Part shown: piece by piece, positions 1 through 64,000 of the stretch
How positions within the stretch are numbered: position 1 is the first letter of the stretch
Layout of the letters: each line of letters starts with the position of its first letter
Assembly: GCA_016789955.1 (NCBI GenBank)
Contig: JAEUPB010000074.1
Span: 38,098 to 102,097, forward strand
DNA from: Rubrivivax sp.
Lineage (GTDB): Bacteria > Pseudomonadota > Gammaproteobacteria > Burkholderiales > Burkholderiaceae_C
Reading direction: 5' to 3'
DNA: 64,000 nt
Program-made: the position numbers and the translations under genes
The notes under the pieces: generated by a model
Told to the model about the DNA's origin: nothing
Databases searched by the model: none
What the model saw: only the letters and a program-made list of their open reading frames with translations

Positions 1-867
1 GCCGCGCTGGATGCCGGCAATCCCTACGGCGGCAACCGCTACGGGCGCGAAGGCGGCTTCGCGACGCTCGGCGGGCCGGACCTGCTGACGCTGGTGTCCG
101 AGGTGGCCAGCCGCGCGCTGAAGGTCGTCTGGCGGCAGAAGTGGCTGGTGCACCGCCGCTGCCGGCCCGAGGCCTACGCCGGCCTGGTGCAGATGCAGCG
201 CAACGGCTACGGCGGCCCCGGCAACCCGGTGGTCACGCGCAACTACGGCCTTCCCTTGGCGGGCACCGGGTGCGCAGGCTTCGACGCCGCCATCACCGAC
301 ACGCTGACGGCCGTCGGCGCCCACAACGCGGTGCTGAACGGCGGCGCGGGCACGCTGTTCCTGCCGATGGCGTTCTCTGCCGGCTCGCCGTCGCACCCCG
401 CGTACGGCGCCGGGCACGCCACCGTGGCGGGCGCGTGCGTCACCGTGCTGAAGGCCTGGTTCGACGAGGACCAGACCCTGGCCGGGATCTACCAGAAGTA
501 CAACAGCGGGCGGCAGAAGGACCCCTCGCCGACGATGCTGCAGATCCTGCAGCCCGGATACCGGCGCGCCGGCGGCGCGCTCGAGGACTTCTGCGACCCG
601 CAGCCCTATGCCGGTGCCGACGCCGGTGCGATGACCGTCGGCGGCGAGCTCAACAAGATCGCGAGCAACGTGGCGATGGGGCGCAGCATCGGCGGCGTGC
701 ACTGGCGCACCGACAACACCCGCAGCCTGCGCCTGGGCGAGGCGGTCGCCATCGAGATCCTGCGCAAGCGCACGATGGAGTACGCCGAGCGGCCGGTGTC
801 GTTCACGTTCCGTTCGTTCGACCGGCAGGTCGTGCACATCACGCGCGGCGCGGTGCGCGTGGGCTGA
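1..867 (+). CDS. Vanadium-dependent haloperoxidase, 3' part (5' end outside window)
   Basis: The frame is open from base 1, so the N-terminus is missing; 288 residues are visible. The C-terminal catalytic half of an algal/bacterial-type vanadium haloperoxidase (PAP2-like fold) is recognisable. It has a vanadate-binding Lys-Trp...Arg-Pro-Glu segment (visible residues 47-57), the SPSHPAYGAGHA motif with its axial-ligand-type histidine (129-140), and a final GRSIGGVHWRTD motif (227-238) supplying Arg and His. The family oxidises halides with hydrogen peroxide to hypohalous species that halogenate organic substrates; members are often exported, but the N-terminus that would show this lies outside. 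The gene converges with the acyl-CoA synthetase. Family assignment is firm; halide preference cannot be read from the sequence. Confidence 0.88.
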   Translation, partial: AALDAGNPYGGNRYGREGGFATLGGPDLLTLVSEVASRALKVVWRQKWLVHRRCRPEAYAGLVQMQRNGYGGPGNPVVTRNYGLPLAGTGCAGFDAAITDTLTAVGAHNAVLNGGAGTLFLPMAFSAGSPSHPAYGAGHATVAGACVTVLKAWFDEDQTLAGIYQKYNSGRQKDPSPTMLQILQPGYRRAGGALEDFCDPQPYAGADAGAMTVGGELNKIASNVAMGRSIGGVHWRTDNTRSLRLGEAVAIEILRKRTMEYAERPVSFTFRSFDRQVVHITRGAVRVG

Positions 868-874
868 TCGCCAC

Positions 875-895
875 CCGGGGCCGGGTCGGCCCCGG
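875..895. terminator. GC hairpin between convergent genes
   Basis: A perfect 9-bp stem (CCGGGGCCG / CGGCCCCGG) with a 3-base loop lies in the 30-bp gap between two convergent stop codons. No T-tract follows on either side, so it is at best a weak or bidirectional terminator. The role is inferred from position. Confidence 0.45.
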
Positions 896-897
896 CC

Positions 898-2454
898 TCA
901 GCTGCCGCGGTGGCCGGCCGCCAGCGCGTCGCGCAGTTCGCGCTTGAGCACCTTGCCGATCGCGCTGCGCGGCAGCGCTTCCACGCTGTGCACCGCCGCC
1001 AGCCGCTGCGTCTTGCCCAGCCGCGCGTTGGCCCAGGCCAGCAGCGCGGCAGCGTCGGCCTCGGCGGGCACGGCACCCTCGCGCCACACCACCGCCGCCA
1101 CCGGCGTCTCGCCCCACTGGACCGACGGCACGCCGACCACGGCCACGTCGGCCACGCCGGGGTGTTCGCGCAGCACGGCTTCGAGGTCGCTGGGGTAGAC
1201 GTTGAAGCCGCCCGAGATCACCAGGTCCTTTCGGCGGTCGAGCAGCACGAGGAAGCCGTCGGCGTCGAAGCGGCCGACGTCGCCGGTGCGGATGTAGCGG
1301 CGGCCTTCGGCGTCGAACCACTCGGCGGCGCGGGTGGCCTCGGGCTTCTTGTGATAGCCGCTCATCATGCCGCCCGAGCGCCCCACCACCTCGCCGGCCT
1401 CGCCCTGCGGCACCTCGCGGCCCTCCTCGTCGATCAGCAGGATGTCGTGGCCCGGCGCCGGCTGCCCGACGGTGTGCAGCTTGTCGGGGTGCAGGTGCGC
1501 CTCGAGGATGCAGCTGCCGCCGCCTTCGGTCATGCCGTAGAACTCCACGAGCCCGCCGGGCCAGCGGCGCAGCGCATCGGCCTTCACGTCGGCGCGGAAC
1601 GGCGCGCTGGTGGAGAACTTGTAGCGGAAGCTCGAGAGGTCGGTGCGGTCGAACTCGGGCCGCGCCAGCAGGCGCTCGTACTGCACCGGCACCAGCATCG
1701 CATGCGTCGCGCGGTGGCGCTCGGCCAGCGCGAGCCACCCGACGGCATCGAACTTCGGCATCAGCACCACGGTGCCGCCGTAGGTCAGCGCCGGGAAGAA
1801 GACCACCAGCGTGGTGTTCGAGTACAGCGGCGTGGACAGCAGCGCCACCGTGTCGGCGCCGTAGCCGAAGCGGGCCGCGCGCTCGGCGTAGGCCCAGCGC
1901 ATCGCGTGGGCCTGCACGATGCCCTTGGGCTCGCCGGTGGTGCCCGACGAGTAGATGATGTTGAACGGCCACTCGGGCGCGATGGCCACGGGCTCCGGAG
2001 CGCCTGCGCCGCCGAGCCAGTCGGCGAGCGGGCGGCCAGCCGAAGAGCCGTCGAGCGCGATGCGCGTCGGGCCGCCGCCACCGAGGTCGATGCCCTCGGC
2101 CGTGTAGAGCAGGCGCGCATCGGCATCGGCCGCCATGCGCTGCAGGCTGGCCGCCGTGGAGCCCGGCGCCAGCGGGGCCACCGAGAGCCCGGCGCGCAGC
2201 GCACCGAGGAACACCACGGCATAGGCCACCGACGTCGGCGCGCAGATCGCCACCGCGTCGCCGGGGCCCAGGCCGTCGCGCTGCAGGGCGGCGACCACGG
2301 CGTCCATGCGGGCGTCGAGCGTCGCGTAGTCGATGGCCTCGTCGCCGCAGACGAGCGCGGTGCGCCGAGGCGCCTGCCGGGCGTGGTCGCGGACGCGCGA
2401 TGCGATGTCGGAGAAGGCGGCGGGCTCGGTCGGTGGCTGGCTGTCGGTGTTCAC
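898..2454 (-). CDS. Class I adenylate-forming enzyme, acyl-CoA synthetase
   Basis: A 518-residue AMP-dependent synthetase/ligase. It should activate a carboxylic acid via acyl-AMP to the CoA thioester in the cytoplasm. Visible hallmarks are the P-loop-like YSSGTTGEPKG, the YGMTEGG motif, the RTGDVGRFDADGF hinge region followed by DRRKDLVISGGFNVYP, and the C-terminal catalytic lysine in GKVLKREL. The GTG at 2454 was chosen because AGGAG lies 6 bases upstream; another in-frame GTG at 2472 has no such site. The gene diverges from the sigma-factor gene. Substrate is unknown: medium/long-chain or aryl acids are both possible. The nearby branched-acyl-CoA locus makes an acyl acid plausible, but that is inference. 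Confidence 0.85.
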   Translation of the reverse strand: MNTDSQPPTEPAAFSDIASRVRDHARQAPRRTALVCGDEAIDYATLDARMDAVVAALQRDGLGPGDAVAICAPTSVAYAVVFLGALRAGLSVAPLAPGSTAASLQRMAADADARLLYTAEGIDLGGGGPTRIALDGSSAGRPLADWLGGAGAPEPVAIAPEWPFNIIYSSGTTGEPKGIVQAHAMRWAYAERAARFGYGADTVALLSTPLYSNTTLVVFFPALTYGGTVVLMPKFDAVGWLALAERHRATHAMLVPVQYERLLARPEFDRTDLSSFRYKFSTSAPFRADVKADALRRWPGGLVEFYGMTEGGGSCILEAHLHPDKLHTVGQPAPGHDILLIDEEGREVPQGEAGEVVGRSGGMMSGYHKKPEATRAAEWFDAEGRRYIRTGDVGRFDADGFLVLLDRRKDLVISGGFNVYPSDLEAVLREHPGVADVAVVGVPSVQWGETPVAAVVWREGAVPAEADAAALLAWANARLGKTQRLAAVHSVEALPRSAIGKVLKRELRDALAAGHRGS

Positions 2455-2540
2455 GGGCGTCTCCTGGCGCACGACGGGCGGCGGCCCGGGCCTCCTATGA
2501 TGACCGCAGCCGCGTGCGCTTCCGCGGCCCCGCCGCTACG

Positions 2541-3152
2541 ATGCGCGCCACCATGGCCGCTGCCTCCATCGCGCCTGCCACGACCAACGACGACCTTGCG
2601 GCGCTGCTGGCCCGCATCGCGTTGCGCGACCAGCGTGCTTTCGAGCGCCTGTACCGCGCCACCGCCGGGCACCTGCTGGGCGTGGCCACCGCCGTGCTGC
2701 TGCAGCGCGAGCGGGCCGAGGAGGTGCTGCAGGAGGCCTACGTCAACGTGTGGAACGGCGCCGCCGGGTACGACCCCGGCCTGGCCACGCCGATGACCTG
2801 GCTCATCAACATCGTGCGCAACAAGGCCATCGACCGCGTGCGCACCGGCCGGGCCGAGCGCGCCAGCACCGTGCCGCTGGACGAGGAAGCCATGGCCGTG
2901 GCCGACCCCGACCAGCCGCAGCCGGCGCAGTGGCTCGAGCAGTGCGTGCTGCGGCAGCACGTGGACGAGTGCCTCGCCGGCCTCTCGGCGGCGCAGCGGC
3001 AGGCCGTGGCACTGGCCTACTACCGCGGCCTCGTGCACACCGAGATCGCGGCCTGGCTCGACACACCGCTGGGCACCGTGAAGGCGTGGGTGCGGCGCGG
3101 CGCCGACCGGCTGCGCGACTGCCTCGAAGCCGCCGGCGTCACCTCGGCATGA
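2541..3152 (+). CDS. ECF RNA polymerase sigma factor (SigK/RskA-linked type)
   Basis: About 203 residues from the ATG at 2541; an ATG at 2553 is an alternative and neither has a strong Shine-Dalgarno. Sigma region 2 (LYRATAGHLLGVA...EEVLQEAYVNVW) and region 4 (LSAAQRQAVALAYYRGLVHTEIA, then the recognition helix LDTPLGTVKAWVRRG) are clear, with no region 3, as in ECF factors. The stop codon overlaps the start of the anti-sigma gene (ATGA), so the two are translationally coupled. The pair should respond to a cell-envelope or oxidative cue through regulated release of the sigma factor. The actual signal cannot be deduced from the sequence. Confidence 0.88.
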   Translation: MRATMAAASIAPATTNDDLAALLARIALRDQRAFERLYRATAGHLLGVATAVLLQRERAEEVLQEAYVNVWNGAAGYDPGLATPMTWLINIVRNKAIDRVRTGRAERASTVPLDEEAMAVADPDQPQPAQWLEQCVLRQHVDECLAGLSAAQRQAVALAYYRGLVHTEIAAWLDTPLGTVKAWVRRGADRLRDCLEAAGVTSA

Positions 3153-3880
3153 ACTACCTGCGCCCCGACCTGCTGCGCGCGCTGGCCCGCGACCATGCGC
3201 TGGGCACGATGACCGGCGGCGCGCGCCGCCGCTTCGACCGGCTGTTGCGCGAGCAGCCGCAGGCGCGCGCGGCACTGGCGGGCTGGCACGCGGTGTTGGC
3301 GCCGCTGGCGGCCGAGGTGCCCGCGGTGCAGCCGCGCGAGGCGGTGTGGCAACGGCTGGAGCAGCGCCTGTTCGCCGGCCCCGCTGCGCAGGCGCGGGGT
3401 GCCCAGCCGGCGAGCCGCTCGTGGTGGCCGCGCTGGCTGGGAGTGCCCGCGGGGGCACTGGCCGGTGCGCTGATCGCCAGCGTGGCGCTGCAGCAGAACC
3501 CCGGCTGGATCGGACACGAGGCGGTGCAGGAGGCGTTGCCACCGAGCTACGTTGGCCTGCTCAGCGATGCCACCGGCAAGCCCGCCGTGCTGGCCTCGTC
3601 GCGCCGACACGGGCGCACGCTCACGGTGAAGATGCTGCAACCCGTGGAGCCACCGGCAGGCTCGGTCGCCCGGCTGTGGGCGCTGCCGCGCGACGGCAGC
3701 GCGCCGGTCGCGCTCGGTGCGGTGCCGGCGCGCGGCTCGGCCACGATCGCGCTGCCCGACACCTCGGAGCGGCTGTTCTTCACCGTCGAGCGGCTCGCCG
3801 TCAGCTTCGAGCCGGGCACGGCCGGTGGCGGTCCCACGCAGCCCTACGTGGTCTCGGGCCCGTGCGTGAAGTTGTGGTGA
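3149..3880 (+). CDS. Anti-sigma factor, RskA family
   Basis: 243 residues, starting at the ATG that overlaps the sigma-factor stop. The N-terminal ~90 residues resemble a cytoplasmic zinc-less anti-sigma domain rich in Arg and Ala. A single membrane span follows at about residues 97-115. The extracytoplasmic C-terminal part has the RskA-like pattern (LTVKMLQPVEPPAGSVARLW, later GSATIALPD and FEPGTAGGGPTQPYV). It should hold the adjacent sigma factor at the membrane until a signal triggers release. Overlap, orientation and domain order all support the pairing. Confidence 0.85.
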   Translation: MNYLRPDLLRALARDHALGTMTGGARRRFDRLLREQPQARAALAGWHAVLAPLAAEVPAVQPREAVWQRLEQRLFAGPAAQARGAQPASRSWWPRWLGVPAGALAGALIASVALQQNPGWIGHEAVQEALPPSYVGLLSDATGKPAVLASSRRHGRTLTVKMLQPVEPPAGSVARLWALPRDGSAPVALGAVPARGSATIALPDTSERLFFTVERLAVSFEPGTAGGGPTQPYVVSGPCVKLW

Positions 3881-3974
3881 TCGTGTCGCGGGGCTGCGTC
3901 CGTTCGGCCCCCAGCCCCCGTATGTGCATCCGTCGGCGCACGCGACCTGTGCGCTTCCACCTTCCGGAGTCCCG

Positions 3975-4490
3975 ATGAACCCGTCCCACCCGCCCTTCGT
4001 CGCCCGTGCCCGTCACCTGCCCCTGCTGTTCGCCGCCTTGTTCGCCGCGGCCGCGCCGCTGGCGCACGCCGCCGACACCACGCCGGCCGCCCCGCGCGCC
4101 GCCGACCCGCTCGCCCCGGCGCGCGCGCTCATCGCCGCCGGCAAGTGGCGCGACGCCATCGAGGCGCTGCAGCAGGTCAACGCCACCGGCAGCGCCGACT
4201 GGAACAACCTGATGGGCTACAGCCACCGCAAGGCGCGCACGCCCGACCTGGCCGCCGCCGAGCGCTACTACGACGCCGCGCTGAAGATCGACCCCCGGCA
4301 CCGCGGCGCCTTGGAGTACAGCGGCGAGCTGTACCTGATGCTCGGCAACCTGCCCAAGGCCGAGGAGCGGCTGGCCGTGCTCGACAAGGCCTGCACCTTC
4401 GGCTGCGACGAATACCGCGACCTGAAGACGACCATTGCCGAGTACAAGGCCAATGGCGGCAAGTACGTGCCCAGCGCCTGGAAGCCCTGA
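3975..4490 (+). CDS. Secreted tetratricopeptide-repeat protein
   Basis: 171 residues from the ATG at 3975, preceded by GGAG. An N-terminal signal peptide is evident (basic MNPSHPPFVARARH, hydrophobic LLFAALFAAAAPLA, cleavage after AHA). The mature part has TPR-like helices: ARALIAAGKWRDAIEALQQV, then AAERYYDAALKIDPRHRGAL and GELYLMLGNLPKAEERLAVL. The protein is probably periplasmic and acts in protein-protein contacts; no catalytic motif is present. An upstream in-frame ATG at 3924 was rejected because it would bury the signal peptide. No functional partner is evident from the neighbours. Confidence 0.78.
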   Translation: MNPSHPPFVARARHLPLLFAALFAAAAPLAHAADTTPAAPRAADPLAPARALIAAGKWRDAIEALQQVNATGSADWNNLMGYSHRKARTPDLAAAERYYDAALKIDPRHRGALEYSGELYLMLGNLPKAEERLAVLDKACTFGCDEYRDLKTTIAEYKANGGKYVPSAWKP

Positions 4491-4658
4491 ATCGGGCGGC
4501 CGCCCGGTGTCGGCCTGAGCCGCACGTGCTCGCGGCGCGTCACGCCGCGCATTGCGAGGTGTCGCGCGGTCGCGCGCCTTGCCGGGCGCCGGTGCGCCGG
4601 CCAGACTGCCAGCGGCGGCCTCGGACGAGCCGCCGATCCCTCTCTGGCGGAGACCGAC

Positions 4659-4952
4659 ATGAAGGCGATGCGCGTGCTGGCGGCGGCTGGCCTAGCCCTG
4701 GTGGCCCTTGCGGCGGCCTCGCTCCCCGGCTGCGCGACCGACCCCTCGGCGCCGGCTGACGCGCAGGCCGCCGCCGACTGCATCACCCGCGAGCCGCCGA
4801 TCGGCAGCAACGTGCCGCGCGCGATGCGCTGCCCGGGCAGTTCCGCGGCCAGCGGCCTCGAGCGCGATGCACAGCGCGATCAGGCCGAGCGCATCCGCGA
4901 CGACCAGAACCGCCGCAACCTGCCGCGCCCGTCGGCCGGCCCCGGCGGCTGA
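4659..4952 (+). CDS. Small putative lipoprotein
   Basis: 97 residues. A lipoprotein signal is visible: MKAMRVLAAAGLALVALAAA followed by the lipobox-like SLPGC with the cysteine at residue 25. The mature chain is short, charged and low in complexity (ERDAQRDQAERIRDDQNRR), with one further pair of cysteines. No family is recognised. The gene converges with the multifunctional fatty-acid enzyme. The 168-bp gap before it contains only a GGGCGGCCGCCC palindrome near 4494 that may end the TPR transcript. Confidence 0.6.
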   Translation: MKAMRVLAAAGLALVALAAASLPGCATDPSAPADAQAAADCITREPPIGSNVPRAMRCPGSSAASGLERDAQRDQAERIRDDQNRRNLPRPSAGPGG

Positions 4953-4973
4953 CCCGCCGGGCGCGGGCGGTGT

Positions 4974-7109
4974 TCAGCGCCCGAACGAGCCGCCCGTCTC
5001 GACCTGCTTCACGACGATGGCCGCGGGTTCGAAGCGTGCGCCGTGGCGCGCCGCCAGTTCGCGGCTGCGCTTCACGAAGGCCGGCGCACCCATCGCGTCG
5101 ATGAACTGCAGTGCGCCGCCGTGGAACGGCGCGAAACCCCAACCGAAGATCGAGCCGATGTTGCCGTCGGCCACCGAGCGCAGCACGCCCTCTTCCAGGC
5201 AGCGCGCGGCCTCGTTGGCCTGCGCGAACATCAGCCGGTCGATCAGCTCCTGCTGCGGCGGCTGCTCGGCGGCCACCGGGAACATCTGCGCCAGGCCCGG
5301 CCACAGCGCGCGCCCGTCGTCGCCCCAGTCGTAGAAGCCGCGACCGGCCTTCTTGCCGATGCGGCCGATCTCGCACAGCTGGCGGATCACCGCGGTGCCC
5401 GGGTGTTCCGGAATCGGCTTGCCCTCGGCGGCGAGGTCCTTGCGCGTCTGCTCGGCCACGTGCAGCGACAGCGACAGCGACACCTCGTCCTGCAGCGCCA
5501 GCGGCGGCATCGGCATGCCGGCCTGCTGGCCCGCCACCTCGATGGAGCGCGGGTGCACGCCCTCCTTCAGCATCGTGATGCCTTCCATCACGTAGGTGGC
5601 GAACACGCGGCTCGTGTAGAAGCCGCGGCTGTCGTTGACGACGATCGGCGTCTTGCCGATCTGCTGCACGTAGTCGAAGCCGCGCGCCAGCGTCTCGGCC
5701 GAGGTCTCGCGGCCGACGATGATCTCCACCAGCGGCATCTTGTCCACCGGGCTGAAGAAGTGCAGCCCGATGAAGTTCGCGGGGCGGCCGCTGGCCTGCG
5801 CGAGGCCGGTGATCGGCAGCGTCGACGTGTTCGACGCGTAGACCGCGCCCGGCGCCAGCCGCGCCTCGGCACGCTTCGTCACGTCGGCCTTCACGGCGCG
5901 GTCCTCGAACACCGCCTCGATGACGAGGTCGCAGCCGTCGAGCGCCGCGAAGTCGGTGGTGGCGTGGATGCGCGCCAGCAGCGCGTCGCGCTTCTCGGGC
6001 GTGCTGCGGCCGCGCTTGACGGCCTTGTCGAGCAGCCCCTGCGAGTAGGCCTTGCCCTTGTCGGCCATCTCCTGGCTGGTGTCGATCAGCACCACGTCGA
6101 TGCCGGCCTTGGCCGACACGTAGGCGATGCCGCCGCCCATCATGCCGGCGCCCAGCACGCCGAGCTTCTTCACGGTGGACGCCGGCACGTCCTTGGGTCG
6201 CGACGCACCCTTCTTCAACGCATTGAGCTGGTACCACAGCGTGTGGATGATGTTCTTCGCCTCCCGGCTCACGGCGCAGGCGGCGAAGTAGCGGCTCTCG
6301 ACGGTGCTGGCGGCGTCGAAGTCGAGCAGGCCGCCCTCGAAGACGGTGCTCATGATGTGCTGCACCGCCGGGTAGTTGTTCCAGGTCTTGCCGGCGGCGA
6401 TGGCCGGCGCGATCGCCAGCACCTGCGCCACCGCCGGGCTACGCGAGTCGCCACCGGGGAAGCGGAACTTCGGCTGGTCCCACGGCTGCTTCGGCTTCGG
6501 GTTGGCGGCGATCCAGGCGCGCGCCTGCGCCATCAGGTCGTCGCGGTCCTTCGCGAGCGCGGTGATCAGGCCCATCGCCTGCGCCTTGGCCGGCGCGATG
6601 TCCTCGCCCTGACCCAGGATCTCCAGCGCCGCCTGGATGCCCACGAGCCGCGGGATGCGCGTGCAGCCGCCGCCGCCGGGCAGCAGGCCGAGCTTCACCT
6701 CGGGCTGGCCCAGCTTGAGCCGCTTGTCGTCGATGACGATGCGGGCGTGGCAGGCCAGCGCGATCTCCAGCCCGCCGCCGAGCGCATGGCCGTTGATCGC
6801 CGCCACCGCCGGCTTGCCCTGCAGCTCGAGCTTGCGCAGCACCGCCTTCATCGCCTGCGCGGCCTCGAAGGGCTCCTCGGGGCGCGTCCACTTCGACATG
6901 CGGTCGAGGTCGCCGCCGGCGCAGAAGTCGGCCTTCGACGACGTGAGGATCAGGCCCTTCACCGCCGGATCGGCGAGCCGCTCGACGGCCGCCTGGATGC
7001 CTTCCATCAGCGCGTCGCCGACCACGTTCATCGGCCGGCCGGGCAGGTTCATCGTCGCGACGAGGATGCCGTCGCCGCCCAGTTCAAGGTTCACCGCGGA
7101 AGTGCTCAT
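4974..7109 (-). CDS. Multifunctional enoyl-CoA hydratase / 3-hydroxyacyl-CoA dehydrogenase (FadJ/FadB type)
   Basis: 711 residues. The N-terminal crotonase domain carries the oxyanion-hole segments ADFCAGGDLD and NGHALGGGLEIALACHARI. The C-terminal half starts with the NAD-binding fingerprint KLGVLGAGMMGGGIAYVSAKAG and continues with the HAD signature FIGLHFFSPVDKMPLVEII. It should hydrate 2-enoyl-CoA and oxidise the 3-hydroxyacyl-CoA to 3-ketoacyl-CoA, feeding the thiolase encoded just upstream. Start ATG 7109 has a weak GGGAA; an ATG at 7121 is possible. This is the last gene of the leftward operon SCP2-merR-thiolase-fadJ. It resembles FadJ-like proteins of Burkholderiales that work with a separate thiolase. 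Confidence 0.9.
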   Translation of the reverse strand: MSTSAVNLELGGDGILVATMNLPGRPMNVVGDALMEGIQAAVERLADPAVKGLILTSSKADFCAGGDLDRMSKWTRPEEPFEAAQAMKAVLRKLELQGKPAVAAINGHALGGGLEIALACHARIVIDDKRLKLGQPEVKLGLLPGGGGCTRIPRLVGIQAALEILGQGEDIAPAKAQAMGLITALAKDRDDLMAQARAWIAANPKPKQPWDQPKFRFPGGDSRSPAVAQVLAIAPAIAAGKTWNNYPAVQHIMSTVFEGGLLDFDAASTVESRYFAACAVSREAKNIIHTLWYQLNALKKGASRPKDVPASTVKKLGVLGAGMMGGGIAYVSAKAGIDVVLIDTSQEMADKGKAYSQGLLDKAVKRGRSTPEKRDALLARIHATTDFAALDGCDLVIEAVFEDRAVKADVTKRAEARLAPGAVYASNTSTLPITGLAQASGRPANFIGLHFFSPVDKMPLVEIIVGRETSAETLARGFDYVQQIGKTPIVVNDSRGFYTSRVFATYVMEGITMLKEGVHPRSIEVAGQQAGMPMPPLALQDEVSLSLSLHVAEQTRKDLAAEGKPIPEHPGTAVIRQLCEIGRIGKKAGRGFYDWGDDGRALWPGLAQMFPVAAEQPPQQELIDRLMFAQANEAARCLEEGVLRSVADGNIGSIFGWGFAPFHGGALQFIDAMGAPAFVKRSRELAARHGARFEPAAIVVKQVETGGSFGR

Positions 7110-7139
7110 ATCAGTTCCCATGGCGCCAGAACGGCACCG

Positions 7140-7247
7140 TCGTCGAGTCAAGCCGAAGACCGAGCCTCGGCGCGGAACCGGCTTTGCCGGGCCGCTGCCG
7201 AGCGCCCCCTCGGGGGGCAGCGACCGGGAGGGAGCTTGGGGGCTTCA
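7140..7247. repeat. Probable dispersed intergenic repeat (palindromic GC element)
   Basis: The gap between thiolase and fadJ holds CGGCTTTGCCGG, CGCCCCCTCGGGGGGCAGCG and a closing GGGAGCTTGGGGGC. From memory, this type of sequence recurs between genes in Rubrivivax/Acidovorax-like genomes. It contains two short hairpins. Only this copy is seen in the window, so its repeat nature rests on recall, not on evidence here. It may attenuate transcription or stabilise mRNA between the two genes. Confidence 0.45.
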
Positions 7248-8453
7248 TCACACTCTCTCGATGATGGTGGCGATGCCCATGCCGCCGCCGACGCACAGCG
7301 TGGCCAGGCCCGTGGAGAGGTTGCGCCGCTCGAGCTCATCGAGCAGCGTGCCGAGGATGATGCAGCCCGTCGCACCCAGCGGATGGCCCATCGCGATCGA
7401 GCCGCCGTTGACGTTGACGCGGTCGAGGTCCACGCCCAGGTCGCGCGCGGTCTTCATCGGCACCACCGCGAAGGCCTCGTTGACCTCCCACAGGTCGATG
7501 TCCCTGGGCGACATGCCGGCCTTGGCCAGCGCCTTGCGGCAGGCGGGCGTGGGACCGGTCAGCATGATGGTCGGCTCCGAGCCGATCACCGCCGCGGCGC
7601 GCACCCGGGCGCGCGGCTTCAGCCCGGCCTTCGCGCCGCCCGCCTTCGAGCCCACCAGCATCAGCGCGGCGCCGTCGACGATGCCCGACGAGTTGCCGGC
7701 GTGATGCACGTGGCGGATGCGCTCCACCGTCGTGTACTTGCGCAGCGCGGTGCCGTCGAAGCCCATCGCGCCCATCGCCGCGAAACTCGGTTCGAGCTTG
7801 GCCATGCCCTCCACCGTGGTGCCCGGGCGGATGGTCTCGTCTTCCGCGAGCATCGTGAGGCCGGCGATGTCCTTCACCGGCACGACGCTGCGCGAGAAGC
7901 GGCCCTCGGCACGGGCCGCCGCGGCGCGCTGGTGCGAGCGCATCGCGAAGGTGTCCACGTCGCCGCGGTCCCAGCCTTCGAGCGTGGCGATCAGGTCCGC
8001 CCCGATGCCCTGGGGCGCGAAGCCGAGCTTGATGTTGACGCGCGGGTCCATCGCCCAGGCGCCGCCGTCGCTGCCCATCGGCCAGCGGCTCATGCTCTCG
8101 ACGCCGCCGGCCACCACCAGGTCCTCGTAGCCGCTGGCGACCTTGGCCGCGGCGAGGTTGATCGACTCCAGCCCCGACGCGCAGAAGCGCGACTGCGTGA
8201 CGCCGGCCACCGTCTGCGCCCAGTCGGCGTCGAGCACCGCGGTGCGCGCGATGTCGGCGCCCTGCTCGCCCACGGGCGTGACGCAGCCGAGCACCACGTC
8301 GTCGACGAGCGCCGTGTCCAGGCCGTTGCGCTGCTGCATCGCGCGCAGCAGCGTCGACAGCAGCCACACCGGCGCGGCCTGGTGCAGGCTGCCGTCCTTC
8401 TTGCCCTTGCCGCGCGGCGTGCGCACGTGGTCGTAGAGATAGGCCTCGCTCAT
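7248..8453 (-). CDS. Acetyl-CoA C-acyltransferase (thiolase)
   Basis: 401 residues from the ATG at 8453, preceded by GAAGGAA. All thiolase active-site blocks are present: the nucleophilic Cys91 in [31 protein letters not shown] near the C-terminus, and the second cysteine in LCVGGGMG. The enzyme cleaves 3-ketoacyl-CoA with CoA to acetyl-CoA plus a shortened acyl-CoA; the reverse condensation is possible. It lies between a MerR-type regulator and a FadJ-type enzyme in the same direction, so the three form a beta-oxidation module. Chain-length preference is not readable. Confidence 0.92.
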
Positions 8454-8510
8454 GGGGGTTCCTTCGCGAATGTCCGTGGGGAATGTGTGAGAGCCGCGGG
8501 CTCGCACCCG

Positions 8511-8972
8511 TCAGCCGGCGTCGAGCTGCTTGCGCACCTCGCCGTTGATCACGCGCAGCTCGGCCAGCAAGGCGTCGAGGTGCGCGCGCTTGTGCTCGAG
8601 TTCGGCGATCGACTCGCCGGTGCGCCGGGCCACCCACTCGAGCTGCTGGCGCCGGCCTTCGCCGTGCGCGCCGTACAGGTCGAGGTAGTGCTTGATCTCG
8701 CTGAGCGACGCGCCGATCGCCTTGCTGCGCAGGATCAGCGCCAGCCGCGCCCGGTCGCGCCGCGTGTAGACGCGCGCACCGTTGACTCGCCGCGGCGCGA
8801 GCAGCCCCTTGTCCTCGTAGAAGCGGATCGTGCGCTGCGTGATCTCGAACTGCCGGCACAGCTCGGCGATGCCGAACAGCTCGCCGCCATCGTCGCCCCG
8901 ATGCTCGGCCACCGCGGCCTGGGCCGACGCGGCGGAGCGGGGGCGCGGTGCGAGCACGGGCGAGCCGCTCAT
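8511..8972 (-). CDS. MerR-family transcriptional regulator (LiuR-like)
   Basis: 153 residues. After a ~30-residue low-complexity N-terminus comes a MerR winged-helix domain (FGIAELCRQFEITQRTIRFYEDKGLL, then GARVYTRRDRARLALILRSK). A dimerisation coiled coil follows (SIAELEHKRAHLDALLAELRVI). It lacks the metal-binding cysteines of metal sensors and resembles the LiuR type that controls branched-chain acyl-CoA catabolism. It sits within the operon it probably controls. A perfect palindrome at 9385-9398, between this operon and the divergent carboxylase operon, is the likely operator. The inducer may be an acyl-CoA; that is inference. Confidence 0.85.
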   Translation of the reverse strand: MSGSPVLAPRPRSAASAQAAVAEHRGDDGGELFGIAELCRQFEITQRTIRFYEDKGLLAPRRVNGARVYTRRDRARLALILRSKAIGASLSEIKHYLDLYGAHGEGRRQQLEWVARRTGESIAELEHKRAHLDALLAELRVINGEVRKQLDAG

Positions 8973-8985
8973 CGCAGGACCGTGC

Positions 8986-9285
8986 TCACACCACGCGCTG
9001 CAGCTTCATGGCCACCGCCATGTCGCCGGAGACGGTGAAGCGGCCGGTCATGAAGCCGGTGGCCGGCTCGAGCTCGCCGCTGAGCAGCGCCGACAGGTTC
9101 TCCAGCGTGATGCCGATCGTGCAGTCGGCGTCGCGATCCTCGTTGTCGACGGTGTTGGGCATCGCCGCGCCGTCGAGGAAGACGACGCCGTCGGCGCCGC
9201 AGTCGAACTTCAGCGTGGCGTTCAGCCCGCTCGACTCTCCGACCCGCGTGCGCAAGGTGTCGGTGCAGGCCTGCAGATCCATCAT
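8986..9285 (-). CDS. SCP2 sterol-carrier-domain protein
   Basis: 99 residues from the first of two adjacent ATGs at 9285; AGGA lies about 10 bases upstream. The chain fits a stand-alone SCP2 domain, a small hydrophobic-tunnel fold that binds acyl-CoA or other lipids: LNATLKFDCGADGVVFLDG, then DADCTIGITLENLSALLSGE and the closing GRFTVSGDMAVAMKLQRVV. As first gene of the SCP2-merR-thiolase-fadJ operon it may deliver or buffer an acyl-CoA substrate. A much longer in-frame extension upstream lies antisense to the SDR gene and is not real. Confidence 0.82.
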   Translation of the reverse strand: MMDLQACTDTLRTRVGESSGLNATLKFDCGADGVVFLDGAAMPNTVDNEDRDADCTIGITLENLSALLSGELEPATGFMTGRFTVSGDMAVAMKLQRVV

Positions 9286-9384
9286 GGGCTTGTGTCCTGG
9301 GTAGGGAGGTTCGGGAAAGGTGCGGGCATCGTAGTGGAACGGCCTGCCGTGACACTGCTCGTAATTACCTATCAGGCATCTGCT

Positions 9385-9398
9385 TGACGTTAACGTCA
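9385..9398. promoter_or_regulatory. Palindromic operator candidate in divergent promoter region
   Basis: A perfect 14-bp palindrome, TGACGTTAACGTCA, sits 99 bp upstream of the SCP2 start and 23 bp upstream of the SDR start. Dyad symmetry and position match a MerR-family operator, and the MerR gene is the second gene of the leftward operon. The TTGACG at 9384-9389 could also serve as a -35 hexamer for the rightward operon. Binding is inferred, not shown. Confidence 0.6.
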
Positions 9399-9421
9399 CG
9401 CTGCGGCCCAATCCGGCCCCC

Positions 9422-10303
9422 ATGGAACCGAGCAAAGCGTCTGGGTATCGCAGCGTGTTCGCGCCGCGCCTGTTCGACGGGCGCGTGATGTGGGTCACCG
9501 GCGGCGGCAGCGGCATCGGGCGCTGCGTGGCGCACGAGCTGGCGGCGTTGGGCGCCACCGTCGTGATCAGCGGCCGCAAGGTCGAGAAGCTCGACCGCGT
9601 GGTGGCCGAGATCACCGAGGACGGTGGCCGCTGCGAGCGCCTGGCCTTCGACATCCGCGACGAAGACGCAGTGAAGGCCGCGGTGGCCGGCATCGTGCAG
9701 CAGCACGGCCGCATCGACGCGCTGGTCAACAACGCCGGCGGGCAGTTCCCTTCCCCGCTGATGGCGATCCCGAAGAAGGGCTTCGAGGCGGTGGTGGCGA
9801 ACAACCTCACCGGCGGCTTCCTGATGATGCGCGAGGTGTTCGACCAGGCCATGCGCCGCACCGGCGGCGCGATCGTCAACATGACGGCCGACTTCCGAAA
9901 CGGCATGCCCGGCATGGGGCACAGCGGCGCGGCCCGCGCCGGCATGAGCAACCTGACGATGACGGCCGCCTACGAGTGGGGGCCGTTCGGGGTGCGCGTG
10001 AACGCGGTGGCGCCGGGGTGGGTGGCCTCCAGCGGCATGGACACCTACGGCGGGGCGATGCGGGCCGTGATCCCGACGCTGAAGCAGCACGTGCCGCTGG
10101 GGCGGCTGGCCACCGAGGCCGAGATCAGTGCCGTCATCGTGTTCCTGCTCACGCCGGCGGCGGCCTTCGTCAGCGGGGTGACGGTGCAGATCGATGGGGC
10201 GGCGTCGCTGGGTAGCGCGGTGTTCCCGCTGGGCAAGGCGCAGAACGCGGCGCCGTTCGACGGGTTCCATCGGTCGGTGGTGCCGGAAGTGTTGAAGTCG
10301 TGA
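9422..10303 (+). CDS. SDR oxidoreductase, trans-2-enoyl-CoA reductase-like
   Basis: 293 residues. The classical SDR cofactor motif is present (VTGGGSGIGRCVA, NNAGG). The usual YxxxK catalytic pair is replaced by SxxxR in GHSGAARAGM. From memory, this arrangement is also seen in the peroxisomal trans-2-enoyl-CoA reductase (PECR) group. The last ~30 residues (SAVFPLGKAQNAAPFDGF) extend beyond the normal SDR end. It probably reduces or oxidises an acyl-CoA or terpenoid-like intermediate with NAD(P)H. In Pseudomonas Atu clusters SDR enzymes accompany the carboxylase, so its position here fits. It is the first gene downstream of the palindromic operator. Confidence 0.8.
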   Translation: MEPSKASGYRSVFAPRLFDGRVMWVTGGGSGIGRCVAHELAALGATVVISGRKVEKLDRVVAEITEDGGRCERLAFDIRDEDAVKAAVAGIVQQHGRIDALVNNAGGQFPSPLMAIPKKGFEAVVANNLTGGFLMMREVFDQAMRRTGGAIVNMTADFRNGMPGMGHSGAARAGMSNLTMTAAYEWGPFGVRVNAVAPGWVASSGMDTYGGAMRAVIPTLKQHVPLGRLATEAEISAVIVFLLTPAAAFVSGVTVQIDGAASLGSAVFPLGKAQNAAPFDGFHRSVVPEVLKS

Positions 10304-10855
10304 TGTCCTTCGGGTGTGGCGGTCCGATTGGATGGGGCGCCGGCCGCTGGCGCGTACGCAGAGTCCGCTGCGGGGCGGGCGGACCGGGGGGTCGTTCTCC
10401 GGGCCACGCTCCGGGGGTGGCGGCTTCTGACGGCCGTGGATCCCTCCTGAACGCTGTCCAGGCGCGCCCGCGACTTCTCGGTCCGGAATGGGCCCTGCGC
10501 CCGACCCCCCGATCCACCCACCCGAGTGGCGTCGAGGCGCATCGTTCACGGACACTGGGCATCGTCCCGAACGGCCTTTGCGGCAAGAAGCCTTGCACGC
10601 GCGCGGCAGTTCTCCCACGTAGCCGCAGGGCGGCGGTGGACCCTGCAGGCGCAGGGCCCATTCCAGGTGCCAACGATGGGTGGCACGGACCGGCGGTGTT
10701 GATGGCGCCCTGGTGGAGCCTCGAAACCGGTCGACCTGGAGCGTGGCCCGGAGATCGCAGGGTTCGCCGTCGACCTGCCGCCGAGGCGGTGGTGTGCGCG
10801 CCAGCGGACATGCCTCTGCCCACGTTGCAGCGATAGACCAGCGCCCATCCCCTCG
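10304..10855. other. 552-bp gene-free gap inside the catabolic operon
   Basis: No convincing gene is seen. A 178-codon open frame spans most of the gap, but its translation is Arg/Gly/Pro-rich with no domain and no ribosome-binding site. The stretch contains a 17-bp inverted repeat (10485-10501 with 10648-10664), a 10-bp one (10385-10394 with 10502-10511) and a small hairpin near 10667-10684. It may hold a second promoter for the carboxylase genes, an mRNA structure, or the remains of an element or gene. Confidence 0.6.
10485..10664. repeat. 17-bp perfect inverted repeat with 146-bp spacer
   Basis: GGAATGGGCCCTGCGCC at 10485-10501 is exactly complementary to 10648-10664. The enclosed 146 bp has no gene. 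The structure could be terminal repeats of a small non-autonomous element, or the stem of a long RNA hairpin. No flanking target duplication was seen. Confidence 0.6.
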
Positions 10856-12466
10856 ATGCCCCAACTGACCTCCCTTCTCGACACGAACTCGGCCGCCTTC
10901 CAGGCCAACGCCGCGCGCATGCGCGAGCGGCTGGCACAGGTGCAGGCGCTGCAGGCGCAGGTGGTGGCCGAGTCGGCCAGCAAGCGGAAGAAGTTCGAGG
11001 AGCGCGGGCAACTGCTGCCGCGCGAGCGCGTGGCTCGATTGATCGACCGCGGCAGTGAGTTCCTCGAACTGTCGCCGCTCGCGGGCCTGGGCATGCACGA
11101 CGACGACGGCAAGAAGAGCGTGCTGGGCGGCGGCTCGATCGTCGGCATCGGTGTGGTGTGCGGCAAGCGCGTGCTCGTCTCGGCCAGCGACAGCGCCATC
11201 AAGGGCGGCACCGTCGCGCCGATGGGGCTGAAGAAGGCGCTCCGCGCGCAGGAGCTGGCGCGCGAGAACAAGCTGCCGTTGGTGGCGCTGGTCGAGTCCG
11301 GCGGCGCGAACCTGCTGTACCAGGCCGAGATCTTCGTCGACGGTGGGCGCACCTTCGCCAACCAGGCGCGGCTGTCGGCCGCGGGCATCCCGCAGATCGC
11401 CGTGGTGCACGGGTCCTCCACCGCGGGCGGGGCGTACCTCCCCGGGCTGTCGGACTACGTCGTGCTGGTGCGTGGCCGCTCGTCGATCTACCTCGCCGGG
11501 CCGCCGCTGGTGAAGGCGGCGATCGGCGAGGACGCGGGCGACGAGGAACTCGGCGGCGCGCAGATGCACGCCGAAGTCACGGGCCTGGGCGAATACCTGG
11601 CCGAGAACGACGCCCACGCCATCGCGCTGGCCCGCGAGCTGATCGACAAGCTGCCCTGGGACCCCGTGCCGCCGCGCGCCGATGCACCTCCACCGCGCTA
11701 CCCGGCCGAGGAGTTGCTGGGCGTGGTGCCAGCCGACGACCGCGAGCCCTACGACGCGCGCGAGGTCATCGCACGGCTGGTGGACGCCTCCGACTTCCTC
11801 GAGTTCAAGGCGAGCCTGGCCACCGACACGATCTGCGGCCATGCGCGCATCGAGGGCCACGCGGTCGGCATCATCGGCAACAACGGCCCGATCCAGCCGA
11901 ACGGCTCCACCAAGGCCGCGCAGTTCATCCAGCTGTGCGACCAGTCCGGCACGCCGCTCGTGTTCCTGCAGAACACCACCGGCTACATGGTCGGCAAGGC
12001 CGCCGAGCAGGCCGGGGCCATCAAGCACGGCAGCAAGATGATCCAGGCGGTGGCCAACGCCCGCGTGCCCAAGTTCACCGTGGTGCTCGGCGGCAGCTTC
12101 GGCGCCGGCAACTACGGCATGTGCGGCCGCGGCTTCGACCCGCGCTTCATCTACTCGTGGCCCAGCGCACGCACCGCCGTGATGGGCGGCGCGCAGGCGG
12201 CCAAGGTGATGGACATCGTCAACCGCAACAAGCTCGAGAAGATGGGCCAGCCGGTCAACGACGCCGCGCTGGCCGCGATGAGCGAGCAGCTGCGCCGCCG
12301 GCTCGACGCCGAGAGCACGGCCCTCTTCGGCACCGCGCGGCTGTGGGACGACGGGATCATCGACCCGCGCGACACGCGCCGCCTCCTCGCCCTGTCCCTG
12401 CGCATCGCGGCGGAAGCCGCGGCGCGCACCCTGCACCCCAACACCTTCGGCATCGCACGGCTATGA
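10856..12466 (+). CDS. Acyl-CoA carboxylase beta (carboxyltransferase) subunit, geranyl-CoA carboxylase-like
   Basis: 536 residues. A biotin-dependent carboxyltransferase with N- and C-terminal crotonase-like halves. Segments such as VVHGSSTAGGAYLPGLSDYVV and QNTTGYMVGKAAEQAGAIKHGSKM resemble the geranyl-CoA carboxylase (AtuC) branch more than methylcrotonyl-CoA carboxylase. MCC typically has MGSCTAGGAYVPAMADE and NITGFMVG at these places (comparison from memory). It should transfer CO2 from biotin to the gamma carbon of a beta-methyl-2-enoyl-CoA. The biotin carboxylase partner is encoded three genes downstream. The stop overlaps the next start (ATGA). Substrate size remains inferred. Confidence 0.85.
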   Translation: MPQLTSLLDTNSAAFQANAARMRERLAQVQALQAQVVAESASKRKKFEERGQLLPRERVARLIDRGSEFLELSPLAGLGMHDDDGKKSVLGGGSIVGIGVVCGKRVLVSASDSAIKGGTVAPMGLKKALRAQELARENKLPLVALVESGGANLLYQAEIFVDGGRTFANQARLSAAGIPQIAVVHGSSTAGGAYLPGLSDYVVLVRGRSSIYLAGPPLVKAAIGEDAGDEELGGAQMHAEVTGLGEYLAENDAHAIALARELIDKLPWDPVPPRADAPPPRYPAEELLGVVPADDREPYDAREVIARLVDASDFLEFKASLATDTICGHARIEGHAVGIIGNNGPIQPNGSTKAAQFIQLCDQSGTPLVFLQNTTGYMVGKAAEQAGAIKHGSKMIQAVANARVPKFTVVLGGSFGAGNYGMCGRGFDPRFIYSWPSARTAVMGGAQAAKVMDIVNRNKLEKMGQPVNDAALAAMSEQLRRRLDAESTALFGTARLWDDGIIDPRDTRRLLALSLRIAAEAAARTLHPNTFGIARL

Positions 12467-13617
12467 ACTTCACCCCCGAACACCGCCAGATCGACGACAC
12501 CGTCACCCGCTTCGTCGAGAAGGAGATCAACCCCCACGTGGCCGAGTGGGAGGCCGCGCACGAGTTCCCGTCGCACGAGGTGTTCAAGAAGCTCGGCAAC
12601 CTCGGGCTGCTGGGCCTGAAGTACCCCGAGGCCTACGGCGGCGCGGGGCTGGACTTCAGCTACTCGATGGTGATGGCCGAGGCGCTGGGCTCGTGCAACT
12701 GCGGCGGCGTGCCGATGGCCATCGGCGTGCAGACCGACATGGCCACGCCGGCACTGGCCCGCTTCGGCAGCGACGAGCTTCGCAAGGAGTTCCTGGCGCC
12801 GACGATCGCCGGCGACTACGTGGCCTGCCTGGGCGTCAGCGAACCCGGCGGCGGCTCCGACGTGGCCGCGGTGAAGACCCACGCGCGCAAGGATGGCGGC
12901 GACTACGTCATCAACGGCACCAAGATGTGGATCACCAACGGCCTGAAGGCCGACTGGTGCTGCCTGCTGGCCAACACGAGCGAGGGCGCGCCGCACAAGA
13001 ACAAGAGCCTGATCGTCGTGCCGATGGACGCGCCCGGCATCACGAAGCAGAAGATCCACAAGATCGGCATGCACTCCAGCGACACCGCACAGCTCTTCTT
13101 CGACAACGTGCGCGTGCCGCAGCGCCACCTGATCGGGCAGGAGGGCCTGGGCTTCACGTTCCAGATGCTGCAGTTCCAGGAGGAGCGGCTGTGGGGCGCG
13201 GCGTCGGCGCTGCGCAGCCTCGACCGCCTGATCGACCAGACCATCGCCTACACGCGCGAGCGCAAGGCCTTCGGCAAGCCGCTGCTGGACAACCAGGTGA
13301 TCCACTTCCGCCTGGCCGAGCTGCGCACCGAGGTCGAGGCGCTGCGCGCGCTGACCTACCGCGCTGTGGAGATGTACGTGTCGGGCAAGGACGTGACCAA
13401 GCTCGCGTCCATGGCCAAGCTCAAGGGCGGGCGCCTGGTGCGCGAGGTGGCCGACAGCTGCCTGCAGTACTGGGGCGGCATGGGGTTCACGATGGACAAC
13501 CCGATCTCGCAGGCCTACCGCGACTCGCGGCTGATGTCGATCGGCGGCGGCGCAGACGAAGTGATGCTGGGCATCATCTGCAAGCTCGAAGGCACCCTGC
13601 CAGGCAGGTCTTCCTGA
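12463..13617 (+). CDS. Acyl-CoA dehydrogenase, AtuD (citronellyl-CoA)-like
   Basis: 384 residues starting in the ATGA overlap. The flavoprotein signatures are CLGVSEPGGGSDVAAVKTHA and DSCLQYWGGMGFTMDNP, with RERKAFGKPLLDNQVIHFRLAEL between them. The N-terminus (EINPHVAEWEAAHEFP) and the block GGVPMAIGVQTDMATPALARF closely recall AtuD-type dehydrogenases of acyclic-terpene degradation. It should introduce the 2,3 double bond into a beta-methyl-branched acyl-CoA, making the substrate of the neighbouring carboxylase, and pass electrons to ETF. No alignment was run, so isovaleryl-CoA dehydrogenase remains the alternative. Confidence 0.85.
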   Translation: MNFTPEHRQIDDTVTRFVEKEINPHVAEWEAAHEFPSHEVFKKLGNLGLLGLKYPEAYGGAGLDFSYSMVMAEALGSCNCGGVPMAIGVQTDMATPALARFGSDELRKEFLAPTIAGDYVACLGVSEPGGGSDVAAVKTHARKDGGDYVINGTKMWITNGLKADWCCLLANTSEGAPHKNKSLIVVPMDAPGITKQKIHKIGMHSSDTAQLFFDNVRVPQRHLIGQEGLGFTFQMLQFQEERLWGAASALRSLDRLIDQTIAYTRERKAFGKPLLDNQVIHFRLAELRTEVEALRALTYRAVEMYVSGKDVTKLASMAKLKGGRLVREVADSCLQYWGGMGFTMDNPISQAYRDSRLMSIGGGADEVMLGIICKLEGTLPGRSS

Positions 13618-13633
13618 GGCGGCGAAGGCACCG

Positions 13634-14440
13634 ATGAACACCCCCGCTCCCTACCAGGCGATCGCCGTCGCGCACGACGGCCCGGTGGCCACCGTCACGC
13701 TGAACCGCCCGCAGGCCCGCAACGCGATGACGATGGGCATGGTGCTCGAATTGCATAGCGCGCTCGAGGACGCCGAGCACGACGGCCAGACGCGCGTGAT
13801 CGTGCTGCGCGGTGCCGGCGGGCACTTCAGCGCCGGCGCCGACATCAAGGAGATGGCCGCGGCGCGCATGCGGCTGGCGGCCGACTCCGAGGCCATCGTG
13901 AAGACCAGCGCCGCGTTCGGCGACTTGTGCGTGGCGTACTCGCGCACGCCGCTGGCACTGGTGGCGGTGCCCGAGGGCACGGTGATGGGCGGCGGCTTCG
14001 GCCTCACCTGCGTGGCCGACGTGGTGGTGGCCGGCGAGACCGCGGTGTTCCGGTTGCCCGAGACCTCGCTGGGCGTGGTGCCCGCGCAGATCGCGCCGTT
14101 CCTCGTCGAGCGGCTCGGCTACTCCGAGGCCAAGCGGCTGGCCGTGACCGGCGGGCAGTTCGATGCCAGGGAGGCACTGGCGCTGCGCCTGGTGCACGAG
14201 GTGCACGCGCCCGATGCGCTGGATGCCGCCGTGGCCCGCGTGGTGCGGCAGATCCTGCAGTCGGCGCCGCGTGCGCTCGGCGCGACGAAGGCGCTGATCG
14301 CCCGCGCGCGGCTGCACACGCCGGAGTCACTGGTGCCGCATGCCGCCGAGGTGTTCTCGCATGCCGCGCTGTCGGAGGAAGGCACCGAGGGGCAGACCGC
14401 GTTCCTCGCGCGCCGCAAGGCGAAGTGGATGCCGACGTGA
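13634..14440 (+). CDS. Enoyl-CoA hydratase, AtuE/LiuC-like
   Basis: 268-residue crotonase-fold protein. The oxyanion-hole segments are HFSAGADIKEM and EGTVMGGGFGLTCVADVVVA. The block FRLPETSLGVVPAQIAPFLVERLG carries the Pro-Glu-Thr typical of hydratases and recalls isohexenylglutaconyl-CoA or methylglutaconyl-CoA hydratases. It should add water to the carboxylated enoyl-CoA to give a 3-hydroxy-3-alkylglutaryl-CoA. GAAGG lies upstream, 16 bp after the dehydrogenase stop. The stop overlaps the next gene (GTGA). The exact substrate is inferred from context. Confidence 0.84.
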   Translation: MNTPAPYQAIAVAHDGPVATVTLNRPQARNAMTMGMVLELHSALEDAEHDGQTRVIVLRGAGGHFSAGADIKEMAAARMRLAADSEAIVKTSAAFGDLCVAYSRTPLALVAVPEGTVMGGGFGLTCVADVVVAGETAVFRLPETSLGVVPAQIAPFLVERLGYSEAKRLAVTGGQFDAREALALRLVHEVHAPDALDAAVARVVRQILQSAPRALGATKALIARARLHTPESLVPHAAEVFSHAALSEEGTEGQTAFLARRKAKWMPT

Positions 14441-16347
14441 CGGCTGGGTTCGGCAAGATCCTCGTCGCGAATCGAGGTGAGATCGCGTGCCGCGTGATGC
14501 GCACGGCGCGCACGCTGGGCTATCGCACGGTGGCCGTGTACAGCGACGCCGATGCGCTGGCGCCCCATGTGCGGCTGGCCGACGAGGCGGTACCGATCGG
14601 CGCCGCGCCCGCCGCATCCTCGTACCTGTCGATCGATGCGATCCTCGCTGCTGCGCATGCCACGGGCGCCGATGCGGTGCACCCGGGCTACGGCTTCCTC
14701 TCCGAGCGCGCCGAGTTCGCCGAAGCCTGCGAGGCCGCGGGGCTGGTGTTCATCGGCCCGCCGCCCGCGGCCATCCGCGCGATGGGCGACAAGGCCGCGG
14801 CCAAGCGCCGCATGCTGGAGGCCGGCGTGCCCTGCGCCGCGGGCTACCTGGGCGAAGACCAGCGCGACGAGCGGCTGAGCGATGAAGCGCGCCGGCTGGG
14901 CACGCCGCTGCTCGTGAAGGCGGTGGCCGGCGGCGGCGGCCGCGGCATGCGTCTGGTGCGCGACCTCGCCGAGCTGCCGCAGGCACTCGCCGGTGCGCGG
15001 CGCGAAGCCGAGGGCTCCTTCGGCGACGGCACGCTGATGCTGGAGCGGCTGATCGACGGCGGCCGCCACATCGAGGTGCAGGTGTTCGCCGATGCGCACG
15101 GCCGAGCGATCCACCTCGGCGAGCGCGACTGCACCGCCCAGCGGCGCCGGCAGAAGGTGATCGAGGAAGCGCCGTCGCCGGTGGTCAGCGCCGCGATGCG
15201 CGACGCGATGGGCCGTGACGCCGTGGCCGCGGCGCGCGCCGTGGGTTACGTCGGCGCCGGCACGGTGGAGTTCATCGTCGATGCCGAGCTGCGCCACTGC
15301 TTCCTGGAGATGAACACGCGGCTGCAGGTGGAGCACCCGGTCACCGAGTGCATCACCGGGCTGGACCTCGTCGAGTGGCAGATCCGCGTGGCTGCCGGCG
15401 AGCCGCTGCCGCTCACGCAGGAGCAGGTGCGCTTCGACGGCCATGCCATCGAGGTGCGGCTGTACGCGGAAGACCCCGCCGACGGCTGGCGCCCGCAGGC
15501 TGGCCGCGTGCGGCACTGGCGCCCCGAGGCCGCGCTGCGCCCCGGCGTGCGCATCGACGCCGGCATCGCCGAGGGCGGCGAGGTCACGCCGTACTACGAC
15601 GCGATGGTGGCCAAGCTGATCGCCCACGGCCGCACCCGCGACGATGCGATCCGCCGGCTGCGCGCGGCGATCGCCGACGCGCCGCTGATCGGCATCGCGC
15701 ACAACGGCGGCTTCCTGCGCCGGCTGCTGGCCCACGAGCGGTTCGCCTCGGCGACGATGACGACCACGCTGCTCGACGAGTGGGCCGAGGCCGGCGATAC
15801 GCTGCTGCGGCGCGAGCCCCCGGCCGAGCCGGTGTGGCAGCTCGCCGCGGCGCTGCTGGCCGGCCCCGAAGGCGGGCGGCCGGCGAGCGTCGCGCGCTTC
15901 GAACTCGCCCTGCAGTGCGGCGACGAACGGCGCACCGTGCTCGCTCCGCCGGCCGATGTGCGCGTGGAGTCGTGGGCCGACCATGCCGTGCGCTGGCGCG
16001 ACGGCGCGGTGCTGCGGCAGGCCGTGGCGGTGCGCGACGGCGGCACGCTGCACCTGGTGGTCGACGGCGAGCTGCACGTGTTCCACGAACCATCGCCCTA
16101 CCCGGCGCGCGATGTCACCCGCGACCCGTCGCGTGCCGTCTCGCCGGTGGCAGGCGTGGTGGCTCAGGTGCTGGTGGCCGCCGGCGACAAGGTGGCCGCC
16201 GGGCAGCCACTGGTCAGCGTGGAGGCGATGAAGATGGAGATGTGGGTGCAGGCCGGCGGCGGCGGCACCGTGAAGGCCGTGCATGCCACGCCGCGCGGCA
16301 CGGTGGCCGCCGGCACGCTGCTGGTCGAACTGGAGATCCACGCATGA
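14437..16347 (+). CDS. Acyl-CoA carboxylase alpha subunit (biotin carboxylase + BCCP), AtuF/LiuD-like
   Basis: 636 residues from a GTG overlapping the hydratase stop; no in-frame ATG precedes the conserved KILVANRGEIACRVMRTA. The biotin carboxylase domain shows the ATP-grasp glycine loop KAVAGGGGRGMR and the FLEMNTRLQVEHPVTE motif. A linker BT-type domain follows. The C-terminal biotinyl domain has VEAMKMEM with the biotin-accepting Lys599. It carboxylates its own biotin with ATP and bicarbonate and partners the beta subunit encoded at 10856-12466. Four-gene coupling (beta, dehydrogenase, hydratase, alpha) is the typical liu/atu order. Confidence 0.92.
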   Translation: MTAGFGKILVANRGEIACRVMRTARTLGYRTVAVYSDADALAPHVRLADEAVPIGAAPAASSYLSIDAILAAAHATGADAVHPGYGFLSERAEFAEACEAAGLVFIGPPPAAIRAMGDKAAAKRRMLEAGVPCAAGYLGEDQRDERLSDEARRLGTPLLVKAVAGGGGRGMRLVRDLAELPQALAGARREAEGSFGDGTLMLERLIDGGRHIEVQVFADAHGRAIHLGERDCTAQRRRQKVIEEAPSPVVSAAMRDAMGRDAVAAARAVGYVGAGTVEFIVDAELRHCFLEMNTRLQVEHPVTECITGLDLVEWQIRVAAGEPLPLTQEQVRFDGHAIEVRLYAEDPADGWRPQAGRVRHWRPEAALRPGVRIDAGIAEGGEVTPYYDAMVAKLIAHGRTRDDAIRRLRAAIADAPLIGIAHNGGFLRRLLAHERFASATMTTTLLDEWAEAGDTLLRREPPAEPVWQLAAALLAGPEGGRPASVARFELALQCGDERRTVLAPPADVRVESWADHAVRWRDGAVLRQAVAVRDGGTLHLVVDGELHVFHEPSPYPARDVTRDPSRAVSPVAGVVAQVLVAAGDKVAAGQPLVSVEAMKMEMWVQAGGGGTVKAVHATPRGTVAAGTLLVELEIHA

Positions 16348-17222
16348 ACGGCGACACCGCCATCCTCACCTGCGCGCTGACCGGCGTGCTCACCAACCCG
16401 CAGCAGCACCCGGTGCCGGTCACGCCCGAGCAGATGGCCGCGGAGGCACGCGACGCGTTCAATGCCGGCGCCGGCATCATGCACGTGCACCTGCGGCGCC
16501 AGGAGCCCGGCATGGGCCACCTGCCGAGCTGGGACCCCGACGTGGCACAGCAGGTCGTGGACGCGATCCGCGCCGCCTGCCCTGGCGTGATCATCAACCT
16601 CACCACCGGCGTCGTCGGGGCCGATGTCAGCGGCCCCATCGCCTGCCTGAAGCGGGTGAAGCCCGAGATTGCCGCCTGCAACGCCGGCAGCCTGAACTAC
16701 CTCAAGCTCAAGGACAACGGCGAGTGGGCCTGGCCGCCGATGGTCTTCGACAACCCGGTGGGCAAGGTGCAGAAGATGCTCGACGCGATGCACGAGACCG
16801 GCACGCACCCGGAGTTCGAGTGCTTCGACGTCGGCATCGTGCGCTCGGCGGCGATGTACGCCCGCGCCGGCATGATCCGCGGCGTGCCCGAGGTGAACTT
16901 CGTGATGGGGGTGGCGAGCGGCATGCCGTGCGATGCCGAACTGCTCGCGCTGCTGCCGCGCTGGATGCCCGAAGGCGCCGTATGGCAGACCACGCTGATC
17001 GGCCGCGCCGAGATCTGGCCGGTGCACCAGAAGACCGCCGAGCTCGGCGGCATGCTGCGCACCGGCCTGGAGGACACCTTCTACCTGCCCGGCGGCGAGC
17101 GGGCCTCGGGCAACGGCGTGCTGATCGAGGCATTGGCCGCGTGCGCACGGCGCGCCGGGCGCCGGGTCGCATCGCCGGCCGAGGCGCGCCGGCTCCTGGG
17201 ACTGGCCGAGCATGCCCACTGA
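16344..17222 (+). CDS. Beta-keto acid cleavage enzyme (BKACE, DUF849)
   Basis: 292 residues, start in an ATGA overlap with the biotin carboxylase gene. The zinc-binding HxH of the family is visible as MHVHLR (His47, His49). The conserved LTCALTGVLTNPQQHP N-terminus and the GLEDTFYLPGGERASGNG block near the C-terminus also fit. BKACEs cleave a beta-keto acid using acetyl-CoA to give acetoacetate and a new acyl-CoA. Here the gene occupies the place of the HMG-CoA-type lyase in liu/atu operons, so it may perform the chain-cleaving step or process the keto acid after deacylation. The substrate is unknown. Confidence 0.88.
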   Translation: MNGDTAILTCALTGVLTNPQQHPVPVTPEQMAAEARDAFNAGAGIMHVHLRRQEPGMGHLPSWDPDVAQQVVDAIRAACPGVIINLTTGVVGADVSGPIACLKRVKPEIAACNAGSLNYLKLKDNGEWAWPPMVFDNPVGKVQKMLDAMHETGTHPEFECFDVGIVRSAAMYARAGMIRGVPEVNFVMGVASGMPCDAELLALLPRWMPEGAVWQTTLIGRAEIWPVHQKTAELGGMLRTGLEDTFYLPGGERASGNGVLIEALAACARRAGRRVASPAEARRLLGLAEHAH

Positions 17223-17715
17223 GCAGGCCAAGGATCCGAAGCTCCCGCGCCGCGGCGCCGAGGACCAGCGCCGGCTGGACCGGCTGCTTTCGGAGATCTT
17301 CGAGAAGCACATCGTCTTCAACACGGTGCTGGGGCTGAAGGTGCTGTCGGTGACGCACGGCGACGTGCGCGGCGGCTTCGAGATGCGGCCCGAGCTCGTC
17401 GGCAACTTCTCGTCGGGCCAGCTGCACGGCGGCGTGATCGCCTCGGTGCTCGATGCGATGGGCGGCCTGGCGGTGATGGTCGCGGTGGGCGAGCGCCATG
17501 CGCACGAGTCGGCCGACCACGTGGCGCACCGCTTCGCCCGGCTGGGCACGATCGACCTGCGCATCGACTACCTGCGCCGCGGCCTGGGCAAGCAGTTCCT
17601 CGTCACCACGGAGGTGCTGCGGCTGGGCGGCCGCGTCGGCTCGGTGCAGATGAGGCTGCACAACGAACACGGCACGCTGCTGGCCACTGGAGCCGGCGCC
17701 TACATGGTGTCCTGA
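17212..17715 (+). CDS. PaaI-type hotdog thioesterase
   Basis: 167 residues, starting 11 bases before the BKACE stop. Hotdog-fold thioesterase features are the SSGQLHGGVIASVLDAMGGLA segment, with the catalytic acid as Asp in SVLDAMGG, and the strand TIDLRIDYLRRGL. It should hydrolyse an acyl-CoA of the pathway, perhaps to free a beta-keto acid for the BKACE or to relieve CoA sequestration. It is the last gene of the rightward operon; a GC palindrome around 17743-17760 may end the transcript. Confidence 0.84.
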   Translation: MPTEQAKDPKLPRRGAEDQRRLDRLLSEIFEKHIVFNTVLGLKVLSVTHGDVRGGFEMRPELVGNFSSGQLHGGVIASVLDAMGGLAVMVAVGERHAHESADHVAHRFARLGTIDLRIDYLRRGLGKQFLVTTEVLRLGGRVGSVQMRLHNEHGTLLATGAGAYMVS

Positions 17716-17802
17716 CGCCCCCACGCGGCCACGGGTCTTGAATCGGCGGGCCCGGGCCGCCATCTGCCGGCGCGTTGCGGTGTCGCGCAGAATCGCCGCC
17801 CC

Positions 17803-18930
17803 ATGACTCGCCGCCCCATGACCCGACGTCTCATGCCCCGCCTCCTCTCGATCGCCCTCGCCGCATTCGGCATCGCGGGCCTCGCCTGGCTCGCCATGCC
17901 CAACGGCGCCGGCAGCCGCACCGATGCCGTGCCGCGAGCGGTGTCGCCCCGGCCGGCGCTGGCCGCCGACGAGCAGGCGAACATCGACGTGTTCCGCCGC
18001 ACCTCGCCCTCGGTGGTGCACATCACCACGCTGGAGACGCAGCGCGACCTGTTCAGCTTGAACGTGCAGCAGGTGCCGCGCGGCACCGGGACCGGCTTCG
18101 TGTGGGACGAGCAGGGCCACGTCGTCACCAACTTCCACGTCATCCAGGGCGGCTCGGCCGCGCGCGTGACGCTGGCCGACCAGAGCACGCACAAGGCCAC
18201 GCTGGTCGGCGCCTTCCCCGACCGCGACCTCGCGGTGCTGAAGATCGACGCGCCGCCGGGCCGGCTGCCGCCGATCGCCGTCGGGTCGTCGCGCGACCTC
18301 ATCGTCGGCCAGCGCGTCTACGCCATCGGCAACCCCTTCGGCCTCGACCAGACGCTGACCACCGGCATCGTCAGCGCGCTGAACCGCGAGATCTAGTCGT
18401 TCATCAGCCGCACGATCCGGGGCGTCGTCCAGACCGACGCGGCGATCAACCCCGGCAACTCGGGCGGCCCGCTGCTGGATTCGGCCGGCCGGCTGATCGG
18501 CGTCAACACGCAGATCGCCAGCCCCAGCGGCGCCAGCGCCGGCATCGGCTTCGCGATCCCCGTCGACGAGGTGAACCGCATCGTGCCGCGGCTGATCCGC
18601 GACGGCCGCTTCGTGCGCCCGGCGCTGGGCATCAGCGCCGGCTCGCCTGCGCTGCACCGCGCGCTGAACCTGCCGCGCGGCGTGGCGCTGGTCCAGGTGG
18701 CCCCGGGCGGGCCGGCCGCGCGGGCGGGCCTGCAGCCGTTCCGCCGCGGGCCGGACGGATCGGTGGTGCCCGGCGACGTGATCACCGCCATCAACGACGA
18801 AGCCGTGGGCGACCTCGACGAGATGCTGGCGCAGCTCGAGCGGCGCAACAGCGGCGACGCGGTGACGCTGACGGTGTGGCGTGCCGGGCAGACGCGCCGG
18901 CAGGCTGTGACGCTGACCTCCGGAGACTGA
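17803..18930 (+). pseudogene. DegQ/Do-like trypsin-PDZ protease interrupted by an amber codon
   Basis: The reading frame encodes a signal-anchored serine protease followed by a PDZ domain, about 375 codons. Catalytic His112 (TNFHVI) and Asp142 (PDRDLAVLKI) are intact. Codon 198 is TAG (18394-18396), just after SALNREI, where the family normally has Glu or Gln. The same frame then continues normally with the catalytic Ser220 (NPGNSGGPLLD) and a full PDZ domain to 18930. There is no frameshift and no good restart site, so the translated product would lack the nucleophile. Either a recent nonsense mutation, a sequencing error, or suppressed readthrough explains this. Confidence 0.85.
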
Positions 18931-19081
18931 TTCCGGCGATTTGTGACCGCGGGACTGTCGCGTCCCGACCGTACTTTTCCACCGTTCACGCCTGCGGCCC
19001 GCCCGCAGACTGCCGACTGCTCGCCTGCCGCGCAAAGGCCCCCTTTTTTCGGGTCCGCGTCCGGGCGACCAGGAGTCGTGC

Positions 19082-21514
19082 ATGTCCGCCTTTCTCGACA
19101 CCCTGCTCGCCCCCGCCGCGCGATGCATGCGGCGCCTGCGCCTGCCCACCAAGCTCGGCCTGCTGGCCACCGTGCTGCTGGTGCCGCTGCTGCTGCTCGG
19201 CGCGGCGCAGCACACGGCCCTGCGCGACACCGAGAGGGCCGCCGTGCGCGAGCGCGAGGGCGCCCGGGTGCTGGCGAAGTGGATGGACGTGGTCAACGGC
19301 GTGCAGGTGCACCGCCTGCTGACGAGCCTGGCGCTGAGCGGCGATCGCGAGGCCGACGCCGCACGGGCCACTCGCCGCGCCGCGCTGAAGGAAGCGCTGG
19401 CCGCCGCCGAGGGCGCCTCGACGGCCCGGCTGCCGTTCGAGATGCCGGCCGAATGGCGCGAACTGAGCACCGCAGCAGCAGCGCTCGCCGAGGGCCGCCA
19501 CCCCACGCACCGCGACGAGGCCTTCGCCGTGCACACGAAGGTGATCGACGGGCTGCAGGTGCTGCTGTTCCGCATCGCCGAGCAGTCGCAGTTGCTGCTG
19601 GACCCGTCCGCCGAGACCTATCTGCTGATGGACCTGGCCGTGAGCCAGATCCCGCCGGCGATCGAGGCGGTCTCGCAGGCCCGGGCCCGCGGCGAGCTGC
19701 TGTTGGTCCGCGGCGACGCGAGCGGCCGCGAGCGCGTGCTGATGAACCTGCTGGCCGCCGACGTCGACCGCCAGGTCTCCGGCATCCAGGTGCGCACGCA
19801 GGCGCTGCAGCGGACCGGCGCCACCGTCATTGGCAGCGGCCCCGAGATGCTCGAGCAGGCCCGGCGCTTCGCGACGCTGACGCGCGACACGTTCTCTGCC
19901 GACGCCATCACGCTGGAGCCCGCCGTCTTCCGGCAGGCCGGGCAGCGCGCCATCGAGGCCGGCCGGGAACACGAGCAACGCATCGTCGCCGAGCTGGTGC
20001 GCCTCGTGGAAGCGCGGGCGGCCGCCGCGATGCGGCTGCGCTGGGGCCAGGTCGCCGCGGCGTCGGTGGCGCTGGTGCTGCTCGTCTACCTGTCGGCGGC
20101 GTTCTACGCCAGCTTCTACGGCTCGCTGCGGGCGCTGCACAAGGGTGTGCAGCGTGTGGCCGGCGGGGACCTCTCGCACAAGCTCGTGATCCACGGCAGC
20201 GACGAGATGGCGCAGATCGGCAGCCTCGTGGAGGCGATGAACCAGCGGCTGTCGGCGATGGTGGCCGAGATCCGCAGCAGCGCGGTGCGCGTGGGCATGG
20301 CCGGGCGGCTGGTGGCCGACGGCAGCGGCGCATTGGCGCAGCGCACCGAGGAGCAGGCCGCGAGCCTGCGGCAGACGCTGGCGTCGGCGCAGTCGCTGTC
20401 GCAGGCGGTCTCGATGAATGCCTCGGCCGCCGCCGAACTCGACCGGCTCACCGAAGCGCTGCGCCACGACGCCGAGGCCGGCGGAGAGGCCATGCGCGAG
20501 ACGGTACGCGCGATGTCGCACCTCGAGACCAGTTCGAGCAAGGTGGGCGAGATCATCGGCACCATCGACGCGCTCGCGTTCCAGACCAACATCCTCGCGC
20601 TGAACGCGGCCGTCGAAGCGGCACGTGCCGGCGAGGCGGGCCGCGGCTTCGCGGTGGTGGCCAGCGAGGTGCGCCAGCTGGCGCAGCGCAGCAGCCGCGC
20701 CGCGGGCGAGATCCGCACGCTGATCGGCCAGTCCAGCGAGGAGGTGCAGGGCTCGGTGTCGCGCATCCAGAACGTCGGCCAGGTGCTCGACCGTGTGGTC
20801 GGCGGCGTGCGCCACGTGTCGGATTCGCTGCGCACCATCGCCACCGCCAGCGCCCAGCAGAGCAGCGAGCTCGAGCAGGTGGCGCAGAGCGTGGGCAGCC
20901 TGGACAGCATCACGCGCGAGAACGCGAACATGGTGACGCAGTCTTCCGGTGCGTCGCAGGACCTGGTGGAGCGCGCACAGACGCTGGCGCGCGCGGTGTC
21001 GTCGATCCGGCTGCGCCAGGGCAGTGCCGACGAGGCGCGGGCGCTGGTCGACCGCGCGCTGCCACTGCTGCAGTCGCAAGGCCTCGCCGGCGCCAGTGCC
21101 GAGCTGCATTCGCGCGATTCCGGCTTCGTCGACCGCGACCTGTACGTGTTCGTGATCGACCGCGCCGGTGTCTATCGGCTGCACGGCGCCAAGACCTCGA
21201 TGGAAGGTCACCGCGTGCACGAGGTGCCCGGCATCGACGGCGACCGCTTCGTGCGCGACGCGTGGGAGGCCGTGGCGCGCGGCGGCGGCTGGATCGACTA
21301 CGAGATCCTCAATGCCGAGACCGGCAGCGTGATGCCCAAGGCGTCGTACGTGGTGGGCCTCGACTCGCAGCTGTTCGTCGGCTGCGGCGTCTACCGGCAC
21401 GACTCGGCGCAGAGTGCCGCGCTCGACCCGGCCGCAGCCGCACCGTCAAGCTCGCGCGCCCCAGCAAGCGCCACGCCGCCGGCCGTCCCGGCGCTGCGCA
21501 CCGCGCGCGCCTGA
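19082..21514 (+). CDS. Methyl-accepting chemotaxis protein with C-terminal Cache-like domain
   Basis: 810 residues. A first membrane span lies at about 24-45, a ~270-residue periplasmic helical sensor follows, then a second span at about 322-343 and a HAMP-like region (GSLRALHKGVQRVAGGDLSHKL). The signalling hairpin tip is near 500-530 ([24 protein letters not shown]). After the signalling domain, residues ~684-770 (DRDLYVFVIDRAGVYRLHG...GGWIDYEI...PKASYVVGLDSQLFVGCGVYR) match a single Cache domain, normally a periplasmic sensor but here predicted cytoplasmic. The chain ends in a Pro/Ala-rich tail. No che genes are nearby. Confidence 0.87.
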   Translation: MSAFLDTLLAPAARCMRRLRLPTKLGLLATVLLVPLLLLGAAQHTALRDTERAAVREREGARVLAKWMDVVNGVQVHRLLTSLALSGDREADAARATRRAALKEALAAAEGASTARLPFEMPAEWRELSTAAAALAEGRHPTHRDEAFAVHTKVIDGLQVLLFRIAEQSQLLLDPSAETYLLMDLAVSQIPPAIEAVSQARARGELLLVRGDASGRERVLMNLLAADVDRQVSGIQVRTQALQRTGATVIGSGPEMLEQARRFATLTRDTFSADAITLEPAVFRQAGQRAIEAGREHEQRIVAELVRLVEARAAAAMRLRWGQVAAASVALVLLVYLSAAFYASFYGSLRALHKGVQRVAGGDLSHKLVIHGSDEMAQIGSLVEAMNQRLSAMVAEIRSSAVRVGMAGRLVADGSGALAQRTEEQAASLRQTLASAQSLSQAVSMNASAAAELDRLTEALRHDAEAGGEAMRETVRAMSHLETSSSKVGEIIGTIDALAFQTNILALNAAVEAARAGEAGRGFAVVASEVRQLAQRSSRAAGEIRTLIGQSSEEVQGSVSRIQNVGQVLDRVVGGVRHVSDSLRTIATASAQQSSELEQVAQSVGSLDSITRENANMVTQSSGASQDLVERAQTLARAVSSIRLRQGSADEARALVDRALPLLQSQGLAGASAELHSRDSGFVDRDLYVFVIDRAGVYRLHGAKTSMEGHRVHEVPGIDGDRFVRDAWEAVARGGGWIDYEILNAETGSVMPKASYVVGLDSQLFVGCGVYRHDSAQSAALDPAAAAPSSSRAPASATPPAVPALRTARA

Positions 21515-21612
21515 CCGGCATCCGTTGCGCCCGCGCCCGGCGCGGGTGTGATCGCGGCCACCGCTTGACCGGGGTCAACGATCGACCTCATGTTCGGGCG
21601 TCGAATGGGTGC

Positions 21613-22554
21613 ATGGACCCGCGCATGGACACCCCGCTGCCGGACGGCGTGCGTTGTCCGGCCTGTGGCGGCACGCTGGAACGCGAGCCCCGCCAGCGAA
21701 TCGACCGCCTGATGAGCGTGCTGCACCCGGTGCACCGCTACCGCTGCGTGATGCCCGGTTGCGGCTGGCACGGCGTGCTGGGGCGCGACGCCGTGCCCGT
21801 GGCGCACGCCGTGGGGCGGCCCGCGGCGGGCGTGGTGCTGCTGTGGTTCCTGGCCGGCGCCGTCACGGCGGTGGGCCTGAGCGAGGGCACGCGGGCGGTG
21901 CTGCGCTGGCGCAAGGCGCACCCGGCGGCGGTGGCCACCGCACCGCGCCCCACCGGCGCCGAACTCGACTCGCACTACGCGCCGCCGGGCACCGATCATC
22001 CCGGCGTGGAGCTGCCGGCCACCGACGGTCGCGTCGCGACCAACCCCTCGCCGCTGACGCTGCGCCGCAGCTGCGCCTGGGGCGTGCCCGGCGCCAACCC
22101 GTACCGCGGCACCGTGGAACAGGCGCTGGCCGCCGCCAAGCTGCCACCGTCGGTGGTGCGCGAGATCGCCGACAAGGCCGAACGCGGCTGGATGGTCGAC
22201 CAGGTCGAGATCTCGCGGCACGGCATCCGCTCGGTGGCCGGGCGCGTCGACTTCAACCCGAACATCCAGGCGATGGCCTTCGGCGACAAGCTGTGCTTCG
22301 ACACGCGGGTGAACTTCCCGGCCGGGCACGTCGAGTACGCGGCGCTGTACGAGGCACGCGGCGAGAACGGCGAGACGCTGCACGTGATGGTGCCGTACGT
22401 GTGCCGCAACGTGTCGGTGCTCGGCGAGCGCTACGAAGTGCCCGATCACCCGCCCGGCCGCACGCCCACGCCAGGCAGCCTGGTGCTGGCATTGCTCGGC
22501 CTCGCGGCGCTGGCCGGATCCCGGCGGCATCGGGGCATGACGTCGGGCCAGTGA
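21613..22554 (+). CDS. Zinc-ribbon membrane protein with PEP-CTERM-like tail
   Basis: 313 residues from the ATG at 21613; 21625 is an alternative. Residues ~16-55 contain CPACGG and CVMPGCGW cysteine pairs, as in a zinc ribbon. One membrane segment follows (AAGVVLLWFLAGAVTAVGL). The C-terminus, TPTPGSLVLALLGLAALAG then SRRHRG, has the proline-glycine, hydrophobic, Arg-rich layout of PEP-CTERM/MYXO-type sorting tails. The middle has an unrecognised ~150-residue domain with several cysteines. The function is unknown. Confidence 0.65.
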   Translation: MDPRMDTPLPDGVRCPACGGTLEREPRQRIDRLMSVLHPVHRYRCVMPGCGWHGVLGRDAVPVAHAVGRPAAGVVLLWFLAGAVTAVGLSEGTRAVLRWRKAHPAAVATAPRPTGAELDSHYAPPGTDHPGVELPATDGRVATNPSPLTLRRSCAWGVPGANPYRGTVEQALAAAKLPPSVVREIADKAERGWMVDQVEISRHGIRSVAGRVDFNPNIQAMAFGDKLCFDTRVNFPAGHVEYAALYEARGENGETLHVMVPYVCRNVSVLGERYEVPDHPPGRTPTPGSLVLALLGLAALAGSRRHRGMTSGQ

Positions 22555-22629
22555 AGTCCGCCACGGGGCCGCAGCGCTCGCGGCGACGGCTGCCCTACAG
22601 CACGGGCGCGGGATGCCGAGAATCCCGGC

Positions 22630-23061
22630 ATGCCGACGTTCCGCCCGTTCCGTGCCGCCGTGATCGTGCTCGCCACCGCCGCCTGCGGTGCCGCGACGGC
22701 GGCTCCCACGAGCCCTTCCGCGTTCCTGGACCGCCTGGCCGCGGTGATCAACGACTACCGAGCCCAGAACGCCCTGCCACCGCTGGCCGTGGTCGATGAC
22801 CTGGCGAACCTCGCCGACGAGCACAGCCAGGAGATGGCGGCCGAGCGGCGACTGTCGCACGACGGCTTCCGCGCGCGCATGGGCCGCACCGACAGCCGCC
22901 TGTGCGTGGAGAACGTGGCGCACAACTTCCCCACGCCCGAAACGTTGGTGGACGGCTGGCGCCGCTCGCCGGCCCACCACCGCAACCTGCTCGAGCCCGG
23001 CGTCTCGCGCATGGGCCTGGCGGCCACCGGGCGCTACGTCACGTTCTTCGCCTGCCGCTGA
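22630..23061 (+). CDS. CAP/SCP-like secreted protein
   Basis: 143 residues with an N-terminal export signal (VIVLATAACGAATAAP). The CAP (PR-1/YkwD-like) domain is recognisable: INDYRAQNALPPLAVVDDLANLADEHSQEMA, then RRLSHDGFRARM, ENVAHNF and GWRRSPAHHRNLLEPGVSRMGLA. The two conserved histidines and acidic residues of the cleft are present. The usual role is extracytoplasmic, with the biochemical activity uncertain in bacteria. The gene converges with the RND transporter gene. Confidence 0.85.
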   Translation: MPTFRPFRAAVIVLATAACGAATAAPTSPSAFLDRLAAVINDYRAQNALPPLAVVDDLANLADEHSQEMAAERRLSHDGFRARMGRTDSRLCVENVAHNFPTPETLVDGWRRSPAHHRNLLEPGVSRMGLAATGRYVTFFACR

Positions 23062-23070
23062 GCGGCCGGA

Positions 23071-26000
23071 TCAGTCTCGGTCGGCCGGCATCGCGTCCGG
23101 CAGCAGCGGCCCGCCCCGCTCGGCAGCCGGCACCGCCGCGGCGCGCGGCTTCTTCTCGCGCACCAGGTAGCTGTAGAGCACCGGCACCACCACCAGCGTG
23201 AGGATGGTCGACGTGATCACGCCGCCGATGATGGCGCGGCCCATCGGCGCCTGGATCTCGCCGCCGTCGTTCAGCGCCAGTGCCAGCGGCAGCATGCCGA
23301 AGACCATCGCCGCGGTCGTCATCACGATCGGCCGCATGCGGATGAGCCCCGCCTGCAGCAGCGCGTCGGCCGTGCTCGCGCCGGCCTTGCGCGCGTGGTT
23401 GGCGAAGTCCACCAGCAGGATGGCGTTCTTCGTCACCAGGCCCATGAGCATCACCAGGCCGATCATCGAGAACACGTTCAGCGTGCTGCGCCAGAACAGC
23501 AGCGCCAGCATCACGCCGATCAGCGCCAGCGGCAGGCTGGCCATGATCGCGATGGGCTGCAGGAAGCTGCCGAACTGGCTGGCCAGCACGATGTAGATGA
23601 AGATCACCGCCAGCGCCATCGCCGCAAGCAGCCCGCCGAAGGCCTCGGCCTGCTGCTGCATCTGGCCGCCCACGTCGAAACTGATGCCCGGGGGCAGGTT
23701 GGTCTCCTTGATCAGCTTCTGCACGTCCTCGCCCACCTCGCCGGGGCTGCGGTCCTTGACGCCGGCGAACACCGCCTCGCGGCGCTGCAGGTTCTGGCGC
23801 CGGATGATCTCGGGGTTGAACACCGGCTCGACGTCGGCCACGCTGGCCAGCGTGATCGGCGTGCCGTCCTTCGCGAAGGCCACCGGCAGGTCGCGCACCT
23901 GCTCGACGCGCTCGCGCTGCGTCTGGTTCAGGCGCAGCACCACCTCGACCTGGTCGCCGTCGAGCGTGGTCCAGTAGGTGGCGGCCTCGCCGCCCACGTA
24001 GGCGCGCAGCGACGACGCGAGCTGCGGCGCGGTGATGCCCAGTTCGCGCACCGCCGCGGGCTTCAGCCGCACGGCGTAGGCCGGCAGGCCGGGCTTCACC
24101 GACGACTCCACGTCCACCGCGCCGGGGATCTTCTTCACCTTCTCGGCGAACTCGTTGGCCACGCGGGCCAGCGCCTCGGGGTCGTTGCCGAGGATGGCCA
24201 CGTAGATCGGCCGGTTGAAGCCCAGCGCCGCATCGGTGCCGGGCACCTTGGCGATGAGGTCGCGCATCGCCTCCTCGACCTGCTTCTGCGAACGTGAGCG
24301 CTCCTTGCGTGGCTTCAGCGTGATGTTCAGCCACGCCTGGTTGCGCTGCCCGGCGCCGCCGACGAAGGTGGACACGGTGTCCACCTCGGGCAGCGTGGCG
24401 ACCAGTTCCTCGACCTGGCGCACCTTGGCATCGGTGCGTTCGAGGCTGGAGCCCACCGGCATGCGCAGCTGCAGCTGCGTGTAGCCCTGGTCGGTCTCGG
24501 GCACGAACTCGCTGCCGACGAAGCCGCCCAGGCCCAATGCGGCGACGAAGCTGAAGCCCCCGATCGCCATCACCACGCCACGCGGCGTCAGCGTGGCGCG
24601 GCGCAGCCGGCGCGGGCTGCCGCGGTCGCGCCGGTTGTGCGCATCGAAGCCGCGGCCCCAGGCCGGCAGCCAGAGGCGGTAGCGCCGCTCCGAGAAGGCC
24701 CAGCGGATGGTCTTCTCGTAGACCGCGTGCAGCAGGTCCATGCCGCGGTCGGTGGCACGGATCGCGTGGCCGATGCCCCACAGGTTCTTCAGCCGCGCCG
24801 ACGGCGGGTCCTTCCACACCGACGACAGCATCGGGTCCAGCGTGAAGCTGACGAACAGGCTCACCAGCACCGCCACCACCACCGTGATGCCGAACGGGTA
24901 GAAGAACTTGCCGATGATCCCGCCCATGAAGGCCACCGGCACGAACACCGCGCACAGCGCGAAGGTGGTGGCCATCACGGCCAGCCCGATCTCGTCGGTG
25001 CCCTCGCGCGCCGCGGTGTGGTGGTCCTTGCCCATCGCGACGTGGCGCACGATGTTCTCGCGCACGACGATCGCGTCGTCGATCAGCAGGCCGATGCACA
25101 GGCTCAGCGCCATCATCGTCATGAAGTTCAGCGTGAAGCCGAACATGTAGACGGCGATGAAGCTCGAGATCACCGCGATCGGCAGCGTGAGCCCGGTGAT
25201 GATGGTGCTGCGCCAGCTGTGCAGGAACAGGAACACGATCGCGATGGTCAGCAGCGCGCCCTCGATCAGCGTGTGCTTCAGGCCGTCGAGCGAGCCCTTC
25301 ACCCAGTCGCTGCTGGCGTAGATCAGCTTCAGCTCCACGTCCGGCGGCAGCGTCTTGCGCATCTCCTCCATCGCCTTCTTCACCGCGTCGCCGGCCACCA
25401 CGATGTTGGCGTCCTGCTGCTTGTAGACGTTGAAATTGATCGCGCGCTGGCCGTTGATGCGGGCGGTGGAGTCGGGCTCGCGCTCGCGCTCGACGAGCTG
25501 GCCCAGGTCGGCCAGCGTCAGCGCCAGGCCGTTGCGGCGCGCCACCACGGTCTGCGCGAACAGCTTGGGGTCGCGCACGCGGCCTTCCACGCGCAGCAGC
25601 GCGTCCTGCGTCGGATCGGACAGCAGGCCCACCGGCTGGTCGGCGTTCGCTTCGCGCAGCGCGGTGGCGATCTCCGCAGGCGTCACGGCATAGGCGCGCA
25701 GGCGCACCGGGTCGAGGTCGACGCGTACCTCGCGCACGGCCAGCCCCGAGATCTCCACGCGCGCCACGCCTTCCACGCGCTGCAGCCGCTTGCCGACGAT
25801 GTTCTCGCCCAGCAACGACAGCTCACGCGCGCTGCGCGTCTTCGACAGCAGCGCGAGATTCACCACCGGCTGCGCGTTGTCGTTGTTCCAGCGCGCCACC
25901 GTGGGCGCGCGCACGTCGCGCGGGAAGCTCGACTGCACGGCGGCGATGCGATCGCGCACGTCCTGCATCGCGCGCGACATGTCGGCGTCGAGCGAGAACT

Positions 26001-26280
26001 CCACGCTCATCTGCCCGAGGCCTTCCAGCGAGCGCGACGTGATGCGCTTGACGCCGGCGATGCTGTTGACCGATTCCTCCACCGGCCGCATCACCTCGCG
26101 CTCCACGGCCTCGGGGCTGGCGCCGGGATAGCGCACTTCCACCCATGCGCCGGGGAAGCTGATGTCGGGCATCTGCTCGACGCCCAGCCGCATGTACGAG
26201 AACAGGCCCAGCACGCACAGCGCGACCATCATCATCGCGGCGAACACCGGGTTCTGGATCGAGACTCGAGTGATCCACAT
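23071..26280 (-). CDS. RND-family inner-membrane efflux transporter (HAE-1/AcrB type)
   Basis: 1069 residues, typical length for the family. Two repeats each have a large periplasmic loop and about six membrane spans. The proton-relay pair in TM4 (LCIGLLIDDAIVVRENIV) and the lysine in TM10 (MGLVTKNAILLVDFANHA) are present. The N-terminus MWITRVSIQNPVFAAMMMVAL is characteristic. It exports drugs, solvents or metabolites together with the adaptor encoded just upstream and an outer-membrane channel not encoded here. GGAG precedes the ATG. An unusual Arg-rich cytoplasmic loop (DAHNRRDRGSPRRLRR) lies between the halves. Substrates are unknown. Confidence 0.92.
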   Translation of the reverse strand: MWITRVSIQNPVFAAMMMVALCVLGLFSYMRLGVEQMPDISFPGAWVEVRYPGASPEAVEREVMRPVEESVNSIAGVKRITSRSLEGLGQMSVEFSLDADMSRAMQDVRDRIAAVQSSFPRDVRAPTVARWNNDNAQPVVNLALLSKTRSARELSLLGENIVGKRLQRVEGVARVEISGLAVREVRVDLDPVRLRAYAVTPAEIATALREANADQPVGLLSDPTQDALLRVEGRVRDPKLFAQTVVARRNGLALTLADLGQLVEREREPDSTARINGQRAINFNVYKQQDANIVVAGDAVKKAMEEMRKTLPPDVELKLIYASSDWVKGSLDGLKHTLIEGALLTIAIVFLFLHSWRSTIITGLTLPIAVISSFIAVYMFGFTLNFMTMMALSLCIGLLIDDAIVVRENIVRHVAMGKDHHTAAREGTDEIGLAVMATTFALCAVFVPVAFMGGIIGKFFYPFGITVVVAVLVSLFVSFTLDPMLSSVWKDPPSARLKNLWGIGHAIRATDRGMDLLHAVYEKTIRWAFSERRYRLWLPAWGRGFDAHNRRDRGSPRRLRRATLTPRGVVMAIGGFSFVAALGLGGFVGSEFVPETDQGYTQLQLRMPVGSSLERTDAKVRQVEELVATLPEVDTVSTFVGGAGQRNQAWLNITLKPRKERSRSQKQVEEAMRDLIAKVPGTDAALGFNRPIYVAILGNDPEALARVANEFAEKVKKIPGAVDVESSVKPGLPAYAVRLKPAAVRELGITAPQLASSLRAYVGGEAATYWTTLDGDQVEVVLRLNQTQRERVEQVRDLPVAFAKDGTPITLASVADVEPVFNPEIIRRQNLQRREAVFAGVKDRSPGEVGEDVQKLIKETNLPPGISFDVGGQMQQQAEAFGGLLAAMALAVIFIYIVLASQFGSFLQPIAIMASLPLALIGVMLALLFWRSTLNVFSMIGLVMLMGLVTKNAILLVDFANHARKAGASTADALLQAGLIRMRPIVMTTAAMVFGMLPLALALNDGGEIQAPMGRAIIGGVITSTILTLVVVPVLYSYLVREKKPRAAAVPAAERGGPLLPDAMPADRD

Positions 26281-26307
26281 CGTTCGTCTCCGTCGCCGGG
26301 TCGCCGC

Positions 26308-27525
26308 TCAGCGCACGGCCGGCGTCGACGCCGCCGCCGACGCCATCGCGGCGGACTTCGTCGCCACCACCAGCGCCTTGGCGCCTTCACGCAGGTTGTC
26401 GAAGCGCGCCGCCAGCACGGTGCTGGAAGGCTGCACGCCGGCGAGCACCTCGACGCGGCCCTCGCGCTCGTCGCGGCGGCCGAGCTGCACCGAGCGGCGC
26501 GCCAGCACGCCGTTCTCGATCAGCCAGACATGGTCCTGCCCCGAGGCGTTGCCCACGGCGGCCGTCGGCAGCGTGAGCCGGTCACGGTCGTCGGCCAGCA
26601 CCACGCGCGCCACCGCGTACTGGCCGGCGCGCAGCTGTTCCTTCGGGTTGGCCAGCGCGATGGTCACGCCGATGGAGCGCGTGCCCGGCTCGGCGGCCGG
26701 TGCGATGCGCGCGAGCTTGCCGTCCACCGGCGCGGCCATGCCTTCCACCTGCACCTTCACCGGCATGCCCGGCGCCAGCCGCGCCACCTCATGCGTGCCG
26801 ACGCTGCCGGCCAGCTCCAGCGTGGCCAGGTCGACGATGGTGAGGATCGCCTGCTCGGGCGCGAGCCGCTCGCCCGGCACCACCGAGCGCTTGGCCACGA
26901 TGCCCGCGATCGGCGCCACCAGCGCGGCGTCGCGCACGGTGACGCGCGTCGTCTCGAGTGACGCCTGCGCGGCAGCCAGCTGCGCCCGCGCCGTCTCCAC
27001 CGCGATGCGCGAGTTCTCCAGCGCGATGGACGAGATGAACTGCTGCTGCGCGAGGCCCTGGTTGGACGCGTGCGTGCGCTCGGCCTGCAGCAGCGCGGCG
27101 CGTGCAGACTCGACGTTGGCGTTGCGCTCGGCCACCCGCGTGCCCAGTTCGGCGAGATCGAGCCGGCCCAGCGGCTGCCCGGCCGCAACGCGGCTGCCCT
27201 CGCCCACCGAGAGCGCGAGCAGCGTGCCGCCGGTCTTCGCGCGCACGATCGCCGTGCCGGGCGCCACCAGCGGGCCGGAGAACTCGACGACATCGGCCAG
27301 CCGCGCCATCTGCGGCTGCACCACCTCACGGGCGACAAATTCGAGCGGCACGTCCTTCTTGGCGTCGCCCTTCTTGTCGCCGCCCTTGCCGGACGTCTGG
27401 GCCGAGGCCTGGCTGGAAGCGGCCGCATCGCTGCCGGGCAGCTTCACGAGCCCGCCCATCCAGGCTCCACCCACGGCGGCCAGCACGGCCACCGTGCCAC
27501 CGGCCAGCATCCAGCGCTTCTTCAT
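26308..27525 (-). CDS. RND efflux periplasmic adaptor (membrane fusion protein)
   Basis: 405 residues from the ATG at 27525 with a purine-rich ribosome-binding site. An N-terminal membrane anchor (MLAGGTVAVLAAVGGAWMGG) is followed by a Lys/Gly linker and a lipoyl-type half (GGTLLALSVGEGSRVAAGQPLGRLD). An alpha-hairpin (VESARAALLQAERTHASN...ARAQLAAAQASLETTRVTV) and the second lipoyl half and beta-barrel come next. It bridges the RND pump, whose gene starts 27 bp downstream, to an outer-membrane channel. The two genes form an operon without a linked regulator. Confidence 0.9.
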   Translation of the reverse strand: MKKRWMLAGGTVAVLAAVGGAWMGGLVKLPGSDAAASSQASAQTSGKGGDKKGDAKKDVPLEFVAREVVQPQMARLADVVEFSGPLVAPGTAIVRAKTGGTLLALSVGEGSRVAAGQPLGRLDLAELGTRVAERNANVESARAALLQAERTHASNQGLAQQQFISSIALENSRIAVETARAQLAAAQASLETTRVTVRDAALVAPIAGIVAKRSVVPGERLAPEQAILTIVDLATLELAGSVGTHEVARLAPGMPVKVQVEGMAAPVDGKLARIAPAAEPGTRSIGVTIALANPKEQLRAGQYAVARVVLADDRDRLTLPTAAVGNASGQDHVWLIENGVLARRSVQLGRRDEREGRVEVLAGVQPSSTVLAARFDNLREGAKALVVATKSAAMASAAASTPAVR

Positions 27526-27697
27526 CGTCTCGCCCCTCTTCGTGGAGTGTGTGGTCGTCGTCCTGCCCGGGCGGGGAGTCCTCCCGGCGTCGGGCGGCGG
27601 CAGTGTCACCGCGGGGCCGAACGATCGCGCGCAGCGTGCGACGAACTGCACGCCGGCGCCGACAGGCTGCAGGCCCGTGTCCGCGAACGCGGGGGCT

Positions 27698-29650
27698 TCA
27701 GGCGGGAGGGAACGCGGAGCCGGAGGGCGAGTCGGGCGTGCACGCGCCGGCCTCGGCGCCCTCGATCGCCGAGACGCCCAGCGCTGCCAGCGCGGCGCGC
27801 TGGCCCGGCGTGTCGACGCCCTCGGCGTGCACCTCCAGGCCCTGCGTGGCCGCCAGACTCACCACGGCGTGCACGAGCAGGCGATGCGGGTCGTGGTCGG
27901 GCAGCTGCTCGACGAAGCGTCGCGCGACCAGCACCCGGTCGGCCCGGTACTGCGGCAGCGCGGCCAGCGAGGCCGAGGCCTGCGCCAGGCCTTGCAGCGT
28001 GACGACCGCACCCAGCGCGCGCAGCGCCTGCACGGTCGCGATGGCGGCCGCGGTGTCGTCGGCGCCGGCCTCGTCGACCAGCAGTTCGAGCGCACGGCCG
28101 GGCAGGCCGGTCTCGTCCAGCAGGCGCTGCACCGCCACGGCCGCATCGGTGTCCAGAGTGCACGGCACGCCGATGCGGGCCTCTGCCGGCACCCGGCCGG
28201 TCGCCTGCCACACGGCCCAGCGGGAGAGCGCCTCGCGCTGCAGCGTCTGCAGCAGCAGCGCGCTGCGCCCGGCCATCGCGACCTGCTGCCGCACGTCGGC
28301 GTCGCCGAGGTCGCCGTGCTGCGTATGGTTCCAGCGCCACCCGGCGCGGCACCCGGCGAGGTCCCCGGCCGCGCCGTCGACCAGCCGCCGCACCGGGCGG
28401 TAGACCACCTGCAGCGCGCCTTGCGCCAGCGCGCTGTCGAGCTGCTGCGCCAGCAGCGACACCTGCGCCGTGCGCTCGCCGAGTTCGGCGCTGTAGTTCA
28501 GCACGCCGCCCAGCGGCGCCTGCGCGCAGGCCATGCGGGCTTCGCGCAGGGCCGTGGTCGCATCGGCCACGGCACCATCGAGCTCGCGCACGCCCAGCCG
28601 CATCGGCGGGCGCACCGGATGGTCGTGCACGGTGTAGGCATCGGCGACGTCGTCGTAGAGCGACTGCACGTGCTCCGGCTGCAGCGCGCGCGGCGGCTGC
28701 AGCAGCACGAGCAGTTCGATGCGCTCGTCGCCCAGTTCGCCGAGCGCCACGGCGTCGCCATCGCCGAGGTGGGCGTGCAGGCGGCGCACGATCTGGCGCT
28801 CGAGCTCGAGCCGCGCACCGGCATCGATCTCCGCCAGCAGCGCCACCGGCGCATCGACCTGCAGCGCCAGCAGCAGCCGCGGCAGGCTCGTCGTGTCGCG
28901 GCAGGCCTGGGCCAGCAATGCGGACGCGTCGACGAGCCGCTCCAGGTGCGGCGCCGATGCGCCGGAGTCACCTTCGGAGACGGGCGAACGGTCCGGCGCG
29001 CTCGGGCGTGTTGCCGTCGGCACATGCAGTGCCGGGCGGCGCAAGCCCAGCAGCAGCAGCCCGACGCTGGCCAGCGCCAGCAGCACGCCGGGGCGCGCGC
29101 CTCCGCCGGTGGCCGCGGCGCGCGCCTCGGCCCGCTCGCGCAGCGTCTGCATCAGGCGCTGCGAGGCCTCTGCCATGGCCGCGGCGTCGGCACGCCAGCG
29201 CGCGGCGGCCGCTGCGGCATCGGCGCGCTCGCGCCACCGGGCGCTCCAGCGTTGGGCCGCGTGGCTCCAGGTCTCCCGCACGCCGCCGATCGCCGGCGCG
29301 CGGGTCGGTTCACGTTCGTGCTGGTAGTCGATGAGCGCCAGCACGCGGGCGGTGTCCGCATCCAGGGCGGAAGGCGTGGGGGCGGCGCGGGCCGACTCGT
29401 CCGGCACGGGTGCGGCGACGTGCGCTTGCGCCTCGGCCCAGCGCTGCGCCACGCGCAGCATGAGTTCGGCATCGACGCCTTGCGCGTCGCCGGCCCGCTG
29501 TTCCGTCCAGGTGAGCCAGGCCGCGGCCGCGGCCAGCGCCAGGCACGCGACCCACAACGCCAGCCGCCACGGCGCCACCGGCCACGCACGCGGCGGCAGC
29601 AGGCGATCGGAAGCGGAAGCGGCAGGAGGTGCGGCGCGGAGGTCGGACAT
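27698..29650 (-). CDS. Membrane protein with degenerate GGDEF and EAL-like domains
   Basis: 650 residues. There are two membrane spans (about 28-46 and 187-205) enclosing an Ala-rich helical periplasmic region. A GGDEF-like and an EAL-like domain follow. The expected GGDEF signature is not visible. The EAL position reads GDLAGCRAGWRW, so the metal-binding Glu is missing. Later EAL-like strands (ALELLVDEAGADDTAAAI, VTLQGLAQASASLAAL, GLEVHAEGVDTPGQRAALAALG) survive. It is therefore probably a c-di-GMP-binding or protein-docking sensor rather than an enzyme. The family call rests on the C-terminal half. Confidence 0.68.
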   Translation of the reverse strand: MSDLRAAPPAASASDRLLPPRAWPVAPWRLALWVACLALAAAAAWLTWTEQRAGDAQGVDAELMLRVAQRWAEAQAHVAAPVPDESARAAPTPSALDADTARVLALIDYQHEREPTRAPAIGGVRETWSHAAQRWSARWRERADAAAAAARWRADAAAMAEASQRLMQTLRERAEARAAATGGGARPGVLLALASVGLLLLGLRRPALHVPTATRPSAPDRSPVSEGDSGASAPHLERLVDASALLAQACRDTTSLPRLLLALQVDAPVALLAEIDAGARLELERQIVRRLHAHLGDGDAVALGELGDERIELLVLLQPPRALQPEHVQSLYDDVADAYTVHDHPVRPPMRLGVRELDGAVADATTALREARMACAQAPLGGVLNYSAELGERTAQVSLLAQQLDSALAQGALQVVYRPVRRLVDGAAGDLAGCRAGWRWNHTQHGDLGDADVRQQVAMAGRSALLLQTLQREALSRWAVWQATGRVPAEARIGVPCTLDTDAAVAVQRLLDETGLPGRALELLVDEAGADDTAAAIATVQALRALGAVVTLQGLAQASASLAALPQYRADRVLVARRFVEQLPDHDPHRLLVHAVVSLAATQGLEVHAEGVDTPGQRAALAALGVSAIEGAEAGACTPDSPSGSAFPPA

Positions 29651-29767
29651 CGTCGGCGTCGGGCCGCACCCGGGGACTCGGGCACGACTGCTCGTGACGG
29701 GTTATCGGCGCCTGCGAGGCCGTATTGATCCTCATCGACACCCATCGCGGGCGCCGCGTGCGATCCG

Positions 29768-30871
29768 TCAGCCGCCGCGTTGCGCAGCGATCGGCGGCAG
29801 CGCCAGGCTCACGTCGCCGTTCTGCGCGCGGTGGCGCAGCGCGTGGTCCATCACCACCAGCGCCAGCATCGCCTCGGCGATCGGCGCGGCGCGGATGCCC
29901 ACGCAGGGGTCGTGGCGGCCGTGGGTCTCCACGGTGGTGGGCTGGCCGTGGCGGTCGATCGACGCCTTGGGCGTGCGGATCGAGCTGGTCGGCTTGATCG
30001 CCAACGCCACGCGCAGGTCCTGCCCCGTGGAGATGCCGCCGAGCACGCCGCCGCCGTGATTGCTGGCAAAGCCCTCGGGCGTCAGTTCGTCGCCATGGTG
30101 GGTGCCACGCTGCGCGACGACACCGAAGCCGTCGCCGATCTCCACACCCTTCACCGCGTTGATGCCCATCATCGCGTAGGCGATCTCGGCGTCGAGCTTG
30201 TCGAACAGCGGCTCGCCCAGGCCCACCGGCACGCAGCGCGCGAGCACGTGGATGCGCGCGCCGCACGAATCGCCGGCCTTGCGCAGCGCATCCATGTGCG
30301 CTTCCAGCCGCTCGACGATGCCCGCGTTCGGCGCGTAGAACGGGTTCAGCGGGATCTGCGCCTCGTCCTCGAACGGGATCTCGATCTCGCCCAGCGCGCC
30401 CATCCAGCCGAGGAAGGTGGTGCCGTGCTGCTCGAACAACCACTTCTTGGCCACGGCGCCGGCGGCCACCATCGGCGCGGTGAGGCGGGCCGAGGCACGG
30501 CCGCCGCCGCGCGGGTCGCGCAGGCCGTACTTGCGCCAGTAGGTGTAGTCGGCGTGGCCGGGGCGGAAGGTGTCCAGCAGGTTGCCGTAGTCGCGGCTGC
30601 GCTGGTCGGTGTTGCGGATCAGCAGGCAGACCGGCGTGCCGGTGGTGCGGCCCTCGTAGGTGCCGGAGAGGATCTCCACCGCATCGGGCTCGTTGCGCTG
30701 GGTCACGTGGCGGCTGGTGCCGGGGCGGCGGCGGTCGAGGTCGGGCTGGATGTCGGCTTCGGAGAGCGCCAGCCCGGGCGGGCAGCCGTCGATCACGCAG
30801 CCGATCGCCGGGCCGTGGCTCTCGCCGAAATTGGTGACGCGGAAGAGTTCGCCGAAGGTGGAGCCGGACAT
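29768..30871 (-). CDS. aroC: Chorismate synthase
   Basis: 367 residues, full length. It converts EPSP to chorismate using reduced FMN, the last common step of aromatic biosynthesis. Signatures are [18 protein letters not shown], the Arg-rich [17 protein letters not shown], and [25 protein letters not shown]. The ATG at 30871 precedes the conserved [19 protein letters not shown]; a 69-residue in-frame extension upstream is ignored. A TAAAAT element at 30922-30927 on the minus strand may be its -10 box. It diverges from the chemoreceptor pseudogene. Confidence 0.95.
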
Positions 30872-31012
30872 GGGGAACAGGCGCTGAGGCAGGGAGGCCG
30901 GCAGGACCACCGGAGGAACGGATTTTAGGAGGCCGCGGCGACTGGGGCCGGCTGCTGGAAGTGGCATGGGATCGACCCGCGCTTCGCCCGATCGAAGACC
31001 CTGCCCGCGACC

Positions 31013-31975
31013 ATGCTTCGGATCGAGACAAACAAGTTCGCGGGTGGCAATGACAGCCATGCTCGTGCTGGCGGGCATCAGCGGGTATGGGCAAGAGCGC
31101 GCGGGCGCCGCGATGGCCTCGCTGTTCGCCGACCGGGCCGAGCCGCTGCGGCAGCTCGGCCGGATGCGCTACCTGGTGACCCGCAACCGCGTGCTGATCG
31201 GCGACGCCGTGATCCGCGCCGACGACGCGAACACGGCCAGGCGTGTCAAGGAGATGGCCGCCAACCAGGCGCTCGCTGCCAAGCTGTGGCGCGAGTACAT
31301 GGCGACCTACCTGACTCCCGAGGAAAAGGTGCTCGCCGCGCAGACCAGCAGCTCACCGGCACCGTGCGCGCCGCGGCGGCCAACGCGCAGCAGGCCAGCG
31401 AACTCGCGGCCATCGCCAGTGGATCGGCCACCGAGGGCGGCGAGGTGGTGGCGCAGGTCGTGGCCACGATGGGCGACATCCAGAACTCCAGCCATCGCAT
31501 CGCCGACATCATCGGCGTGATCGACGGAATCGCGTTCCAGACCAACATCCTGGCCCTGAATGCCGCGGTGGAGGCGGCACGCGCCGGCGAGCAGGGCCGC
31601 GGCTTCGCGGTCGTGGCCTCCGAGGTTCGGGGCCTGGCGCAACGCTCTGCGGGCGCGGCGCGCGAGATCAAGGCGCTGATCACCGAGTCGGTTCAGCGCG
31701 TCGAGAACGGGCACCAGCTGGTGGCCCGCGCCGGCGAGACCATGCGCTCGGTGGTGGACCGGGTGCGCTCGACGGCCGACCTGCTCGGGCAGATCACGCA
31801 GGTCGCACGCGAGCAGTCCAAGGGCATCGACCAGATCGGCGAGGCGGTGACGCAACTCGACCGGAACACGCAGCAGAACGCGGCGCTGGTGGAGCAGTCG
31901 GCGGCGGCGGCGGAGAGCCCGAAGCGCCAAGCCGACACGCTGAGTGCGTCAGTGAACCGCTTCAGTCTGGCGTGA
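31013..31975 (+). pseudogene. Methyl-accepting chemotaxis protein remnant, internally deleted and frameshifted
   Basis: Three pieces of one chemoreceptor can be read. [12 protein letters not shown] begins at 31013 in one frame. The membrane and four-helix-bundle sensor part ([14 protein letters not shown]... to ...[12 protein letters not shown]) is in another frame from about 31050 to 31343. The signalling-domain C-terminus ([19 protein letters not shown]...[24 protein letters not shown]...) returns to the first frame from about 31346. The second half of the sensor, the second membrane span, HAMP and the start of the signalling domain are missing, several hundred bases compared with intact relatives. 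No functional receptor can be made. Confidence 0.88.
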
Positions 31976-32029
31976 GCGCGGCCGCGGGCGCGGTCCGCCG
32001 CGCGACCGGCGGCCGTGCGACGGCAGCCG

Positions 32030-32470
32030 CTACTTCTCCTCGGGCCAGTCGCGTATATAGGCCTTGAGCATGCGGTTCTCGAAGTCCTGCGCGTCGACCA
32101 CCGCCTTGGCCACGTCGTAGAACGAGACCACGCCCATCAGCGTGCGGCGTTCGAGCACCGGCATGTAGCGCGCGTGCCGCTGCAGCATCATGCGGCGCAC
32201 CTCGTCCATGTCGGTCTCGGGCGTGCAGGTCAGCGGCGCGTCGTCCATCACCGTGCGCACGATCTTGCCGCCCACCGAGCCGCCCTGCGCGGCCAGCGTG
32301 GAGATCACTTCGCGGAAGGTGAGCATGCCCACCAGGTCGCCATGCTCCATGACCACCAGCGAGCCGATGTCGAGCTCGGACATCATCTGCACCGCGTCCT
32401 GCAGCGGACGGTCGGGCGTGACGGTGTAGAGCGCGCTGCCCTTGACGCGCAGGATGTCGCTGACCTTCAT
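32030..32470 (-). CDS. CBS-domain pair protein
   Basis: 146 residues from the ATG at 32470 (GAGGACA upstream). Two CBS motifs fill the chain: residues ~1-65 (VSDILRVKGSALYTVTPDRPLQDAVQMMSELDIGSLVV...DLVGMLTFREV) and ~75-135 (VMDDAPLTCTPETDMDEVRRMMLQRHARYMPVLE...LMGVVSFYDVA). Such stand-alone Bateman modules bind adenine nucleotides and modulate partner proteins or sense energy state. It diverges from metY. No partner can be identified from the sequence. Confidence 0.88.
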   Translation of the reverse strand: MKVSDILRVKGSALYTVTPDRPLQDAVQMMSELDIGSLVVMEHGDLVGMLTFREVISTLAAQGGSVGGKIVRTVMDDAPLTCTPETDMDEVRRMMLQRHARYMPVLERRTLMGVVSFYDVAKAVVDAQDFENRMLKAYIRDWPEEK

Positions 32471-32539
32471 GGGTGTCCTCGTGCTCGGCGCGACGGGATC
32501 GCGTGCCGGCTGCGAACCAATATAGCCCACAATGAGCGG

Positions 32540-33841
32540 ATGGCCGGCCCGTCAGACCCAGGATTCGACACCCTCGCGCTGCATGCCGGCGCAGCCCCCG
32601 ACCCCGCCACCGGCGCGCGCGCCGTGCCGCTGCACCTGACGACGAGCTACGTCTTCGAGAGCAGCGAGCACGCGGCGAGCCTGTTCAACCTCGAGCGCTC
32701 GGGGCACGTCTACAGCCGCATCAGCAACCCGACCAACGCGGTCTTCGAGGAACGCATCGCGGCGCTCGAAGGCGGCACCGGGGCCATCGCCACGGCCAGC
32801 GGGCAGGCGGCACTGCACCTGGCGATCTGCACGCTGGCCGGCGCCGGTTCGCACGTGGTGGCCTCGTCGGCACTGTACGGCGGCAGCCACAACCTGCTGG
32901 CCTACACGCTGCCGCGCTTCGGCATCGAGACCACCTTCGTGCACCCGGCCGACATCGACGGCTGGCGCGCCGCGATCCGCCCGACCACGCGGCTGCTGTT
33001 CGGCGAGACGCTGGGCAACCCGGGGCTGGACGTGCTGGACATCCCCACCGTGGCGCAGGTCGCGCACGACGCGGGCCTGCCGCTGATGGTCGACTCGACC
33101 TTCACCACGCCCTGGCTGCTCAAGCCCTTCGAGCACGGCGCCGACCTGCTGTACCACTCGGCCACCAAGTTCCTGTGCGGGCACGGCACGGTGATCGGTG
33201 GCGTGCTCGTCGACAGCGGCGCCTTCGACTGGGACGCGAGCGGCCGCCACCCGGAGCTGACGCAGCCCTACGCGGGCTTCCACGGCATGGTGTTCAGCGA
33301 GGAAAGCTCGGTGGCGGCCTTCCTGCTGCGCGCGCGCCGCGAGGGCCTGCGCGACTTCGGCGGCTGCATGAGCCCGCACACCGCTTGGCTGATGCTGCAG
33401 GGCCTGGAGACCCTGCCGCTACGCATGGCACGCCACGTGGAGAACACACGCAAGGTGGTCGAGTTCCTCGCGGCACAGCCGATGGTGGCCTCGGTGGGCT
33501 ATCCCGAGCTGCCCGGCCACCCGAGCCACGCGCTGGCGCGCAAGCTGCTGCCGCGCGGCTGCGGCGCGGTGTTCAGCTTCGACCTGAAGGGCTCGCGGCG
33601 GCAGGGGCAGGCGTTCATCGAGTCGCTGAAGATCTTCTCGCACCTGGCCAACGTGGGCGACTGCCGCTCACTGGTGATCCACCCGGCCTCGACCACGCAC
33701 TTCCGCATGGACGACGCGGCGCTGGCGCGTGCCGGCATCGCGCCGGGCACGATCCGCCTCTCGATCGGCCTGGAGGATGCCGACGACCTGATCGAGGACC
33801 TGAAGCGCGCGCTGAAGGTGGCCGAGAAGGCGGCGGCATGA
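32540..33841 (+). CDS. metY: O-acetylhomoserine sulfhydrylase family enzyme
   Basis: 433 residues, the usual length for MetY. A PLP-dependent Cys/Met-metabolism fold is clear. Blocks include YSRISNPTNAVFEERIAALEGG, FGETLGNPGLDVLDIPTVAQVA and the PLP lysine in YHSATKFLCGHGTVIGGVLVD. It makes homocysteine (or related thioethers) from O-acetylhomoserine and sulfide. O-succinylhomoserine sulfhydrylase (metZ) is the alternative, disfavoured by length and by the GETLGNPGLDVLDI block. The stop overlaps the hydrolase start (ATGA), forming an operon of three coupled genes. Confidence 0.88.
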   Translation: MAGPSDPGFDTLALHAGAAPDPATGARAVPLHLTTSYVFESSEHAASLFNLERSGHVYSRISNPTNAVFEERIAALEGGTGAIATASGQAALHLAICTLAGAGSHVVASSALYGGSHNLLAYTLPRFGIETTFVHPADIDGWRAAIRPTTRLLFGETLGNPGLDVLDIPTVAQVAHDAGLPLMVDSTFTTPWLLKPFEHGADLLYHSATKFLCGHGTVIGGVLVDSGAFDWDASGRHPELTQPYAGFHGMVFSEESSVAAFLLRARREGLRDFGGCMSPHTAWLMLQGLETLPLRMARHVENTRKVVEFLAAQPMVASVGYPELPGHPSHALARKLLPRGCGAVFSFDLKGSRRQGQAFIESLKIFSHLANVGDCRSLVIHPASTTHFRMDDAALARAGIAPGTIRLSIGLEDADDLIEDLKRALKVAEKAAA

Positions 33842-34653
33842 AGCTCACCGTCGACGGCCGCGCGGCCTACGCCTACACCGGCGGCAAGCCCTTCGACCCC
33901 ACGCTGCCCTGCGTGGTGATGATCCACGGCGCGAGCCACGACCACTCCGCCTACGCACTGCTGGCGCGCTGGTGCGCGCACCACGGATACGCGGTGCTGG
34001 CCCTGGACCTGCCCGGCCACCTGCGCAGCGCCGGCCCGCCGCTGGCCGACGTGCCGGCGATGGCGCGCTGGGTGCTGGCACTGTTGGACACCGCCGGCGT
34101 GCAGCGCACCGCCTACGTCGGCCACAGCATGGGCTCGCTGATCGCGCTCGAGTGCGCGGCGCAAGCGCCGGAGCGCGCCGCGGCCCTCGTGATGATCGGC
34201 ACCGCCTACCCGATGAAGGTCTCGGATGCGTTGCTGGCGACCGCACGCGAGACGCCCGACCGAGCCATGCAGATGGTCAACAGCTGGAGCATCGCCACGC
34301 TGGCCACCAAGCCCGGCTTCCCCGGCCCCGGCAACTGGCTGCACGGCAGCGTGCTGGCGCTGATGCGGCGCACGCAGCGCGCCGCGCCAGCCACCAACCT
34401 GTTCCTGCACGAATTCGATGCGTGCAACCGCTACGCCGGCGGCCTGGAAGCCGCTGCCCGCGTGACCTGCCCCGTGACCATGATCCTCGGCGCGCAGGAC
34501 ATCATGACGCCGCCGCGCGCCACCAAGGACTTCACGGCCGCGCTGAAAGCGCGTGTGGTGACGGTGCCCAGTGGCCACCACCAGCTCGCCGAAGCGCCCG
34601 ATGCCACGCTGGCCGCGGTGCGCACGGCCCTCGCAGGAGCTTCGACACGATGA
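33838..34653 (+). CDS. Alpha/beta hydrolase
   Basis: 271 residues with the canonical fold. The oxyanion segment is VVMIHGASHDHSAY, the nucleophile elbow is AYVGHSMGSLIALE (serine in GHSMG), a late Asp lies in LGAQDIMTPP, and the His in VPSGHHQLAEAP completes a triad. An esterase or C-C hydrolase acting on a small ester or acid is likely. The gene overlaps metY upstream and the DUF962 gene downstream, each by 4 bases. No metabolic link to homocysteine synthesis is obvious. Confidence 0.85.
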   Translation: MKLTVDGRAAYAYTGGKPFDPTLPCVVMIHGASHDHSAYALLARWCAHHGYAVLALDLPGHLRSAGPPLADVPAMARWVLALLDTAGVQRTAYVGHSMGSLIALECAAQAPERAAALVMIGTAYPMKVSDALLATARETPDRAMQMVNSWSIATLATKPGFPGPGNWLHGSVLALMRRTQRAAPATNLFLHEFDACNRYAGGLEAAARVTCPVTMILGAQDIMTPPRATKDFTAALKARVVTVPSGHHQLAEAPDATLAAVRTALAGASTR

Positions 34654-34994
34654 GCACTACCACGACCTCCTCGACGACCGCGGCCGTGGATCCGAAGGCC
34701 TTTCAGACCTTCGCCGAGTTCTATCCGTTCTACCTCGGAGAGCACGCCAACCGCACCTGCCGGCGGCTGCACTTCCTGGGCTCCACGCTCGCGCTGGTGT
34801 GCCTGGCGATGCTGGTGTCCACCGGTCGCCCGCAGTACCTGCTGTACGGGCTGCTGTGCGGCTACGGCTGTGCGTGGATCGGCCACTTCGTCTTCGAGAA
34901 GAACAAGCCGGCGAGCTTCAAGCGGCCGCTGTACAGCTTCATCGGCGACTGGCGGATGTACGCCGACATCTGGCGCGGCCGCATCCCGTTCTGA
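34650..34994 (+). CDS. DUF962/Mpo1-like membrane protein
   Basis: 114 residues. Conserved features of the DUF962 family are FAEFYPFYLGEHANRTCRRLHFLGS, with its catalytic-type histidine, and the second histidine in CAWIGHFVFEKNKPASFKRPLYSFIGDWRMY. Two membrane segments lie between. The yeast relative Mpo1 is an Fe(II) dioxygenase acting on 2-hydroxy fatty acids. Whether the bacterial protein does the same is inferred from the shared histidines. Last gene of the metY operon. Confidence 0.85.
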   Translation: MSTTTTSSTTAAVDPKAFQTFAEFYPFYLGEHANRTCRRLHFLGSTLALVCLAMLVSTGRPQYLLYGLLCGYGCAWIGHFVFEKNKPASFKRPLYSFIGDWRMYADIWRGRIPF

Positions 34995-35042
34995 ATGCGG
35001 ACGCGCACGCCGCCGGCCCCGGTCGAGTCCCGCGGTGTAAGC

Positions 35043-37076
35043 CTACCAGTCGTGCACGGTCAGTGAACCTGCGTTGAAGTAGTAGACCCGGTTGTCGATC
35101 TGCACGCTGCGGTCGGCGTAGAAGTCGGTGCCACCGAGGGCACCGGGGATCAACGCGCGCGAGGAGTCCAGCCTGCGCGCCGCATGATCGATCTCGATGC
35201 GCTGCAGGCCGGTGCTGGGCGTGACGGTGTAGTCGGCGCGCAGCAGCAGCGGCAGCGCCACCCGCGTGCGCGTGGCCTGCGTGAGGATGTCGATGCCGTG
35301 GCGTGACACATCCAGCCCGGACTGGCTCGGTGCCCCGCCCCACGTGCGGCTGTCCACCTGGCGCGGGCGGGTGGGATCGGTGAGGTCGATCAGCGCCACC
35401 TTCACCCCGCTGACCTGCCCGCGCGCATCGGCATCGTGCCCCACGCCCAGCAGCAGCGATTCGGTGATCGGGAACAGGTAGTCCGAGTAGCCGCTGACCT
35501 CGAGCTCGCCCACGGTCCTCGGGTCGGCCGGGTTGGACAGGTCGAGCACGTACAGCGGGTCGGTGCGCTGGAAGGTCACGACGTAGCCGCGGCTGCCGAT
35601 GAAGCGCACGCCGTACACCTGCTCGCGCGGCTTGCCCAGCGTCGCCGGACGCTGCGCGTTGGGCAGCGTGGAGACCACCTGCAGCGTCTGGTCGGAGGCC
35701 CGCTCGCGCAGGATGGTCAGCTGCGCGGGAGACGGCTCGACACCCGCGGTCGCACCGGCCGGGCCCCAGCCGACGCTGGCGGTGTAGGTCAGCACGCGCA
35801 GGTCGCCGTTCCACTCACTCATGCGGTAGGACTTGCGCTGCACGTCCCAGCCGAGGTGGCCCTGGGCTTCACCGCTGCCCCGGTAGGCCAGCACGCCGCC
35901 ATCGAACGCGAACTTGTGCAGGTCGGTGGTGATGCCCGCGGGCAGCCGCGCGATCAACGCGTTCGTGGCCGTGTAGGCATAGCGCGTCGTGGCCACGTAG
36001 AGGCTCGAGGGCGACATGTACATCGCCTCGCTGCCGCCGGCGAAGCAGCGCGTGGTGCGGGTCGGCGCGGCGCCGGAGAGGTCGACCACGGTGAACACCG
36101 TGATGTCGATGCCGGTCGAGGCGTTCTTCGGCTGCACGTAGCAGTCGGTCTCGGCCACCAGCGGTTGCCGGGCGCCGCCGTTGATGCGCAGCGTCGGCAG
36201 CACGTCAGCCGCCGTGAGGCGCGCCACCAGTGCGTCGCGGTCGACCTGCGGGGCGTTCACCGGCAACGCGTCGACCGCCAGCTGCGGCGCATGCTGCGTG
36301 ACGAGGATCAGCCGGCTGCCGATCAGGCGGCTGCCGACGAGACGGCCGTCGATGGCCCACCGCTCCAGCAACGCGGGAGCCGCCGGATTGGCGGTGTTCA
36401 CGAGGTCCACGTGCACCGTGGCCGCTGTCGCGTTCGGAAAGGGCAGCAGCATCGCGCACACGTCGCCGCCGCAGTTCCAGGGCATGAAGGTCTGGCTCTC
36501 GCCGATCACCGCGGCGCGCTGCGATGCCGACGCCCACAGCATGCCGCGGGACACGGCCATCGCCTCGGCATCCATCGTCACGTCCAGGCTGCCCGCGGCG
36601 CTGACGCTGCCGTCGGCCGCGCGGCGCCAGGCCTTCAGCGTGGCCGCCGGCTTGCCGATGCCCGGCGAGCGTGTGTTGGCCAGTGCCCAGATCACCGTGC
36701 CGTCGGTCTTGATCGTGTCGTCCTCGTCGACGCCTGCCTCCTGCACCACCGTGCCCGAGCGGCTGCCGGTGTCCTCACCCGCCGTCGGGGCGGCGGCCGT
36801 GGCGGCGATGCCCGTGACGAAGAGGACATCGGGCGTGGCCTGGCGCTGCGCGAGCCGATCCGCCAGACGGGTCTTCACGTAGGCCAGCAGTTCGCCCGGC
36901 TTCGAAGCCGACAGCGCGCCTTCCGTGCGGGCGCCATCGGCCGGCTGCTGCGGGGCTGGCGACCCGCCGCCACCACCGCCGCCGCAGGCCACGAGCACGG
37001 CGGTCATCAGTGCCACGGAGATCAACGTCGCCGACCAGCGCAGCGGCATCGGGGAACGGGGGCGGGATCGTGTCAT
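35043..37076 (-). CDS. Beta-propeller lipoprotein (PF09826 type)
   Basis: 677 residues from the ATG at 37076 (AAGGA upstream). A lipoprotein signal ends in MTAVLVAC at residue ~31 followed by a glycine run. The body matches bacterial secreted beta-propeller proteins: EAGVDEDDTIKTDGTVIWAL, GSEAMYMSPSSLYVATTRYAY, VRFIGSRGYVVTFQRTDPLYVLDLSNPADP and GVKVALIDLTDPTRPRQVD are repeating blades. It is expected at the outer membrane or cell surface. The enzymatic role, if any, is unknown. Its promoter overlaps that of the divergent DUF6502 gene. Confidence 0.85.
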   Translation of the reverse strand: MTRSRPRSPMPLRWSATLISVALMTAVLVACGGGGGGGSPAPQQPADGARTEGALSASKPGELLAYVKTRLADRLAQRQATPDVLFVTGIAATAAAPTAGEDTGSRSGTVVQEAGVDEDDTIKTDGTVIWALANTRSPGIGKPAATLKAWRRAADGSVSAAGSLDVTMDAEAMAVSRGMLWASASQRAAVIGESQTFMPWNCGGDVCAMLLPFPNATAATVHVDLVNTANPAAPALLERWAIDGRLVGSRLIGSRLILVTQHAPQLAVDALPVNAPQVDRDALVARLTAADVLPTLRINGGARQPLVAETDCYVQPKNASTGIDITVFTVVDLSGAAPTRTTRCFAGGSEAMYMSPSSLYVATTRYAYTATNALIARLPAGITTDLHKFAFDGGVLAYRGSGEAQGHLGWDVQRKSYRMSEWNGDLRVLTYTASVGWGPAGATAGVEPSPAQLTILRERASDQTLQVVSTLPNAQRPATLGKPREQVYGVRFIGSRGYVVTFQRTDPLYVLDLSNPADPRTVGELEVSGYSDYLFPITESLLLGVGHDADARGQVSGVKVALIDLTDPTRPRQVDSRTWGGAPSQSGLDVSRHGIDILTQATRTRVALPLLLRADYTVTPSTGLQRIEIDHAARRLDSSRALIPGALGGTDFYADRSVQIDNRVYYFNAGSLTVHDW

Positions 37077-37086
37077 CGGGTCGTCC

Positions 37087-37115
37087 TTGAACTTCGGAAC
37101 AATGCGTGGGATAAT
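37087..37115 (+). promoter_or_regulatory. Sigma-70-like promoter for the DUF6502 gene
   Basis: TTGAAC (37087-37092), a 17-base spacer and GATAAT (37110-37115) form a near-consensus promoter, unusual in so GC-rich a background. It points to the DUF6502 start at 37172. Its -10 region overlaps that of the opposite promoter. Confidence 0.65.
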
Positions 37116-37140
37116 ATTCCACGTTTTGATCGAGCCGCAA
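37111..37140 (-). promoter_or_regulatory. Sigma-70-like promoter for the beta-propeller gene
   Basis: On the minus strand TTGCGG (37140-37135), 18 bases, then TATTAT (37116-37111) face the beta-propeller start at 37076. The -10 hexamer shares five bases with the opposite GATAAT, so the two promoters should exclude each other. Confidence 0.5.
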
Positions 37141-37171
37141 CCCCCTTGCAACATCCGCTCACCACCACCGC

Positions 37172-38002
37172 ATGAAGGACCGTTCGTCGCTGGTGCTGCA
37201 CGCCGTGCTGCGGCTGTTCAAGCCGCTGGCGCGGCTGCTGCTGCAGAACGGCGTGGGCTACCCGGCGTTCGCCGCGGCCCTGAAGCGGGTGTTCCTCGAG
37301 GCCGCGCGCGACGAACTGGCGGCACGCTCGATGCCGGCCACCGACAGCGCGATCACGCTGCTGTGCGGCGTGCACCGCCGTGACGTGCGCACGCTGTCGC
37401 GCGCACCCGATGCCGCCAGCGCCGGGGACACCGCACGCAAGCCCTTCTCATTGGCCGCGGAGGTGGCCACGCGGTGGCTCTCCGACCGCCGCCACCGCAG
37501 CTCGCGCGGGCAGCTGCGAACGCTGGCACGCGGCGCCGGTGACGACACCTTCGACGCCTTGGTGGCCAGCGTCTCCAGCGACATCCGCCCGCGCGCCGTG
37601 CTCGACGAACTCAAGCGGCTGGGCGTGGCCGAGGAGACGGCCGACGGCCGGGTGCGGCTGCTCGCGCAGAGCTTCGCGCCCCGCCAGGGCTTCGAGGAAC
37701 TCTCGTGGCTGTTCGCCGACAACCTGCATGACCACCTCGCTGCCGCAGCGAAGAACCTGCAGGGCGAGGGCAACTTCCTCGAGCAGGCGGTGTTCGTCGA
37801 CGAACTCACCGAGGCTTCGGCGGCCGCGATGCAGCAGGCCTCGGTGCAGGCCTGGAAGCAAGCCTTCGGCACGGTCATGGCCCGGGCCCATCTGCACTAC
37901 GAGCAGGATGCTCGCGAGGCCCCGCCCGAGGCGCGCCGGCAACGCGTGCGGTTCGGCGTCTATTTCTTCAACGACACGATGGACGGGAGCGCCTCGACAT
38001 GA
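37172..38002 (+). CDS. DUF6502 family protein
   Basis: 276 residues. The pattern LFKPLARLLLQNGVGYPAFAAALKRVFLEAA, then SAITLLCGVHRRDVRTL, resembles a DNA-binding-like helical region of DUF6502 proteins common in Burkholderiales. The rest is helical with no catalytic motif; it ends with QRVRFGVYFFNDT. It is expressed from a strong divergent promoter and its stop overlaps the start of the next lipoprotein gene (ATGA). A regulatory role is possible but unproven. Confidence 0.78.
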   Translation: MKDRSSLVLHAVLRLFKPLARLLLQNGVGYPAFAAALKRVFLEAARDELAARSMPATDSAITLLCGVHRRDVRTLSRAPDAASAGDTARKPFSLAAEVATRWLSDRRHRSSRGQLRTLARGAGDDTFDALVASVSSDIRPRAVLDELKRLGVAEETADGRVRLLAQSFAPRQGFEELSWLFADNLHDHLAAAAKNLQGEGNFLEQAVFVDELTEASAAAMQQASVQAWKQAFGTVMARAHLHYEQDAREAPPEARRQRVRFGVYFFNDTMDGSAST

Positions 38003-38550
38003 CCCCCTTCAACCGTCTGCGCCGTGGCGCCGCTCTCACGCTGTGCGCGCTGCTGGCACTGACCGCTTCGGGCTGCGGCCCCAGCAGCGGCGGCACAGGC
38101 ACCGGCGAAGGCCTGGTGGCGTTCGGCGCCACCCCGACCAGTGTCTGCACCAGCGCTTTCGCGCCTCAGCTCGGCTGCACGACCAGCGGCAACGTCGGCA
38201 CCCCGTCCGATCCCCTTGCAACCGGAACCACCATGACCCTCTTCGCGGATCTCCCGACCGGCGGCAACGTGGCGGTGACCTTCGAGTCCAACAGCGTGCA
38301 GGTGCGCGCGCGCTGCCAGCGCATCGCGTTCGACGGCGATTGGGGCATCGCCGCCGGCAACGACGCGCGATTCTTCGGCAACTACGTCGTGGAGCCGGCG
38401 GGCCCGCAGGTGCCGGCGTCTGTATCGGTGCAGGCGGTGGGGGCGGGCGAGCTGCAGCTCGTGCTGCGCGAGACCGACGGCCGCGTGGTGCTGGGGCCGG
38501 TGCGCGTGCAGAAGGTGCCGGCACCGGCACCGCAGGCGCCGTGCCCCTGA
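37999..38550 (+). CDS. Putative lipoprotein coupled to DUF6502
   Basis: 183 residues. Signal and lipobox: LTLCALLALTASGC with the cysteine at residue 26. The mature part is beta-rich, with internal cysteines (VCTSAFAPQLGCTTSG, RARCQRIAFDG) and a Pro/Ala tail. No family is recognised. Translational coupling to the DUF6502 gene indicates joint function; similar pairs occur in relatives (from memory). It converges with the small calcium-motif gene. Confidence 0.65.
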   Translation: MTPFNRLRRGAALTLCALLALTASGCGPSSGGTGTGEGLVAFGATPTSVCTSAFAPQLGCTTSGNVGTPSDPLATGTTMTLFADLPTGGNVAVTFESNSVQVRARCQRIAFDGDWGIAAGNDARFFGNYVVEPAGPQVPASVSVQAVGAGELQLVLRETDGRVVLGPVRVQKVPAPAPQAPCP

Positions 38551-38566
38551 GCCACGCTCCTGGGTC

Positions 38567-38944
38567 TCAACGGCCCCAGCGGCCCGGGCGCGAATCGCGG
38601 CGGTTGGGGACGCCGTCACCGTCGCGATCCCAGCGCGGGTTGTAGATGCGGTCGTGGCGGTTCGGGATGCCGTCGCCATCGACGTCCCAGCGCGAGGCCT
38701 GGTGGTAGCGCGGGTGGTACACCGGCACCGGGGCGCGCACCGCCACCGGATACGAGGGTGCCACCACCACCGGCGCAGGCCACACCGGCGCGGCGATCCG
38801 CACCGGGCCCGACGCTATCGTGGCGCTGACCGGACCGGCAATCGTCACCGCCCATTGCACGTCGCCGCGGGCCATTGCCGCGCCGCTGGCGAGCGTTCCG
38901 GTCAACGCCAGGGCTGCCGCCGCGATCCATGTCTGCTTCGTCAT
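38567..38944 (-). CDS. Small exported protein with DxDGDGxPN (thrombospondin-3-like) motifs
   Basis: 125 residues from the ATG at 38944 (AAGGAG upstream). An N-terminal signal peptide ends near ASGAAMA. The C-terminal third has two near-identical units, WDVDGDGIPNRHD and WDRDGDGVPNRRD, the calcium-binding type seen in thrombospondin type 3 repeats, each followed by basic residues. It is probably periplasmic or surface-bound. The middle is Pro/Val-rich. Confidence 0.72.
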   Translation of the reverse strand: MTKQTWIAAAALALTGTLASGAAMARGDVQWAVTIAGPVSATIASGPVRIAAPVWPAPVVVAPSYPVAVRAPVPVYHPRYHQASRWDVDGDGIPNRHDRIYNPRWDRDGDGVPNRRDSRPGRWGR

Positions 38945-39072
38945 TTGTCGCTCCTTCGGTTCGGGGCCCGGACGATCCGGACCTGCATCCCCAACGGACG
39001 ACTCCCACGCCCAGGCGACGTCGTGATGTGACGCGGTCGTAAAGGTCCGTAAAGCGGAACGGCGCCTTCCGC

Positions 39073-39762
39073 TCAGGAGCCTTGCAGGCGGTCGATCCAC
39101 GCGCGCATCGTCCCGGCCAGCTCCTCGATCACGGCGGGGTCCTTGCGGCCGCTGGCCGCACGCACGTGGAACGCGTGGTCGGCATCGTCGACCACCTGCA
39201 GCGTGGCACGCGTGCCGAGGGGCTCGATGGCCTGTCGCAACAACCCGAGATCGGCCAGTTCATCGCGCGTGCCCTGCAGGAACAACATCGGGCCCGGAGC
39301 GTTCACCAGGTGCTTCGCGCGGTCGGTCCCGGGCTTGCCGGCCGGATGCATCGGAAAGCCGAAGAACGCGATTCCGAGCACCCCGTCGAGCGGCCGGGCC
39401 GCATGGGCCTGCGAGGTCATGCGGCCTCCGTAGGACTTGCCTCCGGCCACCATCGGCAGCCCCGGCAGACGCCGGGTGCACTCGGCCACCGCCGCGCGCA
39501 CGGCCAGGTGCGCCACGCCCGGCGGATCGGGGCGCCGGCTGCCTCTCTGCATGAACGGGAACTGGTAGCGCAAGGTCGCGACGCGGCGCCCGGCCAGGGC
39601 CTGCGCGAGGGCCGCCATGAACGGGTGGTCCATGCCGGCACCTGCACCGTGCGCGAACACGTAGGCGGCGTCGGCATCCGCCGGCTCGAGCAGCCGCGCG
39701 TCGAGCGACGTGGGCTCGCTGCCCGCGGGCATCGGCACCGTGAGTGCCTGTTGCGCCGTCAC
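39073..39762 (-). CDS. Alpha/beta hydrolase of the KANSL3/Tex30-like family
   Basis: 229 residues from a GTG (39762) overlapping the stop of the MORN gene. Visible motifs are YVFAHGAGAGMDHPFMAALA, the nucleophile segment MVAGGKSYGGRMTSQAHA (serine in GKSYGG), an Asp in LQGTRDELAD, and the C-terminal His in DDADHAFHV. These fit the dienelactone-hydrolase-like small hydrolases of this family. The substrate is unknown. The coupling to a MORN protein is odd and may be only transcriptional economy. Confidence 0.8.
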   Translation of the reverse strand: MTAQQALTVPMPAGSEPTSLDARLLEPADADAAYVFAHGAGAGMDHPFMAALAQALAGRRVATLRYQFPFMQRGSRRPDPPGVAHLAVRAAVAECTRRLPGLPMVAGGKSYGGRMTSQAHAARPLDGVLGIAFFGFPMHPAGKPGTDRAKHLVNAPGPMLFLQGTRDELADLGLLRQAIEPLGTRATLQVVDDADHAFHVRAASGRKDPAVIEELAGTMRAWIDRLQGS

Positions 39763-41462
39763 GGCGCGCGCCGAACGATGCGGCCGTCGGCCGTGGCCTC
39801 GTTGTTGGCGAAGACGCCCTCGAAACGGTCGCCGTTGGCCCAGGTGAGCGTGCCGCGGCCCTCGCGCTTGCCCTGCTTCCAGCCGCCGACATAGCTCACG
39901 CCGTCGCGGCTGGCCATGCGGCCTTGCCCGTGCGGCAGCCCGCGTTCGAAGTCGCCCTCGTAGACGTCGCCATTGGGGTACTCCATCCGGCCGCGCCCGT
40001 GGGGATCGCCGTCGACATGCGGGCCGATGTAGACGTTGCCGTTGGCGAAGCGCATCCGCCCCTCGCCCTGCGCGCGGCCGTCGACCCAGGGACCCTCGTA
40101 GCGCTGCCCGTCGGGCCACACCAGCGTGCCCAGGCCATGCGGCTGGCCCGCACGGAAATCGCCCTCGTAGCGAGTGCCGTCGCGGTAGCGCATGCGCCCG
40201 GCGCCTTGCGGCACGCCGGCCACCACGTCCCCTTCGTACTGGTTGCCGTTGGCGAAGACCATCGTGCCGCGGCCCCTGGCCACGCCGCGCTCCCATGGAC
40301 CTTCGTAGCGCTGGCCACCGAGCCACAGGTACTCGCCCTGCCCGTGCGGCATGCCCTGCTGGAACTGGCCCTTGTAGACATCGCCCGACGCATAGGTCAT
40401 GCGTCCCTGGCCGTGCGGAACACCGCGCGCCACGGTGCCTTCGTACACGTTGCCGCTGGTGGCCCGCAGCAGGCCGCGACCCTCGGGCTGGTCGTCGACC
40501 CACGTGCCCTTGTAGTACTGGCCGTCGGCCCACTGGAACTCGCCCTCGCCCTGCAGGCGGCCGCGCACGACATCACCCTCGTAGCGATTGCCATTGCGCC
40601 ACGTGAGCCGGCCGCGGCCGGTGTAGGTCTTGCTCGCAGCGTCGTAGCGGAAGCGGCCGACCAGGCGCGAGCCGTCGTCGTGCTGCACGTCGACCACGGT
40701 GTCGGGCAGAGGCAGGCCACCGGGAGGGCCGCCCACGGGCAGCGCCGGCGCGACGGAGGTCGGCTGCGCAGGAGACGACGGCGCCGGCGGCGTCGCGGCC
40801 GACGTCGGCGGGGGCAGTGCCGTGACGGGCGCCCCGATGGCCAGTGGTTGCGCTGGCACCTGGTCGGGCGCCTGCGGCGCGACGGGCATCGGCATGGCGC
40901 CACGCGGCGGCTCCGCGACCGGATTGCGCAGCGGTTCCGCGGCCAGGCGTGGAGTGGCGGGCGGGCCCGCGGGAGCGCTGCCGCCGCGGCAGCGCTCCGT
41001 AGCCAGTTCCCAGGCGCTCTCGGCCTTCAGCCGCAGTGCGTCGGCATCGGCCAGCCGACGTTCGGCCAGGGCGCGATCAGCGAGTTCCTGCAGCGTGAGC
41101 GCGTCGCGCTGGCTGGCCACGCAGCGCTCGCTGCCGCCGAGCTGCACGGTGAGTTCGGCGCGCTGCCGGCGATTGACGGCCACGTTGCGTTCGGCGCGCT
41201 CGCGGGCACGGCCGCTGCACCGGTGCGCGGCTTCGGCCCACTGCTGCAACGCGTCGTCGACGAGACGGGCGCGGCCGGCCACGTCACTGCGCGCGCCTTG
41301 CGCGGCGCGCAGGTCCAGCGCCATGGCGCGGTCGGTATAGGCCGTGCAGTCGGCTTCAGCGGCACCCTGGGCATGCGCGGCGGCGATCGGCAACGCAGCG
41401 CAAACCAGCACCCACGCGATGCGGCGGGCGATGCGCACTCCCTGGTGCACGGGGGCCTTCAT
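39759..41462 (-). CDS. Exported MORN-repeat protein
   Basis: 567 residues. A signal peptide (WVLVCAALPIAAAHA) leads into a helical, cysteine-containing region to about residue 160. A Pro/Ala-rich linker of ~80 residues follows. The rest is twelve tandem 23-residue MORN units of the form GxGxMxYxNGxxYEGxxxxGxPH running to the C-terminus. Bacterial MORN proteins can bind lipids or act as scaffolds; the export signal places this one in the periplasm or outside. The regularity of the repeats suggests recent duplication. Confidence 0.85.
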   Translation of the reverse strand: MKAPVHQGVRIARRIAWVLVCAALPIAAAHAQGAAEADCTAYTDRAMALDLRAAQGARSDVAGRARLVDDALQQWAEAAHRCSGRARERAERNVAVNRRQRAELTVQLGGSERCVASQRDALTLQELADRALAERRLADADALRLKAESAWELATERCRGGSAPAGPPATPRLAAEPLRNPVAEPPRGAMPMPVAPQAPDQVPAQPLAIGAPVTALPPPTSAATPPAPSSPAQPTSVAPALPVGGPPGGLPLPDTVVDVQHDDGSRLVGRFRYDAASKTYTGRGRLTWRNGNRYEGDVVRGRLQGEGEFQWADGQYYKGTWVDDQPEGRGLLRATSGNVYEGTVARGVPHGQGRMTYASGDVYKGQFQQGMPHGQGEYLWLGGQRYEGPWERGVARGRGTMVFANGNQYEGDVVAGVPQGAGRMRYRDGTRYEGDFRAGQPHGLGTLVWPDGQRYEGPWVDGRAQGEGRMRFANGNVYIGPHVDGDPHGRGRMEYPNGDVYEGDFERGLPHGQGRMASRDGVSYVGGWKQGKREGRGTLTWANGDRFEGVFANNEATADGRIVRRAP

Positions 41463-41498
41463 GACTCGGCGCAGGCTCCTCGATGACTGCAGGCGATC

Positions 41499-42662
41499 CT
41501 ACACGCGGACGTAGATCCGTTTCGCATCGAGCCAGCGCGCCAGCGCCCAGTACGCGGCGAGGTTGGCGATGGCGAACAGCAGCGAGCCCAGGCGCGGGTC
41601 GAACGGCGTCAGCGGCTCGAACACCGTGCGGTACAGCCACGGCAGCGGCGTGATATGCCGCGGCAGCCCGCGCTCGTCGAGGCCGTCGGGCCAGCGCACC
41701 AGCGCCAGCACGCGCGGCACGAATCCGCTGGCGACGAACACCACCAGAGCGTTCTTGCCGAAGGCCTCGAGTGCCCGCGTCCACGCGCCGCGCACGCCGT
41801 CGATCTCGACCTTCTGCACGAACAGCGCCAGCAGCAGCAACGCACAGCCGGTGGTCAGCAGCACGTAGCTGCTGGTCCAGATCTTCTTGTTCAGCGGCAT
41901 CACGAGCTGCCACGCGTAGGCGGCAGCGAGCAGCAGCGTGCCTGCCACGAAAAGCCGCACGACCGCCCGCGCTTCCGGGGCGCCGGCGTCCCGCAACGCA
42001 TCGGCCACGAGGTAGCCGAGCAGCACTTGCGCCACCGCGGGCAGCGTGCTCGCCAGGCCTTCGGGGTCGAAGGGCACGCCCTCGCCCTTGTACAGGTGCG
42101 CCGGGCCCAGCAGCGCACGGTCCAGCGCGGTGCCGAACCAGCCTTCCAGGCTGTAGGGATCGGCGCCGGGTGCGGCGGCCGCCACGCAAAGCGCCCAGTA
42201 GCCCACGAGCAGCAGCGCCGCGGCCCATCGAGCACCACGGGTGCCCCACAGCCCGACGATGGCCGCCGCAACGCCCCAGGCCAGCGCGATGCGCTGCAGC
42301 ACGCCCATCACGCGCAGCGTCTCCCAGTGACGCAGCACCAGCTCGCCGGCCTCGTTCCAGCGCACGAACGGCGCGGCGTTCAGCGCCAGGCCGATGCCGA
42401 ACACGATCGCCGTGCGGCGCAGTACCTGGGCCGCGTAGACGCCAGCCCCGGCCTGCAGCCGCATCGGCGCCGTCAGCGCCAGCGCATTGCCCACCGCGAA
42501 GAGAAAGAACGGAAAGACCAGGTCGGTGGTTGTGCAGCCATGCCACTCGGCGTGCGCCAGCGGCGGGTACAGGTGTTTCCAGCTGCCCGGGTTGTTCACG
42601 AGGATCATCAGCGCCACCGCGGCGCCGCGGAACACGTCGAGCGAGACGACGCGGCCGTTCAT
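41499..42662 (-). CDS. NagX-like membrane acetyltransferase (HGSNAT/DUF1624 family)
   Basis: 387 residues with about ten membrane spans. The family signature occurs early: RVVSLDVFRGAAVALMILVNNPGSW, then AEWHGCTTTDLVFPFFLFAVG, with the conserved histidine. Relatives are heparan-alpha-glucosaminide acetyltransferase and bacterial NagX, linked to amino-sugar use. The start overlaps the murQ stop (ATGA), so it is the last gene of the amino-sugar recycling operon. It may acetylate glucosamine or transport the sugar; this is inferred from the family. Confidence 0.82.
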   Translation of the reverse strand: MNGRVVSLDVFRGAAVALMILVNNPGSWKHLYPPLAHAEWHGCTTTDLVFPFFLFAVGNALALTAPMRLQAGAGVYAAQVLRRTAIVFGIGLALNAAPFVRWNEAGELVLRHWETLRVMGVLQRIALAWGVAAAIVGLWGTRGARWAAALLLVGYWALCVAAAAPGADPYSLEGWFGTALDRALLGPAHLYKGEGVPFDPEGLASTLPAVAQVLLGYLVADALRDAGAPEARAVVRLFVAGTLLLAAAYAWQLVMPLNKKIWTSSYVLLTTGCALLLLALFVQKVEIDGVRGAWTRALEAFGKNALVVFVASGFVPRVLALVRWPDGLDERGLPRHITPLPWLYRTVFEPLTPFDPRLGSLLFAIANLAAYWALARWLDAKRIYVRV

Positions 42663-43561
42663 CGCGGCGGAGGTGATGCCAGCGCGTGGTGCACGCTGCC
42701 CTGGGCGGCCTGCAGCAGTTCCTCGGCGCGGTCGGCGCCGACGCCGGCCTTCAGCATCACCACGGCCACCTTCACGCGGCGGCCGGCGGCCTGCAGCGCG
42801 GCGCCTGCGGCCGCTGCGTCGGCACCGGTGGCCAGCATCGTCAGCCGCAGTGCGCGGCGCTCGAGCTTGGCATTGGTGGCGCGCACGTCGACCATCAGGT
42901 TGCCGTAGACCTTGTCCAGCCGCACCATCAGGCTGCTAGAGAAGGCATTCAGCGCGATCTTCTGCGCCGTGCCCGCCTTCAGCCGCGTGCTGCCGGAGAT
43001 CACCTCGGGCCCGGTGTCGAGCACGAGGCCGATCTCGGCATCGCGTGCCAGCGGCGCGTCGGGGCTGTTGGCCAGCCCGATGGTCAGCGCCCCGGCCTCG
43101 CGCGCCGCCTGCAGCGCCCCCATCACGTACGGCGTGGCGCCACTGGCGGCCAGCAGCAGCACGACGTCGCTCGGGCCGGGCACCCGCGCGCGCAGGTCCG
43201 CGGCGCCGCGCACCGCGTCGTCCTCGGCGCCCTCGACGGCCTCGACCAGCGCGCGCGGGCCACCGGCGATCAGCGCCACGGCCCGTTCGGCGGGCCAGTC
43301 GAAGGTCGGCCCGAGCTCGACGCTGTCCAGCGCGCCCAGCCGGCCGCTGGTGCCGGCGCCCACGTACAGCAGCCGCCCGCCGGCCCTGATGCGCGGCTCG
43401 GCCGCATCCACCGCGCGGGCCAACCCCTCGGCCACGGCCTGCACGGCGGCGACGGCGACGAGTTGGTCGTCGACCAGCGCGCGCACGAGGCGGGGCGTGT
43501 CGTAGCGATCCAGCCCGGCGTGCTCGGGATGGATGGTCTCGGTGCGCGGCAGTGTGCTCAT
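42659..43561 (-). CDS. murQ: N-acetylmuramic acid 6-phosphate etherase
   Basis: 300 residues, full length. SIS-fold enzyme that splits MurNAc-6-P into GlcNAc-6-P and lactate. Conserved blocks: LDRYDTPRLVRALVDDQ, AGGRLLYVGAGTSGRLGALDSVELGPTF (with catalytic-type Glu), ASGATPYVMGAL and GPEVISGSTRLKAGTAQKIALN. It sits 5 bp after the GHL10 glycosidase gene and overlaps nagX. With the BadF-type sugar kinase upstream, it makes a MurNAc salvage route likely. Note that no PTS MurNAc importer is present. Confidence 0.93.
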   Translation of the reverse strand: MSTLPRTETIHPEHAGLDRYDTPRLVRALVDDQLVAVAAVQAVAEGLARAVDAAEPRIRAGGRLLYVGAGTSGRLGALDSVELGPTFDWPAERAVALIAGGPRALVEAVEGAEDDAVRGAADLRARVPGPSDVVLLLAASGATPYVMGALQAAREAGALTIGLANSPDAPLARDAEIGLVLDTGPEVISGSTRLKAGTAQKIALNAFSSSLMVRLDKVYGNLMVDVRATNAKLERRALRLTMLATGADAAAAGAALQAAGRRVKVAVVMLKAGVGADRAEELLQAAQGSVHHALASPPPR

Positions 43562-43566
43562 CGTCC

Positions 43567-45132
43567 TCAACCCACGCGTGCGACGGTGCGCTCGCTCTCC
43601 TGGCCGGTGCGACTCACGGCGCTGGCCACCAGCAGGTCGGCGCCGGCCGGTTCGATGTCGCGATCGGCCGCCGGCTGCACCGCGAAGCGCCAGGTGCCGC
43701 CCACCCGACGCCACACCGCCCACACGAAGGGCGCGACCCCCGAGACCACACGCAGCCGCCAGCGCCCGCTCCAACCGTGCTCGAGCGCGGGCGGCATAGG
43801 TCGTTCATCGTCCAGCCACGGCGTGGCCGGCGCCAGCGCCGGCGCGCGGTACGGGCCGTTGCGCAGCGCGGTGGCGATGCCGGCGCGGTCCTGCATCAAC
43901 GCCACCATGCTGAAGTGGATGTGGCCGCTGGCCGCGGCGCGCGGCCGCACCAGTGCGATCTGGTTGACGATCTCCTCGGCCGCCCACGGCCGCGACGTGC
44001 CGGGCGCGCCGCCCACCGAGCTCGTGAAGAGGCCGGGCCACAGGTGGCGCCCGGCGCCGGCACCTGCGGTGTAGGCCGCCCAGTGCTCCAGCAGCACGCC
44101 GAAGGCCTGCGGCTTGCGGTCGATCGCCCAGTAGAGCTGCGGCGCGAGGTAGTCGAACCAGCCGTTGTCGACCCACCGCTCGACATCGGCGTAGAGACGG
44201 TCGTACTGGCTGAAGCCCTCGATGCCGGGCGGCCGCAGGTCGGGCCGCGGCAAGCCGAACGGGCTGATGCCGAAGCGCACATGGGGCTTCAGGAAGTGCA
44301 CCGTCTCGTGCATCGCCCGCACGAGGCGATCGACGTTGTCGCGGCGCCAGTCGTCGCGCGTCAGCGTGCCGCCGCTGTCGCGGTAGCGCTGCCAGGGTGC
44401 GTCGTCGGGGAACGGCAGGTCGCCCGCGTTGTTGGGCAGCGCCACGGGATACGGGTAGAAGTAGTCGTCGATGTGCACGCCGTCGATGTCGTAGCGCTGC
44501 ACCACGTCGGCCACCACCGCCAGCGTGTGCGCCGCCGAGGCGGCTTCGCCCGGATCGAGCCACTGCAGATCGCCATAGCTGCGCACCAGCGCCGCGCGCG
44601 TCACCGACACATGCCGCGGCGACGGCGCGCCCTTGGCGCTCGGGTGCCGCGCGCGGTAGGGGTTGAACCAGGCGTGCAGTTCGAGGCCGCGGCGGTGCGC
44701 CTCGCGCACCCACATCGCCAGCGGGTCGTACCACGGCGACGGCGCGCGGCCTTGCTCGCCGGTGAGGTACTCGCTCCACGGCTCCAGCGCAGAGGCGTAC
44801 AGCGCGTCCGCCGCGGGCCGCACCTGCAGCACGATGGCGTTCAGGCCGATCTCGCGCGCGCGGTCGAGCATCGCCAGCATCTCGGCCTGCTGCTGCGCGG
44901 CGGGAAGCCCGGGCTGGCTCGGCCAGTCGATGTTGGCCACGCTGGCCACCCAGGCGCCGCGGAACTCGCGCGGGGCCGGCGGCGGCATGTCGCCCGCCGG
45001 ACCCGGCTGGCCCGGCAGCCCCGGAGCGGAACCCGTGGTCGCGGAACCGATCGCCGCGCAGCCGCCCCAGCCCGGCAGCGCCAATGCCGCGAGTGCGCCG
45101 GCCCCGCGCTGAATCCAATGGCGCCGGGTCAT
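43567..45132 (-). CDS. GHL10-type family 10-like glycosyl hydrolase, exported
   Basis: 521 residues. The N-terminus has twin arginines (TRRHWIQRGAGALAALALPG) and a cysteine in WGGCAAIG, so export by Tat or as a lipoprotein is likely. The TIM-barrel motifs of PF02638 are clear: FRGAWVASVANIDWPS, NAIVLQVRPAADALY, LELHAWFNPYRA, DIDGVHIDDYFYPYP and FGISPFGLPRPD. The last ~100 residues form a beta-rich add-on domain. Relatives act on glycans. In this operon it could cleave peptidoglycan strands. Substrate is inferred only. Confidence 0.85.
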   Translation of the reverse strand: MTRRHWIQRGAGALAALALPGWGGCAAIGSATTGSAPGLPGQPGPAGDMPPPAPREFRGAWVASVANIDWPSQPGLPAAQQQAEMLAMLDRAREIGLNAIVLQVRPAADALYASALEPWSEYLTGEQGRAPSPWYDPLAMWVREAHRRGLELHAWFNPYRARHPSAKGAPSPRHVSVTRAALVRSYGDLQWLDPGEAASAAHTLAVVADVVQRYDIDGVHIDDYFYPYPVALPNNAGDLPFPDDAPWQRYRDSGGTLTRDDWRRDNVDRLVRAMHETVHFLKPHVRFGISPFGLPRPDLRPPGIEGFSQYDRLYADVERWVDNGWFDYLAPQLYWAIDRKPQAFGVLLEHWAAYTAGAGAGRHLWPGLFTSSVGGAPGTSRPWAAEEIVNQIALVRPRAAASGHIHFSMVALMQDRAGIATALRNGPYRAPALAPATPWLDDERPMPPALEHGWSGRWRLRVVSGVAPFVWAVWRRVGGTWRFAVQPAADRDIEPAGADLLVASAVSRTGQESERTVARVG

Positions 45133-45157
45133 GCCGGCCCCGGCCGCGGGCGGCCCG

Positions 45158-45979
45158 TCATCGGCGCGCCTGCGCGTTGAGTGCCTCGAGCAGCGCCGCG
45201 GTCTCGACGTCGGGTTCGCCATCGAAACGCGCCGGCCGGTACTTCATCTGGAAGGCGCGGATCACTTTGCGCGTCGGTTCGTCGAGCATGCCGCCGCGGC
45301 TCACCTCGTAGCCCTGTTCGGCCAGCGCCCGCTGGAACCACGCGACATCCGGCGGCGCCGCCTCGAAGGCCGCGCGCGCCTGCTGCACGCGCATCGCATC
45401 GGGCCACGGCACGAGGCCCAGGTCGGACAGCCGCTTCCACGGGAACGTGGGGCCGGGATCGACCTTGCGCTGGGGCGCGATGTCGCTGTGGCCCACGACA
45501 TGCTCGGGCCGGATCGCGTGGCGCTGCACGATGTCCTGCACCAGCGCCACGACGAGGTCGATCTGCGCCGCGTCGAACGGCGGCCAGGTCGTGCCTTGCG
45601 CGGTGCGCACCTCGCCCGGATGCACGATCTCGATGCCGATCGACGCCGCGTTGAGCCGCGTGTTGCCGCGCCATGAACTGAGCCCCGCATGCCACGCGCG
45701 GCGATCCTCGTCGACGAGGCGGTAGACACGCGGCGGCTGCTCGTCGGTGACGAGGTAGTGCGACGACACCTCCTGCTGGGTGAGGATGCGCAGCGAGGTG
45801 GGCAGGTCCTCCGCGGTGTGGTGGATCACGAGGAACTGCACGCGGCTGTCCTGGCTGCGCGCGGAGTAGGTCGTGTCGATCGTCAGCCCCACGGGTCCTC
45901 CTGCGCATCCGGCCAGCACCGCGGCACCGGCGACACCGGCCGCAACCCGCCACGGTCGATCCCCTGTGCCTCGAGTCAT
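45158..45979 (-). CDS. N-acetylmuramoyl-L-alanine amidase (AmiD-like lipoprotein)
   Basis: 273 residues. Lipoprotein signal with cysteine in AVLAGCAGG. The zinc amidase domain (Amidase_2) shows VQFLVIHHTAEDLP, the SSHYLVTD segment, and HVVGHSDIAPQRKVDPGPTFPWKRL with the third zinc ligand. The C-terminal ~75 residues are a peptidoglycan-binding type 1 domain (DVAWFQRALAEQGYEV...TRKVIRAFQMKYRP). It removes stem peptides from muropeptides at the outer membrane, feeding the recycling route. The start overlaps the kinase stop (ATGA). Confidence 0.91.
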   Translation of the reverse strand: MTRGTGDRPWRVAAGVAGAAVLAGCAGGPVGLTIDTTYSARSQDSRVQFLVIHHTAEDLPTSLRILTQQEVSSHYLVTDEQPPRVYRLVDEDRRAWHAGLSSWRGNTRLNAASIGIEIVHPGEVRTAQGTTWPPFDAAQIDLVVALVQDIVQRHAIRPEHVVGHSDIAPQRKVDPGPTFPWKRLSDLGLVPWPDAMRVQQARAAFEAAPPDVAWFQRALAEQGYEVSRGGMLDEPTRKVIRAFQMKYRPARFDGEPDVETAALLEALNAQARR

Positions 45980-46929
45980 GCCGCGATCTCCAGTGCCCGT
46001 TCTGCGGCGCGACGGTGCGCCTGCAGCTCGCGCAGGGGCTGGACGTCGAGCCCGGCGAGTTGCTCGCGCAAGGTCGCCTCGATCACGGGATGCAGCGCGA
46101 ACGCCCGTCCCGCAAGGCTCACCGGCCGCGGCCCGAAGCGCGACACCAGCACCCGCCCGAGCCGCGCCAGCTCCGCGCCGGCCCGGTCGAGGATCTCGAT
46201 CGCCTGCGCATCGCCCCGCTGCGCCGCGAGCCCGACGGCCACGGCCAGTTCGCCGAGCTGTCCGCGCGACGCGCCGTAGACGTAGGCCCGCGTGCGCGCC
46301 CAGTCGCTGCCGCCGACGTGCTCGAACAGCGCCTGCGCGAGCAGCGACTGCCGCCATGCGCCGGGCCGTTCGTCCTCGGCGCGCCAGACGGCACGCAGCG
46401 CCTCGCGCGCGATCCAGTAGCCGCTGCCGCCGTCGTCGATCAGGCCGCCGCGCCCACCGGCGCGGTGCTGCACGCCGGCCTCGTCGATGAATGCGGCCAC
46501 CGAGCCGGTGCCGGCATAGACGAGATAGCCCGCGCCCGGCTCGTGGGCCGCGCGGCAGGCCAGCTCGATGTCGTTGTAGAGCACGATGGCGGCGGTGGCG
46601 ATGCCGCAGGCCTCGGCGATGACCGCCGCGATCGGCGCCGCCTCGTCGCCGTCGAAGCCGGTCAGGCCGGCACACACGGCGTGCAACCGCGCGCCCTCCG
46701 GCAGATGCCGCCCGATCCCGGCGCGCACGTCGTCGAGCAATGCGCGCAGGGCCGCGGGCCCGTCGGGCAGGTTCATCTGCCAGCCGCTGAAGGCCTCGAC
46801 GGCACCCTCGGCCACCACACCGGCCCGCGAACGGGCGAGTGCCCAGCGGGTCTGCGTGCCACCGGCGTCCAGCCCCAGGCCGTAGCGGGCGACGTGCGAG
46901 GGGTCGTCGAGTCGGGGCGGCGTCGGCAC
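45976..46929 (-). CDS. BadF/BadG-type sugar kinase (probable GlcNAc/MurNAc kinase)
   Basis: 317 residues of the actin-like ATPase fold. The phosphate-1 motif YGLGLDAGGTQTRWALA, an adenosine-side YLVYAGTGSVAAF and GGRGGLIDDGGSGYWIAREAL are clear. The family includes N-acetylglucosamine kinase and the cytosolic MurNAc/GlcNAc kinase MurK. Being first in an operon with murQ and an amidase, phosphorylation of MurNAc to MurNAc-6-P is the likely role, supplying murQ. An anhydro-MurNAc kinase (AnmK) is a different fold and excluded. Confidence 0.85.
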   Translation of the reverse strand: MPTPPRLDDPSHVARYGLGLDAGGTQTRWALARSRAGVVAEGAVEAFSGWQMNLPDGPAALRALLDDVRAGIGRHLPEGARLHAVCAGLTGFDGDEAAPIAAVIAEACGIATAAIVLYNDIELACRAAHEPGAGYLVYAGTGSVAAFIDEAGVQHRAGGRGGLIDDGGSGYWIAREALRAVWRAEDERPGAWRQSLLAQALFEHVGGSDWARTRAYVYGASRGQLGELAVAVGLAAQRGDAQAIEILDRAGAELARLGRVLVSRFGPRPVSLAGRAFALHPVIEATLREQLAGLDVQPLRELQAHRRAAERALEIAA

Positions 46930-47030
46930 GGTGGATCGGAGCGCACGAAGTTCCGGGAGGCGGGTGGGAGCCGCATTGTGCCCACCGCCGTCGACTATCC
47001 TTCGCGCCCCCGGAACCTCCCCGCTGGCCC

Positions 47031-47747
47031 ATGGACCTCCAAGCCTTGCGCGACGAACTCGCGCCCACCGGCACGCTGCGTGCGGCGCTGAACCTCTCCA
47101 ACTTCCTGCTCGTCAGCAAGGCGCCCGACGGCGCCGAACCAGTGGGCATCGCGCCCGACATGGCGCGCGAGTTGGCGCGGCGCCTCGGCGTGCCGGTGAC
47201 CTTCGTGCGCTTCCCCAATCCGGGCGACCTGGCCGCCGGCGTGGCGCAGTGGGACATCGGGCTGATCGGTGCCGATCCGCTGCGAGCCGCGGAGATCGCC
47301 TTCACCACGGCCTATCTCGAGATCGAGGCCAGCTACCTGCTGCCAGCTGGCTCGCCGATCCAGTCGTTCGACGACATCGACCGCCCGGGCGTGCGCATCG
47401 CGGTGGGCGACCGCACCGCCTACGACATGTACCTGCGCCGCACGCTGAAGCACGCCACGCTCGAGCGCGCCGCAGGCCTCGAGGCCTCGTTCCAGCGCTT
47501 CGTCGACGAGAAGCTCGACGCGCTCGCGGGCCTGCGCCCGCGGCTCGTGTCCGACATGGCCCGCGCGTGGGGCTCGCGCATCCTCGAGGGCCGCTTCATG
47601 GCCGTGCAGCAGGCGATCGGCACGCCCATCGCGCGCCAGGCTTCGGCGCAGTGGCTGCAGTCGTTCGTCGACGAGGCGCGCAGCGGGCTGGTGGCCGAGC
47701 TGATCGCGAGACACCGCGTGCAGGGCGTCTCGGTGGCGGCCGGCTGA
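47031..47747 (+). CDS. Periplasmic-binding-protein-like domain protein without signal peptide
   Basis: 238 residues from the ATG at 47031. A family 3 solute-binding fold is recognisable: GTLRAALNLSNFLLV, PVGIAPDMARELARRLGVPVTFVRFPNPGDL, WDIGLIGADPLRAAEIAFTTAYLEIEASYLLPAGSPI and VRIAVGDRTAYDMYLRR. No signal peptide precedes it and no in-frame upstream start would add one. No transporter genes are adjacent. It may bind a ligand in the cytoplasm or have lost export. It diverges from the sugar kinase operon. Confidence 0.75.
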   Translation: MDLQALRDELAPTGTLRAALNLSNFLLVSKAPDGAEPVGIAPDMARELARRLGVPVTFVRFPNPGDLAAGVAQWDIGLIGADPLRAAEIAFTTAYLEIEASYLLPAGSPIQSFDDIDRPGVRIAVGDRTAYDMYLRRTLKHATLERAAGLEASFQRFVDEKLDALAGLRPRLVSDMARAWGSRILEGRFMAVQQAIGTPIARQASAQWLQSFVDEARSGLVAELIARHRVQGVSVAAG

Positions 47748-47751
47748 GGCT

Positions 47752-48207
47752 CTACGCGCCGCCCGGGGTGCTGGGCGGCGGTTCGGGCATCGGCATCGAC
47801 AACGCACGCTGCACGAAGGCGTCGACCAGCGTGTCGGCGATGCGCTCGAACACCGGGCCAGCCACGCGCGTCATCGTGGCACTGTCGAAAGCGTAGTCCA
47901 ACCGGAAGTCGATGCGGCAGCCGGCGCTGCCGATCGGGCGCAGCCGCCACTCGCCCTCGAAGTGCCGGAACGGGCCCTGCGCCAGGTGGATGGCCATCCA
48001 CTCCGGCCGGCGCTTGGGATTGCGCGTGCGCATCGCGAAGGCCACGCCGGCCACGCGCACGCGCAGTTCGGCGCTGACGACCTCGTCGGTCCGTTCCAGG
48101 ATGGTGGCGCCCTCACACCAGGGCAGGAACGCCGCGTAGTCCTCGGCGGCCTCGATCAGGTCGAACAGCAGCGTGGCCGGTCGTTCGACGAGGGCACTGC
48201 GTTGCAC
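47752..48207 (-). CDS. RatA-like START/polyketide-cyclase domain protein
   Basis: 151 residues from a GTG at 48207, chosen because it places the family start (VQRSALVERPATLLFDLIEAAEDYAAFLPWCEGATI) at the N-terminus. GGGG lies upstream. The pattern matches SRPBCC proteins of the RatA/COQ10 type, which bind ubiquinone or act as a ribosome-association factor. The usual smpB partner is not here. It ends in a Pro-rich tail (PMPEPPPSTPGG). The downstream neighbour converges. Confidence 0.78.
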   Translation of the reverse strand: MQRSALVERPATLLFDLIEAAEDYAAFLPWCEGATILERTDEVVSAELRVRVAGVAFAMRTRNPKRRPEWMAIHLAQGPFRHFEGEWRLRPIGSAGCRIDFRLDYAFDSATMTRVAGPVFERIADTLVDAFVQRALSMPMPEPPPSTPGGA

Positions 48208-48227
48208 CGATGGGCCCCGCAGCGCTG

Positions 48228-49205
48228 TCAGTGGCGCGCGATGCGGCCTTCGGCCAGCAGCGGCCGCACCAGGGCCGCATCGGCCTCGATGCGCTCGCGC
48301 AGCGCCTGCGGCGTGGACGGCATCAGCTCGAAGCCCGCCTGTTCGGCGGCCTGGCGCACCGGGGCCGCTCCGAGCGCGTCGACGATGTCGTGCTGCAGCC
48401 GTTCGAGCACCGGCACCGGCGTGCCGGCCACCGCCACCATCGCCGCCCACGGATGCATCTCCACGGGCGGACCGCCGGCTTCGGGCAGCGTGGGGATGTC
48501 CGGATGCGTGTGCAAGCGCTGGCGCGCGGCCACGGCCAGCGGTCGCAGGCGGCCCGCGGCGTACAGCCCCGCCACGCTGTTCATGCTGAAGGTGGTGAAG
48601 TCCACCTCGCCCGACGCCACGGCGGCGAACAGCGCCCCGGCATCCTTGAACGGCACGTGCAGCAGGCGGATGCGAGCGGCGCTGGCGAAGGTCTCCACCG
48701 CAACCTGGCTGGCGTGGCCGTTGCCGAGGCTGCCGTAGCTCACGGCGCCGGGCGTGCGCTGGGCGGCGCCGAGCAGGTCAGCCAGCGTGCGCAGGCGGTT
48801 GCCGCCGCCCACCCACACGACAAAGGTCGCGCGGAACAGCAGCGTGAGCGGCACGAGGTCGCGCGCCACGTCGTAGGGCAGGCTCGCGTGCAGCAGCGGG
48901 TTGACGGTGAGCGTGGCCGTGTCGGCCAGGTAGAGCGTGTGGCCATCGGGCGCAGTGCGGCGCACGTCGCCGAAGGCGACGATGCCCGACGCACCCGGCT
49001 TGTTGTCCACCACCACCGGCTGGCCCCAACCGCGCGACAGGCGCTCACCGACGTTGCGCGTGATCACGTCGGGCCCGATGCCCACCGCATACGGCACGAC
49101 GATGCGCACCGCACGGCTGGGGAACACCGAAGCGCGCAGGCGCGGTGCCAGCAGCGTGCCCGCGGCGCCGGCCATCAGCGCCCGTCTCGTGAACACCGCC
49201 CTCAC
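48228..49205 (-). CDS. Tripartite tricarboxylate transporter substrate-binding protein (Bug/TctC)
   Basis: About 325 residues from a GTG near 49205; 49196 is another possible GTG. Tat/Sec-like signal: FTRRALMAGAAGTLLAPRLRA. The Bug fold follows: FPSRAVRIVVPYAVGIGPDVITR, GQPVVVDNKPGASGIVAFGDV, YDVARDLVPLTLLF, VSYGSLGNGHASQVAVETFA and LRPLAVAARQRL...DIPTLPEAGGP. It captures a carboxylate in the periplasm. No TctA/TctB genes are adjacent, as for many orphan Bug proteins in Burkholderiales. Confidence 0.86.
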   Translation of the reverse strand: MRAVFTRRALMAGAAGTLLAPRLRASVFPSRAVRIVVPYAVGIGPDVITRNVGERLSRGWGQPVVVDNKPGASGIVAFGDVRRTAPDGHTLYLADTATLTVNPLLHASLPYDVARDLVPLTLLFRATFVVWVGGGNRLRTLADLLGAAQRTPGAVSYGSLGNGHASQVAVETFASAARIRLLHVPFKDAGALFAAVASGEVDFTTFSMNSVAGLYAAGRLRPLAVAARQRLHTHPDIPTLPEAGGPPVEMHPWAAMVAVAGTPVPVLERLQHDIVDALGAAPVRQAAEQAGFELMPSTPQALRERIEADAALVRPLLAEGRIARH

Positions 49206-49239
49206 CGGAGGGATGCCCCGGCTGGCCCCAACGGGCCTC

Positions 49240-50187
49240 TCATGGCGACGCACGCCCGAGCAGCGCACCCGCCGCCAGCAGTGCCGCGAACCACAGCTCC
49301 AGCCGGAAGGTGCGGAACAGCAAGTCGTTCATCGCCACGCCACGCGGCCCGCGCATGAAGTCGCGACGCAGCTGCCACGCCACGGGCAGCAGCAGCAGCG
49401 GCAGCAGCAAGGCCGCGCGGCCGGCCAGGTGCGCGATCAGCGGCAGCAACGCGAAGGGGGCCAGCAACAGCAGCGTGTAGAGGCCTTCGGACGCGGCCTG
49501 CCCGTAGCTGACCGCGAAGGTCCGGCGCCCCACCAGGCGATCGTGGGCGATGTCGCGGTGGTTGTTCACCGCCAGCGCCGCCGCGGCGATGCTGCCCAGT
49601 GCCACGGAAGCCACCACGGTGGCCGCTCCGACACTGCCGCTCAGCACCCAGTCGGTGCCCATCACGGCCACCAGCCCGAAGAACACGAACACGGTCAGTT
49701 CGCCGAACGGCGTATAGGCGATCGGCCGCGGCCCGCCCATGTAGGCCAGCGCCGCGATCAGCGAGGCCGCTCCGATGGCCAGCACCGGCCAGCCGCGCCA
49801 AGCCACGAGCGCCATGCCCAGCGCCGCGGCGACGAGGGCCGCCACGACGATCCCGGCCCTTACATGCCGCACCGTGAGCCAACCGTTGGCCGTAGCCCGC
49901 GGCAGGCCCGTGCGCGTGCCGCTCGAATCACCGCCGCGCACCGTGTAGCCGACGTCGTTCTGCATGTTGGTGACGAGCTGCATCAGCAGCGCCGCACCGA
50001 GCACCAGGGCCGCGGCGATCCAGTCGAGGCTGGCGGTGCGTGCATGGCCGAACGCTGCGCCGACCATCACCGGGCTGATCGCCACCGGCAGGCTGCGCGG
50101 CCGCACGGCCACAGCCCAGGCCTGCAGCGAGCCGGCACGAACCGCGTCGCGGTCGGTGGCCGTGGTGGCGGTGCTCTCGATCCCCAT
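49240..50187 (-). CDS. UbiA-family prenyltransferase, MenA-like
   Basis: 315 residues from the ATG at 50187 (AGGA upstream), with about eight membrane spans. The prenyl-diphosphate sites are [19 protein letters not shown] (first aspartate motif) and [19 protein letters not shown] (second). The layout matches 1,4-dihydroxy-2-naphthoate prenyltransferase more than UbiA. No other menaquinone genes occur in the window, and most relatives depend on ubiquinone, so the aromatic acceptor is uncertain. It is followed leftward by the Bug gene. Confidence 0.8.
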
Positions 50188-50282
50188 CGTGTCCTGCTCC
50201 TGCGCGCGCACAACCCGCGCAAGTGTCAACTGGATTCTGCCGGGCATGGGGCCGGTACGGCGTTGCGGTGCATCAACGGGCA

Positions 50283-50321
50283 CAAAGCAAGAGGCCCGGT
50301 GTCTTGTGGACACCGGGCCTC
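50283..50321 (-). terminator. Terminator after tRNA-Pro
   Basis: A perfect 13-bp stem (50291-50303 with 50309-50321, GAGGCCCGGTGTC/GACACCGGGCCTC) with a 5-base loop, then TTGCTTTG on the minus strand. It lies 10 bases beyond the tRNA 3' end and should stop the tRNA transcript. Confidence 0.85.
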
Positions 50322-50330
50322 GGCTGTTGT

Positions 50331-50407
50331 TGGTCGGGGTGGCGGGATTCGAACTCGCGACCCCTTGCACCCCATGCAAGTGCGCTACCAGGCTGCGCTA
50401 CACCCCG
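50331..50407 (-). tRNA. tRNA-Pro (anticodon GGG)
   Basis: 77 nt including an encoded CCA. The acceptor stem pairs CGGGGTG with CACCCCG. The D-arm reads TAGCGCAGCCTGGTAGCGCA. The anticodon stem CTTGC/GCAAG encloses ATGGGGT, giving GGG at positions 34-36. The T-arm contains the expected GTTCGAATC. A strong terminator follows. The position next to ihfA and merR is typical for Burkholderiales. Confidence 0.96.
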
Positions 50408-50455
50408 ACGGAATCGAAGATTATAGGGGCGCGGACGGGTGTTCCCGACCCGCGA

Positions 50456-50893
50456 TCAGACCGACAACAGGTCCCGGATGGAAAGCAACTCGGCCCGCAG
50501 GGCCTGTTCCCCGAAGGAAGAGTCGAATCCCGTCCTGCTTGCGGTCCGAGAGGGTTCAGGATCGACGAGGGAAGGCCGATCGGCGAGGTTCGACGCGTCG
50601 ATGCCTTCCGCAACGTCGTCGTCCTCGCGGCCGGCCGGGACCGGATCCGACAGTCGATTGCGCGCGCCGCTGATCGTGAAGCCCTGGTCGTAGAGCAGCT
50701 CGCGGATGCGGCGGATCAGCAGGACCTCGTGGTGCTGGTAGTAGCGCCGGTTGCCACGGCGCTTCATCGGCTTGAGCTGCGTGAACTCCTGCTCCCAGTA
50801 CCTCAGCACATACGGCTTGACGCGGCAGAGCTCGCTGACCTCACCGATCGTGAAGTAGCGCTTGGCGGGTATCGCGGGCAGCGCATTGGCCAT
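50456..50893 (-). CDS. MerR-family regulator downstream of ihfA
   Basis: 145 residues. The winged-helix domain is at the N-terminus: RYFTIGEVSELCRVKPYVLRYWEQEFTQLKPMKRRGNRRYYQ, then VLLIRRIRELLYDQGFTISGARNRL. The C-terminal ~65 residues are acidic and low in complexity, ending in LRAELLSIRDLLSV, with no metal-binding cysteines. It follows ihfA by 43 bp and precedes tRNA-Pro, a conserved order in this group. Its target and ligand are unknown. Confidence 0.88.
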   Translation of the reverse strand: MANALPAIPAKRYFTIGEVSELCRVKPYVLRYWEQEFTQLKPMKRRGNRRYYQHHEVLLIRRIRELLYDQGFTISGARNRLSDPVPAGREDDDVAEGIDASNLADRPSLVDPEPSRTASRTGFDSSFGEQALRAELLSIRDLLSV

Positions 50894-50936
50894 TTAAGCC
50901 ATTCAAATCAAGACGATGGAAGACCAAATCTCGACT

Positions 50937-51323
50937 CTACTCGAAGTCCTCTTCGAGTGGCGTGTCGCCTTGCACCTGGGCCTTGAGCTTGTGGCTGGCG
51001 TGGAAGGTGACGACGTTGCGCGCCTTGATCGGAATCGCCTCGCCGGTGCGCGGATTGCGCCCTGGGCGGGACGCCTTGCGGCGGATGTTGAAGTTGCCGA
51101 AGCCCGACAGCTTCACGTCGCTGCCGGACTGCAGCGCGTCGTGGACGATCACGAAGAACGCCTCCACCATGTCCTTGGATTCGCGCTTGTTCAGGCCCAG
51201 CCGGTCGAACAGCAACTCGGCCAGTTCGGCCTTGGTCAGCGTGGGCGTGTCCAGGGACGCCAGGATCGGCCCGCCCGTGCGGGCCGCGCCGGCTTCGTCA
51301 TCGTCGTCGCGCGCTGGGTTCAT
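50937..51323 (-). CDS. ihfA: Integration host factor alpha subunit
   Basis: 128 residues. The HU/IHF fold is complete: [29 protein letters not shown], then the beta-arm region [38 protein letters not shown] with the intercalating proline in GRNPRTGE. A 25-30-residue N-terminal extension with DDDDE is unusual versus ~100-residue relatives, but a strong GAGGAGGAG upstream of the ATG supports this start. It bends DNA with IhfB. Position after pheT is the classic pheST-ihfA order. Confidence 0.95.
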
Positions 51324-51342
51324 CGCTCCTCCTCCTCGCTCT

Positions 51343-53754
51343 TCACGTCCGCAGCCGGCCGCCGAGCTGCTGCGCCACGCGTTGCACCGCGGCAGCCACC
51401 GTGGTCTCGATGCGCTCGTCGGTCAGCGTCGCGGCGCTGTCGAGCAATTCGAGCCGCACGGCCATGCTGCGCTCGCCCGCGGCGAAGCCCGCCATTTCCC
51501 GGGATGGACGGTACACGTCGAACAGCACCGCACCGCGGATCAGCCCCGAGGCATCGTCGCACAGGCACCGCAGCAGCGCGTCGTGGGTCACGCGTTCGCC
51601 GACGATGATCGCCACGTCGCGCTCGGCCAGCTGCTGGCGCGGCAGCGCCTCGAACGTCGGCACCGGCGCGCCGAGCGCGGCATCGAGCTCCAGCTCGAAC
51701 AGCATCGCCGGGTGCGGCAACTCATAGGCCTGCCGCCAGCGCGGATGCAGCTCGCCGATGTGACCGATGCATCGATCGCCGAGCATCACCGCCGCACAGC
51801 GGCCTGGATGCATCGCCGGGTGCGCGGCCGCCTCGAAGCGCGGCTGCGCGGGCGCCAGCAGCGCCTGCACGTCGCCCTTGACGTCGTAGAAGTCCACCGC
51901 CCGTGCAGGCGTGCCCCACTGCGAAGAGTCGGCCGGGCCGTAGGCGATGCCGCCGATGCGCATCGGCTGCCGCAGGCCCGCCACGCTGCGCTCGCCGTCC
52001 ACCGCGGCAGCGTCCCGCATGAACACGCGCCCGACCTCGAACAGCCGCACGCGATCGGCGCGGCGCGCGAGGTTGCGCTTGAGCGCATCGACGAGGCTGC
52101 CCACGAGGCTCGACCGCATCACCGCCAGCGGCGCCGCGATCGGATTCAGCACGCGGATCGGGTCGGCGTTGCCGGCCAGCTCGTGCTCCCAGCGCTCCTC
52201 GACGAAGCTGAAGGTGATGATCTCCTGATAGTCCAGGTCCGCGAGCCGATGCCGCAGCGCATAGGGGCCGCGCCGCTGCTCGCGGCGCATGCGCGCCGTG
52301 ACCGGCGCCTCGGGCGGCGTGTCGGGCAGGCGGTCGTAGCCGACGACGCGGATCACCTCCTCGATCAGGTCCTCCTCGATCGTCAGGTCAAAGCGCCAGC
52401 TCGGCGGCGTCACGTGCAGCACGCCGTCGCCTTCGGTGCACGGCAGGCCCAGGCGCCGAAACACGTCGACGCATTGCGCCTGCGTCACCGGCAGGCCGAT
52501 CACCTTCGATGCGCGCGCGACGCGCAGCGTGACCGGCTTGCGCTCGGGCAACCGCGTCACCTGGTCGTCCATCGGGCCGGCCTCGCCGCCGCAGATCTGC
52601 TGGATCAAGGCGGTGATGCGCTCGATGTGTTCGACCGTCAGCGCCGGGTCGACTCCGCGCTCGAAGCGATGGCCGGCGTCGGTGGAGAACGCGTAGCGGC
52701 GCGAGCGCCCGGCCACTGCATCCGGCCACCAGAACGCGGCCTCGACGTAGACGTTGCGCGTGTCGTCAGACACGGCCGTGGCCTGCCCGCCCATGATGCC
52801 GGCCAGCGACTCGACGGCCTGCGCGTCGGCGATCACGCCGACCTGCTCGTCCAGCTCGATGGTGTTGCCGTTCAGCAGCTCCAGCGTCTCGCCCTTCGCG
52901 GCCCAGCGCACGACGAGCTTCTCGTGGATCTTGTCGAGGTCGAAGATGTGCGACGGGCGACCGTACTCGAACATCACGTAGTTCGAGATGTCCACGAGCG
53001 CGGTGACGCTGCGCTGGCCGCAGCGCGCCAGCCGGTCGACCATCCACGACGGCGTCTTCGCGGTCGTGTCGACGCCGCGCACGATGCGCCCCGAGAAGCG
53101 CCCGCACAGCTCGGCGGCGCGGATCTCCACCGGCAGCCGCTGCTCGTGGGCCACGGCCACCGGCTCGAACGCCGGCGTCTTCAGGGGCACCCCGGTGAGC
53201 GCCGAGACCTCGCGCGCGACGCCGTAGACGCTGAGCACGTGCCCGAGGTTCGGCGTGAGCTTCAGCGTGAAGATCGTGTCGTCGAGCTTCAGCCACTGGC
53301 GCAGGTCGGTGCCGACCGGCGCATCGGCGGCGAGTTCGAGCAGACCGCCGTGGTCGTCGGCGATCTTCAGCTCGCGCGCCGAGCACAGCATGCCGCGGCT
53401 CTCGACGCCGCGCAGCTGGCCCACGCCGATGGCGAACGGCCGGCCGTCGTCGCCCGCCGGCAGTTGGGCACCCACGACGGCCAGCGGCGCCTTCAGGCCG
53501 ACGCGCGCATTGGGCGCGCCGCAGACGATCTGCAAGCGCTCGCGGCCGGTGTCGACCTGGCACACGCGCAGCCGATCGGCCGAGGGATGCGGCACGGCCT
53601 CGACGATCTCGGCCACGACGACGCCGGAGAACGGCGGCGCCACCGGGTGGAGGTCCTCGACCTCCATGCCCGACAGCGTCAGCAGGTCGGCCAGTTCGCG
53701 CGTCGACAGCGGGGGGTCGCAGAACTCGCGCAACCAGGATTCGGGGAATTGCAT
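51343..53754 (-). CDS. pheT: Phenylalanyl-tRNA synthetase beta subunit
   Basis: 803 residues, full length. An N-terminal tRNA-binding OB domain ([27 protein letters not shown]), the B3/B4 editing region, B5 domains and the catalytic-like core are followed by the ferredoxin-like anticodon-binding domain ([26 protein letters not shown]). It forms the alpha2-beta2 enzyme with PheS and hydrolyses mischarged Tyr-tRNAPhe. It lies 22 bp after pheS, and ihfA starts 19 bp further on. Confidence 0.97.
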
Positions 53755-53776
53755 GGTTCGTCCGGGAGAGGGCGGT

Positions 53777-54832
53777 TCAGCGGAACTGGGTCAGGAAGCG
53801 CAGGTCGCTCTCGAAGAACAGGCGCAGGTCGTCGACGCCGTATCGCAGCATCGTGAGCCGGTCAGGCCCCATCCCGAAGGCGAAGCCGATGTAGCGCTCG
53901 GGATCCAGCCCGAAGTTGCGCACGACGTTCGGATGCACCTGGCCCGAGCCGGCCACCTCAAGCCAGCGCCCCTTGTTCGGGCCGCTCGCGAACGCGATGT
54001 CGATCTCGGCCGACGGCTCGGTGAACGGGAAGTACGAGGGGCGGAAGCGCACGTCCAGCGCATCGGTCTCGAAGAACTGGCGCAGGAAGTCGGAGAACAC
54101 CGCCTTCAGGTCCTTGAACGCGATGTGTTCGCCGATCCACAGCCCTTCGCACTGGTGGAACATCGGCGAGTGCGTGGCGTCGCTGTCGACGCGGTAGGTG
54201 CGCCCGGGCGCGATGACGCGGATCTCGGGGATCGGGCGCCCCTGCGCCAGCGCCTCGGCGTGCCGCGCAGCGTGTGAGCGCGCGTAGCGCACCTGCATCG
54301 GGCTGGTGTGGGGGCGCAGATTCAGCCATCGACCCTCGGCATCCTTCAGGTCCACGTAGAAGGTGTCCTGCATCGACCGAGCCGGATGGTTCTCCGGGTT
54401 GTTCAGCGCGGTGAAGCTCATCCAGTCGGTCTCGATCTCGGGGCCGTCGGCGACGTCGAAGCCCATCGAGCCGAAGATCGCCTCGATGCGCTCCATCGTG
54501 CGCGAGACGGGATGCAGGCCGCCGGTGCCGCGATGCCGGCCGGGCAGCGTGACGTCCAGTGCCTCGGCGCGCAGTTGCGCGTCGAGCTCCTGCGCGGCCA
54601 GCGCGTCGCGGCGCGCCTGCAGCGCGGCCTCCACCTGCTGCTTGGCGCGGTTGATCTCGGCGCCGCGCGCCTTCTTCTCCTCGGGCGGCAACTGTGCCAG
54701 GCCCTTGAGCAGCTCCGTCACGCGGCCGCTCTTGCCCAGGAAGCGCGCCTTGGCGTTCTCCAGTTCGGCCGGGTTGGGCGCCTCGGCGAACGAGGCCGCC
54801 GCGGCGTGCACGAGCGTGTCGAGATCGGTCAT
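53777..54832 (-). CDS. pheS: Phenylalanyl-tRNA synthetase alpha subunit
   Basis: 351 residues from the ATG at 54832. An N-terminal coiled coil (about 10-100) is followed by the class II catalytic core: motif 1 ([19 protein letters not shown]), motif 2 ([29 protein letters not shown]), and motif 3 ([24 protein letters not shown]). It activates phenylalanine. A hairpin with T-run precedes it (54845-54877), so part of its transcription may be controlled by attenuation between rplT and pheS. No Phe-rich leader peptide was found there. Confidence 0.97.
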
Positions 54833-54844
54833 GAATGCTTCGGA

Positions 54845-54877
54845 CAAAGAAAAAGGCCGCCCCGAGGTGACGGCCTT
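54845..54877 (-). terminator. Terminator/attenuator between rplT and pheS
   Basis: On the minus strand AAGGCCG (54877-54871) pairs with CGGCCTT (54859-54853) and is followed by TTTCTTTG. An 8-bp GCCGGCGC/GCGCCGGC hairpin lies just upstream near the rplT stop. It should reduce read-through into pheST. Confidence 0.7.
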
Positions 54878-54924
54878 CGTGAGACTCGATGCGTGCCGGC
54901 GCACCGGGCGCCGGCAGAGTCACA

Positions 54925-55281
54925 TCAAGCGAGCTGGGCCTTCACCTTGGCGACGATGCTGCCAAAAGCAGCCGGATCGTTGACGGCCATGTCGGCCAGC
55001 ACCTTGCGGTCGATCTCGATCTGCGCCTTCTTCAGGCCGGCCATGAACTTGCTGTAGGTGACGCCGAGTTCGCGCGACGCCGCGTTGATGCGGGCGATCC
55101 AGAGCTGGCGGAACACCCGCTTGCGGGTGCGGCGATCGCGGTAGGCGTACTGCCCCGCCTTCATCACCGCCTGCTTGGCGATGCGGAAGACGTTCTTGCG
55201 GCGGCCGCGGAAGCCCTTGGCGAGGGCGAGGATCTTCTTGTGGCGGGCGTGTGCGGTGACACCGCGCTTGACGCGAGGCAT
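54925..55281 (-). CDS. rplT: Ribosomal protein L20
   Basis: 118 residues, standard length. The very basic N-terminus ([39 protein letters not shown]) and the globular C-terminus ([37 protein letters not shown]) are canonical. It is an early 23S rRNA assembly protein and, in enteric bacteria, represses its own operon. The order infC-rpmI-rplT-pheST is conserved. Confidence 0.98.
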
Positions 55282-55296
55282 GGGCGGCTCCCCCGA

Positions 55297-55500
55297 TTAC
55301 AGGCCGGCGAATGGCAGCATCGCCGCCATGTGGCCCATGTTGGTCTCGTGCACGTTGGCCGCACCGCGCAGGTGGCGCTTGCGGGTGGTGCTCTTCTTCG
55401 TGAGGATGTGGCGCTTGAACGCCTGACCGCGCTTGACGGTACCCCCCGGGCGGACGCGGAAGCGCTTCTTCGCTCCGCTCTTGGTCTTCATCTTGGGCAT
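55297..55500 (-). CDS. rpmI: Ribosomal protein L35
   Basis: 67 residues: [20 protein letters not shown], then [24 protein letters not shown] and a short hydrophobic tail. It is a small basic large-subunit protein. It lies between infC and rplT with 15 bp to rplT. The 106 bp between infC and rpmI hold no gene; structures there may serve translational control but none was clear. Confidence 0.97.
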
Positions 55501-55606
55501 CTGTAGCCACTCCTTCTAGGTTGCCTGCACGGGCGACCCCGGGTCCGGGGTGCTTGACGGCCTGTACCGGCTTCTTTGAAACCTGCTCTTCGAACCTGCC
55601 GGCGCC

Positions 55607-56155
55607 CTACTTCCGCTTGGGCGCCAGCACCATCACCATCTGCCGACCTTCGAGCTTGGGCATGTGCTCGACGACGGCCACGTCGGCCAGTTCATCACGG
55701 ATGCGCTCGAGCATGCGCATGCCGATGTCCTGGTGGGTGATCTCGCGGCCCCGGAACCTCAGCGTCACCTTGCCCTTGTCGCCGTCCTCGGCGATGAAGC
55801 GGCGCAGGTTGCGCATCTTGATGTTGTAGTCACCGTCGTCCGTGCCCGGACGGAACTTGACTTCCTTGACCTCGATGATCTTCTGCTTGGACTTGGCTTC
55901 CGCCGCCTTCTTCTGCTCCTGGTACTTGAACTTGCCGTAGTCCATCAGCCGGCATACCGGGGGATCCGCGGTGGCGGCGATCTCGACGAGATCGACGTCC
56001 AGTTCGCCCGCCATGCGCAACGCATCCATGATGCTGACGATGCCCAAGGGCTCGTTGTCGGGGTTCATCAGGCGCACCTGCGGGGCCATGATCTCCCGGT
56101 TCAGCCGGTGCTTGCGTTCCGCATTCGGCGTGCGGCGGTCCATGAAGGTAGCGAT
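55607..56155 (-). CDS. infC: Translation initiation factor IF-3, probable ATC start
   Basis: 182 residues if started at ATC (56155-56153), 178 if at the ATG 56143. AAGGAG lies 8 bases before the ATC but 20 before the ATG, so ATC is favoured. Rare start codons in infC are the known basis of autocontrol by IF-3. The protein is canonical: [48 protein letters not shown] and the C-terminal [21 protein letters not shown]. It binds 30S and monitors the start codon. thrS is 78 bp upstream. Confidence 0.95.
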
Positions 56156-56233
56156 GGTGGCAACTCCTTGCGGCAACCCGAAGGCAACACGGGTGCTCGA
56201 TATCCGGACGAAGTGAGCGTCGGGAGGGTTCCG

Positions 56234-58141
56234 TCAGACCTTGCGGGAGACGTCGTCCATGAGCTTCGCGGTGAAGTCCTGGAGCGCCATCACGCCGAGA
56301 TCCTGGTTTCCCCGGGCGCGCACGGCAACGGCCCCGTTTGCCTTCTCCTTGTCGCCCACGACGAGGATGTACGGGACCTTTTGCATCGAATGCTCGCGGA
56401 TTTTATAACCAATCTTGTCGGCGCGCAGGTCCGCCTGAGCCCTAACGCCTTGTTTTTGCAGCGTTTTCACCACCCCATTTGCGTAGTCGGCGGTGTTTTC
56501 GCTGATGCAGGCCACCACCACCTGCACCGGCGCCAGCCATGCGGGCAGCGCCCCGGCGTGCTGCTCGATCAGGATGCCGATGAATCGCTCGAGGCTGCCG
56601 ACGATGGCCCGGTGCAGCATCACCGGGTGCGCGCGGCCGCTCGTCTCGGTGACGTACTCGCCGCCCAGCCGCTCGGCCGTGTTGAAGTCGACCTGCATCG
56701 TGCCGCACTGCCATTCGCGGCCGATGGCGTCCTTCAGCGTGTACTCGATCTTCGGGCCGTAGAACGCGCCGTCGGCGGGCGACACGACGAACTCGCAGCC
56801 CGAGCGCCGCAGCGACTCCATCAGCGCGTGTTCGGACTTGTCCCACAGCGCGTCGGAGCCCACGCGCTTCTCGGGCCGCGTGGCCACCTTGTAGATGATC
56901 TCGGTGAAGCCGAAGTCGCGGTAGACCTTCTGCAGCAGCTCCGTGTAGGCCACGCACTCGTCGAGGATCTGGTCCTCCAGGCAGAAGATGTGCCCGTCGT
57001 CCTGCGTGAAGCCGCGCACGCGCATGATGCCGTGCAGCGCACCGCTGGGCTCGTTGCGGTGGCACTGCCCGAACTCGCCGTAGCGCAGCGGCAGGTCGCG
57101 GTAGCTGCGCATCTGGCTCTTGAAGATGAGCACGTGACCCGGGCAGTTCATCGGCTTGAGCGCGTAGTCGCGCTTCTCCGACTCCGTGGTGAACATGTTC
57201 TCCCGGTAGTTCTGCCAGTGCCCCGTCTTCTCCCACAGGTTGCGGTCGAGGATCTGCGGGCCCTTGACCTCCAGGTAGCCGTTGTCGCGGTAGACGGCGC
57301 GCATGTACTGCTCGACCTGCTGCCAGACCGTCCAGCCCCTCGGGTGCCAGAAGACCAAGCCCGGCGCCGTCTCTTCCATGTGGAACAGGTCGAGCTCGCG
57401 GCCGAGGCGCCGATGGTCGCGCTTCTCGGCCTCCTCGAGCATCGTCAGGTACTTCTGCAGTTCGTCCTTCGTCGCCCAGGCTGTGCCGTAGACGCGCTGC
57501 AGTTGCTCATTGGCCTGGTCGCCGCGCCAGTAGGCACCGGCAACCTTCATCAGCTTGAAGTGCTTGAGGCGCCCCGTGCTGGGCACGTGGGGGCCGCGGC
57601 AAAGGTCCTCGAAGCCGCCCTCGCGATACAGGCTCACGTCCTCGCCTGCAGGGATGCTGCCGATGATCTCGGCCTTGTAGTGCTCGCCCAGGCCCTTGAA
57701 GTAGGCCACGGCCTCGTCGCGAGGCAGCACGCGGCGCACCACCGGCTCGTTCTTCGCGGCCAGCTCCGTCATGCGCTGCTCGATGGCCGCGAGGTCCTCG
57801 GGCGTGAACGGGCGCTTGTAGGCGAAGTCGTAGTAGAAGCCGTTGTCGACGACCGGGCCGATCGTCACCTGCGCTTCGGGGAACAGCTCCTTGACGGCAT
57901 AGGCCAGCAGGTGCGCCGTCGAGTGCCGGATGATCTCCAGGCCGTCGGGTTCCTTCTCCGTGACGATGGCCAGTTGCGCGTCGGCCTCCAGCCGGTGCGA
58001 GAGGTCGACCAGGCGGCCGTCGACACGTGCGGCCAGCGCCTGCTTCGCCAGGCCAGGGCCGATCGAGGCGGCGACATCGGCGGCCGTCAGCGGGCCGGGG
58101 TACTCACGCCGGGAACCATCCGGCAACGTGATCGAGATCAT
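56234..58141 (-). CDS. thrS: Threonyl-tRNA synthetase
   Basis: 635 residues from the ATG at 58141 (GGAG upstream). Domain order is TGS (residues ~1-60, [20 protein letters not shown]), editing domain with the metal motif [13 protein letters not shown], class II core with zinc ligands ([28 protein letters not shown]) and an anticodon-binding C-terminus. It charges tRNAThr and edits Ser. Upstream lie a threonine-codon leader peptide and attenuator-like hairpins, so expression is probably tuned by threonyl-tRNA supply. It heads the thrS-infC-rpmI-rplT-pheST block. Confidence 0.97.
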
Positions 58142-58151
58142 GGTTTCGACT

Positions 58152-58219
58152 CCAGAAAGCAGCAAAGCGCGGGGGTGAGCCGCGCTTTGCCTGGGAAAGG
58201 TCGTGGCCGCGCGGCCTCA
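58152..58219 (-). promoter_or_regulatory. Candidate thrS attenuator (antiterminator and terminator arms)
   Basis: Terminator: GCAAAGCGCG (58190-58181) pairs perfectly with CGCGCTTTGC (58171-58162), followed by TGCTTTCT before the thrS start. Antiterminator: TGAGGCCGCGC (58219-58209), which begins at the leader stop codon, can pair with GCGCGGCTCA (58185-58176) with one bulge, using the 5' arm of the terminator. The two helices exclude each other. A ribosome finishing the leader would cover the first arm and permit termination. One stalled at threonine codons would leave it free. This is inferred from sequence alone. Confidence 0.65.
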
Positions 58220-58270
58220 GCTCGGGGAGGTGTCTCCGAAGAAGCGCGTAGTCCGCGGTGTCATAACCAT
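58217..58270 (-). CDS. Threonine-codon leader peptide of thrS
   Basis: A 17-residue open frame, MVMTPRTTRFFGDTSPS, with a purine-rich GGAAAGG upstream. Four of 17 residues are Thr, encoded by ACA, ACT, ACG and ACC, so every threonine codon is sampled. ACA and ACT are rare in such a GC-rich genome. The stop codon lies at the first antiterminator arm. A leader of this composition just upstream of thrS fits stalling-based sensing of charged tRNAThr. It is too short for any other evidence. Confidence 0.62.
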   Translation of the reverse strand: MVMTPRTTRFFGDTSPS

Positions 58271-58314
58271 CGTGCCTTTCCCGTTCCTTGTCTGGTGAAT
58301 CTTGCGAGGACGCG

Positions 58315-58320
58315 ATTCTA
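58315..58320 (-). promoter_or_regulatory. -10-like element upstream of the thrS leader
   Basis: TAGAAT on the minus strand, overlapping the end of the patatin gene, 45 bases before the leader start. The -35 region is poor, so this is a tentative promoter. Confidence 0.4.
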
Positions 58321-59394
58321 CGGCAGCGGCAACGCCTCGACGGGTCGCCCGCCCGTGACCAGTTCGGCGAACTCGTCGGCCAGCCGCTGGCTCTCCTCCA
58401 GCGCGCGCTTCCACGCCCGTGCCCGCGCTGGTGCATCGTCGCCGTAGGCCTTCACGTCGTTGCGGTCGGGCAGCTTGCGGCCCGGAAGCGTGCGCACCCA
58501 GTCCGGGTGCGGCGACAGCACCACCACGTTGTCCAGCTTCGCACTGGAGCGGTGCCGGCGCTTCAGGCCCTTGTCCAGCCAGCCCGGCACGATGGCCGGC
58601 TGGAAGTGCGGGTACAGCACGAGGCCGCCCCCCGAGAGGGCCGCGTAGTCCAGGTGCAGGTGGTAGTCGGTGATGCCGCCGTCCCAGTAAGCCCCTCTGG
58701 GCGCACCGGGGATGTCGTGCACGGCATCCAGCCAGAACGGGATCGAGCAGCTCGCCAGCACGGCGGGCACGAGGTTCTCGACGGTCAGCTCGGCGACGTG
58801 GCTGCGGTAGTCGTCCAGCGGCACGGGCATCGGCTCGCGTGGGTCGCTGAACACCACGCGCTCGAGCCAGCCGCCCAGGGCCCGGCGGCTGGCCGCGTTG
58901 ACGAGGAAGGCGCCGAGGTAGCCCAGCGGCGTGCGCAACCGCCCCTGGCGGCCGAGCAGGTGCCGGCCGCGACTGGTGAACACGTGCAGCCGCCGCGTGG
59001 GGTGCGCGAGAACCTCGGACGCGTGCGCACCGACGCGCCGGCCCAGGGTGTCGCCGAACACCTGCGTCACGTGCGCCGCGGTCGGCGCCTTGCCCGGCGC
59101 GTGGTCGTAGCGCTGGGCGACGTAGTCCTCGCCGAGCTCGGCCAGCGCCGCGTCGGCATCGGCCCGGCAGGCACAGGCCATGCGCCACGCCCCGATCGAT
59201 GCACCGACCAGATGCAGGGTGTGCGGGCTGTCGCGCAGCCAGTGCCCGAACAGATACCGGTCCAGCGGGATCAGTGCGAGTCCCTTCGGCCCTCCGGCGG
59301 CCGCCGGGATGACCCGCACATCGGCCGGTGCGAGCCCGCGCTCGCGCAGGTGGGCCCGCGCGCGCGGGCCGGCGTGCACGGCCAGCGCCCGCAT
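58318..59394 (-). CDS. Patatin-like phospholipase
   Basis: 358 residues. The patatin dyad is visible: oxyanion glycines in PAAAGGPKGLALI, the nucleophile elbow LVGASIGAWRMA (GASIG), and the aspartate in AYWDGGITDYH. It is a serine hydrolase acting on lipid acyl esters, cytoplasmic by lack of a signal peptide. It lies between tex (5 bp upstream) and the thrS leader. The region between its stop and thrS is the leader described separately. Confidence 0.87.
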   Translation of the reverse strand: MRALAVHAGPRARAHLRERGLAPADVRVIPAAAGGPKGLALIPLDRYLFGHWLRDSPHTLHLVGASIGAWRMACACRADADAALAELGEDYVAQRYDHAPGKAPTAAHVTQVFGDTLGRRVGAHASEVLAHPTRRLHVFTSRGRHLLGRQGRLRTPLGYLGAFLVNAASRRALGGWLERVVFSDPREPMPVPLDDYRSHVAELTVENLVPAVLASCSIPFWLDAVHDIPGAPRGAYWDGGITDYHLHLDYAALSGGGLVLYPHFQPAIVPGWLDKGLKRRHRSSAKLDNVVVLSPHPDWVRTLPGRKLPDRNDVKAYGDDAPARARAWKRALEESQRLADEFAELVTGGRPVEALPLP

Positions 59395-59399
59395 GGCCC

Positions 59400-61712
59400 T
59401 CAGCGCCCCTGGAGCTTGGCGAACGCCGCCGCCATCGCACTCTCCACCGGTGCGGCCGGCTGCACGCGCTCCTGCCGGCCGGCCGCCTGATGGCGGTTGT
59501 CGGCCGTCGACCGTGGCGCCGCCGGCGCATCGAGCTTCATCGTCAGCGCGACGCGCTTGCGGGCGAGGTCGACCTCGAGCACGCGCACCTTCACCACTGC
59601 GCCGGTCTTCACCACCTCGCGGGCGTCGCGCACGAAGCGGTTCGCGAGTTGGCTGACGTGCACGAGGCCGTCCTGGTGCACGCCGAGGTCGACGAACGCG
59701 CCGAACTGCGCGACGTTGGTCACCGTGCCTTCGAGCACCATGCCTTCGCGCAGGTCCTTCAGGTCGGACACGCCTTCGGTGAATCGCGCGATGCGGAAGT
59801 CCGGGCGGGGGTCGCGGCCCGGCTTCTCCAGTTCGGCGAGGATGTCGCGCACGGTGATGGCGCCGAAGCGCTCGTCGGCGAACTGCTCGGGGCGCAGCGT
59901 CTTCAGCACGTCGGCCCGACCCATCAGCTCCGGCACGGCGCGGCCCGTGGCGGCGAGCATCTTCTGCACCACCGGGTAGGTCTCGGGGTGCACAGCGGTG
60001 GCGTCCAGCGGGTTGTCGCCGCCGCGGATGCGCAGGAAACCCGCCGACTGCTCGAAGGTGCGCGGCCCGAGGCCCTGCACGTCCAGCAGCTGGCGCCGGT
60101 TGGCGTAGGGCCCGTGCTCGTCGCGGCGCCGAACGATCGCCGATGCGACCCCGGTCGATAGGCCTGACACCCGCGCCAACAGCGGCGCCGAAGCCGTGTT
60201 CAGGTCCACACCGACAGCGTTCACGCAGTCCTCGACCACCGCGTCGAGCGTGCGCGCGAGGCCGCCTTGGTTCACGTCGTGCTGGTACTGCCCGACGCCG
60301 ATGCTCTTGGGGTCGATCTTGACCAGTTCGGCCAGTGGGTCCTGCAGGCGCCGGGCGATGCTGACGGCTCCGCGCAGGCTCACGTCGAGCTCGGGCAGTT
60401 CGCGGCTGGCGTACTCGCTGGCCGAGTAGACCGAAGCCCCCGCCTCGCTGACGACGACCTTCTCGATCCGCGCCTCGGGCGCCGCCCCCTTGACGCGCCG
60501 GATCAGTTCGGCCGCCAGCGCGTCGGTCTCGCGGCTGGCGGTGCCGTTGCCGATCGCGACCAGGTCCACGCGATGCGCCGCCACCAGGCGGCCGAGCGCG
60601 TGCAGCGCGCCTTCCACGTCGCGGCGCGGCTCGAACGGGTAGACCGCGGCGGTGTCCAGCACCTTGCCGGTGGCGTCGACCACGGCCACCTTCACACCCG
60701 TGCGGATGCCCGGGTCCAGGCCCATCACCACGCGCGGGCCGGCCGGCGCGGCCAGCAGCAGGTCGCGCAGGTTGTCGGCGAAGACCTTGATCGCCACCGC
60801 CTCGGCCTGCTCGCGCAGCCGCCCGAAGAGGTCACGCTCCAGGCTGAGGCTCAGCTTGACCTTCCAGGTCCACGCCACCGTCCTGCGCAGTAGTTCGTCT
60901 CCCGGCCGCGCGAGGTTCTGCCAGCCGAGGTGGTGCGCGATGCGTCCTTCGGCCAGCCCAGGTCGCCCGGGCACGATCTCCTCGTCGAGCACCAGGCGCG
61001 CATCCAGCCACTCCTGCGTGCGGCCGCGGAACACCGCCAGCGCCCGGTGCGACGGCACCTGCGCGATCGGCTCGCGGTAGTCGAAGTAGTCGCGGAACTT
61101 GGCGGCGTCGGGGAGCGTCCCGTCCTTGCCGTCGGCCAGCTTGCTCAGCAGGTGCCCGGCGCCCCACAGCCATTCGCGCAGGCTGCCGACCAGGGCCGGA
61201 TCCTCGGCCCAGCGCTCGGAGAGCAGGTCGCGCACGCCGTCGAGCACGGCGGCAGCGTCGGCGAACCCCGCTTCGGCGTTGACGAATGCGGCGGCCTCGG
61301 TCTTCGGGTCGAGCGACGGATCGGAGAACAGCCGGTCGGCCAGCAGCTCCAGTCCTGCCTCGCGGGCGATCATGCCCTTCGTGCGGCGCTTGGGCTTGAA
61401 CGGCAGGTACAGGTCCTCCAGCTCCTGCTTGGTAGGCACCGCGGCGATGCGCGCGGCCAACTCCGGCGTGAGCAAGCCCTGTTCGCCGATGCTCTTGAGC
61501 ACCACGGCGCGGCGCTCCTCGAGCTCGCGCAGGTAGGCCAGCCGCGCCTCGAGTTCGCGCAGCTGCACGTCGTCGAGGCCGTCGGTGGCTTCCTTGCGGT
61601 AGCGAGCGATGAACGGCACGGTGCTGCCGGCGTCGAGCAGTTCGACGGCCGATCGCACCTGCCCCGGCCGCACCTTCAACTCGGCGGCCAGCGTAACGAT
61701 GATCTTGTCCAA
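59400..61712 (-). CDS. Tex-family S1 RNA-binding protein
   Basis: 770 residues from a TTG at 61712, with AGGACG upstream and the conserved start DKIIVTLAAELKVRPGQVRSAVELLDAG directly after. The Tex order follows: helical N-domain (FIARYRKEATDGLDDVQLREL), YqgF-like domain (VMGLDPGIRTGVKVAVVD), HhH motifs (LLARVSGLSTGVASAIVRRRDEHGPYANRRQLLDVQGLG), and a C-terminal S1 domain (GMVLEGTVTNVAQFGAFVDLGVHQDGLVHVSQLA). It is a conserved transcription-accessory factor. recR lies 8 bp upstream. Confidence 0.93.
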   Translation of the reverse strand: MDKIIVTLAAELKVRPGQVRSAVELLDAGSTVPFIARYRKEATDGLDDVQLRELEARLAYLRELEERRAVVLKSIGEQGLLTPELAARIAAVPTKQELEDLYLPFKPKRRTKGMIAREAGLELLADRLFSDPSLDPKTEAAAFVNAEAGFADAAAVLDGVRDLLSERWAEDPALVGSLREWLWGAGHLLSKLADGKDGTLPDAAKFRDYFDYREPIAQVPSHRALAVFRGRTQEWLDARLVLDEEIVPGRPGLAEGRIAHHLGWQNLARPGDELLRRTVAWTWKVKLSLSLERDLFGRLREQAEAVAIKVFADNLRDLLLAAPAGPRVVMGLDPGIRTGVKVAVVDATGKVLDTAAVYPFEPRRDVEGALHALGRLVAAHRVDLVAIGNGTASRETDALAAELIRRVKGAAPEARIEKVVVSEAGASVYSASEYASRELPELDVSLRGAVSIARRLQDPLAELVKIDPKSIGVGQYQHDVNQGGLARTLDAVVEDCVNAVGVDLNTASAPLLARVSGLSTGVASAIVRRRDEHGPYANRRQLLDVQGLGPRTFEQSAGFLRIRGGDNPLDATAVHPETYPVVQKMLAATGRAVPELMGRADVLKTLRPEQFADERFGAITVRDILAELEKPGRDPRPDFRIARFTEGVSDLKDLREGMVLEGTVTNVAQFGAFVDLGVHQDGLVHVSQLANRFVRDAREVVKTGAVVKVRVLEVDLARKRVALTMKLDAPAAPRSTADNRHQAAGRQERVQPAAPVESAMAAAFAKLQGR

Positions 61713-61720
61713 AGGACGTC

Positions 61721-62314
61721 CTATCTTCGCGAGACGAAGGCGTGTGCCAACGTGCTCAGGTCCACGTATTCCAGTTCGCTGCCGGCCGGCACGCCGCGGG
61801 CCAGCCGCGTCACCTGCAGGCCGCGCGCCTTCAGCGCCTCGCCCAGCGCGTGGGCCGTGACATCGCCCTCCGCGGTGAAGCTGGTCGCCAGGATCACCTC
61901 CTGCACCACGCCGTCGCCGGCACGGTCGAGCAGCGCCTGCGCGCCGATCTGCCCGACGCCGACCCCGTCGAGCGGCGACAGGCGTCCGAGCAGCACGAAA
62001 TACAGGCCGCGGAAGCTGCCGCTGCGCTCGACGGCGGCCTGGTCGGCCGGCGTCTCCACCACGCACAGCAGGCGGGGGTCGCGTGCCGGGTCCTCGCACA
62101 CCGTGCACAGCGTGCGCTCGGTGAACGTGTGGCAGCGCGCGCAGTGGCCGATGCGGCCGAGCGCACCGGTCAGCGCTGCGGCCAGCCGGGGCGCAGCGGC
62201 GCGGTCGTGCTGCAGCAGGTGATAGGCCATGCGCTGCGCCGACTTCTGCCCGACACCGGGCAGGCTGCGCAGCGCCTCGATCAGTTCGTCGAGGGCCGGT
62301 TCGTGCGCGGCCAA
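61721..62314 (-). CDS. recR: Recombination mediator RecR
   Basis: 197 residues from a TTG at 62314, just 4 bp after the ybaB stop. Features: helix-hairpin-helix [24 protein letters not shown], the zinc finger [16 protein letters not shown], and a Toprim domain ([18 protein letters not shown]...[15 protein letters not shown]). It loads RecA at gaps with RecO/RecF. The dnaX-ybaB-recR order is widely conserved. Confidence 0.96.
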
Positions 62315-62318
62315 GGCG

Positions 62319-62645
62319 TCAGAAGGGGAACTTCATCCCCGGCGGCAGCGGCATGCCGGCGGTGAGCTTGCTCATCTTCTCGCTGCTCACGGCCTCGGCA
62401 CGGCGCACGGCGTCGTTGAAGGCGGCGGCCACGAGATCCTCGATCATGTCCTTGTCGTCACCGAGCAGGCTCGGGTCGATGGCGACTCGCTTGACGTCGT
62501 GCTTGCAGGTCATCGTGACCTTGACCAGGCCGGCGCCGGACTGCCCCTCGACCTCGAGCAGCGCGAGTTCCTCCTGCGCGCGCTTGAGGTTGTCTTGCAT
62601 GGCCTGGGCCTGCTTCATCAGGCCGGCGAGCTGGTTCTTCATCAT
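62319..62645 (-). CDS. ybaB: YbaB/EbfC nucleoid-associated protein
   Basis: 108 residues. The family signature [28 protein letters not shown] (N-terminal helix), then [34 protein letters not shown] and the C-terminal [12 protein letters not shown], is complete. It forms dimeric DNA-binding tweezers. The start overlaps the dnaX stop (ATGA). Confidence 0.96.
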
Positions 62646-64000
62646 GGCGGTGATCCTTCGGGAGAGGGTGTGGGCGACAGCGGCTTGATCGAGTTGGGCA
62701 CGATGCGCGCGCCCTTGAACTGCCCGAGCAGCTCGATCACCGCGGGGTCTTCGCGGATGACGCGTTCGGCCTGCGCCTGGCGGGCGGCGCGGGCCGCGGC
62801 GTCACGCCGCGCGGGCGTGTCGGTGGCGGCTCCGGCGCGCAGGTCGAGCCGGACCTCGCCGCCGAGCGTCGCCTGCATCGCCGCCGCGAGCCGGTCGCGC
62901 AGGGCATCGGTGCGCAGCGACTCGCTCTCGACGACGATCGTCCAGCGGGCCGGCGCCGAGGATGCGTCGAGCGCCAGCGGCATCGCCTGCCAGGCCAGCT
63001 CGCGCACGAGGCCGCCGATCGATGCGGCCTCGATCATCTGCAGCACCAGCGCCTGCCAGCGATCGGCGAGCTCGGGATCCGCGACAGGGGCCGCCACGGG
63101 GGCGACCGCGGTGGCGGGGGCGACCGCGGTGGCGGGGGCGACCGGTAAGACAGGCGCAACCGCCGGCACCGGCGCGGGCGGTACTGCCAGCGCTTCCGGA
63201 GCCGGGGCCGCCGGGGGCCGCACGGAGATCGCCGGCGGCGACGGGGCCCGCAGGGCCTGCGGCCGAGGCTCGCGCGGCGCGGCGGCGCGCGCAGGCGTCG
63301 GCCCTCCGGCGGGCGCGAACGCGAACGGCCGCAGCAGCACCATCGTGAGCGCCGCGTACTCGTCGTTCATCAGCGGCAGCTCGACACGGCCCTGCAGCAG
63401 CATGCTGTAGACGAGCTGGGTTTCGTCGGGTGGCAGCAGCGCGGACAGGCGCCGCGCTGCCTCGCTTTCGCCGGCGTCCTCCGGCAAGGCCCCCGGCACG
63501 GCCTGCTCGACCGCCATCTGCTGCAGCAGCAGCGCCATCGCCTCCAGCGTGCCGGCAGCCGACAGCCCCAGCGCGCGCAGCTCGTCGACGCCGGCCAGCA
63601 GCGCCGGGCCGTCGCGCGCCGTGATCGCCTGCACGAGCCGCTCGGCGTGGCTGCCGTCCACGCTGCCGAGCATCGCGTGCACAGCCGCTTCCTCGATGCG
63701 CCCGGCGCCGTAAGCGATCGCCTGGTCGGTGAGCGACAGCGCGTCGCGCATCGAGCCGCGCGCGGCCCGCGACAGCAGGCGCAGCGCCCCGGGCTCGAAG
63801 GCCACACCCTCGGCCTCGAGCACGCGCGCCAGGTGCTCGCGCACGACCTCGGGCGCCATCGGCCGCAGGTTGAACTGCAGGCAGCGGCTGAGCACCGTCG
63901 GCAGCATCTTTTCGGGGTCGGTGGTCGCCAGCACGAACTTCAGGTAGTCGGGCGGCTCCTCAAGCGTCTTCAGCAGCGCGTTGAAGGCGTCCTTGGTGAG
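62642..64000 (-). CDS. dnaX: DNA polymerase III gamma/tau subunit, C-terminal part (start outside window)
   Basis: 453 codons are visible; the N-terminus lies beyond 64000. The visible part begins in the AAA+ module ([42 protein letters not shown]), with the sensor-2 region and collar ([23 protein letters not shown]). A Pro/Ala-rich linker with a tandem VAPATA unit follows, then the tau-type C-terminal domain that contacts polymerase alpha. It is the clamp-loader ATPase. No slippery A-run for a programmed frameshift is seen. Confidence 0.95.
63103..63138. repeat. 18-bp tandem repeat in the dnaX linker
   Basis: Two identical 18-bp copies (CGACCGCGGTGGCGGGGG) at 63103-63120 and 63121-63138, followed by a partial third. 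They encode a repeated Val-Ala-Pro-Ala-Thr-Ala in the flexible linker. The repeat is in frame and probably varies in length between strains. Confidence 0.85.

Follow-up and report, generated by a model that had tools for sequence, protein, structure and literature searches.

Which signal sets the expression of thrS in this Rubrivivax sp. genome? The question is raised by a 176-nt region, read directly from the minus strand, that separates a patatin-like ORF (59394-58318; a Pfam Patatin match) from thrS (58141-56234). Both genes lie in the window, i.e., the whole stretch of 64,000 nucleotides that was analysed. We propose that the region encodes a classical ribosome-mediated transcription attenuator that senses threonyl-tRNA, and we consider this very probable. 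The logic of leader-peptide attenuation had been put forward in a sequence-only reading of the same DNA; it is now backed, with the same high confidence, by the conservation of a leader motif, an excess of threonine codons, the comparison of antiterminator arms with their own and with swapped terminators, and a model of ribosome position.

Organization of the leader region

Read from 5' to 3', the region contains a TAGAAT box, the Shine-Dalgarno sequence GGGAAAGG, the leader ORF, the arm TGAGGCCGCGC, a C/T-rich stretch, a hairpin, the tail TGCTTTCT and a GGAG that precedes thrS (Table 1). The longest reading of the ORF (58270-58217, minus strand) comprises 17 codons, ATG GTT ATG ACA CCG CGG ACT ACG CGC TTC TTC GGA GAC ACC TCC CCG AGC TGA, and direct reading confirms that all four synonymous threonine codons occur in it, as the sequence-only reading had stated. 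Its choice of start codon is given up here, since relatives conserve the second ATG (58264), from which the frame reads M-T-P-R-T-T-... over 15 codons with four threonines. A small ORF whose regulatory codons specify the pathway's own amino acid is thus in place, its translation being predicted.

Between the leader ORF and the first gene lies an intrinsic terminator, which reads GCAAAGCGCGG-CTCACCC-CCGCGCTTTGC. Its stem, earlier described as a perfect one of 10 bp, actually has 11 bp (58190-58180 with 58172-58162) around a loop of 7. The leader folds more stably than expected by chance (z = -3.07; 0 of 200 shuffles as stable). The T-containing stretch that had been noted before thrS is present, but it is interrupted (TTTGCTGCTTTCT, with 5 T in 9 bases): of 99 relatives, 51 have 8 T among the 9 bases that follow the stem, and 11, the window included, have no more than 5. 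Termination may therefore be partial in the window. A generic terminator scan reported none at this hairpin, which it may miss since a G-U pair appears to extend the stem beyond the T-rich window.

The interrupted T-tract, which is shared by further members of the genus whose stem is of an extended AAAGCGCGG type, would suit a translational form of leader-peptide attenuation, in which the same leader and helices determine the access of ribosomes to the thrS start. We regard this form as quite improbable. The thrS Shine-Dalgarno sequence (58153-58150) is located outside the hairpin, which favours transcriptional over translational control, and both the 8-in-9 T runs of the 51 relatives and the presence of a terminator within 150 nt of thrS in 69 of 109 upstreams from across the order (see below) argue against it.

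For transcriptional attenuation, the reading that we prefer, a mutually exclusive antiterminator is also present. The arm TGAGGCCGCGC (58219-58209) begins with the leader stop codon (TGA, 58219-58217) and forms a duplex of 10 pairs with one bulged G with GCGCGGCTCA (58185-58176) on the 5' side of the terminator, which refines the pairing that had been claimed. Compared with shuffles, the duplex energies give a mean z of -1.2 for region 1 with region 2, a modest gain, and of -1.8 for region 2 with region 3. In the ribosome-free minimum-energy fold, the leader Shine-Dalgarno sequence pairs with CCTTTCCC (58200-58193), located between region 2 and the terminator, while the terminator stands alone.

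In 78 of 102 leaders, a -10-like box, defined as TANNNT agreeing with TATAAT in 4 or more of its 6 bases, precedes the leader ATG by 48-56 nt; 20 shuffled sets reach a mean of 1.35 and a maximum of 3 of 102. Enough upstream sequence for this count was available for 102 of the 103 unique leaders. With at least 5 of 6 matches, the box is found in 51 of 102 leaders (shuffled maximum 1). As the box is placed before the leader in most relatives, the transcript most likely includes the leader. A generic sigma-70 promoter scan reported no promoter at the leader region. The stop codon of the patatin-like ORF (58318-58320) sits within the predicted box TAGAAT, and the generic scan gave no terminator between this ORF and the leader, so that read-through into the leader is possible.

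Downstream, gene order and spacing suggest that thrS-infC-rpmI-rplT-pheS-pheT-ihfA form one operon. NCBIfam matches agree with the infC, rpmI, rplT and pheST genes that the sequence-only reading had placed there and add ihfA; a MerR-type gene comes after ihfA.

Table 1. Features of the leader region and the downstream genes, with the basis of each assignment
Feature	Coordinates	Strand	Basis
-10 box TAGAAT of a predicted promoter for leader and operon	58315..58320	-	sequence; 56 nt before leader ATG
Leader Shine-Dalgarno region GGGAAAGG	58275..58282	-	sequence; fold; A-A-A-G-G columns (nearly) invariant
Leader ORF from the conserved start, M T P R T T R F F G D T S P S stop	58217..58264	-	sequence and conservation
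Small hairpin YGGU-UAUGAC-ACCG around the leader start codon	58256..58269	-	consensus fold of 80 leaders
Region 1: the P-R-T-T codons and those after them, able to pair with region 2	58241..58258	-	duplex
Region 2: antiterminator arm TGAGGCCGCGC, first bases are the leader stop codon	58209..58219	-	duplex with 58185-58176; ribosome-position model
Region 3: terminator 5' arm GCAAAGCGCGG	58180..58190	-	sequence, fold, duplex
Region 4: terminator 3' arm CCGCGCTTTGC	58162..58172	-	sequence, fold, duplex
T-containing tail TGCTTTCT, interrupted	58154..58161	-	sequence; longer T run in most of 99 stem-bearing relatives
thrS Shine-Dalgarno GGAG, outside the hairpin	58150..58153	-	sequence; 8 nt from thrS ATG
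thrS, threonine--tRNA ligase, regulated gene	56234..58141	-	TIGR00418, 714 bits
infC, rpmI, rplT, pheS, pheT, ihfA	50937..56176	-	NCBIfam matches, coordinates

Conservation of the leader among relatives

The leader was followed in two sets of thrS upstreams. The named set (n = 80) consists of relatives titled mostly Burkholderiales, Rubrivivax, Piscinibacter, Roseateles, Hydrogenophaga and other Comamonadaceae, and the genus set of 65 genomes, including the window's own; a few identical leaders are shared by both. From 74 genus genomes with a thrS match, 70 upstreams were taken; in two other genomes the hit lacked the thrS start, and G054 and G071, whose hits cover it, were left out, as was a second, 56%-identical thrS copy in G011. 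Five of the 70 upstreams, whose start was missed by tblastn, were recovered by coordinates and stand outside the counts over 65, 103, 108 and 146; all five carry the motif. This motif covers 13 bases of the leader start, leaves codon third positions free and allows one mismatch. The genus upstreams carry it in 64 of 65 cases and the named ones in 43 of 80, compared to 44 of 1460 shuffled upstreams. The 80 named and 65 genus upstreams and the window, counted again, give 146 upstreams, 108 of them with the motif (103 unique leaders) and 38 without it. The 103 were reduced to an alignment of 80 leaders by redundancy, length and stem presence.

The motif search and the terminator rule partly select for the features that then appear as conserved. 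Accordingly, threonine at positions 2 and 5 in all 103 unique leaders is built into the motif, and the conserved start codon (ATG in 102, GTG in 1) has its TG in the motif. Threonine at position 6, which the motif leaves free, is kept in 82 of 103. The alignment of relatives that the sequence-only reading had called for thus shows in-frame threonine codons to be retained, although 38 of 146 upstreams are without the motif. An NTG two codons upstream of the conserved start is not conserved among relatives. The leader peptide has 12 or 13 residues in 69 of 103 unique leaders and four or five threonines in 76, and a GCGCGG or CGCGG stem is present by rule in 99 of them.

The silent positions of the start region are conserved as well. 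With third bases free in the motif, codon 2 is ACA in 102 and codon 5 is ACT in 98 of 103 leaders, and among the 106 threonine codons of the window's thrS, infC, rpmI, rplT, pheS, pheT and ihfA, ACA occurs once and ACT never. The hairpin around the start codon (alignment columns 33-46) has its inner three pairs unchanged in 80 of 80 leaders, silent positions included. Such near-invariance exceeds coding needs and may reflect the pairing of region 1, the start-codon hairpin or the rare codons.

Within this close group, covariation is uninformative since the helices barely vary: RNAalifold on the 80 leaders gives a covariation term of -0.13, and 2 of 12 pairs show one double change. Covariation of the helices, named beforehand as a test of the proposal, is indicated by the comparison across families instead. 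Terminator stems differ between families with pairing kept and with several pair types per position, in a set where the detection rule required pairing. E.g., the second pair from the T side is TA in 20, CG in 7, GC in 5, TG in 3 and AT in 2 of 37 order-wide leaders; the own-versus-swapped comparison of arms described below points in the same direction.

Some named relatives carry leaders that have diverged, as recognized by eye: Achromobacter (...ARTTTRNFRPMSR), Bordetella petrii (...TRTTTGNFRPMSR) and Pandoraea (MFMIARTFTVVKVRR). In 13 of the 38 upstreams without the motif (L025, L026, L029, L032, L034, L040, L041, L042, L045, L047, L052, L062 and L075), no more than 60 nt separate the terminator from a -10-like box, so that a leader ORF has little space. 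There, the sensing part has apparently been lost and the terminator kept.

Ribosome position and the choice between helices

Sequence and computation establish the parts of the leader, their conservation and a folding logic with three states. The specificity of the antiterminator arm was assessed with 16-base windows around the leader stop codon, for which the pairing energy with the terminator 5' arm was calculated in the 37 order-wide leaders. True partners have mean energies of about -5.8 to -7.0 kcal/mol far upstream and of -8.8 kcal/mol at the stop codon; partners exchanged between families have -6.1 to -6.7 and -8.0 kcal/mol at these places. As swapped partners dip too, part of the dip at the stop is due to composition. 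When the best window between -9 and +18 is taken, leaders pair with their own terminator at -12.06 and with swapped ones at -10.51 kcal/mol; none of the 20 swap rounds came up to the true pairing (range -11.21 to -10.03), and in 25 of 37 leaders the own terminator pairs more strongly than the mean of that leader's swaps.

The three states were modeled with a partition function in which the ribosome masks the whole RNA as far as 12 nt beyond the start of the A-site codon; the model ignores kinetics and pseudoknots, and its footprint is approximate. For the window, the modeled probability of the terminator is 0.99 both without a ribosome and with one at the stop, and falls to 0.01 when the A site holds a threonine codon. 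The computational fold that had been suggested as a check thus reproduces the alternation of terminator and antiterminator in the window. The probability does not exceed 0.18 for any codon from 2 to 14, and the last sense codon gives 0.98. A modeled stall anywhere at codons 2-14 antiterminates, and specificity for threonine consequently rests on the threonine codons alone. When the 54 nt between codon 7 and the terminator of the window were shuffled, the full switching logic appeared in 2 of 300 cases.

The same logic is graded among relatives. In the 99 leaders of the MTPRTT group, window included, the mean terminator probabilities are 0.84, 0.41 and 0.88 (no ribosome, threonine codon, stop). 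The strict logic is followed by 22% of the 99, against 2% of shuffles, and the difference between stop and threonine codons is larger than 0.2 in 66%, against 19% of shuffles; 34% are not above 0.2, and 2 of 99 switch the wrong way (all threonine codons used). The 37 order-wide leaders are weaker, with means of 0.82, 0.63 and 0.86: the mutually exclusive antiterminator with its arm at the stop codon is weak in many of them, 11 switching by more than 0.2 and 2 the wrong way.

These results bear on the simplest alternative, in which the terminator acts as a constitutive attenuator or is a mere hairpin; expression would be lowered without sensing, and the small ORF would be a remnant or serve to keep ribosomes near. 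The 13 motif-less upstreams with a terminator close to a -10-like box indicate that a terminator alone is tolerated. Nevertheless, threonine codons, stop position and antiterminator arm are retained jointly across families, and the ribosome-position logic is above that of shuffles, which makes constitutive attenuation very improbable.

For a threonine-sensing attenuator, we infer the following course of transcription start, translation, stalling, termination and physiological response. Transcription would start just past TAGAAT, and RNA polymerase would make the leader while a ribosome translates M-T-P-R-T-T-... With ample charged tRNA-Thr, the ribosome would arrive at the stop codon and cover region 2, allowing the GCGCGG hairpin (3:4) to form and transcription to end. 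When threonyl-tRNA is short, the ribosome would stall at the threonine codons, leaving region 2 free to pair with region 3, and transcription would proceed into thrS-infC-rpmI-rplT-pheS-pheT-ihfA. If the leader is not translated at all, region 1 and the Shine-Dalgarno sequence would pair with the segment containing region 2, and the terminator would form.

Spread through the order and other modes of thrS control

The order-wide set comprises 109 thrS upstreams from genomes drawn evenly (from 128 genomes with a match, own included). Upstream ORFs with at least four threonines in seven codons occur in 16.5% of the 109, a few of them implausible leaders, compared to 0.2% of shuffles; with at least three in seven, the values are 33.9% and 7.0%. 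No other amino acid shows an excess of that size at the four-in-seven threshold in these upstreams. Valine has a large excess solely at the lower threshold (47.7% versus 17.6%), which the sequences suggest to be due to a tRNA-Val gene that is often located upstream of thrS. A terminator within 150 nt of thrS, as mentioned above, is present in 69 of 109 upstreams, against 2 of 545 shuffles, and an Arg-Thr upstream ORF with two or more threonines in 44 of 109, against 93 of 545 shuffles. The two are combined in 38 of 109, which represent 23 of 50 family codes, though some of these 38 are due to chance or tRNA read-through (L231 and L247 by eye). In another 31 of 109, the terminator is found without the Arg-Thr ORF; the remaining upstreams have no terminator by rule. 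Clear diverged leaders recognized by eye are MSFRTTTTGTLNQG, MFKRTTTTRISR, MQLNRTTTTS, MAVRTTTTHP and MFRTSTTTQS. A covariance-model scan of 300 order genomes gave matches with E up to 0.01 in 135, position next to thrS being checked for those that coincide with known thrS locations; 42 genomes, own included, reach at least 36 bits, and the others listed are weaker, several matching the terminator part only.

Two other ways of controlling thrS are known. In E. coli, ThrRS binds an anticodon-like hairpin in the thrS operator, a control that is sensed by the protein and acts on translation. The thrS T-box of Firmicutes senses the charging of tRNA-Thr, often at the level of transcription. Rfam release 15, searched at gathering and permissive thresholds, has no family for the leader (best score 15.6 bits versus the 43.9 needed), and the sole match at the gathering cut-off within the window is a tRNA. 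A T-box leader, with its specifier stem I and T-box antiterminator, was rejected as no Rfam T-box match was obtained. The window leader differs from it in that the sensor would be a translating ribosome. An operator of the E. coli type was rejected likewise: the gene controlled is the same, but the CGU-loop hairpin, defined as a TCGTA loop with at least five enclosing pairs, is absent from all 146 genus and named upstreams, the window included.

Beyond the order, in the class (Gammaproteobacteria in GTDB usage), the picture is different. Among the best-matching 28 upstreams outside the order (from 113 class genomes with a match), 12 have a TCGTA-loop hairpin before thrS, e.g., GTGGTCTCTCGTATGGATCAC, against 3 of 280 shuffles. 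These hairpins (L154, L155, L157, L159, L161-L163, L165-L167, L169 and L172) lie 35-63 nt upstream of thrS, in L167 106 nt, and resemble the ThrRS operator of E. coli thrS. Given 12 of 28 in the class versus 0 of 146 and 1 of 109 in the order, the two sensing systems look like alternatives on thrS. That thrS is controlled by a ThrRS-bound operator or a T-box elsewhere, and that no variation is seen in the three inner pairs of the start-codon hairpin YGGU-UAUGAC-ACCG, are points for such a mechanism in the window as well. Against the counts of 0 of 146 and 1 of 109 for the CGU anticodon-like hairpin and the lack of an Rfam match, T-box included, it is nevertheless hardly credible.

A bolder extension of the attenuator model joins both kinds of sensing. 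Here, a threonine leader-peptide attenuator would have replaced the synthetase-bound translational operator of thrS throughout the order, making IF3, L35, L20, PheRS and IHF depend on threonyl-tRNA. In addition, the near-invariant GGTTATGACACCGCG start region, with its start-codon hairpin and two nearly fixed rare threonine codons, would be a second layer of control, e.g., gated leader initiation or binding of ThrRS or tRNA, resulting in a hybrid sensor. We consider this combined proposal unlikely.

The thrABC leader of enteric bacteria (Rfam Thr_leader), a threonine-rich peptide that also contains isoleucine codons and precedes biosynthesis genes, follows the same logic. It shares with the window leader a threonine-rich peptide, a stop near alternative helices and an intrinsic terminator. 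It differs by the biosynthesis genes and the isoleucine codons, and the window leader gives no Rfam covariance match. Control of thrS by a leader peptide as such is already predicted in print: Streptomyces lividans TK24 is reported to have a thrL leader peptide, MKRVRPFLETTPGFVPAR, with two threonines before thrS, for which attenuation is predicted; the leader transcript is leaderless, and a hairpin was found, with no U-rich sequence (PMC8079986). That leader belongs to another phylum and has no peptide resemblance to the window leader that is evident by eye. The window's relatives have in common an antiterminator arm and a terminator followed by a T run, whereas the thrL hairpin is described without a U-rich sequence. 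Among the papers that it covered, our literature search found none on a thrS leader peptide in Burkholderiales, though a 2010 comparative study of aminoacyl-tRNA operons (cited in PMC4833913) may include the group. The main text of PMC2965389 mentions a threonyl-tRNA synthetase once (E. coli) and thrS not at all; its supplementary lists could include thrS.

For one genus and for parts of a large order of bacteria, the leader points to the likely regulator of an essential cluster that encodes threonyl- and phenylalanyl-tRNA synthetases, IF3, two ribosomal proteins and IHF alpha. It would add a third mode of thrS control to the enteric operator and the T-box, and would make thrS a clear example of a gene for which related groups use different sensing systems. 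As it matches nothing in Rfam 15, automatic annotation will miss such leaders; the leader alignment and covariance model would permit a search for further members.

The upstreams also vary in other respects. In many order-wide and class upstreams (e.g., L205, L224, L249, L153), thrS lies directly downstream of a tRNA gene with the anticodon loop TTGACAT, a tRNA-Val by eye. Several families have this tRNA-thrS arrangement with a terminator in between and no leader (L258, L232, L239). In L195, a stretch of about 45 nt (TTTTTTGTTTTTAGCGCGGCGGT...CAGCACTTT) appears, by eye, twice in tandem just past the terminator.
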